This document shows positions 1 through 33,695 of a stretch of 33,695 nucleotides of DNA, in pieces. Each line of letters begins with the position of its first letter. Position 1 is the stretch's first letter. Position numbers and translations under genes: made by a program. The stretch is from Flavobacteriales bacterium (GTDB lineage: Bacteria > Bacteroidota > Bacteroidia > Flavobacteriales_D > Parvicellaceae), in contig JAQWSL010000063.1 in the NCBI GenBank assembly GCA_029243225.1, forward strand, positions 1 to 33,695. The letters are read 5' to 3'. The notes under the pieces are model-generated. The model was not told the DNA's origin, searched no databases, and worked only from the letters and a program-made list of their open reading frames with translations.

Positions 1-128
1 ATAAGAAGAGGTTTTCTTGGAAGAAAATATTCAGAAAGAAACTTAGCTCTATCTAATTGGGAAAAATCAATCTCATCAATCTTAATTGTAGAAACTTCTT
101 TTGCAGAAAATAAATTAAACAATCCCAT
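1..128 (-). CDS. Partial hypothetical secreted protein, cut by the left edge
   Basis: The minus strand is open from about position 152 to the left edge. It encodes a hydrophobic stretch resembling a signal peptide (LFLALSLVMGLFNLFSA), then a charged segment starting KEVSTIKIDEIDFSQLD. The first usable ATG is at 128-126, inside the hydrophobic stretch. A better placed in-frame ATG lies at 170-168, directly after the stop of the neighbouring gene, but a TAA at 155-153 separates it from the rest. So the gene either starts at 128, or it is a longer signal-peptide gene broken at codon 6. The plus strand is also open here (1-156), but its translation looks less like a protein. I do not recognise a family. 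Confidence 0.35.
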   Translation of the reverse strand, partial: MGLFNLFSAKEVSTIKIDEIDFSQLDRAKFLSEYFLPRKPLL

Positions 129-170
129 AACAAGGGATAAAGCTAAAAATAATTAGCTACAAAAAAGCAT

Positions 171-1586
171 TTACCTAACAATGATAACATCATGTGTACT
201 TAATCTATTACCATTCATTTCTGCAATAACGTAATATTGCCCTGAGTTCAATGAAGTAGGAAGAATAGCTAAACTTTCTCCCGCATTAAAATGATCTAAA
301 TTGGAGTAAACTAGCTGACCGTACAGATTAAATATTTTAAGCTCAACATCACCCGCTTTATCTATTGTAATTGGAATATGCAGGGTGCCATTTGAAGGAT
401 TTGGATACAATGGTGAAAAACTTAATCTTGAATTGTTTTCAACATTAACACCAGAAACAACCTGAATAAAAATAGCTTCATCATTCATGAAAAAACCATC
501 CATTAATCTTAAAACTGTAAGGTAAGGTTCATCTCTTACATCATTTGCTGCAGGACTCCAATTAATAATTGCTTCAATTTCATTACCAGAACCTGTGGGC
601 AGTTGAGAGTAAATTGCAGGACTAGAAGATAGAAATGGTTCGCCATAAGCTTCAAAAAGAATACTGTTTGTAGTTCCTGGATTACCGCCTAACAACCTAA
701 GCTCAGAATTTTGACCAGCAGGGATGGACCATTGAGGGTATCCACCTACAATCGGAATAATTGTTCCAATATTTGAAAAACTAGGCAATGAACCTGAAGG
801 AACAACAATAACTTGCATATCTCTTCTTATTTCTCCAATCTTGACACCACCTCTAAATTCCTCACATACAATAGTGTAAACCCAGTTTCCAGTAACAGAT
901 GCTGTCCATGAAATGGTGCCAGAAACAGGATCCATTGAAAGAACATTTGACGGATCTGAAGGAGGATCAATATATGTTGCAATAGGAGTCCCTAATGCAT
1001 TATTTGGTGTGCCAATAAACCAATTTAAAGAATCTCCATCTGGATCTATTGGCAAAGGGTTATATTGCCATGGAGTATTTACAGGTAGATAAACTACAGG
1101 CTTAACTAAAAAATAAGGAGACGAATCGTTTTGAGATACATCATTTGTAAAAGTAGTATGCAAACTCATATTTTCGGAACTAGCATTCGTTATATTTCCA
1201 ATAATTTCATTTCTACAACAATTCTCCCAACTAACAGTATATTCACCAGGATTTGGCAGATTTATTGATGCTGAGTAAAAATAAATTTCTACACCATATG
1301 GAAACATGGGCATCAACCCTCCCTGAACTGTTCCAAATATTGGATGTGTTGCTAAAGAATCTATAGTTGAAGTTAAATTAGCTACAACATTGCCTTGAGA
1401 ATCTGTTACAGCAAAATCTTGTGTAGTGCTAATGTCTACTCCTACGGTATCTCTGTAAAGAGTAAGCAAAACGTAATAACTATTTTGACTATCGTTTAGA
1501 ACAATAATTTCTCCTCCCATAAGGTGAGTAGAATATCCATTAAAAGTAGAGGTAATCAAAAGGGCAAAAAAAAGTAATTTTTTCAT
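171..1586 (-). CDS. T9SS-sorted secreted surface protein with type-A C-terminal sorting domain
   Basis: A 471-residue exported protein. Residues 1-19 are a signal peptide (MKKLLFFALLITSTFNGYS). The next segment, HLMGGEI followed by LTLYRDT, matches a start common in large Bacteroidota surface proteins that often carry gliding-motility-type C-termini. A paired Cys (ENCCRNE) is typical of that family. The middle is beta-rich, with a cadherin-like piece (IDPDGDSLNW, then SGTISWTA). The last 80 residues or so have the T9SS type-A pattern: YPNPSNG, then a beta-sandwich with LKIFNLYGQLVY, ending in a basic tail. Export by Sec, then T9SS transport and surface attachment or release, is inferred from this. 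The ligand or role is unknown. It is transcribed toward the left edge, and mazG lies upstream on the same strand. Confidence 0.88.
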   Translation of the reverse strand: MKKLLFFALLITSTFNGYSTHLMGGEIIVLNDSQNSYYVLLTLYRDTVGVDISTTQDFAVTDSQGNVVANLTSTIDSLATHPIFGTVQGGLMPMFPYGVEIYFYSASINLPNPGEYTVSWENCCRNEIIGNITNASSENMSLHTTFTNDVSQNDSSPYFLVKPVVYLPVNTPWQYNPLPIDPDGDSLNWFIGTPNNALGTPIATYIDPPSDPSNVLSMDPVSGTISWTASVTGNWVYTIVCEEFRGGVKIGEIRRDMQVIVVPSGSLPSFSNIGTIIPIVGGYPQWSIPAGQNSELRLLGGNPGTTNSILFEAYGEPFLSSSPAIYSQLPTGSGNEIEAIINWSPAANDVRDEPYLTVLRLMDGFFMNDEAIFIQVVSGVNVENNSRLSFSPLYPNPSNGTLHIPITIDKAGDVELKIFNLYGQLVYSNLDHFNAGESLAILPTSLNSGQYYVIAEMNGNRLSTHDVIIVR

Positions 1587-1652
1587 GTCAATTGATTTTT
1601 ATGTAAGATATTACTTTAAGATACAAAAAAAGTTTACAAATCAATAATTAAT

Positions 1653-2426
1653 TTAAATCTTATTAAATATATTTTTTGCTTTCTCCCAATATTCATCCAT
1701 TTCAATTAAAGACATTTCAGAAAGATTTTTACCATCATTTTTTGTTTCGGTTTCTAAATATTTAAACCTTTTAATGAATTTTTTGTTAGTTTTTTCGAGT
1801 GCCATTTCGGGGTCAACATCAAGAAAACGGGCATAATTAATAATAGAAAACAAAACATCTCCAAATTCATCTTCAATTTTATTTGAATTTCTTTGAACCT
1901 CAACTTTTAATTCCTCAATCTCTTCTTTTACTTTATCAAAGACTTGATTTTTATTATCCCAATCAAAACCTACTCCCCTAACTTTTTCTTGAATTCGTGT
2001 TGCTTTAACCATAGCAGGAAGTGACTTAGGAACACCATCAAGCACAGATTTTCTTCCAGATTTCAATTTTATCTTCTCCCAATTTCTTTTAACATCATCT
2101 TCATTCTGAACTTCGACATCTCCATATATGTGAGGATGTCTTTCTATTAACTTATCACACACCGTGTTTAGAACATCTTCAATATCAAATTCATTGGTTT
2201 CTGATGCAATTTTCGAATAAAAAACAAGGTGGAGCATTAGATCTCCTAACTCTCCTTTAATCTCTCCCATGTCCTCTTCTAAAATAGCATCAGCTAATTC
2301 ATAAGTTTCTTCAATTGTTAAGTACCTTAAACTTTTAATTGTTTGTTTCTTATCCCAAGGACACTTATCTCTTAATTCATCCATTATTGAAAGAAGACGT
2401 TCAAATGCTTTTAATTTGCTATTCAT
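1653..2426 (-). CDS. mazG: Nucleoside triphosphate pyrophosphohydrolase MazG
   Basis: A 257-residue cytoplasmic enzyme that hydrolyses nucleoside triphosphates to monophosphates and pyrophosphate, a house-cleaning activity. The N-terminal MazG domain shows CPWDKKQT (residues 22-29), the metal-binding EExxE helix (E39, E40, E43) and the second acidic helix ELGDLMLHLVF (59-69). A second MazG-like half has EEIEELKVEV and EDEFGDVLFSIIN, as in the two-domain E. coli-type protein. Length is normal for the family. The ATG at 2426 follows a TATATTTG -7-like element by about 20 bases. It is divergent from the PagL-like gene and probably transcribed on its own. Confidence 0.95.
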   Translation of the reverse strand: MNSKLKAFERLLSIMDELRDKCPWDKKQTIKSLRYLTIEETYELADAILEEDMGEIKGELGDLMLHLVFYSKIASETNEFDIEDVLNTVCDKLIERHPHIYGDVEVQNEDDVKRNWEKIKLKSGRKSVLDGVPKSLPAMVKATRIQEKVRGVGFDWDNKNQVFDKVKEEIEELKVEVQRNSNKIEDEFGDVLFSIINYARFLDVDPEMALEKTNKKFIKRFKYLETETKNDGKNLSEMSLIEMDEYWEKAKNIFNKI

Positions 2427-2447
2427 TGATTACAATTTTTGTAAATT

Positions 2448-2455
2448 CAAATATA
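2448..2455 (-). promoter_or_regulatory. Candidate -7 element for mazG
   Basis: Read on the minus strand, these bases are TATATTTG, a full match to the Bacteroidota TAnnTTTG -7 consensus. It would place the transcript start about 15 bases before the mazG ATG, a normal leader length. I see no clear -33 TTG at the usual distance, so the call rests on the -7 element alone. A small palindrome, TTACAATTTTTGTAA (2430-2444), lies between it and the start codon. Confidence 0.4.
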
Positions 2456-2478
2456 TATAGCTTTTGAAGAACTTATCT

Positions 2479-3531
2479 ATGACCACTAGATTTTTTACAA
2501 TTTTCATTCTAAGTGTTTTACTTAACTTTAATTCTGTATGTCAAAAACCTTATAAATACTCCTTTGATGGTTCTTTAAGTTTCGGCAGACTTCTTGCTCA
2601 CAGAAATAGCATGAGAAGAATGGTTGAAAAAAATTCATATTCAGCAGAACTCACATTAAATTTGCATACTGATGGAAGTAAAAATCACCATAAAAAATAC
2701 AATTATCTTACTTATGGGGTTACTATAAATTACTCCAATCCTGGAAACAAAACAGACATTGGAAACATAATATGCTCCTATGGATTTGTGTCTTTACCAT
2801 TTAATAATAAAGTAAATCCATTTCATTTTAAAATTGGCTTAGGCTTAGGGTGGGTTGAAAAAACTTTTGATTTAGAAACAAACTTTCAAAGCTTAGCCGT
2901 AAGCACACATTTAAATGCAAATGTTCAATTTAAAATTGAGCGATTATTTCAATTAAAAAATCAGCATTATTTAAAAGGGGCTATACTATTTAATCATTTA
3001 TCTAATGGTTCTTTCCAAACACCTAATCTTGGACTAAACATAACACAACTACAAATTAGTTATTCCCTTGGATTTAAAAAACAAATTTCCGATTCCACAA
3101 TTTCGAAAATTTTAACCTTTAAAAAACACGATTTAACTATCTATAACTCTTCAGCATTTAAAGAGAACCAAACCCCATCATTAAGAAAATACTACATAAA
3201 TGAAACTTGTATTCAACACCAATATAGAATAGGATATAAAAGTGGTGTGATTTCAGGTTTTGATATTTTATACAATCCTAGTTTAGAAGAATTCACAAAC
3301 AAAAGAGCACAATGTGGATTGTTTTTAGGCCACCTTTTACACTTAGATAAATTAAAAATAGGTTTAGTAATGGGAACATATTTATACAACAAAAAAGACA
3401 ACTCTGAAACACTGTACCATAAACTATTTACAGAATATAAAATCTCAAACAAAATTGTTGGTCGACTTTCACTAAAATCACATTGGGCAAAAGCAGACTT
3501 TTTTAGCTTAGGAGTTGGATATAAAATTTAA
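2479..3531 (+). CDS. PagL-like acyloxyacyl hydrolase (lipid A 3-O-deacylase homologue), outer membrane
   Basis: About 350 residues. The frame is open from a TTG at 2464, but I prefer the ATG at 2479, which gives a clean signal peptide (MTTRFFTIFILSVLLNFNS). After it comes GRLLAHRNSM, then alternating beta strands with KIGLGLGW, and the family motif HLSNGSFQTPNLGLN. That motif matches the His-x-Ser-Asn-Gly region of PagL-type barrels, where His and Ser belong to the catalytic triad. The acid position, 14 residues after the His in Pseudomonas PagL, is Asn here. The C-terminal 150 residues add more beta strands than classical PagL has, and the total length suits the longer Bacteroidota members. 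The expected role is removal of an acyl chain from lipid A, but activity is not assured. The DUF2807 lipoprotein gene follows after 9 bases, so the two are probably co-transcribed. Confidence 0.72.
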   Translation: MTTRFFTIFILSVLLNFNSVCQKPYKYSFDGSLSFGRLLAHRNSMRRMVEKNSYSAELTLNLHTDGSKNHHKKYNYLTYGVTINYSNPGNKTDIGNIICSYGFVSLPFNNKVNPFHFKIGLGLGWVEKTFDLETNFQSLAVSTHLNANVQFKIERLFQLKNQHYLKGAILFNHLSNGSFQTPNLGLNITQLQISYSLGFKKQISDSTISKILTFKKHDLTIYNSSAFKENQTPSLRKYYINETCIQHQYRIGYKSGVISGFDILYNPSLEEFTNKRAQCGLFLGHLLHLDKLKIGLVMGTYLYNKKDNSETLYHKLFTEYKISNKIVGRLSLKSHWAKADFFSLGVGYKI

Positions 3532-3540
3532 TTATGAATC

Positions 3541-4269
3541 ATGAATCATAACATTATCTTTTTAATACTTACAATCATGTTATTTGGATGTAAAAAGACA
3601 GCTGAAAGAATTTGTTTTAAAGGAAATGGAGAGGCATTAACAATTGACATTGAAAATGAAAAAACATTTAATGAAATTGAACTGTTTGACGATATAAATC
3701 TAATTCTGATAAATGATTCATTAAACTTCACTTCTATTACCGGCCCTGTTAATTTAATAGAATTCGTTGAACTAAATGTAGAAAACAACTTACTTTCTAT
3801 TAGAAACTTAAATAAATGTGATTTTTTAAGATCGGAAAAAGAAATTAATATTCACTTTCATTACACAAACCTTAATAAGGTTAATCTTTCAGGATACGGA
3901 AATCTGTCTAACTACGACACACTAAAACACAACATAATAATTAATGCTAACAATGCCTATTCTAATATCAATTTAACAATTAATTCAGATTCAGTTCAAG
4001 TATATTTATTAAAAGGGTCAACCTCATTATCACTTGCTGGATTTTGCAATTCTTTATACGGATATAATAGTGGAATTGCTCCTTTTAACGCATCATTATT
4101 AACATCAAAAAAAGTTCATATAAACTCAAATTCAATAGCTAGAACCGACATAATAGTAATAGAAAACCTTAATGCTGAGATTAGAAGCTATGGAGATATT
4201 TACTATAGTGGAAGTCCATTAACAACGAATTTTTCAATTACAGGAGAAGGGAAAATCATTCAATTATAA
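3541..4269 (+). CDS. DUF2807 (GIN-domain) lipoprotein
   Basis: A 242-residue lipoprotein with a type II signal (LTIMLFGC, Cys17). The rest is a repetitive beta-helix-like DUF2807 domain, also called the putative autotransporter adhesin head GIN domain. It opens with FNEIELFDDINLIL, passes through LNKVNLSGYGNLS, and ends with ISYSGSP/GEGKI-like turns (IYYSGSPLTT, ITGEGKIIQL). These domains are common envelope proteins in Bacteroidota and have no assigned biochemical role. The gene begins nine bases after the PagL-like gene, in a short tandem repeat (ATGAATC twice), so the upstream ATG at 3534 is out of frame. Probably in one transcription unit with the gene before it. Confidence 0.75.
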   Translation: MNHNIIFLILTIMLFGCKKTAERICFKGNGEALTIDIENEKTFNEIELFDDINLILINDSLNFTSITGPVNLIEFVELNVENNLLSIRNLNKCDFLRSEKEINIHFHYTNLNKVNLSGYGNLSNYDTLKHNIIINANNAYSNINLTINSDSVQVYLLKGSTSLSLAGFCNSLYGYNSGIAPFNASLLTSKKVHINSNSIARTDIIVIENLNAEIRSYGDIYYSGSPLTTNFSITGEGKIIQL

Positions 4270-4303
4270 ATTATTATCCCTTAAAAATGACTAATTTTAC
4301 AAC

Positions 4304-4495
4304 ATGAAATTAGTTTTATTATCTATTGCTTTACTAGCTCTTGCATTTGCAGGAATTGCAGTAAAAATACTATTTAAAAAAAACGGAGAGTTTGCTGGTA
4401 CTTGCGCAAGTAACAACCCATTGCTTAACAAAGAGGGAGAATCTTGTGGGATATGTGGCGCTAGACCTGAAGAAAAATGTAAAGAGAAAGGCTAG
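4304..4495 (+). CDS. nqrM: NqrM-like Na+-NQR maturation protein (DUF539-type)
   Basis: A 63-residue protein with one N-terminal transmembrane helix (residues 3-24), a basic KK, and four cysteines at 34, 48, 51 and 59 in the pattern GTCAS, ESCGICG, EEKC. This matches the layout of NqrM (DUF539), a small single-helix protein with four conserved Cys. In Vibrio and Klebsiella it is needed to mature Na+-NQR, presumably by delivering iron to the site shared by NqrD and NqrE. In proteobacteria it usually follows apbE. Here it lies next to apbE but convergent, with a 4-base tail overlap. The length, the Cys pattern and the neighbourhood all agree. It needs its own promoter or read-through from the upstream lipoprotein gene. 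Confidence 0.75.
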   Translation: MKLVLLSIALLALAFAGIAVKILFKKNGEFAGTCASNNPLLNKEGESCGICGARPEEKCKEKG

Positions 4496-5583
4496 TTCAA
4501 TATAAAATCACTCATGCCCTTACTCTGAACAGATAAATTCTTTCCATTTTCATCATAAACAAAATAAGCAACCAATTTGAGTTCAGGATGATTAGAAATA
4601 AAAGCTAACGATTGATCTACACCCATTACCATAAATGCTGTTGCAAAGGCATCAGCAGAAGCTGCGTTATTTGAAATAACAGTTACACTCAACAAGCTAT
4701 GATCGACCGGATAGCCGTTCACAGGATTAATTGTATGTGAATATTTGACACCATTCTTTTTATAAAATTTCCTGTAATTACCTGATGTTGCTAATGCATT
4801 GTTGCTTAGACCAATAATTAGTTGAAATTCATTTTCTCCAGGTGAAGAATTTTCAACTGGCCTGTCAATACCAATTCTCCATATACCACCAGAAGGATTA
4901 ACTCCTGAGGTTCTAACCTCACCACCAATTTCAACCATGTAGTTATTCAACTGCTTTTCCTCTAAAAATTCTGCTATAACATCAACTGAAAACCCTTGTG
5001 CTATTCCGTTGAAATCTAATTTAGAATTTGAATTAACCTTATAAAAAAAAGGTGTAATTTGATAAACATCACCAGCACCCGAAAGGGTGTCAAATACTAA
5101 ACAAAAAGATGAATCATTGAAAGAAATTAAATTAAGTAATGAATCTATAGCATGATTATCAATAGAATCTTTTTTTACATTATCATTGTAAAAGCCCCAA
5201 TAATTAACCAAAGGGAAAATGGCTGGGTTAAATGCTCCATTTGTTAAATTATATACATCTTTTGCTTTTTGGAAGCAGTTTTTAATGTAAGAGGATGTGT
5301 TTCCTAAATAAAAATGAGCACTTCCATTATTGAATTTCGAGATATCACTAGAGTCAATATAAATAGATAATTCAGAATCAAAAGCATTTAATATCGAATC
5401 AAATTCAGTTGAGAAATCTCTTAAAGAATCATCATTATAAATAATTGAAAAAGATGTTCCTTGTGCGTATCCAGAAACTTCTAGATAACTTGAACTGATG
5501 TCATCATCTAAATTATCACAAGCTGTGAAAAGATAAAAAGCTAAAAAAATTAATGGGATTTGTCTTTTACCCACCAAAGTCAT
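4492..5583 (-). CDS. apbE: FAD:protein FMN transferase ApbE
   Basis: About 363 residues. It transfers FMN from FAD onto Thr in target proteins. In this operon the targets should be NqrB and NqrC. The N-terminus is a lipoprotein signal (LIFLAFYLFTAC), placing the enzyme outside the inner membrane. Family motifs include LDFNGIAQGFSVD, VEIGGEVRTSG, the HTINPVNGYPV segment and the metal-binding ASADAFATAFMVMG near the C-terminus. I chose the ATG at 5583. A TTG one codon upstream is also in frame. The start overlaps the last bases of nqrF, showing translational coupling and co-transcription with the nqr operon. Confidence 0.93.
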   Translation of the reverse strand: MTLVGKRQIPLIFLAFYLFTACDNLDDDISSSYLEVSGYAQGTSFSIIYNDDSLRDFSTEFDSILNAFDSELSIYIDSSDISKFNNGSAHFYLGNTSSYIKNCFQKAKDVYNLTNGAFNPAIFPLVNYWGFYNDNVKKDSIDNHAIDSLLNLISFNDSSFCLVFDTLSGAGDVYQITPFFYKVNSNSKLDFNGIAQGFSVDVIAEFLEEKQLNNYMVEIGGEVRTSGVNPSGGIWRIGIDRPVENSSPGENEFQLIIGLSNNALATSGNYRKFYKKNGVKYSHTINPVNGYPVDHSLLSVTVISNNAASADAFATAFMVMGVDQSLAFISNHPELKLVAYFVYDENGKNLSVQSKGMSDFILN

Positions 5584-6871
5584 CAAATCTTACGTTTTCT
5601 GGAGGAACACCCCAGTCATCACACATTTTGATAACCGCTTGATTCATCATAGGAGGTCCACAGAAATAAACTTCTAAATCTTCAGGTGCTTCATGTTTTG
5701 TTAAATATTGATCAATTACCACTTGATGAACAAAACCTGTAAAACCGTCACCTTCAGAATCATTTACATCCTTTTTATTGACCCAATTATCCTCAGGTAA
5801 TGCATCAGAAAGGACTAGATAAAATTTGAAATTTGGAAATTCTTTTTCAAGATCTCTAAAGTAATGAATATAGAAAAGTTCTGCCCTAGATCTTCCACCG
5901 TACCAATAAGTAACTTTTCTACCTGTTTTTAAAGTTTTAAAAAGTTCATACAAGTGTGAACGCATAGGGGCCATCCCAGCACCACCACCAATGTACAACA
6001 TCTCTGAATCAGATTCATTAATGAAGAACTCACCATAAGGACCTGAAATAGTAACTTCATCTCCTTCTTTTAATCCAAAGATATATGAAGAGGCAATTCC
6101 AGGGTTAATATCTGCCCATGAATCTTTAGCTCTATCCCAAGGTGGAGCTGCGACTCTTACATTTAACATTATTTTTCTTCCTTCGGCAGGGTAAGAAGCC
6201 ATCGAATATGCACGAACAACATCCTCGTCATTTTTCATCACTAAATCTCTTATTGCAAATTTTCCTTCTGACCAATCTTTTTCAAACTTATCTGGCTCTC
6301 CAGGATGATCTTGTGGATGTGCTTTAATATCCATATCTGAAAATTTAACTTCTGTCTTTGGAATATTAATTTGAATATACCCACCCGCTTTATAGTCCAT
6401 GTCTTCAGGAATATCAACTATGAATTCTTTTATGTAAGTAGCAACATTGTAATTAGATGAAACTACTGCCTTCCATTCTTTAACACCCATCACCTCTTCC
6501 TCCACTTCAATTTCCATGTCTTCTTTCACTTTAACTTGACAACCTAGTCTAAAATTATCAGCTATTTGTTTTCTAGAAAAATGAGGAACTTCAGTAGGAA
6601 GAATACTCCCCCCACCAGTGTGTACTTGGCAAGTACATTGAACGCAAGTTCCACCCCCACCACATGCAGAAGGTAAAAAGATACCCTGACTACTTAGTGT
6701 AGAAAGCAATGTTGAACCTCCATCAACTTCCAATGTTTGATCACCATTAATGGTTATCTTCACCTTACCAGAAGGCATTAATTTTGCTTTGGCAAATAGT
6801 AGTATTAATGTTAAACTAAGAACAACAACTAAAAAAACAGTTATCGCTAATATTATAATTGAGTAATCCAT
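5567..6871 (-). CDS. nqrF: Na+-NQR subunit F (NADH dehydrogenase, FAD and 2Fe-2S)
   Basis: A 434-residue entry subunit that oxidises NADH. It has an N-terminal membrane helix (residues 4-27), then a ferredoxin domain with cluster ligands Cys70, Cys76, Cys79 and Cys111. The FAD domain has RAYSMASYP (220-228). The NAD domain has IGGGAGMAPMRSH (294-306) and the CGPPMM motif (404-409). It ends in the FDDFGG tail seen in NqrF. The protein is somewhat longer than the Vibrio one (about 407), partly from a linker around residues 170-215. The gene lies 19 bases after nqrE and overlaps apbE. Confidence 0.97.
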   Translation of the reverse strand: MDYSIIILAITVFLVVVLSLTLILLFAKAKLMPSGKVKITINGDQTLEVDGGSTLLSTLSSQGIFLPSACGGGGTCVQCTCQVHTGGGSILPTEVPHFSRKQIADNFRLGCQVKVKEDMEIEVEEEVMGVKEWKAVVSSNYNVATYIKEFIVDIPEDMDYKAGGYIQINIPKTEVKFSDMDIKAHPQDHPGEPDKFEKDWSEGKFAIRDLVMKNDEDVVRAYSMASYPAEGRKIMLNVRVAAPPWDRAKDSWADINPGIASSYIFGLKEGDEVTISGPYGEFFINESDSEMLYIGGGAGMAPMRSHLYELFKTLKTGRKVTYWYGGRSRAELFYIHYFRDLEKEFPNFKFYLVLSDALPEDNWVNKKDVNDSEGDGFTGFVHQVVIDQYLTKHEAPEDLEVYFCGPPMMNQAVIKMCDDWGVPPENVRFDDFGG

Positions 6872-6890
6872 AATTTTTATAAATCAAATA

Positions 6891-7505
6891 TTATATTTCA
6901 AATCCCATAAATCCTAAAAACGCTAATCCCATAAGACCTGTTATTAAAAAAGCCATACCTACGCCCCTTAAAGGAGCAGGAACATTAGAGTATCTAATTT
7001 TCTCTCTAATTGCAGCAATCAAAACAACTGCGATAAACCAACCAACACCAGAACCAAAACCATAAACTGTTGCTTCAACAGTAGTTCCATATTGTTCTTG
7101 TTGCATGAATAAAGCACCACCTAAAATCGCACAATTAACAGCAATAAGAGGCAGGAATATACCTAATGCTCCGTAAAGTGCAGGAGAAAACCTTTCGACT
7201 ATCATTTCGACAAGCTGAACAATTGAAGCAATAACTGCAATAAACATGATGAAGCTAAGAAAGCTTAAATCATAACCTGCATATTCTGCGCCTAACCAAC
7301 TTAATGCACCTTCTTTTAATACATAATTCTCAAGTAAGTAATTTACAGGAATAGTAACCGTTAAAACAAATATAACTGCCATTCCTAACCCAAAAGCAGT
7401 TTTCACTGTTTTAGAAACAGCTAAATAAGAACACATGCCAAAGAAAAAGGCAAAAATCATGTTGTCTACAAAGGCACTTTTTATAAATAGTTTAAGTAAA
7501 TCCAT
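6891..7505 (-). CDS. nqrE: Na+-NQR subunit E
   Basis: A 204-residue polytopic inner-membrane subunit with about six hydrophobic helices, homologous to NqrD in inverted topology. Cys25 (GMCSYLAVS) and Cys125 (AVNCAILGG) are the two ligands NqrE is expected to give to the intramembrane iron centre shared with NqrD. The conserved ERFSPALYGALGIFLPLI segment (104-121) is present. Length is normal. It is the fifth gene of the operon, 18 bases after nqrD. Confidence 0.97.
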   Translation of the reverse strand: MDLLKLFIKSAFVDNMIFAFFFGMCSYLAVSKTVKTAFGLGMAVIFVLTVTIPVNYLLENYVLKEGALSWLGAEYAGYDLSFLSFIMFIAVIASIVQLVEMIVERFSPALYGALGIFLPLIAVNCAILGGALFMQQEQYGTTVEATVYGFGSGVGWFIAVVLIAAIREKIRYSNVPAPLRGVGMAFLITGLMGLAFLGFMGFEI

Positions 7506-7523
7506 TTCTATATTTTTTAACTA

Positions 7524-8204
7524 TTAATGAGTTTCAATTAATTTAGGGTTTCTTGCTTTTTGAATCCAAATGTAAATAGCAACTAGAATTAATGATGAAG
7601 GAGGGAATAACATAAGACCGTTGTTCATGTATCCCATTTCATAAATAGAATCTCCTATCACCTCAACACCAAATAATTTTCCGGAGCCAAAAAGCTCTTT
7701 AAAAAAGGATACAACCACAAGCACCATTGCGTAACCAATAGCATTACCAACACCGTCTAATGCTGCTGCCCATGGTTTATTTGCCAGTGCAAAAGCTTCT
7801 AACCTTCCCATTATAATACAGTTGGTAATGATTAGACCAACAAATACAGAAAGTGATTTAGATACATCATATAAGTATGCTTTAAGGACCTGATCTACAA
7901 TAATAACCAATGCTGCAACTACTACCAATTGAACAATGATTCGTATTCTATTTGGAATAAGGTTTCTAATTAAGGAGATTAAAACATTTGCAGATACTAG
8001 TACAAAAAGTACAGAAACACACATTACAACAGATGGTTCCATCTGAACTGTTACGGCTAATGCAGAACAAATACCCAAGACCTGAATGGTAACGGGGTTG
8101 TTATCATTTAATGGATCTGTTATTAATTTTTTGTTTTTCTTTGAAAACAACGGTTCTCTATCTTTCTTGACAACCTGTTTTTCTATTTCAGCAACTTCGC
8201 TCAT
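7524..8204 (-). CDS. nqrD: Na+-NQR subunit D
   Basis: A 226-residue polytopic membrane subunit. Cys46 (LGICSALAVT) and Cys129 (IITNCIIMGR) are the expected iron ligands that pair with those of NqrE. The motif NCIIMGRLEAFA and the downstream DGVGNAIGYA are typical of NqrD. The N-terminus carries about 25 extra charged residues (MSEVAEIEKQVVKKDREPLF) compared with proteobacterial NqrD. It lies 21 bases after nqrC in the same operon. Confidence 0.97.
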   Translation of the reverse strand: MSEVAEIEKQVVKKDREPLFSKKNKKLITDPLNDNNPVTIQVLGICSALAVTVQMEPSVVMCVSVLFVLVSANVLISLIRNLIPNRIRIIVQLVVVAALVIIVDQVLKAYLYDVSKSLSVFVGLIITNCIIMGRLEAFALANKPWAAALDGVGNAIGYAMVLVVVSFFKELFGSGKLFGVEVIGDSIYEMGYMNNGLMLFPPSSLILVAIYIWIQKARNPKLIETH

Positions 8205-8225
8205 AATTTTATTGTATTAAGCTTT

Positions 8226-9017
8226 TTATAGATTAGCTGTTTCTAATTTATTTTCGTTGAAATGTTTATAATAAACATAAAAAGTTCTTTTCAACATTTC
8301 TTGAACACCAACGCTTGTAAATGTCCCACCACTAATACCATCAACCTGAGTCAATTTATCAGATAAACTTCCCGGCTTCACTACTTTAATAGATCTAAAA
8401 TTGGCAGCAGATAATTCAGAATTAGATTTTATTCTACCAATCTTTAATGCATCAAACTGATCTTCAAATTCATCTTTATTAATTTCTGCTCCTAATCCTG
8501 GGGTTTCAGCTTTATGGTCAAAAACTGCACCAGCAATACTCTCTCCATCACTTTCAACGCTAATATAACCCCAAATCGCATCCCAAAGGCCTTTGCCTGT
8601 AACTGGTAATACATAAAAAGTTTTACCATCAATTTCACATTCGAAAAGAGGATAATTTCTAGCTTCTACAGCAATGTTTCTATATTCTTTTTGAAGGTCA
8701 ATATTAAAAGCATCCAAAGTGTCTTTATCTTTAATATCATCAGTAGATGTTTTAACAGATCCATCAACTACATTACCTGTATAATCTAATATCACACGCT
8801 TTTTCACATATTTATTAAAATTCCCTTCTGCTTCAGACCTTTCAAAATTAATTCCTGGAAGAGAATTTAATATGTTTTGCTTCTTTTCATTTTTCACATT
8901 GCTTAGCTGCATTGGTTTTAAAGATGTAGAAACAAATGCTAAAAGTCCACCTACAAGTACAACAAGTATAATTGCAAAAGAAATAGTGTATGCGTTACTG
9001 TCTTTGTTTATTGCCAT
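8226..9017 (-). CDS. nqrC: Na+-NQR subunit C (covalent FMN)
   Basis: A 263-residue subunit with a single N-terminal transmembrane helix (residues 11-31) and a periplasmic FMN-binding domain. The flavinylation site is DGISGGTFTS (226-235), so Thr232 is the likely FMN attachment residue modified by ApbE. The usual DxxSGAT motif has Gly in place of Ala here. HKAETPGLGAEI (168-179) is another family hallmark. It starts one base after the nqrB stop, so translation is probably coupled. Confidence 0.96.
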   Translation of the reverse strand: MAINKDSNAYTISFAIILVVLVGGLLAFVSTSLKPMQLSNVKNEKKQNILNSLPGINFERSEAEGNFNKYVKKRVILDYTGNVVDGSVKTSTDDIKDKDTLDAFNIDLQKEYRNIAVEARNYPLFECEIDGKTFYVLPVTGKGLWDAIWGYISVESDGESIAGAVFDHKAETPGLGAEINKDEFEDQFDALKIGRIKSNSELSAANFRSIKVVKPGSLSDKLTQVDGISGGTFTSVGVQEMLKRTFYVYYKHFNENKLETANL

Positions 9018-9018
9018 T

Positions 9019-10206
9019 TTAAGCTGTTTTTAATCGTTTATTTCTTCTATTAACATTTGCTCTTATAACCATGTGATCGATAAGTGGAGCAAATACATTA
9101 GCAATCAAAATTGCCAACATTATCCCCTCAGGATAAGCAGGATTAACCATTCTAATTAAAATACCTAAAAATCCAGCTAGAAATCCGTAAATAAGTTTTC
9201 CAGAATTTGTTTGTGAAGCAGTTACTGGATCGGTAGCCATAAACACTAAACCAAACATAAAACCACCTACCATTAACTGATGAAGGGCAGGCAATTCAAA
9301 ATAACCATTACCACCAACTAAATTAAGAACAGAAGCCATTACAAAGCCACCAAAGAAAAAGGAAATCATAATTCTCCAGCTTGCAATGCCAGTCCATAAC
9401 AATAATCCAGCACCTATTAAACACATAAGAACAGATGTTTCACCAACAGACCCAGGAATGAAACCAAGAAATGAATCCATCATACTGTATTTTTGCTGGA
9501 ATTGGGCGACATTTTCAAGTGCTGGTGTTTCTTGCATAAAAGAAGCTAGATCTCCTAAAGCAGTAGCTCCACTAGAAGCGTCAACACCTTCCATTTTATC
9601 AAAACCAGTAATCCAAACTTCATTACCAGACATCTTAGTTGGGTATGCAAAGAATAAAAATGCTCTAGCAGTTAAAGCAACATTTAGAATATTCATTCCT
9701 GTACCACCAAACACTTCTTTACCAATAACAACAGCAAAAATTGTTGCAACAGCAACCATCCACAAAGGAACATCAGCAGGCATAATTAGAGGAATTAACA
9801 TTCCTGAAACTAAAAACCCTTCTTGAACAGAGTGACCATTCTTGATAGCAAAAATAAACTCAACAAATAGTCCTGCTCCATAAGAAACAACCACTAATGG
9901 TAGAACAACTAAGGCACCTTTACCTACTATTTCCCAAAATGAAACAGCTTCACCAGTCAATAAAAAATGCTGATAGCCAGTATTGTAAATTCCAAAAAGC
10001 AGACATGGAATTAGTGCAATTATCACAATCATCATCGTTCGTTTCAAATCTATAGAATCTCTAACATGAGTTCCATTTTTTGTTACATGATTTGGAGTAA
10101 ACATTAACGTCTCAATAGCATCTACTAGAGGGAAAAACTTTTTAGTTTTTTCACTCTTGTTAAGCTTAGCATGTGCGTTATCAAATATTTTTCTTAAAAA
10201 CTTCAC
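9019..10206 (-). CDS. nqrB: Na+-NQR subunit B (covalent FMN, sodium channel subunit)
   Basis: A 395-residue polytopic subunit with about ten helices. It carries covalent FMN at Thr215 in the motif VDASSGATAL (208-217). The segments HSVQEGFLVSGMLIPLIMP and VFGGTGMNILNVALTARAF are characteristic. The start codon is GTG at 10206 (MKFLRKIFD), which fits the usual NqrB N-terminus. A GTG start is unusual here because most neighbours use ATG. The gene starts 16 bases after the nqrA stop. Confidence 0.97.
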   Translation of the reverse strand: MKFLRKIFDNAHAKLNKSEKTKKFFPLVDAIETLMFTPNHVTKNGTHVRDSIDLKRTMMIVIIALIPCLLFGIYNTGYQHFLLTGEAVSFWEIVGKGALVVLPLVVVSYGAGLFVEFIFAIKNGHSVQEGFLVSGMLIPLIMPADVPLWMVAVATIFAVVIGKEVFGGTGMNILNVALTARAFLFFAYPTKMSGNEVWITGFDKMEGVDASSGATALGDLASFMQETPALENVAQFQQKYSMMDSFLGFIPGSVGETSVLMCLIGAGLLLWTGIASWRIMISFFFGGFVMASVLNLVGGNGYFELPALHQLMVGGFMFGLVFMATDPVTASQTNSGKLIYGFLAGFLGILIRMVNPAYPEGIMLAILIANVFAPLIDHMVIRANVNRRNKRLKTA

Positions 10207-10222
10207 TTAATTCAATTTTAAA

Positions 10223-11578
10223 TTACATACACTCATCATAAATCATGTCTAAACCGTCACGAACGATTTGCTGAACATTGATTTTAGATGTACAAACAAA
10301 TTCACAAAGCGCAAAATCTTCAGGGGCTACTTCATAAATACCTAGGTTCTCCATTCTTTCTATATCGTTAGAGAGGATAGATTTAATTAAATAAACAGGA
10401 TAAATATCAAATGGAAAAACTTTCTCATATTGACCTGAAACAACATAAGCTCTTTCTTCACCATTAATATTGGTATCCATTGCATATTCTTTGGATTTAG
10501 GCATCATCCAAGATGGATAAGCTCGAGATGCTGAAAATCTTTTAAAACCGGCACTTAACCAACCTTCCGTTAAAAAAAACTTATAATTATCTCCTTCAGG
10601 AAGAATAGTTATTTGAGAATCATAAAAAGATAAGAAATCATCAGAACTAACTTGCGAACCTGTAAGAGGATTACCAGAAATAATTCTACTATTTTCTTTA
10701 ACAGATTTAGAAATAATAGAACTAATACTACTTCCAATGATTGTTTTGAAGTATTTTTTATCAGATGCATTCTCACCTGTAACTGCAATAACCTTAGTGG
10801 CATCATACTTACCTGTAAGTGCATACCTTCCAAGAATTAGAACATCTTGGGGATTAATATACCAAACAATTTCACCTTTATTAATGGGGTTAATATGATG
10901 TATTTGAACCCCTACGTTTCCAGCAGGATGAGCACCTTTTACATTAGTAATTTGAACTTCTTTTGCATTTTTAAAAACTGCGCTAGACGACTTTCTAGTT
11001 TGAAGGTGAACATTGCCATCAGTAAGTTTGTTTAACAACTCAATCCCAGCATTAAACTCAGCATCTTTGCCATCAAGGATAAAGTCATTATCAGGTGCAA
11101 GAGGATTAGAATCAAAAGAAGAAATAAAGATTGCCTTTGGAGTATCAGTTGGGTTTGCGACAATATCAATAGGTCTCATTCTAAGAAAAGGCCATAAACC
11201 AGAAGAAAGCATCATTGATTTTACAGCTTCTCGATCTAAATTTTTAACATCAGTAACAGTTGATTCCAAATATGAAGTTTCTGCATCTGCTTCAACAATA
11301 ACATCAAGAATTCTTCTCTTAGCACCTCTAACAATATCTTTTACAACACCAGATACTGGAGAAACATAATAGATAGAGTCTCTATATTTATCGAAAAAAA
11401 CTGGTGAGCCAGCTTTTACTTTATCGCCAACTTTAACAACCAATTTTGGTGTTAGTCCTGTAAAGTTTGGGGGTTGAATAGAAAAAAGTTTCGATTTAGC
11501 AGCTTCAACAAGGACTTTTTCAGCTTTCCCTTTCATGTTGACATCTAAACCTTTACGAATGGTTATCGTTTGAGACAT
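10223..11578 (-). CDS. nqrA: Na+-NQR subunit A
   Basis: A 451-residue cytoplasmic-side subunit, first gene of the operon. The N-terminus ITIRKGLDVNMKGKAE is the family hallmark. It is followed by a lipoyl/barrel-sandwich-like region (VVKVGDKVKAGSPVFFDK, then VSPVSGVVKDI). Further motifs include MRPIDIVANPTDTPKAIF and the C-terminal CEFVCTSKINVQ. Length is normal. It begins 92 bases from the divergent DUF5103 gene. The likely operon promoter is the palindromic -7 element at 11601-11616, about 23 bases before the ATG. Confidence 0.97.
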   Translation of the reverse strand: MSQTITIRKGLDVNMKGKAEKVLVEAAKSKLFSIQPPNFTGLTPKLVVKVGDKVKAGSPVFFDKYRDSIYYVSPVSGVVKDIVRGAKRRILDVIVEADAETSYLESTVTDVKNLDREAVKSMMLSSGLWPFLRMRPIDIVANPTDTPKAIFISSFDSNPLAPDNDFILDGKDAEFNAGIELLNKLTDGNVHLQTRKSSSAVFKNAKEVQITNVKGAHPAGNVGVQIHHINPINKGEIVWYINPQDVLILGRYALTGKYDATKVIAVTGENASDKKYFKTIIGSSISSIISKSVKENSRIISGNPLTGSQVSSDDFLSFYDSQITILPEGDNYKFFLTEGWLSAGFKRFSASRAYPSWMMPKSKEYAMDTNINGEERAYVVSGQYEKVFPFDIYPVYLIKSILSNDIERMENLGIYEVAPEDFALCEFVCTSKINVQQIVRDGLDMIYDECM

Positions 11579-11600
11579 AAATAGTTGTTATTAAGCGGAG

Positions 11601-11616
11601 CAAATTTATAAATTTG
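11601..11616. promoter_or_regulatory. Perfect 16-bp palindrome with back-to-back -7 motifs between nqrA and the DUF5103 gene
   Basis: CAAATTTATAAATTTG reads the same on both strands. Each half gives TAAATTTG, a full match to the Bacteroidota TAnnTTTG -7 element. On the minus strand (11608-11601) it would start the nqr transcript about 15 bases before the nqrA ATG. On the plus strand (11609-11616) it would start the DUF5103 transcript with a leader near 48 bases. The -33 TTTG/TTG candidates lie at non-ideal distances (about 14 bases on minus, about 21 on plus). It could be a shared bidirectional promoter, or an operator for a dimeric regulator. Confidence 0.4.
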
Positions 11617-11670
11617 TACCATCAAATAAATAGACTGTTTACATATATTTAGACTATACTATAATTTAGA

Positions 11671-13050
11671 ATGATTATAAATAAGGAAAAGGCAATTCAA
11701 CTGATTTACACTACTGTTGTAATACAAATTATTTTTCATAGCTGCTCAATAAACAACAATGTAAGTAGTAATGGTGCAAACAATAATAAATCAGAAAAAA
11801 ATGCATCCATCAAAAAAGAAATTGACTTTTATAAAGAAGAAACTATACGCTTAGAAGATTACATTTATGACAAAAACATAAAAAGTATATTACTTTACAA
11901 GAGAGGCGTAGAGTTGGCCGAACCCTTTATAATTCTCAATAGCAATGAACAACTTGTTTTAAGGTTTGACGACCTAAACGCAGACTTTAATAGCTATCAG
12001 TACCAATTCATACATTGCAATTCAAATTGGGAAAAAAGCAATCTCAATGAAATGAATTATATAAATGGATTTAACGATAATTATTTTGAAAACTCTGAAA
12101 AGTCATTTAACACGCACCAGCCCTATGTTCATTACTGGGTATCTTTTCCTAATGAAGATGTAAGTTTTTTAATTTCAGGAAATTACATTGTAAACGTATT
12201 TGAAGAGGGCAACCCTGAACAACCTATTTTTTCAAAGAAATTCTACATATCTGAGCAAAATATTCAACCAGAAATAAGTATCTCCTACCCTTCTAACATA
12301 GATCAAAAATATTATCAACAAGAAGTAGATTTCAATTTTATATATTCACCTAATCAGATAATAGATCCCTATTCTAATGTCAATGTATTTGTTGAACAAA
12401 ATCACAGAACAGACAACATGATTTCTAATCTTGAACCAAATTTTGTAAGAGAAAATAAGCTAGTATATAATTATGATGATGAAAATATTTTTGATGGTGG
12501 AAATGAATTTAGATACATCAACCTTACTAGTTTTCAAACAGAAATAGATAGAATTAGAAAATCTGAACTTACAGATAGCACCTATAAAATTACGCTCATG
12601 GCTGATGAAAAAAGAACCTACAAAAGGTACCTAGAAAAGCCTGATATTAATGGCAAGTTATTAATAAAAACAGTAGATGGAAACGATTGGAACACTGAAG
12701 GCGATTATGCTCATGTGAAATTTAGTCTTCCTTACAGAAGCACATTAGACCAAGGAGATTTATACATCTTTGGTCAGATTAGCAATTGGAAAATTGACCC
12801 CGAATTTCAAATGAAATACAATACATATAAAGGTAGCTACGAAGCAGAATTGTATTTAAAACAAGGATATTACAATTACCTTTATTTATATGTTAATGAC
12901 ACTGCCAAAAGTGCTGACATTAGACACATTGAAGGGTCTCATTTCGACACTGAAAATGAATACCTATTTAAAGTTTATTATTCTGATCCAGGAGATTTTT
13001 ACGATCGGCTACTGCTTTATCATGTAGCAAATTCAAGAAAAAGTTTTTAA
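11671..13050 (+). CDS. DUF5103 protein (type IX secretion system plug-domain family)
   Basis: A 459-residue exported protein. The N-terminus has a hydrophobic signal segment ending in FHSCS, possibly a lipoprotein Cys at 25. The DUF5103 domain follows, with LRFDDLNADFNSYQYQFIHC, NWEKSNLNEMNYINGF, YVHYWVSFPN and ISGNYIVNVFEEG in the family order. In Flavobacterium johnsoniae a DUF5103 protein was seen plugging the periplasmic side of the SprA translocon. Family members are near-universal in T9SS-bearing Bacteroidota. The window also encodes three T9SS cargo proteins, so this is consistent. It is divergent from nqrA and convergent with the saccharopine dehydrogenase gene, 5 bases away. Confidence 0.82.
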   Translation: MIINKEKAIQLIYTTVVIQIIFHSCSINNNVSSNGANNNKSEKNASIKKEIDFYKEETIRLEDYIYDKNIKSILLYKRGVELAEPFIILNSNEQLVLRFDDLNADFNSYQYQFIHCNSNWEKSNLNEMNYINGFNDNYFENSEKSFNTHQPYVHYWVSFPNEDVSFLISGNYIVNVFEEGNPEQPIFSKKFYISEQNIQPEISISYPSNIDQKYYQQEVDFNFIYSPNQIIDPYSNVNVFVEQNHRTDNMISNLEPNFVRENKLVYNYDDENIFDGGNEFRYINLTSFQTEIDRIRKSELTDSTYKITLMADEKRTYKRYLEKPDINGKLLIKTVDGNDWNTEGDYAHVKFSLPYRSTLDQGDLYIFGQISNWKIDPEFQMKYNTYKGSYEAELYLKQGYYNYLYLYVNDTAKSADIRHIEGSHFDTENEYLFKVYYSDPGDFYDRLLLYHVANSRKSF

Positions 13051-13055
13051 GCAAT

Positions 13056-14195
13056 TTAATTAACCACTTTTTCTTTGACATAGTGAACGTTTCTATCTTT
13101 TAAATAATTAATAAAATAATGGAAACACTCTTCATGCTTACCAACTAATTCAGGAGGGAAAACACCTTTTTCCTTAAATAAACCATCTAAAAACAAATTA
13201 GCTGCAGCTGTTGCAGTATAACCAGTTGTTCGTGCCATAGATGAAGTATTTGTCTGGTTATCAAATTGATCGTGTAAATGATAAACAATTTTTTCTTCTT
13301 CTCCATTTTCATTTTCCCCTTTTAAGCTTACCCTCATCACAGTAATTTCTTGTTCATTTTCTCCCAGCTTCCATTCCTTGAACAACATCTTACTTGTGAA
13401 ATCTAACTTAGAAACCATATTACCATTAACTTCAATTTCATCTTCATCAAAAAAGCCAGTTTCTTTTAGCACCCTAATGTATTCTACATGTCCAGGATAC
13501 CTCAAAGTCTTTTCTTTCATATTTGGAATATGAGGCATTGTAAAGATTATTGAACGTAGCCCATCGGAATTAAAAGACTCTAAAGTACCAACACCATCAA
13601 ATTCTATAAATTCACAGTCAGTTAAAGGTTCTCTTACAATTAGTTTACTGTTTTCCACATACCTAGCCGGCCTTGTATATTCTTCTATTACATCTATAGG
13701 TGAAAATGGAGCTTTGTAACTAAATGGCCACTTTTTCACTTTTGGAAGTCCACCAACTAAACATTCAAAATCTGTCAACTTATACTTCTCATTATAATAC
13801 CCTAATATAACGTTATCCATTCCAGGAGCAACACCACAATCAACTATTGCAGTAACTCCATTAGCTTTTGCCCTATCATCTAAATCCAAAGAATTTTCAG
13901 GGAAAAATGAAATATCTACAACATTCACTTCTGCTTTAATAATATTTTCTAAAGTTCGATATCCTAGAAACCCAGGAACAGCTGAAATAACTAAATCAAA
14001 ACTAGTAATGGTTTTCATTAAAAGTTGCTCGTTAGTAACATCCAAAACCATAATGTCTAATTCTGAACATTTTTCTTTTGTTGAATCCAAAACTTGGCCA
14101 CATATATCTGTCAATAAAACATCATGGTTTTTAACCATGTCAATGGCCATTGCACTACCAACCATACCACCACCTAAAACAATAACTTTACTCAT
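13056..14195 (-). CDS. Saccharopine dehydrogenase family protein (possible lysine 6-dehydrogenase)
   Basis: A 379-residue NAD(P)-dependent oxidoreductase. The Rossmann nucleotide-binding turn is VIVLGGGMVGSAMA (residues 4-17). The substrate domain contains DCGVAPGMDNVI, GGLPKVKKWPFSYKAPFSP and, near the end, SSMARTTGYTATAAANLF. This short single-polypeptide layout is shared by saccharopine dehydrogenases and L-lysine 6-dehydrogenases. The sequence alone does not fix the substrate. A role in lysine breakdown is the best guess. It stands alone between Tex and the convergent DUF5103 gene, with its own 136-base upstream spacer. Confidence 0.82.
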   Translation of the reverse strand: MSKVIVLGGGMVGSAMAIDMVKNHDVLLTDICGQVLDSTKEKCSELDIMVLDVTNEQLLMKTITSFDLVISAVPGFLGYRTLENIIKAEVNVVDISFFPENSLDLDDRAKANGVTAIVDCGVAPGMDNVILGYYNEKYKLTDFECLVGGLPKVKKWPFSYKAPFSPIDVIEEYTRPARYVENSKLIVREPLTDCEFIEFDGVGTLESFNSDGLRSIIFTMPHIPNMKEKTLRYPGHVEYIRVLKETGFFDEDEIEVNGNMVSKLDFTSKMLFKEWKLGENEQEITVMRVSLKGENENGEEEKIVYHLHDQFDNQTNTSSMARTTGYTATAAANLFLDGLFKEKGVFPPELVGKHEECFHYFINYLKDRNVHYVKEKVVN

Positions 14196-14331
14196 AAAAA
14201 TAATTTAAGAATTTAAAAATAGAAACTAATAAAAAATGAAAAACAAACTACAACCCAGGAGTAAGAACCCAAGGCATCGATTTAGATAGTTTAGTTTTTA
14301 GAAAAATCATGACAATAAAATTAAGCAATTA

Positions 14332-16458
14332 TCATATACCTTTTAAGCTTAATCCAATTCTTTTTCTTTCCACATCAACAGAAACAACCTTTGCTTTTAC
14401 ATGTTGATGAACCTTAATGAAATCTGATGGATTTTCGATGTATTCATCTGCTAAGTGTGAGATGTGAATTAAACCGTTTTCTTTAATACCAATATCAACA
14501 AAAGCACCAAAATTGGTTACATTATTAACAATTCCTGGCAATATTTGACCAATAGATAAATCATTAATTGTTCTTATGGTTGGATCAAACTCTAATTGGT
14601 AAATGATTTTTCTAGGATCTAAACCCGGCTTAATCAATTCTGACTTAATATCATTAATAGTTTGAAATCCTAAAGTAGAAGATAAATGTTGCTCCCAATT
14701 AATCGCCTCTACTCTCAAGGTATTACCAATTAAATCTTCAATCTTAACTTTCTCCTTAACACAAATCTTATTAATAATGTTATAATAATCAGGATGAACA
14801 GCACTGTCATCTAGAGGGTTCAACCCATTTTTCACCCTTAGAAAACCAGCAGATTGTTCAAAACATTTAGCACCTAATTTTGGCACATTTTTTAATTCCT
14901 CTCTAGAATTAAATGACCCATGTTCTTTTCTATATTTTACAATATTTTCTGAAATTTTCTTTCCAATACCAGAAACATGTTCAAGTAAATATTCACTCGC
15001 AGTATTTAAATCAACACCTACATTATTTACTGCACTTACAACGACATTGTTTAATTTTTTTGAAAGCAACGCCTGATCAACATCGTGTTGATATTGCCCA
15101 ACACCAATACTTTTCGGATCTATTTTAACCAACTCAGCTAATGGATCTATCAACCTTCTCCCAATTGAAATAGCACCTCTAACAGTTACATCGAAATCAG
15201 GAAATTCTTTCCTCGCAATTGAAGAAGCTGAATAAACAGAAGCCCCAGCTTCATTTACAACATACACATTAACTTTTCTATTAAATCTTGTTCCTTTTAT
15301 AAGTCTTTCAGTTTCTCTGGATGCTGTTCCATTACCTATTGCAATACCATCTAATTTGTATTGTTCAATTAGACCTGCAATTTTTTTCTTTGCTTCACCA
15401 AATAGATTTTGTGGTGGATGTGGATAAATAGTGGCATTATTCAAAAGATCACCTTTATCAGAAAGACAAACTAATTTACAACCAGATTTGAATCCAGGAT
15501 CAATTGCCAATATTCTTTTATCTCTAAGTGGTGGTTGCATTAAGAGTTGTCGTAAATTATCAGAAAAAACAGCTATGGCTTTATGGTCACTTTTTTCTTT
15601 CAGTTTATTAAAAATCTCTTTTCGCATTGAAGGTTTTAAAGATTTTGACCAAGCTAATTCTATGGCTTTACTTAAGATTGTTAAGCTTCCTTGATCAGAA
15701 ATAACTTTACTTGAAATAATATCTATTACTTTTTTCTTATCTAATTTTAAACTAACTGTTAAGAACCCTTCATTTGCGCCCCTTTGTACAGCCATAAATC
15801 GATGCGATTTAATTTTAGAAAGTGCTTCAGAATAATCGATGTAATCTTTATACTTTTCTGCACCTTCTTCATCTTTACTGCTTTTTTTAACTTTTGACAT
15901 CAATAACCCATTTCTTGAAATCTCTTGTCTGAGTAGGTGTCTAATTTGTTTTCTTTCTACAATCCATTTTATAAGAATTTCAATAACTCCATCCATTATT
16001 AAAACCTCATTGCTGTAAGACTCACATTTAAAAGATAAAATTTGACGCTTAGAGACAATTTCTTTTTGAGACAATATTATTTTTGCCAACCCATCTAAAC
16101 CTGAATTTATAGCTAGTGTTGCTTTATTTTCTTTTTGTTGCTTAAAAGGTAAAAACAAGTCTTCGATTTCAGTTAAATTCCAAGAAGAACTTATATTCAA
16201 TATCAATTTAGCATCTATTACTTTTCTCTTTTTTAAAAGCTTTAAAATATTGTTCTTTCTAACAGCAATTTTCTCAAATAAATTAATTTGATCTGAAATA
16301 AATTCTATACCTATTTCATCTACCCCACCAGTTTGGTCCTTTCTGTATCTAGCAATAAATGGTAAAGTTGCACCTTCCTTTAACAAAGCTGAAACAGCTT
16401 CCACCTGATCTAAATTAAGACCTGTTTTTTCTGAAATTAAATGAAATGGCAAAGACAT
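14332..16458 (-). CDS. tex: Tex family RNA-binding transcriptional accessory protein
   Basis: A 708-residue cytoplasmic nucleic-acid-binding protein. The order of domains is the Tex N-terminal helical domain (FIARYRKDQTGGVDE at 34-48), and an YqgF/RNase H-like domain starting at RILAIDPGFKSGCK (315-328). Next is tandem helix-hairpin-helix (VSGIGKKISENIVKYRKEHG, then VPKLGAKCFEQSAGFLRV), and a C-terminal S1 domain (NNVTNFGAFVDIGIKENGL, HISHLADEYI). It stops right after S1, without the basic tail of longer proteobacterial Tex. Conserved housekeeping protein, linked in other bacteria to transcription and RNA metabolism. Eighteen bases separate it from the carotenoid gene upstream. Confidence 0.96.
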   Translation of the reverse strand: MSLPFHLISEKTGLNLDQVEAVSALLKEGATLPFIARYRKDQTGGVDEIGIEFISDQINLFEKIAVRKNNILKLLKKRKVIDAKLILNISSSWNLTEIEDLFLPFKQQKENKATLAINSGLDGLAKIILSQKEIVSKRQILSFKCESYSNEVLIMDGVIEILIKWIVERKQIRHLLRQEISRNGLLMSKVKKSSKDEEGAEKYKDYIDYSEALSKIKSHRFMAVQRGANEGFLTVSLKLDKKKVIDIISSKVISDQGSLTILSKAIELAWSKSLKPSMRKEIFNKLKEKSDHKAIAVFSDNLRQLLMQPPLRDKRILAIDPGFKSGCKLVCLSDKGDLLNNATIYPHPPQNLFGEAKKKIAGLIEQYKLDGIAIGNGTASRETERLIKGTRFNRKVNVYVVNEAGASVYSASSIARKEFPDFDVTVRGAISIGRRLIDPLAELVKIDPKSIGVGQYQHDVDQALLSKKLNNVVVSAVNNVGVDLNTASEYLLEHVSGIGKKISENIVKYRKEHGSFNSREELKNVPKLGAKCFEQSAGFLRVKNGLNPLDDSAVHPDYYNIINKICVKEKVKIEDLIGNTLRVEAINWEQHLSSTLGFQTINDIKSELIKPGLDPRKIIYQLEFDPTIRTINDLSIGQILPGIVNNVTNFGAFVDIGIKENGLIHISHLADEYIENPSDFIKVHQHVKAKVVSVDVERKRIGLSLKGI

Positions 16459-16476
16459 TAGTGAAAAAATAATTGG

Positions 16477-17100
16477 TTAATAAAAACATAAAAAAAACAA
16501 AGCAAGTATAACGTAATAACCTGCAGTCAAAAAGAAAACTTTTTCTTTTGGTTTAAAAAACAATAAAATTACCTGATTTATTATAGCTACGATAAACCAA
16601 TCTCTATAATTAGAAAGTGGAATCTCATTAGCTGACCAAGTCCAAAAGTCAAGCTTATGAGCAACAGGCTCAATTATGAAATCTAGGGCAAGCATTAATA
16701 AAGAAGAAATAATAACAATTAAGACAGGTGATGAAACAAAACGAATAGAAATTTCTCTTGAAACCAAGCACAACAAAACCCAATTAATTCCAATTAAAGG
16801 AGGAACACCATTAATTTTAAATCCCAAAGATTTTCCATACACATAATCGCCAAAGAGATGACCTCCGTTTACACCCAACCATTCAGCAGTAAAGCTGAAA
16901 ATAAAAACAGCTAACAACAAAAGATAATCTTTAAAGCTAATCTTTAATCTAAAAAGAATGATAATAAGCGGGATAATTAAAGAAACAAATGATAACTGTA
17001 AAAACAGTTCTTCATGAATCCATTTAATGCCAATAATTCCAGCTAGATAAACTATGAAACAAAAAACAAGCTCAAACTTATATTTACTAAAACCTCTCAA
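16477..17100 (-). CDS. cruF: CruF-type carotenoid biosynthesis protein (DUF422, 1'-hydratase)
   Basis: A 207-residue membrane protein with about six to seven helices. The family core EWLGVNGGHLFGDYVYG (92-108), followed by GVPPLIGINWVLLCLVSREI, identifies the DUF422/CruF family. In cyanobacteria and flavobacteria these enzymes hydrate the 1',2' double bond of a psi end group. The start is a TTG at 17100, immediately after the stop of the CrtD-like gene, with no early in-frame ATG, so translation is probably coupled. Pairing with a CrtD-like desaturase fits a pathway to hydroxylated monocyclic or acyclic carotenoids such as saproxanthin or myxol. Confidence 0.85.
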   Translation of the reverse strand: MRGFSKYKFELVFCFIVYLAGIIGIKWIHEELFLQLSFVSLIIPLIIILFRLKISFKDYLLLLAVFIFSFTAEWLGVNGGHLFGDYVYGKSLGFKINGVPPLIGINWVLLCLVSREISIRFVSSPVLIVIISSLLMLALDFIIEPVAHKLDFWTWSANEIPLSNYRDWFIVAIINQVILLFFKPKEKVFFLTAGYYVILALFFLCFY

Positions 17101-18549
17101 TTAATAATCTTTTATGATTTGATTAACTGTATTTTTTGAAGAAAGTAATGCTAAAGGAATACCCCCTCCTGGATGAACTGTTCCTCCAACATAATATAAC
17201 CCTTTATCAAATTTATCCTTATTATCTTTTCTATTCATTATTTTAAATAAAGAATTTTGATTTACACCATAAATAGAACCCTTATAAGCTCCTGTATCAT
17301 CACTTAGAGTATTTGGTGTTAATATTCTCTCACATTCAATAAGTTCTTTTATAGATTCATTCAGCTTAACAGACAACAAATTAATGACAGCATCTCTTAG
17401 CTTGGTTACACTTTTTTTAGACGTTAATTCTAGACTAGAAGGAACATTAACCATTACAAACCAATTCTCGCAGTTATTTTTAGCGTGATGACTATCAATT
17501 TTAGAACTAACGTTTACATATACAGTTGGTTTATCAGGAAAAATAACATCATCAATAATCTGACTAAATTCTTTTTGATAATCATCTGAGAAAAAAACAT
17601 TGTGGAGTTTTAGGTCTTTAAAAGTTTTTGAAACGCCCCAATAAAAAACAATTCCTGATGTAGACAACTTACTTGTTGGTAAATTAAATTGCTCACCCAT
17701 TAGCTTTCGGGTAAAACAGTAATCAATATTAGAAACAACTATATCAGCAGAAAAATGAGATTTAGAAGTTTTAATTAACCATGAATCATTTTCCTTACTA
17801 ATAGCTCTAACTTGGTTATTATATCTAATGTCAACTCCCATATCTACAGCCAACTTCTCTAACGATTTAGGAATAGAATAAATTCCATTGTCTGGATAAT
17901 ACGCCCCCTTACAAAGCTCAACTACTGAAAGTTGATTCATAAAAGCAGGTGTTTTGTAAGGAGATGAACCTGTGTAGGTTGCAAATCGGTTAAATAACAA
18001 CTCAACTTTATTATTATTAATTACTTTCTTGTTGTAGATAGCCATTGAAGTGAAAATGGAATAAAATCCTGACTTTAAAAACCATTTCATAGAAGCTTTT
18101 ATAAAAGGAAGATTGAACTTAATTTTTCCAGATAAAAATGTTTCTTCTGAAAGTTGGTAAACCAATTGCCAATGGTTAATCAATTTTAAAAATTTTGAGC
18201 TAGGAAAGTTTGAAACAGCTTCTATTGATTTTGCAGTTTTATTTACATCATCAAAAACATCAAAATATGATTTATCATTGAAAAAATAACGAGTAACTAA
18301 ATTCAGCTTTTTATATGTGTAATAATCTCTTGGATTTTTGTTGCAAAAAACAAAAACATCATCTAGCCATTCTGGATAAGTGAATAAACTCGGACCAGCA
18401 TCAAAAGTATAGCCATTAAATTTAACAACACTTGCTTTACCACCGGGTGAGTTATTTTTCTCGACAACAACAACATTATGTCCTAATGATGATAATCTAC
18501 AAGCTACTGAAAGGCCACCTATTCCAGCTCCAAGAACAACTATTTTCAT
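17101..18549 (-). CDS. crtD: CrtI/CrtD-family carotenoid desaturase, probably 1-hydroxycarotenoid 3,4-desaturase
   Basis: A 482-residue FAD-dependent desaturase. The dinucleotide-binding site is VVLGAGIGGLSVACRL (3-18). It is followed by NSPGGKASV and the DAGPSLFTYPEW signature. The C-terminal flavin contact reads YYVGGTVHPGGGIPLALLSS. The GGxVHPGGGIPL form fits CrtD-type enzymes better than phytoene desaturase CrtI, which usually ends in a HPGAGVPG form. The cruF neighbour supports CrtD, because CrtD acts on the hydrated end group CruF makes. A CrtI assignment is the main alternative. No crtB, crtY or crtZ is in the window. Confidence 0.8.
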   Translation of the reverse strand: MKIVVLGAGIGGLSVACRLSSLGHNVVVVEKNNSPGGKASVVKFNGYTFDAGPSLFTYPEWLDDVFVFCNKNPRDYYTYKKLNLVTRYFFNDKSYFDVFDDVNKTAKSIEAVSNFPSSKFLKLINHWQLVYQLSEETFLSGKIKFNLPFIKASMKWFLKSGFYSIFTSMAIYNKKVINNNKVELLFNRFATYTGSSPYKTPAFMNQLSVVELCKGAYYPDNGIYSIPKSLEKLAVDMGVDIRYNNQVRAISKENDSWLIKTSKSHFSADIVVSNIDYCFTRKLMGEQFNLPTSKLSTSGIVFYWGVSKTFKDLKLHNVFFSDDYQKEFSQIIDDVIFPDKPTVYVNVSSKIDSHHAKNNCENWFVMVNVPSSLELTSKKSVTKLRDAVINLLSVKLNESIKELIECERILTPNTLSDDTGAYKGSIYGVNQNSLFKIMNRKDNKDKFDKGLYYVGGTVHPGGGIPLALLSSKNTVNQIIKDY

Positions 18550-18555
18550 AATTCA

Positions 18556-18563
18556 CAAATTTA
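18556..18563 (-). promoter_or_regulatory. Candidate -7 element for crtD-cruF
   Basis: On the minus strand these bases read TAAATTTG, a full match to TAnnTTTG. It ends only six bases before the crtD ATG at 18549, so a transcript would be leaderless or nearly so. No -33 element at the usual spacing was found, so this may be a chance match in AT-rich DNA. Confidence 0.25.
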
Positions 18564-18653
18564 TTGTTTGATGATACAATTAAAAGCATAAATCTTAAAT
18601 CATTTTAATATCTTTATATTTTAAACTTAAACAAAAACAAAAATCTAACTATT

Positions 18654-19595
18654 ATGAAAAAAACACTACTTATCTTATCATTTTGTTTACCAGTCTTTTT
18701 TGTTGCTCAAAACACGCTTTTATCCGAAGATTTTGACAACTACACAGCAGGTAACTATATAGGAAACGAATCAACAAATTTCACCACATGGTCTAATGCA
18801 CCTGGTACTACAGAAGATGCATTTGTTGTAAATACTAACTCAAGTAGCCCAAGTAATTCCGTGCAAATACAAGGAAACACAGGTCCTACAGATGTAATGA
18901 TGACTTTCCCTTCTATATATACTTCAGGAAAATATGAGTTTTCAATGAAATTTTTTGTCACTACTGGAAGAGGTGGTTATTTTAATATCCAAGAAACTCA
19001 AACTGCTGGACAAGGTTGGAAATTAGACGTATTTTTTAGCTCTGGTGGTATGGTTGAAATTTTAGGTGGAAGCACACCAGGATCAGCTCAATACCAACCA
19101 AATTCTTGGATAGATGTAAAGGTTGTAATTAACTTAGACACAGATAATGCAGATGTTTATTTAGATGGAAACATGGTTCATTCTTATGTATTCTCAAGTG
19201 GATCTGATGGAACAGGAACAAATGCTTCTTTTGGAGGCATCAACTATTTTGCATTTGGAGGAACATCAGCAACACCAGAAGCAGCAGAATATTTCATAGA
19301 CGATGTAATGTTAGTGGATGTAACTGGAGTTGGCGTTGAAGAAAATAACGCTTTCAATTTTAATGTATATCCAAACCCTGTAGAAAACACACTTTTCTTA
19401 AATGCTAAGAATATTAATGCTGGAAATTACAATCTTGAAATTTTTGACATTACTGGTAAATTGGTTTTATCTCAGGAAATCTATACTTCAGATGAATTAT
19501 CAAAAGAAATCAATCTAAATGTTGAAGCTGGAATGTATACGGTTACATTATCAAATGAAAACACTGTTTCTAGTAAGAAATTTATGGTTAAATAA
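18654..19595 (+). CDS. T9SS-sorted secreted protein with lectin-like jelly-roll domain
   Basis: A 313-residue exported protein. Residues 1-18 are a signal peptide (MKKTLLILSFCLPVFFVA). The mature part opens with LLSEDFDNYTAGNYIG and forms a LamG/concanavalin-A-like beta-sandwich, with WIDVKVVINLDTDNADVYLD and a FIDDVMLVDV closing strand. The last 75 residues are a T9SS type-A sorting domain (FNVYPNPVENTLFL, LEIFDITGKLVLSQ, ending KKFMVK). The gene is alone, divergent from crtD, and followed by a strong rho-independent terminator. The ligand is unknown. Confidence 0.88.
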   Translation: MKKTLLILSFCLPVFFVAQNTLLSEDFDNYTAGNYIGNESTNFTTWSNAPGTTEDAFVVNTNSSSPSNSVQIQGNTGPTDVMMTFPSIYTSGKYEFSMKFFVTTGRGGYFNIQETQTAGQGWKLDVFFSSGGMVEILGGSTPGSAQYQPNSWIDVKVVINLDTDNADVYLDGNMVHSYVFSSGSDGTGTNASFGGINYFAFGGTSATPEAAEYFIDDVMLVDVTGVGVEENNAFNFNVYPNPVENTLFLNAKNINAGNYNLEIFDITGKLVLSQEIYTSDELSKEINLNVEAGMYTVTLSNENTVSSKKFMVK

Positions 19596-19613
19596 AATAC
19601 TTCAACCATCTAT

Positions 19614-19641
19614 AAAAACCACCTTCGGGTGGTTTTTTTTT
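19614..19641 (+). terminator. Strong rho-independent terminator after the lectin-like protein gene
   Basis: AAAAACCACC, a TTCG tetraloop, then GGTGGTTTTT and further T residues form a ten-pair stem with a stable loop and a run of nine T. It lies 19 bases after the stop codon of the gene ending at 19595. Confidence 0.92.
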
Positions 19642-19659
19642 ATCTATTTTTTTAAAAAA

Positions 19660-19697
19660 CCCATAACGTTTCAGGTTACACCACCTGAAACGTTGGG
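19660..19697 (-). terminator. Long inverted repeat, terminator-like when read on the minus strand
   Basis: Twelve-base perfect arms, AACGTTTCAGGT (19665-19676) and ACCTGAAACGTT (19683-19694), flank a six-base loop. CCC at 19660-19662 and GGG at 19695-19697 can extend the stem across a two-base bulge. On the plus strand no T run follows. On the minus strand the hairpin is followed by six T (19659-19654), as in an intrinsic terminator. No minus-strand gene ends here, so it could limit antisense transcription entering from the right, or be a protein-binding palindrome. Confidence 0.5.
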
Positions 19698-19789
19698 AAA
19701 TTATTGTACTATAATATAACGTTAAAAAATTAGATTTACAAATAATTAAGCCTTAAATTATATACGCAATTTAGATTGCAGAAATATAA

Positions 19790-21448
19790 ATGGATTCTCA
19801 ATTAAAAAATATAGACCGATTAAAAGACACTATTCTACCTTTTCTTTTAGCAGTAGGATTTAATGGTAAAATAATGTCTGTAGGTAAAGGATTGATTAAA
19901 CTCATTGGAGAAGACATTCATTACAATCATGTAGATGACTATTTCAACTTTTCACATCCAAATTCATTTAACGATTGTATTAGAATTATTAATGAAAACA
20001 AACTCATTAAAACACAAATCAAGAATAAAACCACTGTATTAAAAGGAAATGCACACATTTATAATAAAGATCAAATTATTCTATTTCTATTTGTTCCAAT
20101 ATTCACAAACCAAGACACTCTTTCCTCATCGGGATTAACTTTATCTGATTTTCCTGAAAATTCTGTGATGGCGGAATATTTATTCCTCATTGAAAGCAAA
20201 AGAACTGGTTTAGAAGAAGCAAATAAGATTATAGAAAATTTTCAAAAACAAAATAGAGATCTTCAAAAATCATACAACGAACTTGAAAATGTTTCTAGAC
20301 TACCATCAGAAAATCCCAATCCTGTAATTAGAATTAATGATGAAGGTGTTGTTGTATACGCAAATGAATCATCCTTAGACAGCTTTCTAGATTATTTAGA
20401 TTTAAAAGTGGGAGATACTGTTCCAGACAGTTTCAATATTCTATTAAATCAAGCATACTCCTCTAAAAGTGGGATTTTTGACAAAACCATTGAATTAGGT
20501 CCTAAAACATATTCAATAACTATTATCAAAGTATCAAATAGAAATTATTTCAACCTTTACGCCTTAGAAACTACCAACTCCAAAAATGAAATACATCAGG
20601 AAAAAAACCAACTTCAAAATTTAAAATCAGAGCTTAGTTTGGTAAAAGATAATTTAGAAGAAACGATTAGTTTTCAATCAAGCGAATTGGAGTTGTCTAA
20701 AATAGATTCACATGAAAACTTAAAACAAGTTGCAATAATTCAAAACATTTTCTTGGACAATTCATCAAACCTTGATGATCTAGAAATATTTTTCAAACCA
20801 AAACACATCGCATCTGCTGATTTCTTTTTAATTGAACCTACAGAAGAAGAAAACCATATATATGTAGTTGTTGGCGACTGTGTAGGTCATGGTTTACCTG
20901 GAGCCTTTTTATCCATATTTTTCGCTAATGAAGTTAAAAATGCACTTAAGAAAGAAGCAATTGATTCTTCGTTAATTTCAATTTATAATAAAATTGAGCA
21001 CAATGTTTTTTCGAGTGAATTTTACACAAAAATTGACAGCTTTACATCAACAGATTTCACAATAATAAGAATTAATACTAACACCAAAAACATTGAATTT
21101 GCTTCAAACAATCAAAACTTCATCTCTTACGATGGTACTAAAAATGAAATTTATGAACCAACAAATGACACCACTTTTGCTGGGATTAAATCTAGTATTA
21201 ATTCGAAAAAAATAATAAGTGGAAATTTTAATGCAGAAAACAAACAACTAATTTTATTTAGTGATGGGATAATCAATCAATTTGGTGGTAAAAAACAAAA
21301 AAAATTAAAAAGAAGATATCTATATCAATTGATCACATCTTCTAAAGTTTTTAAAGAAAATAAATGCTCTATTAAAGAGCTTTTCAACAATTACAAAGAC
21401 AAGGAAGAACAAACAGATGATTGCGTTTGGTTAAGCTTTAAAGTTTAA
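19790..21448 (+). CDS. SpoIIE/PP2C-type protein phosphatase with HNOBA-like and PAS sensor domains
   Basis: A 552-residue soluble signalling protein. Residues 12-160 resemble the HNOBA domain (H-NOX-associated, PAS-like). The shared points are LPFLLAVGFNGKIMSVGKGL, FNFSHPNSF, TVLKGNAHIY, ILFLFVP and the hallmark GLTLSDFPENSVMAEYLFL, then a coiled coil like the guanylate cyclase signalling helix. A degenerate PAS domain spans about 172-265, then a second coiled coil to about 305. The C-terminal SpoIIE phosphatase (325-552) has ASADFF (D344), GDCVGHGLPGAF (362-373), FSDGI (D492) and QTDDCVW (D543, D544), so metal ligands look intact. It likely dephosphorylates a Ser/Thr-phosphorylated partner such as an anti-sigma-factor antagonist. 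No partner and no H-NOX gene are in the window. It overlaps the aminotransferase gene tail to tail by 4 bases. Confidence 0.8.
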   Translation: MDSQLKNIDRLKDTILPFLLAVGFNGKIMSVGKGLIKLIGEDIHYNHVDDYFNFSHPNSFNDCIRIINENKLIKTQIKNKTTVLKGNAHIYNKDQIILFLFVPIFTNQDTLSSSGLTLSDFPENSVMAEYLFLIESKRTGLEEANKIIENFQKQNRDLQKSYNELENVSRLPSENPNPVIRINDEGVVVYANESSLDSFLDYLDLKVGDTVPDSFNILLNQAYSSKSGIFDKTIELGPKTYSITIIKVSNRNYFNLYALETTNSKNEIHQEKNQLQNLKSELSLVKDNLEETISFQSSELELSKIDSHENLKQVAIIQNIFLDNSSNLDDLEIFFKPKHIASADFFLIEPTEEENHIYVVVGDCVGHGLPGAFLSIFFANEVKNALKKEAIDSSLISIYNKIEHNVFSSEFYTKIDSFTSTDFTIIRINTNTKNIEFASNNQNFISYDGTKNEIYEPTNDTTFAGIKSSINSKKIISGNFNAENKQLILFSDGIINQFGGKKQKKLKRRYLYQLITSSKVFKENKCSIKELFNNYKDKEEQTDDCVWLSFKV

Positions 21449-22356
21449 TTTCTAGGAATTGAACAACCCAATTTTTTTGTTCTTAAGCTGTACTCACTTT
21501 GTAAAGCTTGAGTAATTTCTCCTTTCAGTCCTTCACCTATTACCCTTTCATCAATAGCAACAACATGACTTAACTCACCCATAGTTCCTGTGGTGAAAAC
21601 TTCATCAGCAGTATAGAATTCTGTGAGTGAGCACCTCTTTTCTTTGCATTGAACACCTGTATCTTTGGCGATTTCAATAACTTTTTGTCGAGTTAGCCCG
21701 GGAAGGCAACTGTCTGCATAAGGAGTTACTAAAATTTTATTTTTAACATAAAAAATATTTGTAGCGTTGGTTTCAGAAACCATTCCATCTAAATCCAACA
21801 TCAGAGCATCATCAGCCCCATATATATTAGACTCAATTTTTGCTAAAATATTGTTTATTAAATTATTATGATGAATTTTTGAATCCAAGCATTGCGGTGA
21901 ATTTCTTCTTATAGATGATGTTATAAGCTTTATACCTTCGTTACCATAAACGGGAGGTTTGAATTCTGGCAAAACAATTAGAGTACATCCATATATATTT
22001 AATTCAGGATTCATTCCAGATGTTGTTTTCAATCCTCTAGAGAGTGTTAACCTTATGTGAACACCGTCATACATTTCATTGGCATTAAGACAAGAGAAAA
22101 TAGCTTCTTTAACAAAGTTTCTAGAAGGAATGTTTTTAAAATGCATGGCTTTTGCTGAATCAAACAAACGATTTAAATGCTCATCTAATTGAAAAATTTT
22201 ACCATCGTAAACTCTTAAACCCTCCCAAACTCCATCTCCTCCTTGAACTAAACTATCCAAAACAGATATTTTGGCATTTTCTCTTAATATTAATTCATCT
22301 CCTACATAAATTAGGGTGCCGTCATTTTTAGGGTTAGGTTGATTAAATTTAGACAT
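21445..22356 (-). CDS. Class IV PLP aminotransferase (BCAT/D-amino-acid transaminase superfamily)
   Basis: A 303-residue enzyme of PLP fold type IV. Lys160 (CLDSKIHHNNL) is the Schiff-base lysine. VSETNATNIF (193-202) carries the conserved cofactor-binding Glu, and TTGTMGEL binds the phosphate. IRLTLSRGLK supplies the usual substrate-side Arg region. The sequence does not resolve branched-chain aminotransferase, D-amino-acid transaminase or aminodeoxychorismate lyase activity. The sulfotransferase-like gene lies 4 coding-free bases upstream, in the same order as the two halves of plant BCAT-like proteins as I recall them. That context argues for a specialised transaminase rather than the main IlvE. 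Confidence 0.85.
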   Translation of the reverse strand: MSKFNQPNPKNDGTLIYVGDELILRENAKISVLDSLVQGGDGVWEGLRVYDGKIFQLDEHLNRLFDSAKAMHFKNIPSRNFVKEAIFSCLNANEMYDGVHIRLTLSRGLKTTSGMNPELNIYGCTLIVLPEFKPPVYGNEGIKLITSSIRRNSPQCLDSKIHHNNLINNILAKIESNIYGADDALMLDLDGMVSETNATNIFYVKNKILVTPYADSCLPGLTRQKVIEIAKDTGVQCKEKRCSLTEFYTADEVFTTGTMGELSHVVAIDERVIGEGLKGEITQALQSEYSLRTKKLGCSIPRN

Positions 22357-22360
22357 AGAA

Positions 22361-23086
22361 TTAAGTTTGGAATTTTAAAATTTGATTATAATGTATTAAA
22401 CATTTTTCATAAATGTCAATTAAGTGAATAGGTAATTTTTGATCATTGGAAACATAATTACCAAAAGATGTGCTTTTATGTACATTATTATACCAATATT
22501 TAGCCCATATACCATCTTCTATTTTTGGACCTTTTTCCCAAATGAGCATGTTAGATGAGAATGAGATTGAAGAAAATTCACAAATTTTTGTTAATACCCT
22601 TTCAGAATTCTTCAATACTTGCTTAGAATCAACTACTATAAAAGGAATATTTTGCAATGCTAAATATTTTAATAATTCATGCTGTATTTCATAACAAGTA
22701 TCTAGCATTGTTGGTTTTTCCATGTGTTGAGAATAAGATAACAACATCTCTTTTGGATGTCTTGTTAATATTAAGTTATGGAAATTAGCTAGAAACGACC
22801 AATCTAAACCCAATAAATGATTGGCCATATTTTTAATGAAATATACAGATTGATTTACATCTGGATGAATCATATTATTAATAACACTTGAAGGATTTAA
22901 ATCCATACTATCAAGAACTTCTTCTCTAGAAGGCCTCCAAACTCCTGTGTGTTTTAAAAAATATCCAAATAATGGCTCATCAATTACTTTGGTATCTTGT
23001 CTATTGGCAAAAGAATACATTAAAGCAGTAGAGATATTTCTAGGACCAGACCAAAGCGCTATTTTCTTTACTCCCAATTTTTTCAT
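22361..23086 (-). CDS. Sulfotransferase-like P-loop protein paired with the aminotransferase
   Basis: About 241 residues from the ATG at 23086. A TTG five codons upstream is also open. The N-terminal strand and loop IALWSGPRNIST (9-20) is the 5'-phosphosulfate-binding motif of PAPS-dependent sulfotransferases. LILTRHPKEMLLSYSQH holds the 3'-phosphate-binding Arg109 and Ser117. The remainder is a short alpha/beta fold, with a conserved C-terminal KIEDGIWAKYWYNNVHKST. Substrate unknown. The gene ends 4 bases before the class IV aminotransferase, so the two are co-transcribed and probably act together. It is divergent from the small Cys-rich lipoprotein gene, 31 bases away. Confidence 0.72.
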   Translation of the reverse strand: MKKLGVKKIALWSGPRNISTALMYSFANRQDTKVIDEPLFGYFLKHTGVWRPSREEVLDSMDLNPSSVINNMIHPDVNQSVYFIKNMANHLLGLDWSFLANFHNLILTRHPKEMLLSYSQHMEKPTMLDTCYEIQHELLKYLALQNIPFIVVDSKQVLKNSERVLTKICEFSSISFSSNMLIWEKGPKIEDGIWAKYWYNNVHKSTSFGNYVSNDQKLPIHLIDIYEKCLIHYNQILKFQT

Positions 23087-23117
23087 ATTATATTTAATCA
23101 AACTTAAATATTATAAA

Positions 23118-23303
23118 ATGAAAAAAATTATTATACCGGCATTAACTTGCCTGTTTTTAGTTGGACTTTCTTCTTGTAACAAATGTCAAGACTGTAATTG
23201 TGGATCTACGACTGAAGAAGTTTGTAGAGATGATTTTGATTCAAATGACGAATATAAAGAAGGAATAGTGTTATTAGAGGCTTTTGGTTGTGATTGCAAT
23301 TAA
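23118..23303 (+). CDS. Small Cys-rich lipoprotein
   Basis: A 61-residue protein starting at the ATG in TTATAAAATG. An upstream extension of the frame runs across the divergent gene and is not real. Residues 1-19 form a lipoprotein signal (LFLVGLSSC). The mature peptide has KCQDCNCGSTTEEVC and ends FGCDCN, giving seven Cys in all. I do not recognise a named family, but such short Cys-rich lipoproteins occur in flavobacteria. A damaged second copy of the C-terminal half follows directly downstream. Confidence 0.75.
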   Translation: MKKIIIPALTCLFLVGLSSCNKCQDCNCGSTTEEVCRDDFDSNDEYKEGIVLLEAFGCDCN

Positions 23304-23304
23304 G

Positions 23305-23401
23305 GAAATTTGCGAAAAAAAACTTTGACCATTAACAAGATTATGAAGACTACATCTCTACTTTAGAAGATGCTGGTGGAGACTGTACTAATCAAATTTA
23401 A
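23305..23401 (+). pseudogene. Decayed tandem duplicate of the C-terminal half of the small lipoprotein
   Basis: Removing one A from the run of eight A at 23315-23322 gives EICEKNFDH, a TAA stop, then QDYEDYISTLEDAGGDCTNQI and a final TAA at 23399-23401. This aligns without gaps to the intact neighbour from EVCRDDFDSNDEYKEG to its GCDC end. Identities include the Glu-x-Cys, Phe-Asp, Tyr, Ile, Leu-Glu, Gly and Asp-Cys positions. A frameshift and an internal stop break it, and the signal peptide half is missing. It begins two bases after the intact gene's stop. Confidence 0.6.
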
Positions 23402-23403
23402 TT

Positions 23404-23443
23404 GAAAATCACTTTTTCTTAATTGATTATGTGGTTTTCTTTT
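23404..23443 (+). terminator. Probable intrinsic terminator between the lipoprotein and ggt genes
   Basis: GAAAATCAC (23404-23412) pairs with GTGGTTTTC (23431-23439) with one G-T pair. The loop is 18 bases, and TTTT follows. It ends at the stop codon of the convergent gamma-glutamyltransferase gene. The long loop makes it weaker than the one at 19614. Confidence 0.4.
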
Positions 23444-25142
23444 AGAAACCTGAACACGAATCATCTCCTCTAGGATCCGCACCTCCTTCTAACAAACCTT
23501 CACTTATAACAATAGCATCTACTCTATTCATGGAATTAACGCTTTTAAAAGAGTGTCCCATTTGTTTTAATTGTTGAATTACTAAACTATCGAATTTATT
23601 GGACTCAATTTTAATTTCATCTGGCCTCCATTGATGATGAAACCTACCTATAGAAACCGCATCTTGTATTGAGAGGTCGTATTCTATAACATTTAAAATT
23701 GTTTGTAAAACACCTGTTATTATTGTTGAGCCACCTGGAGTACCAACAACCATAAACAACTGACCATTCTTTTCTAAAATTGTTGGTGTCATTGAGCTAA
23801 GCATACGTTTATTTGGTTGAATTGAATTGGCTTCTCCTCCTATTAAACCATACAAATTAGGTTGTCCAGGTTTTGAGCTAAAATCATCCATTTCATTGTT
23901 CAAAAGAAAACCTGCACTTCCCACAACAACTCCAGAGCCATAAGAACTATTTAAGGTAGTGGTAACAGAAACTGCATTGCCATAAGTGTCAACTATTGAA
24001 TAATGAGTAGTTTGATCACTTTCCTTAAAATTAAAATTTCCAGGGAAAATTGAATCGCTTAATGTTGCCATTATTGAACTATAATTGGACATCCGATGTT
24101 TTAAATACATAGAGTCTAATAACTGAGTAAGTGGAACGTCTATAAAATCAGGATCCCCCATGTACTTTGAACGATCAGCAAAAGCTCTTTTTTCTGCCTC
24201 AGCAATACAATGTATAGATTTATAAGAGTGTAAACCCATTTGATTCAAATCAAAAGGTTCTAACATTTTCAACATTTGTAATAGACATGCACCACCACTA
24301 GAAGGAGGTCCCATAGAAATTATTTTATAATTTTTATAATATCCAATTAGTGGTTCTCTCCAGATACTTTCATAATTTTGTAAATCTTCTGAAGTTATAA
24401 CACCACTGCTCCTTTCCATTTCCTGAGTAATCTTTAAAGCGATTTCTCCCTCATAAAAACCTGCTCTTCTTTTTGCTTTAATTAAATACAAAGTATTGGC
24501 TAAATCATGTAAATAAATTGAATCCCCTTTAAGCCAATTATCTTTAACAATAAAAGATGGTTCTATGCTGTTAAATTTTAATTTAGAATTAACAAAATAA
24601 TTTAAGCCATCAGCTTCAAGTTGGGTTAATGGGAAACCATTTTGAGCTAACTCAATAGAAGGTTGTATTAACTCTCCCCAAGAAAGAGAGCCAAATTTCT
24701 GATGTGCTTTACACATTCCATCAACAGTACCGGGAACTCCAACTGCCAAAGACCCATCTAAGCTTAATCTTTTTACAATTGTTCCATCATCATTCAAATA
24801 CATGTCTCTATGAGCTGTACTCGGTGCTTTCTCTCTAAAATCCAATGTATAACAATCACCCTTGTTTAGTCTTATTACCATAAAACCACCTCCACCGATA
24901 TTACCAGCACTTGGATGCACAACAGCCAACGCAAACTGAACAGCAATAGCTGCATCAATTGCATTGCCACCCTTCTTTAAAATTGACTTCCCAATTTCGC
25001 TTGCTAATGGATGAGCTGAAACAACCATAGCAGAATCTATAATAGCGGATTTGTCAATCTCATCATGAACATTTGATGGGTTGGAGTTAACACATGAAAG
25101 GAAGCAAAAACTCACACAAAAAAGAATAAATATTCTATACAT
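23442..25142 (-). CDS. ggt: Gamma-glutamyltransferase
   Basis: About 566 residues from the ATG at 25142. A TTG three codons upstream is also in frame. It is a lipoprotein-type exported enzyme (CVSFCFLSC, Cys17) that cleaves or transfers the gamma-glutamyl group of glutathione and related peptides. The N-terminal half has GGNAIDAAIAVQFAL and GNIGGGGFMV. The autocatalytic cleavage site is QTTHYSIVD, with nucleophile Thr378, so the small subunit is about 190 residues. Later motifs include LNNEMDDFSSKPG and RMLSSMTPT. The gene starts 5 bases after the 943-residue T9SS protein gene and may be co-transcribed with it. Confidence 0.95.
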   Translation of the reverse strand: MYRIFILFCVSFCFLSCVNSNPSNVHDEIDKSAIIDSAMVVSAHPLASEIGKSILKKGGNAIDAAIAVQFALAVVHPSAGNIGGGGFMVIRLNKGDCYTLDFREKAPSTAHRDMYLNDDGTIVKRLSLDGSLAVGVPGTVDGMCKAHQKFGSLSWGELIQPSIELAQNGFPLTQLEADGLNYFVNSKLKFNSIEPSFIVKDNWLKGDSIYLHDLANTLYLIKAKRRAGFYEGEIALKITQEMERSSGVITSEDLQNYESIWREPLIGYYKNYKIISMGPPSSGGACLLQMLKMLEPFDLNQMGLHSYKSIHCIAEAEKRAFADRSKYMGDPDFIDVPLTQLLDSMYLKHRMSNYSSIMATLSDSIFPGNFNFKESDQTTHYSIVDTYGNAVSVTTTLNSSYGSGVVVGSAGFLLNNEMDDFSSKPGQPNLYGLIGGEANSIQPNKRMLSSMTPTILEKNGQLFMVVGTPGGSTIITGVLQTILNVIEYDLSIQDAVSIGRFHHQWRPDEIKIESNKFDSLVIQQLKQMGHSFKSVNSMNRVDAIVISEGLLEGGADPRGDDSCSGF

Positions 25143-25147
25143 TGAAA

Positions 25148-27979
25148 TCAATTAACTATTAAAGTGAAAAGAGAAAATTGGGATTTCAGCCTCACCAAGA
25201 CCTGATAAATTCCGATTGGAAGATGATTAATATTAATTTTTTTGGAATTAATATTGTTTTCAGAAAAATAAATTTCAGCTCCTATAGAATTAAAAATTTG
25301 AACGTTAAATTCTACAATTTGATTTGTTTGAATCATAAAATAATTAGTAGCCGGGTTTGGAAATAAATTAAATGTTGTAGGAGATAAATAAGAAACATTT
25401 ACTACAGATGAAACAAAAATAGAATCATTAACAGCACAACCGTTCCCATCCACAACAGTGACACTGTAAAAACCAGACTCAAGGTTTGTGATAGTTGAGT
25501 TGTTAAGCCCATTGCTCCAAGAATAGTTAAAGGAACCAACCCCTCCGCTTACAACAACTTCAGCTGAACCATCAAATGAAACAGTTTCTGGGGAAGTTAT
25601 AAAGCTTAAACCTATAGAATCTGGCTGAGTAATTAAAACATCTAAAGTATCGGAATAACAACCAGTGCTATCTTGAGAGTACACAGTATAGCTCCCAGCC
25701 GAAAGATTAGTTATAAGACTATTTGTGAAATTTAAATTATTAACATTAAAAAAATCTATTGGATATTCACCAAAACTATTAATACTTAATTGCCCACTGC
25801 TATCATTGTAACAAAGTAAATCTTGAATATTTAAGGAAATGAAGATAGAGTCTGGGCTTTCTACAGAAAAAAACAATGAATCATAACAATTAAGATTATC
25901 TATAGCTACTGAATAATTTCCTGCTGGTAAATTACTAATACTATTATCTGTAGATCCATTACTCCAACTGTAAGTAGTAAAAACTGTATCTGACGGAAAT
26001 AAATCAATACTTCCATCATCAATAGAGTAACAACTTAGAAAATTCACAAAGCTACTGTCTATTACAGGAGGTCCATCAATTATTTCAACAGAATCAACTA
26101 CAACACAACCGTCTAAATGAGTAATTGTAACACTCCAGTATCCTTCAGACAAACCGTTTGCTGTTTTAGTGCTATCCCCATTTTCCCAATCGAATGTACA
26201 ACCACTAAACATACAAGGACAACCCGAACTACTTAAAGTTGCTGATCCCGAAATACCACCAGGACATGGATTATTTATAACATTGCCAAATGATATTACG
26301 TAAGGATCATATAATAAAAAAGAAACGAGCTCATAACATCCTGTAGAATTGGTAACTATTAATTTATTTGAGCCCGAACCTACAGAAATTAATGAATCGT
26401 TAACTGAACCGTTCGACCATAGAAAAGTATGTTCTAGTGAAGGTGAAACTAAATTCACTGTTACCAAACCGTCTTGGAAACCATTACAAGAGGGATTAGT
26501 TATGTTTAAACTTGAGATGACACTACCATTTCCACAATCTACAAGCTGATTAGTATAAATACCGTTGTAATTGTTACCCATGTAAGCTCCCCAAGCAATA
26601 CCTGAATTTGGAATTGAAAAAGAGGTGTTTAATCGATTTACATAAATGCCATTCCATGCTGAAGGATTAATGCTGTCTGCTCTGTAGGCATAAATAATGT
26701 CAATAAAACCATCATTATCTAAATCGGTAACAAGTGGTGAGCTAGCTAAGTTAACACCTCCAACAGCTGAAGTAATTGAAGAAACTGTATCGTTTTCAAA
26801 ATCAATTAATAATAATTCGTGTTCAAAATAACTGCTGATATTGTTGACTGAAATTAAAACTTCATCTCTGCCATCATTATTACTATCAAAAGCATTAGCT
26901 GAAGCATAATGCAAATCTGAAATACTATCCATCCACTCAATGTTCCCAGTTTCTCCATCAATCATTACCTGAAAGTGATCAAAAAATGAAGGAGCAACTC
27001 CTTGATTACATACTGCAAAAACATCAGGTGTTAAATCACCACCTGTAAAATTTCCAATAACTGGTGCAGCACTTGATTCGCTATTAGCAATAGTAACACT
27101 CCATTTCTGTGCAAGATTAATTCCATCAAACCTCATAATAGAGCCAGCATAAGATTGAACAATTATATCCAAGTATCCATTATTATTAAAATCTGCTAAA
27201 GATGCTGGAGCAACAAAACCTTTTGTTGAGTTTGTTGCAAGCTGAGATGCATTTATTAAGCTATTATTCATTAAATCTGACAAAGCTGCTATCCACATGG
27301 AACCAGCATGATTCTCACCCCCAGTGCCAAAAACAATTTGAAGGTTTCCATTGTTTTGAATATCAGCAATAACAGGAGAACAATAAATTTCATTACTATC
27401 AGGCATGGGTGCCATTGCCAATACAGACCCTGTTGCACCACTTAAAACCATTAAATGACCTGTTGGCCTTGGATCCCATGGATTAGCATTATGATCACCA
27501 CCATTGGCAACTAAAATATCTTTAACCATATCTGAATTTTGATCAGGAATGAATTGACCTGAATAAAAATTATACCAACCACTATCTGCAGGATTTAAAC
27601 CTAAACCTTGAGGGAATGCTTCCCAAATAACACTTCCGTCAATTCCATTTAAAGCATAAAACTGACTATTTCTTCCACCTATAAAAACATCTGGAACATT
27701 GTCATTATTAATATCACTAAAAATAGCACTAGAAAAAACTTCATCATAAGAAGGCGTAGTCCAGAGATTTGAACCATCTGAACCGTCAATAGCTAAAATA
27801 CCATTATTACTAAATGTTGAATCTGTACCTGCTCCAATAACAATGTCATTAATTCCATCTCCATTTAAATCTGTTGTTCGAGGTGAAGAAAATGTAGGCA
27901 CTAAATCGGTAAAGGAAGACCATTGAGCAGGAAAATAAGAGATAATTCCTAAAGAGAATATAATTAAAAAGTATTTCAT
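25148..27979 (-). CDS. T9SS-sorted surface protein with FG-GAP/VCBS repeats and SprB-like repeats
   Basis: A 943-residue exported protein with signal peptide MKYFLIIFSLGIISYFPA. The N-terminal half is a beta-propeller of FG-GAP/VCBS repeats with Asp-rich calcium loops (DLNGDGINDIVIGAG, DINNDNVPDVFIGG, DFNNNGYLDIIVQS, DLDNDGFIDIIYAY). From about residue 485 come roughly five SprB-like Ig repeats built on NPSCNGFQDG, LSCYSIDDGSIDL and WSNG, each ending in a Gly-x-Tyr-x-Val strand and a Cys. The last 80 residues are a T9SS type-A sorting domain (FNLFPNPATNYFMI, VQIFNSIGAEIYF). The repeats suggest adhesion or carbohydrate binding at the surface, but the partner is unknown. Confidence 0.9.
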   Translation of the reverse strand: MKYFLIIFSLGIISYFPAQWSSFTDLVPTFSSPRTTDLNGDGINDIVIGAGTDSTFSNNGILAIDGSDGSNLWTTPSYDEVFSSAIFSDINNDNVPDVFIGGRNSQFYALNGIDGSVIWEAFPQGLGLNPADSGWYNFYSGQFIPDQNSDMVKDILVANGGDHNANPWDPRPTGHLMVLSGATGSVLAMAPMPDSNEIYCSPVIADIQNNGNLQIVFGTGGENHAGSMWIAALSDLMNNSLINASQLATNSTKGFVAPASLADFNNNGYLDIIVQSYAGSIMRFDGINLAQKWSVTIANSESSAAPVIGNFTGGDLTPDVFAVCNQGVAPSFFDHFQVMIDGETGNIEWMDSISDLHYASANAFDSNNDGRDEVLISVNNISSYFEHELLLIDFENDTVSSITSAVGGVNLASSPLVTDLDNDGFIDIIYAYRADSINPSAWNGIYVNRLNTSFSIPNSGIAWGAYMGNNYNGIYTNQLVDCGNGSVISSLNITNPSCNGFQDGLVTVNLVSPSLEHTFLWSNGSVNDSLISVGSGSNKLIVTNSTGCYELVSFLLYDPYVISFGNVINNPCPGGISGSATLSSSGCPCMFSGCTFDWENGDSTKTANGLSEGYWSVTITHLDGCVVVDSVEIIDGPPVIDSSFVNFLSCYSIDDGSIDLFPSDTVFTTYSWSNGSTDNSISNLPAGNYSVAIDNLNCYDSLFFSVESPDSIFISLNIQDLLCYNDSSGQLSINSFGEYPIDFFNVNNLNFTNSLITNLSAGSYTVYSQDSTGCYSDTLDVLITQPDSIGLSFITSPETVSFDGSAEVVVSGGVGSFNYSWSNGLNNSTITNLESGFYSVTVVDGNGCAVNDSIFVSSVVNVSYLSPTTFNLFPNPATNYFMIQTNQIVEFNVQIFNSIGAEIYFSENNINSKKININHLPIGIYQVLVRLKSQFSLFTLIVN

Positions 27980-28061
27980 AATATTAAAGGTAGAAAAGCT
28001 GAGGTTAAAATTGAATGTTTAAATTTAGAAAAAATATGTTTTAACTTTATTTCATTTCAGA

Positions 28062-29321
28062 ATGATATTTCTAAACAGACACATTTTATTAAGCACATTG
28101 TTTGCATTTTCTATTCTTAACAGTACATTTTCTCAAGATGTATATTCAAAAATAGACAGTATTAAATCAGAAATCTTAAAATTAGACAATCAAAAAAACA
28201 GTTTATTGTCTGAACTAGAAACATTTGAATTCTCTAGAAACAAACTTGAACTAATAGAATATGTATTACCAAAGCTGCAAAGTGAAGAAAAATTAATCGA
28301 ACATAAAGCAATGTTCTTAGTGTATGATGAAATGCATGAACAGGCTAAATGGGTAGCACACAAAATATCGACCAATATTATTGAAGGCACACAAGGAAGA
28401 AGCAATGATTTTAGAGAAGACACATTAATTCTTTCTGGTTCTGCTCAAGAAAAAGATTACTTTATTAAAACTACAAACACTAATGGATCTACATCTTATG
28501 ACGGTTTTGGATATGACAGAGGACACCTAGCACCTTCTGCAGATTTCAGATGGTCGAAAACAGCACTATCTGAATCTTACTTTTATTCTAACATGTCTCC
28601 ACAACTTCCTGAATTCAACAGAGATTGCTGGGCTAAACTTGAAAATTCTTTAAGAAACTATGTCATTGAAAAAAACCAAAGTTTATTCATAGTTACTGGA
28701 CCTGTATTATCAAGTAACTTAAAAAAAATTGAAAGAAGTATAAATAATGTAAGTATACCAAACTACTTTTTCAAAGCAGTTTTAGACATTAACAATCAAA
28801 AATCGGTTGCTTATTTATTTCCTCATAAAAAAAATGAATACCCAATAGATTACTATGCAATAAGTATAGATAGTCTTGAAAATATAACGGGATTAGATTT
28901 TTTCAGCAATTTAGAAGACTCATTGGAAAAAATAATAGAACAGCAAGCAGATTTTTCTTTTTTAAATTCAGACAACAAACAAAGTAATTCTCCACCTATT
29001 AAACCTGAAAATCTTAAAAAAGGAACTTTTAATACAGTTCAATCAAGACAATTCATCGAAACAAATAAAACTGTGACCATCTGTGGAAAAGTGGTGAGTA
29101 CTCACCTTTCTAAAAATGGACATGTTTTTTTAAATTTAGACCAATCATTCCCAGATCAAATATTTTCAATTACAATATGGAAATCAAACACAACTAATTT
29201 CAGCTATCAGCCTCACTTAATTTTAAAAAATCAACAAGTTTGTGTTAAAGGAAAAATAACTGAAAATAAGGGCATCCCCACAATGTCTATAAACAATGAA
29301 AAGTTTATCCAAATTAAATAA
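28062..29321 (+). CDS. Secreted DNA/RNA non-specific endonuclease with C-terminal OB-like domain
   Basis: A 419-residue exported nuclease of the NUC (beta-beta-alpha metal) family. Signal peptide residues 1-24 (ending NSTFSQ) are followed by a coiled coil (27-82). The nuclease domain has YDRGHLAPSADF (151-162), with catalytic His155, and SNMSPQLPEFNRDCWAKLE (176-194), with metal ligand Asn186 and Glu194 in family order. ITGLDFF near 275-281 closes the domain. Residues 335-419 look like an OB fold (TICGKVVSTHLSKNGHVFLN, QQVCVKGKI), which most family members lack. Likely role: degrading extracellular nucleic acid for nutrients. It is divergent from the 943-residue protein gene. Confidence 0.88.
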   Translation: MIFLNRHILLSTLFAFSILNSTFSQDVYSKIDSIKSEILKLDNQKNSLLSELETFEFSRNKLELIEYVLPKLQSEEKLIEHKAMFLVYDEMHEQAKWVAHKISTNIIEGTQGRSNDFREDTLILSGSAQEKDYFIKTTNTNGSTSYDGFGYDRGHLAPSADFRWSKTALSESYFYSNMSPQLPEFNRDCWAKLENSLRNYVIEKNQSLFIVTGPVLSSNLKKIERSINNVSIPNYFFKAVLDINNQKSVAYLFPHKKNEYPIDYYAISIDSLENITGLDFFSNLEDSLEKIIEQQADFSFLNSDNKQSNSPPIKPENLKKGTFNTVQSRQFIETNKTVTICGKVVSTHLSKNGHVFLNLDQSFPDQIFSITIWKSNTTNFSYQPHLILKNQQVCVKGKITENKGIPTMSINNEKFIQIK

Positions 29322-29384
29322 TGAAAAATTGAATTAAAAAACATTCATTTTTGTGCTTTTTTATAGCTACCTTAAATAAAATTA

Positions 29385-30245
29385 ATGTCAGTTAGAGAAA
29401 TGAGTGTTAAATACTATAACAGCGAATATAAAAACCTCTCTGACAAACAATATTCTAAAGAAAAATATCGACTTCAAATAGAACTTCTAAAACTTCAAGA
29501 ATGGGTGGTCAAAAACAACAAAAAAGTTGCCATTGTTTTTGAGGGTAGAGATGCTGCTGGAAAAGGATCTACCATTAAAAGGTTTATTGAGCACTTAATG
29601 CCAAAACATATAAATGTTTTTGAATTAGGCCTCCCAACAAAAAAAGAAAATAAATCATGGTTTAAAACACATGAAAAAGTACTACCTAAAAAAGGTGAAA
29701 TTGTGTTTTTTGACCGCTCATGGTATTCAAGAGCTATGATTCAACCAACAATGGGGTATTGTTCAGAGAGTCAATATGAATACTTCATCAAAAATGTTAA
29801 CAAATGGGAGCAATCAATAATTAAGAAAGAAATAATTTTGATAAAATTTTATTTATCTGTTAACAAATCTACGCAACGTATAAGATTTAATATTCGAGAG
29901 AAACATAAACTTAAATATTGGAAATTATCTGAAAACGATTTAAGAACTTTAAAAAAATGGAAAGAATATACTCAGTATAAAAAGAAAATGTTCAATAAAA
30001 CTTCCACTAAAATTGCTCCTTGGGTAATAATAAATTCAAACAATAAAATGATTGCCAGATTAAATGCTATGCGTTATGTGTTAAACAATATTCCATATGA
30101 TGGCAAGTCTGAGCTTAAGAATGTTTCTTGGTTAGTTGAACTACAAAAAGATGAAATAAAATTGTTTGGAGTCAAATTTAAAAAACTCAATAAAGTTCAA
30201 TATGATCTTTTAAATAAGTTAAAGAAACAAGAATCTGAAAATTAA
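29385..30245 (+). CDS. PPK2-family polyphosphate kinase (divergent)
   Basis: A 286-residue cytoplasmic kinase that moves phosphate between polyphosphate and nucleotides. The Walker A motif is FEGRDAAGKGS (52-62), and Walker B is VFFDRSWYSRAMI (107-119). MGYCSE (123-128) and KYWKLSENDL (177-186) form the lid region, and KIAPWVIINSNNK follows. Together these identify the family. In place of the usual tryptophan-tyrosine QRY segment before Walker B, it has SWFKTHEKVLPKKGE. The protein is also very Lys-rich. Nucleotide preference (ADP, AMP or GDP) cannot be told from sequence. A 57-residue membrane protein gene follows after 15 bases. Confidence 0.88.
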   Translation: MSVREMSVKYYNSEYKNLSDKQYSKEKYRLQIELLKLQEWVVKNNKKVAIVFEGRDAAGKGSTIKRFIEHLMPKHINVFELGLPTKKENKSWFKTHEKVLPKKGEIVFFDRSWYSRAMIQPTMGYCSESQYEYFIKNVNKWEQSIIKKEIILIKFYLSVNKSTQRIRFNIREKHKLKYWKLSENDLRTLKKWKEYTQYKKKMFNKTSTKIAPWVIINSNNKMIARLNAMRYVLNNIPYDGKSELKNVSWLVELQKDEIKLFGVKFKKLNKVQYDLLNKLKKQESEN

Positions 30246-30260
30246 TAAACACCAAATTAG

Positions 30261-30434
30261 ATGAAAAAATACATAGCATATTTACCACTATTACTCTCCA
30301 TTATGAGTTTACTATTCTCAAACTATTTATGGTTCTATGGAGACAAACAACAAGCGATGTACGTTGGAATATGGGTTCCATCAATTTTATGTGTTGCAAA
30401 TTATTTCAATTCTTTAAAAGCATTAAAGAAATAG
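30261..30434 (+). CDS. Small two-helix membrane protein
   Basis: A 57-residue ORF (ATG 30261, TAG 30432-30434) with a basic start (MKKYIAYLPLLLSIMSLLFS), a first transmembrane helix, then WFYGDKQQAMYVGIWVPSIL as a loop and second helix, and a basic tail (LKALKK). The IWVPSIL turn recurs in small Bacteroidota membrane proteins of unknown role. It starts 15 bases after the PPK2 gene on the same strand, so co-transcription is likely. It ends three bases from the convergent hydroxylase gene. Confidence 0.7.
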   Translation: MKKYIAYLPLLLSIMSLLFSNYLWFYGDKQQAMYVGIWVPSILCVANYFNSLKALKK

Positions 30435-30437
30435 AGT

Positions 30438-31133
30438 CTACTTCATTTTCGTTTTAAAAACTTTATCCCAAAAAGTAAAAGTACTTGCATAATTACCATT
30501 TAATTTAGCGTGATGTAAGTCATGATGCTCATTTACACCCCAAAAAGGAATCCATTGACTAAATTTCGTTTTAAATCCTGAATGAATCTCTAATTCATGA
30601 ATGTTTCTAACTAACATATAAATCCAGAAAGCCCAGCAACTAACAGGAGATATTAAGCCAATTACACCTATCCCAATAAAAGGGCCGATGTAACCCATCA
30701 TCCACTCAAAAGGATGAACATATAAATATTCTAAAGCCAAAGGGGAAAATGCCTTATGATGAATACTATGAACAGTTTTAAGAATGTATTTATTATTATG
30801 CATCCATCGATGTAAAAAATAAAAGAAAAAGTCATCTATAATTAATATAAATGCAAGTTGAATAAGTATTACTAAAGGAGAGAAATTCAAATTAGATTCA
30901 AAAATTGGATAAATAAAATATAAACCAATTGAAGAAATTAAAGATAAAGAGAGAATGTTAAAAAAGATTAATGGCAATCGAGAAAAAAAAACCTTACGAT
31001 CAATTTCTTTATCTTGAATTCTATATTTTAAAAGTTTTTTAAAATAAATTGGTAATATTGATAAAATGAAACCAATAACATTACAACTTAATAAAATAAG
31101 AAGAGTATAAACAACAAATTCTAATGCAATCAT
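30438..31133 (-). CDS. Fatty acid hydroxylase/sterol desaturase superfamily membrane enzyme
   Basis: A 231-residue polytopic membrane di-iron oxygenase. Histidine clusters are HRWMH (108-112), HSIHH (122-126), the single His179 and His184, and NEHHDLHH (201-208), giving the eight-His pattern of the superfamily. Four to five hydrophobic segments surround them. It lacks the CrtZ-specific HDGLVHRR motif, so it is probably not beta-carotene hydroxylase. The substrate, which could be a lipid, fatty acid or sterol-like molecule, is unknown. It is divergent from the FkbM methyltransferase gene. Confidence 0.85.
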   Translation of the reverse strand: MIALEFVVYTLLILLSCNVIGFILSILPIYFKKLLKYRIQDKEIDRKVFFSRLPLIFFNILSLSLISSIGLYFIYPIFESNLNFSPLVILIQLAFILIIDDFFFYFLHRWMHNNKYILKTVHSIHHKAFSPLALEYLYVHPFEWMMGYIGPFIGIGVIGLISPVSCWAFWIYMLVRNIHELEIHSGFKTKFSQWIPFWGVNEHHDLHHAKLNGNYASTFTFWDKVFKTKMK

Positions 31134-31157
31134 CTATTATAATATTCGTTTAAAATT

Positions 31158-31955
31158 ATGAAAAAAATTAAGCTTCCTGACGGAACACCTATTTATTGCT
31201 TAAAATCTGCTGAAGCAGTTGTTCTTGACGACCATATAAAAGGATATTTCAACCATGGCATTAGCATCGAAGAAGAAGATGTAGTTTTTGATATTGGAGC
31301 AAACATAGGAGTTTTTGGACTTAGAGCGTCTCAAGAATACAACAACATAGAAATTCATTGTTTCGAACCTGTTCCTCAAATATTTGAAGTTCTTAACTGT
31401 AATGTTAAGTTAAGCTTAAACCCTCAATTTTATGCCTATCAAATGGGACTTGGTTCTAAAAATGATCAGATTAGTTTCACATATTTCCCAAATAGTCCCG
31501 CGCTATCAACATCTAATCCTGAATTATGGGAAAAAGACCCTAAAGCTTTTCAAAAAGCAGTAAGAGGAAGCATTAAAAACTCACCTGAATCATTCTGGTG
31601 GGCATTTTTAATACCTGGTTTTATAATACCACTAATTGCATGGTATTTAAAGAAAGGTAAAAAAACAATAAATTGTAAAGTAACTACTCTTTCAGAAGTA
31701 ATTAAATCAAAAAAAATTAACAAAATAGATCTTTTAAAAATGGATTGTGAGGGTCATGAATGGGAAGTTATTAAAGGAATAGAAGATCAAGATTGGAGTA
31801 AAATAAAATCTATAGTTATGGAAGTACATAACATAGACAATAGAGCAAATAAAGTAGAGAATATTTTAAAGGAAAAGGGGTTTAATAAAATCACTCTTGA
31901 AAAAGAAAAAGCGCTTGAAAACACCAACCTAGTTAATATTTATGCCTTAAGATGA
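31158..31955 (+). CDS. FkbM family SAM-dependent methyltransferase
   Basis: A 265-residue methyltransferase. The SAM-binding motif is VFDIGANIGVFGL (43-55), followed by HCFEPVPQIFEVL (68-80). The FkbM signature is IDLLKMDCEGHEWEVIKG (190-207). Between these an insert of about 45 residues carries a hydrophobic stretch, FWWAFLIPGFIIPLIAWYL (147-164, approximately), which could anchor the enzyme to the membrane. The family O-methylates sugars and polyketides, and the acceptor here is unknown. The stop overlaps the DUF2141 start (ATGA), so the two genes are co-translated. Confidence 0.85.
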   Translation: MKKIKLPDGTPIYCLKSAEAVVLDDHIKGYFNHGISIEEEDVVFDIGANIGVFGLRASQEYNNIEIHCFEPVPQIFEVLNCNVKLSLNPQFYAYQMGLGSKNDQISFTYFPNSPALSTSNPELWEKDPKAFQKAVRGSIKNSPESFWWAFLIPGFIIPLIAWYLKKGKKTINCKVTTLSEVIKSKKINKIDLLKMDCEGHEWEVIKGIEDQDWSKIKSIVMEVHNIDNRANKVENILKEKGFNKITLEKEKALENTNLVNIYALR

Positions 31956-32368
31956 AGAGTTTATCCTTAATTATTTTTTCTCTTGTATGCTTTAGTTTGA
32001 GATCTCAAAACTATGATATTGAAGTAAGTATTAAAAACATTAAAAATATAAATGGATACATTCAAATTGGTTTATACAATGACCCTAATGAATTCCCCAA
32101 AGTAGATAAAGAATTTAAACGATATTATTTCAAAGTCAGCTCTACAAACATGACATATACAATCAAAGATTTAAGTAAAGGTAAATATGCAATAGCAACA
32201 TATCATGATGAAAATAGTGATAAAAAATGCAATCGAAACATGATAGGTTATCCAACAGAAGATTTCGGATTTTCAAACAACATTAAAGTTTTTTTAACTG
32301 CTCCTAGCTTCGATCAGGCTTTAATTGAGTTAAATGACAATAAAAAACTAGAAATCTACTTAGATTAG
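31952..32368 (+). CDS. DUF2141 secreted protein
   Basis: A 138-residue exported protein with signal peptide MKSLSLIIFSLVCFSLRS. It has the DUF2141 beta-sandwich: INGYIQIGLYNDPNEFP, LSKGKYAIATYHDENSDKK, then MIGYPTEDFGFSNN and SFDQALIEL near the end. Its small periplasmic or envelope domain has no established activity. It is coupled to the FkbM gene through a four-base overlap and ends eight bases from a convergent gene. Confidence 0.88.
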   Translation: MKSLSLIIFSLVCFSLRSQNYDIEVSIKNIKNINGYIQIGLYNDPNEFPKVDKEFKRYYFKVSSTNMTYTIKDLSKGKYAIATYHDENSDKKCNRNMIGYPTEDFGFSNNIKVFLTAPSFDQALIELNDNKKLEIYLD

Positions 32369-32376
32369 ACAAGGTA

Positions 32377-33695
32377 TTATAATTCGGAAATAAACTTGTC
32401 TTGTAGTTTAGCTGCTGCCCACATACCAAAGTCGAATTTCTTAAAAGGAATCGACTCAAAATCTTGCTTTTTCCAAAAACTCATCTGCTGCTTTAATTGA
32501 ATTAAATCTTTCTCCAAAAAACCAGTTTTAGATTTCTGTTGATGCTGCATAAATCTAATCAACTCATCTTCTAACTTGTATAGTCGCTTTTTACTTTTGA
32601 GGTAATTGAGCGTGTTTTTAGTTAAATATTTCAGTGTGAAATCATTATTAAGTTCAAAATGAATTAAAAGATTTAACAATCTAATTTCTGAAAGTATATC
32701 TGCTCTTAGTTTAAAATCAATGTCATTAATAATTTTGTTTGAATACAACAATGCTTTTTTATACTCCCCAGTTATAAAGAATTGTTTTGCCATTAAAAAA
32801 TAACATTCATATAGAAATGGTTTTCTTATGAAATTTTCATATTTAATGAGCTCATTTTGCTTCTCTTCAATCCACTTGGTACATTTATCATATTCATTGA
32901 ACAGCATGTATAGCTCCATTCTTAAATTCAACGAATAAATAAAAACTCTTGCTTGAAGGTTTATAGAATTGTTAATGTTTAACTCATTTTCTAAATTTTC
33001 TAGCACTTCAATTTGAGTCCATGCGTTTTCTATTTTTTTATTCTCGATTAAAGCCCTAATATGGCTAGAAATCGAAAAAACATAACCCATTGTTGAATAC
33101 TCAATTAGAGTTGGATTTAAACGATAATGATTCGTCAACTTTTTAGATAGAAGCAACATGTTTTTTTCATCTTTTATCATGTAATAGTAAGCTAAAAGCA
33201 CACTCAACCTGTACATCTCTGCCCTACTTGATAAAACTAATTTATTATCCTTTATGTAATCAGAAAGTACAAATTTTTTCATTATATCCATATCCAAATC
33301 AGACCTAACCTCTCCCATTTTAAGTCCATTCTCATAAGAAGAAAATGCAATTTTTTGAATGGCACTAAAATTTACGGAAACTGAAAGTAATTTATCATGC
33401 CTATCAAAACTTCCTAAAGCATCTTCATACAACAATTGTTTGGATAAAATTTCAGCTTCAATTTCATGAACAATTAGCTCGTGATTAAACAAATCATTTT
33501 CTGCTGCAATTTTCTTAGCTTTTTTTACAATTTTAAGAGCTTGATCATAAAGACCTTTATGAAATAGAATTTCAACTTGCTTTAAATATTCGAATATTTT
33601 AGATTTATTATTTAATGTTGAATGATAGGCATTCAAACTTTTTAAAATCAACCTATATAAATAGTTTTTTTCTTGTGATAAATTCTTAACAAAAG
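32377..33695 (-). CDS. Helical-repeat (TPR-like) protein, 5' end beyond the right edge
   Basis: The reading frame is open to the window edge, giving about 439 residues. The internal TTG at 33651 is not a convincing start, since the upstream codons read FVKNLSQEKNYLYRLILKSL without a break. So the real start lies outside the window. The protein is almost all alpha-helical, with TPR-like pairs such as LFHKGLYDQALKIVKKAKKI and FITGEYKKALLYSNKII, and a distinct C-terminus with IPFKKFDFGMWAAAKLQDK. There is no signal peptide or membrane segment in the visible part. I do not recognise the family. Confidence 0.75.
   Translation of the reverse strand, partial: FVKNLSQEKNYLYRLILKSLNAYHSTLNNKSKIFEYLKQVEILFHKGLYDQALKIVKKAKKIAAENDLFNHELIVHEIEAEILSKQLLYEDALGSFDRHDKLLSVSVNFSAIQKIAFSSYENGLKMGEVRSDLDMDIMKKFVLSDYIKDNKLVLSSRAEMYRLSVLLAYYYMIKDEKNMLLLSKKLTNHYRLNPTLIEYSTMGYVFSISSHIRALIENKKIENAWTQIEVLENLENELNINNSINLQARVFIYSLNLRMELYMLFNEYDKCTKWIEEKQNELIKYENFIRKPFLYECYFLMAKQFFITGEYKKALLYSNKIINDIDFKLRADILSEIRLLNLLIHFELNNDFTLKYLTKNTLNYLKSKKRLYKLEDELIRFMQHQQKSKTGFLEKDLIQLKQQMSFWKKQDFESIPFKKFDFGMWAAAKLQDKFISEL

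Follow-up and report, generated by a model that had tools for sequence, protein, structure and literature searches.

An intact cysteine-rich lipoprotein gene followed by the headless relic of a second tail type in a Flavobacteriales genome

The window that we analysed is a stretch of 33,695 nucleotides (contig C94 in our numbering) from a Flavobacteriales bacterium whose assembly, called G000 below, comprises 2.2 Mb in 112 contigs and is 86.5% complete. It carries an intact gene for a small Cys-rich lipoprotein and, directly behind it, a broken sequence related to the 3' half of such a gene. According to the base comparisons and trees described below, this locus once held two tail types, one of which now survives as a headless fossil. 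A sequence-only reading had taken the broken segment for a decaying tandem duplicate of the gene in front of it. The observation was right and its interpretation half right: a decaying second copy is indeed there, but its tail type is not that of the gene beside it.

The live gene, the relic and their surroundings

The intact gene (copy A) is an open reading frame on the plus strand, at 23118-23303 with its TAA at 23301-23303, and encodes 61 amino acids. We divide it into a head, running from the signal peptide to KCxxC (23118-23195), and a tail, here tail 1, running from EVC to GCDCN and the stop codon (23217-23303). The protein has a signal peptide, a motif (LSSC) that is lipobox-like by the generally known consensus, a lipid-bearing cysteine, C20, and then six cysteines, namely C23, C26, C28, C36, C58 and C60. 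Of five heads with which the live head was compared, it most resembles the one in the same-locus gene of G002 (61 of 78 bases); the 30 bases upstream also correspond to G002 at 23 positions. The live tail is closest, in ungapped comparison, to the tail of a paralogue on contig C71 of the same genome (56/75); when gaps are allowed, C71 (63/87) and G006 (61/83) are about equally close.

The relic of a second copy (copy B), which we call tail 2, lies at 23305-23401 on the same strand. It had been placed two bases after the gene; the adjacency holds, but only one base separates the live stop codon from the GAA codon at 23305 with which the relic begins. Read as a 3' half, the relic gives E-I-C, then a run of eight A (23315-23322) in which the frame shifts by one base, then NFDH, an in-register TAA (23333-23335) and finally QDYEDYISTLEDAGGDC, up to a closing stop at 23399-23401. 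Its two in-register pieces are thus one base out of frame with each other, and both the frame break and the internal stop are present as first described. There is no ATG, GTG or TTG within the relic in its own frames. The second copy is indeed decaying, as had been proposed: the frame break, the internal TAA and the absent head all bar its translation, and it is non-coding. Its main lesion, however, is the loss of the whole front half rather than the A8 run, which decides little because there is an in-register stop, no front half and no start codon besides.

Gene and relic sit between two minus-strand genes that serve as syntenic anchors, a sulfotransferase-domain gene (22361-23101; PF19798) on one side and a gamma-glutamyltranspeptidase gene (23442-25151; PF01019) on the other. 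Our genus sample consists of three genomes, G000 itself, G001 and G002. G002 has one intact small lipoprotein gene between the same two neighbours, and the flanks of the window are collinear with it. G001 has no small lipoprotein gene at the locus, where the gamma-glutamyltranspeptidase gene runs almost straight into the sulfotransferase gene. In the comparison with related genomes that the sequence-only reading had recommended, the segment has a similar counterpart in G002, and an intact second copy was found in neither genome. The outcome named as refuting that reading, a lack of similarity in related genomes, did not occur. Judged by the identity of the next neighbour, which we take to be an aminotransferase-like gene, G001 (in which this gene is 93% identical to that of the window) is the nearer relative and G002 (77%) the more distant one.

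As an observation in its own right, this aminotransferase-like gene and the sulfotransferase gene beside it (together 21445-23101 of the window) are both present in 82 of 92 loci from what are, by record title, several phyla, the 92 including repeats and six loci that were fetched for the other neighbour; the two thus probably form a functional pair. Farther off, at 4492-11578, lies a minus-strand run of genes whose translations suggest a cluster for a sodium-pumping NADH:quinone reductase, together with an ApbE-like gene.

A terminator-like hairpin with a T-rich end follows the relic on the plus strand at 23404-23443 (-12.8 kcal/mol for the stretch, from a single fold without shuffles). G002 has a hairpin at the same place, 3' of its intact gene (-16.7 kcal/mol, likewise a single fold without shuffles). 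From this placement, the live transcript probably extends through the relic, which would then belong to its 3' untranslated part.

Kinship of the relic

That the segment is a second, broken copy of the C-terminal half of such a gene is well established. Profile A1, built from six proteins with the live gene as a row and the relic left out, finds the relic in its own genome at E 3.1e-5 over profile positions 37-63, flagged '1 TAA'. When the spacer is compared with gene tails, its best local protein score is 72 for the tail of the G002 gene, 53 for that of the C71 paralogue and 45 for the live tail, while the highest scores among 2000 dinucleotide shuffles are 42, 36 and 39, so that for each of the three tails 0/2000 shuffles equal the observed score. 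At the level of bases, the match to the G002 tail is a strong signal (63/86, z 9.5). The match to the neighbouring live tail is a modest one (48 of 87 aligned bases, z 3.2 relative to codon shuffles), and if it were considered by itself, chance would find some comfort in it. Chance resemblance is nevertheless ruled out by the relic-free profile and the shuffles, and in our opinion its probability is negligible.

It had first been supposed that the relic is a diverged copy of its neighbour, but matters are not so simple. On the 75 bases that avoid the frame break, it shares 54 with the G002 tail but 42 with the live tail; the tails of G014 and G006 follow with 42 and 41, the gene on contig C4 of G001 with 36 and C71 with 35. 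Where G002 and the live tail differ from each other, the relic sides with G002 at 18 sites versus 6 (one-sided P 0.011). A MAFFT alignment of the two loci pairs the G002 head with the head in the window and the G002 tail with the relic, leaving most of the live tail as an insertion inside the G002 gene. The AU test rejects five of nine topologies (AU 0.005-0.015): three that join relic and live tail, which disposes of that sisterhood in the arrangements tested (AU 0.005-0.013), one that joins the live tail with G002 and one that joins the relic with the C71 type. Those that pass include three in which the relic goes with G002 and one in which it goes with the tails of G006 and G014 (AU 0.30). 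In a tree that takes account of gaps, the relic groups with G002 at 86% ultrafast bootstrap. By the trees, the exact sister of the relic may thus be either the G002 tail or the G006/G014 tails.

The two tails of the window are then old relatives (42/75), and the suggestion that the duplication is old stands in this sense. The accompanying suggestion, that the break may be recent, also agrees with what we found. Relic and G002 tail are 72% identical over the 75 bases, whereas the intact flanking genes of the window and G002 are 67% and 70% identical, and their third codon positions 50%. A tail that had been free of selection since the split would be expected to lie well below 72%; the relic is about as similar to its counterpart as are the intact neighbours. 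Its loss was therefore probably fairly recent, and for the greater part of the period after the separation from G002 the tail was probably still coding, though 75 bases give an indication and not more.

How the locus may have arisen

The history that we prefer, and to which we would give an even chance, starts from two small lipoprotein genes in tandem, A and B, whose heads were alike and whose tails differed. In the lineage of the window, a deletion would have removed the spacer, the terminator of A and the front half of B, so that the tail of B came to lie directly behind the stop codon of A. Deprived of a start and of an export signal, this tail would have become 3' untranslated sequence of A and would later have acquired the frame break and the stop. 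In G002 the locus would have been reduced to one gene that combines an A-like head with a B-type tail, and in G001, which is nearer to the window, the small lipoprotein genes would have been lost. What speaks for this history is the relic itself, the shared locus, the kinship of the tails, the absence of the gene in G001 and the existence of tandem pairs elsewhere; the existence of an ancestral pair we infer, and likewise which deletions took place and in what order. None of the three genomes of the genus, our own among them, shows an intact A-B pair here, and the scheme costs separate deletions in three lineages. Its join could make use of the three bases AGG, which in G002 occur both at the start of the tail and after the stop, but such an overlap is too short to carry weight as support.

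Fewer events are needed if the ancestor was a single gene with tail 2, as in G002, and one insertion or recombination placed a new tail behind its head in the lineage of the window, making the live gene chimaeric and displacing the old tail as a relic. We consider this possible, although on the whole rather unlikely. Besides its economy, it profits from the fact that the live head and the bases upstream of it match G002 best among those compared, and from the MAFFT alignment, in which most of the extra segment of the window falls inside the G002 gene. It would also account for the site counts. At sites where the live gene matches one of G002 and C71 but not the other, its head sides with G002 17 times and with C71 4 times, and its tail with C71 23 times and with G002 10 times (Fisher P 0.0006). 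An extra linker cysteine (one alignment column apart) and an extra tail cysteine are, moreover, shared by the live gene with the C71-type genes, and G002, G006 and G014 have neither. However, separate tree tests on the head or the tail are not significant (head alternative AU 0.41), and the AU tests fail to reject one tree for both. Further, an exact insertion between head and tail requires a special event, and no recent donor was seen for a tail whose predecessor looks recently lost: C71, the nearest other match in our own genome (which is 86.5% complete), differs from the live tail at 19 of 75 sites. This is too many for a recent copy of the C71 gene, and recent copying or capture from it is ruled out. 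Whichever of these two histories is preferred, both have a working tail-2 gene at the locus that is now a fossil tail, and this common part we regard as quite likely. The site counts, for their part, are suggestive of different histories for the live head and the live tail, that is, of a mosaic gene.

Two further explanations remain. The 3' half with its stop codon might have been doubled head to tail, in which case the second half was never a gene. One base between two abutting tails is what such a duplication would leave, AGG stands at both would-be breakpoints in G002, and the sequence after the G002 stop (TAAGG) resembles the join, as this explanation would likewise predict. But if the duplication occurred in the lineage of the window, relic and live tail should be sisters, and the AU test rejects exactly this; if it was older, a tail without a head must have remained coding-like. 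We therefore hold it to be improbable. An error of sequencing or assembly that conceals a truly intact second copy is, in our view, very improbable indeed. It is true that the frame break falls in a run of eight A and that the assembly is in 112 contigs, but a faulty count of A explains neither the separate in-register TAA nor the absence of the entire front half, and the flanks are collinear with those of G002.

The lipoprotein family and its likeness to known systems

Profiles A1 and A4 (the latter of 14 proteins) define a group of small four-Cys lipoproteins of which the live gene is a member, being a row of both alignments (E 2.0e-27 against A1 and 6.5e-23 against A4). The layout of the group, that is, a signal peptide, a lipid-bearing cysteine, CxxC, one cysteine in the middle and one at the C-terminal end, is found in the live protein, and the columns invariant in the 14 rows of A4 are C20, C23, C26, C36 and C60. 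The broad group is common: of 399 genomes sampled from the order, 177 have a match to A4 at E <= 1e-4. With the narrower A1 and a limit of E <= 1e-6, the count is 12 of 399. The number of cysteines after the lipid-bearing one is even in all 17 distinct, though not independent, sequences matching at E <= 1e-5 among the examined loci (weaker matches being uncounted); 14 have four and three, the live gene among them, have six. An even number fits paired disulfides. The signal peptide, the lipobox and this even number make it most likely that the live protein is exported by Sec as a lipoprotein and stabilised by disulfides. Elsewhere, the signal peptide of a family member at G289:C35:16303-16503 (L186) is interrupted by an in-frame TGA, which may be an error or a real loss.

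We found no name for the group in Pfam or NCBIfam. The live gene matches no Pfam family at E <= 1, its best NCBIfam score is 14.4 bits against a cut-off of 75, and the single Pfam match of the G002 protein lies below its cut-off and is not credible. A scan of viral contigs with profile A1 confirmed no relative, and among the titles listed by a literature search none dealt with this lipoprotein family. No relative of solved structure was found by sequence (best E 0.32). The AlphaFold model, made from a two-row alignment, has a mean pLDDT of 74 and a pTM of 0.58 and suggests strand-strand-helix after the signal helix; Foldseek of this model against the PDB gave nothing at E <= 0.001.

Tandem copies do occur in the family, and the idea that it can form arrays is borne out to this extent. 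At G265:C3:313098-313606 (L185) two copies with a period of 311 bases show no difference within the gene or in the 63 compared bases after it; they differ at 24 of 321 compared bases, all upstream of the start codon. Either the whole gene was duplicated very recently or the repeat comes from the assembly. In G037 (L015, G037:C102) and G048 (L012, G048:C221) the two heads of the pair agree at 55/69 and 61/69 bases while the tails differ, and like tail types match between the two genomes (95/111 and 79/90). The 5' flanks are similar too, and the arrangement is kept in both. Conversion of heads within these pairs is not proven: the within-genome values straddle those between the genomes (57/69 and 59/69). 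Of two looser pairs, the one in G012 has similar heads (58/69) and the one in G007 has not (32/69, ungapped), so that heads are similar in three of the four pairs compared.

It is tempting to generalise, and to regard the small disulfide-rich lipoproteins of the order as built of two modules, a conserved export-and-CxxC head and exchangeable tail types with matching numbers of cysteines. The window would then be a snapshot taken just after one tail replaced another, and exchange of this kind, if general, would explain many different tails on one kind of export head. We find this proposal doubtful at present. The locus does give one testable hint that in these unnamed lipoproteins the history of the head differs from that of the tail, and it shows how a two-copy small-gene locus can look midway through its collapse.

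A live gene with a headless alternative 3' end behind it recalls the 'orphan tails' that are displaced in polymorphic toxins such as Rhs and CdiA. The likeness is one of layout only: the window gene encodes a tiny lipoprotein without a Pfam or NCBIfam domain above cut-off, and there is no evidence of switching. Closer are the pairs of G037, G048 and G265, which are also Cys-rich lipoprotein genes in head-to-tail order with similar or identical heads, those of G037 and G048 sharing the CxxC...C...C layout with the window family. Unlike the window, they have both copies intact, spacers of about 110-122 bases and no relic. Tandem gene duplication followed by pseudogenisation is an ordinary process in bacteria, and the locus resembles its outcome in having adjacent related segments, one intact and one truncated with a frame break and a stop, and in that related genomes carry zero or one gene there. 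It differs from a simple duplicate pseudogene in that the relic is nearer to the gene of another genome than to the live gene beside it; the two tails had thus diverged by the time of the loss. Thus, we see here a fairly well resolved but ordinary example of the turnover of a small gene family that gains, mixes and loses copies.
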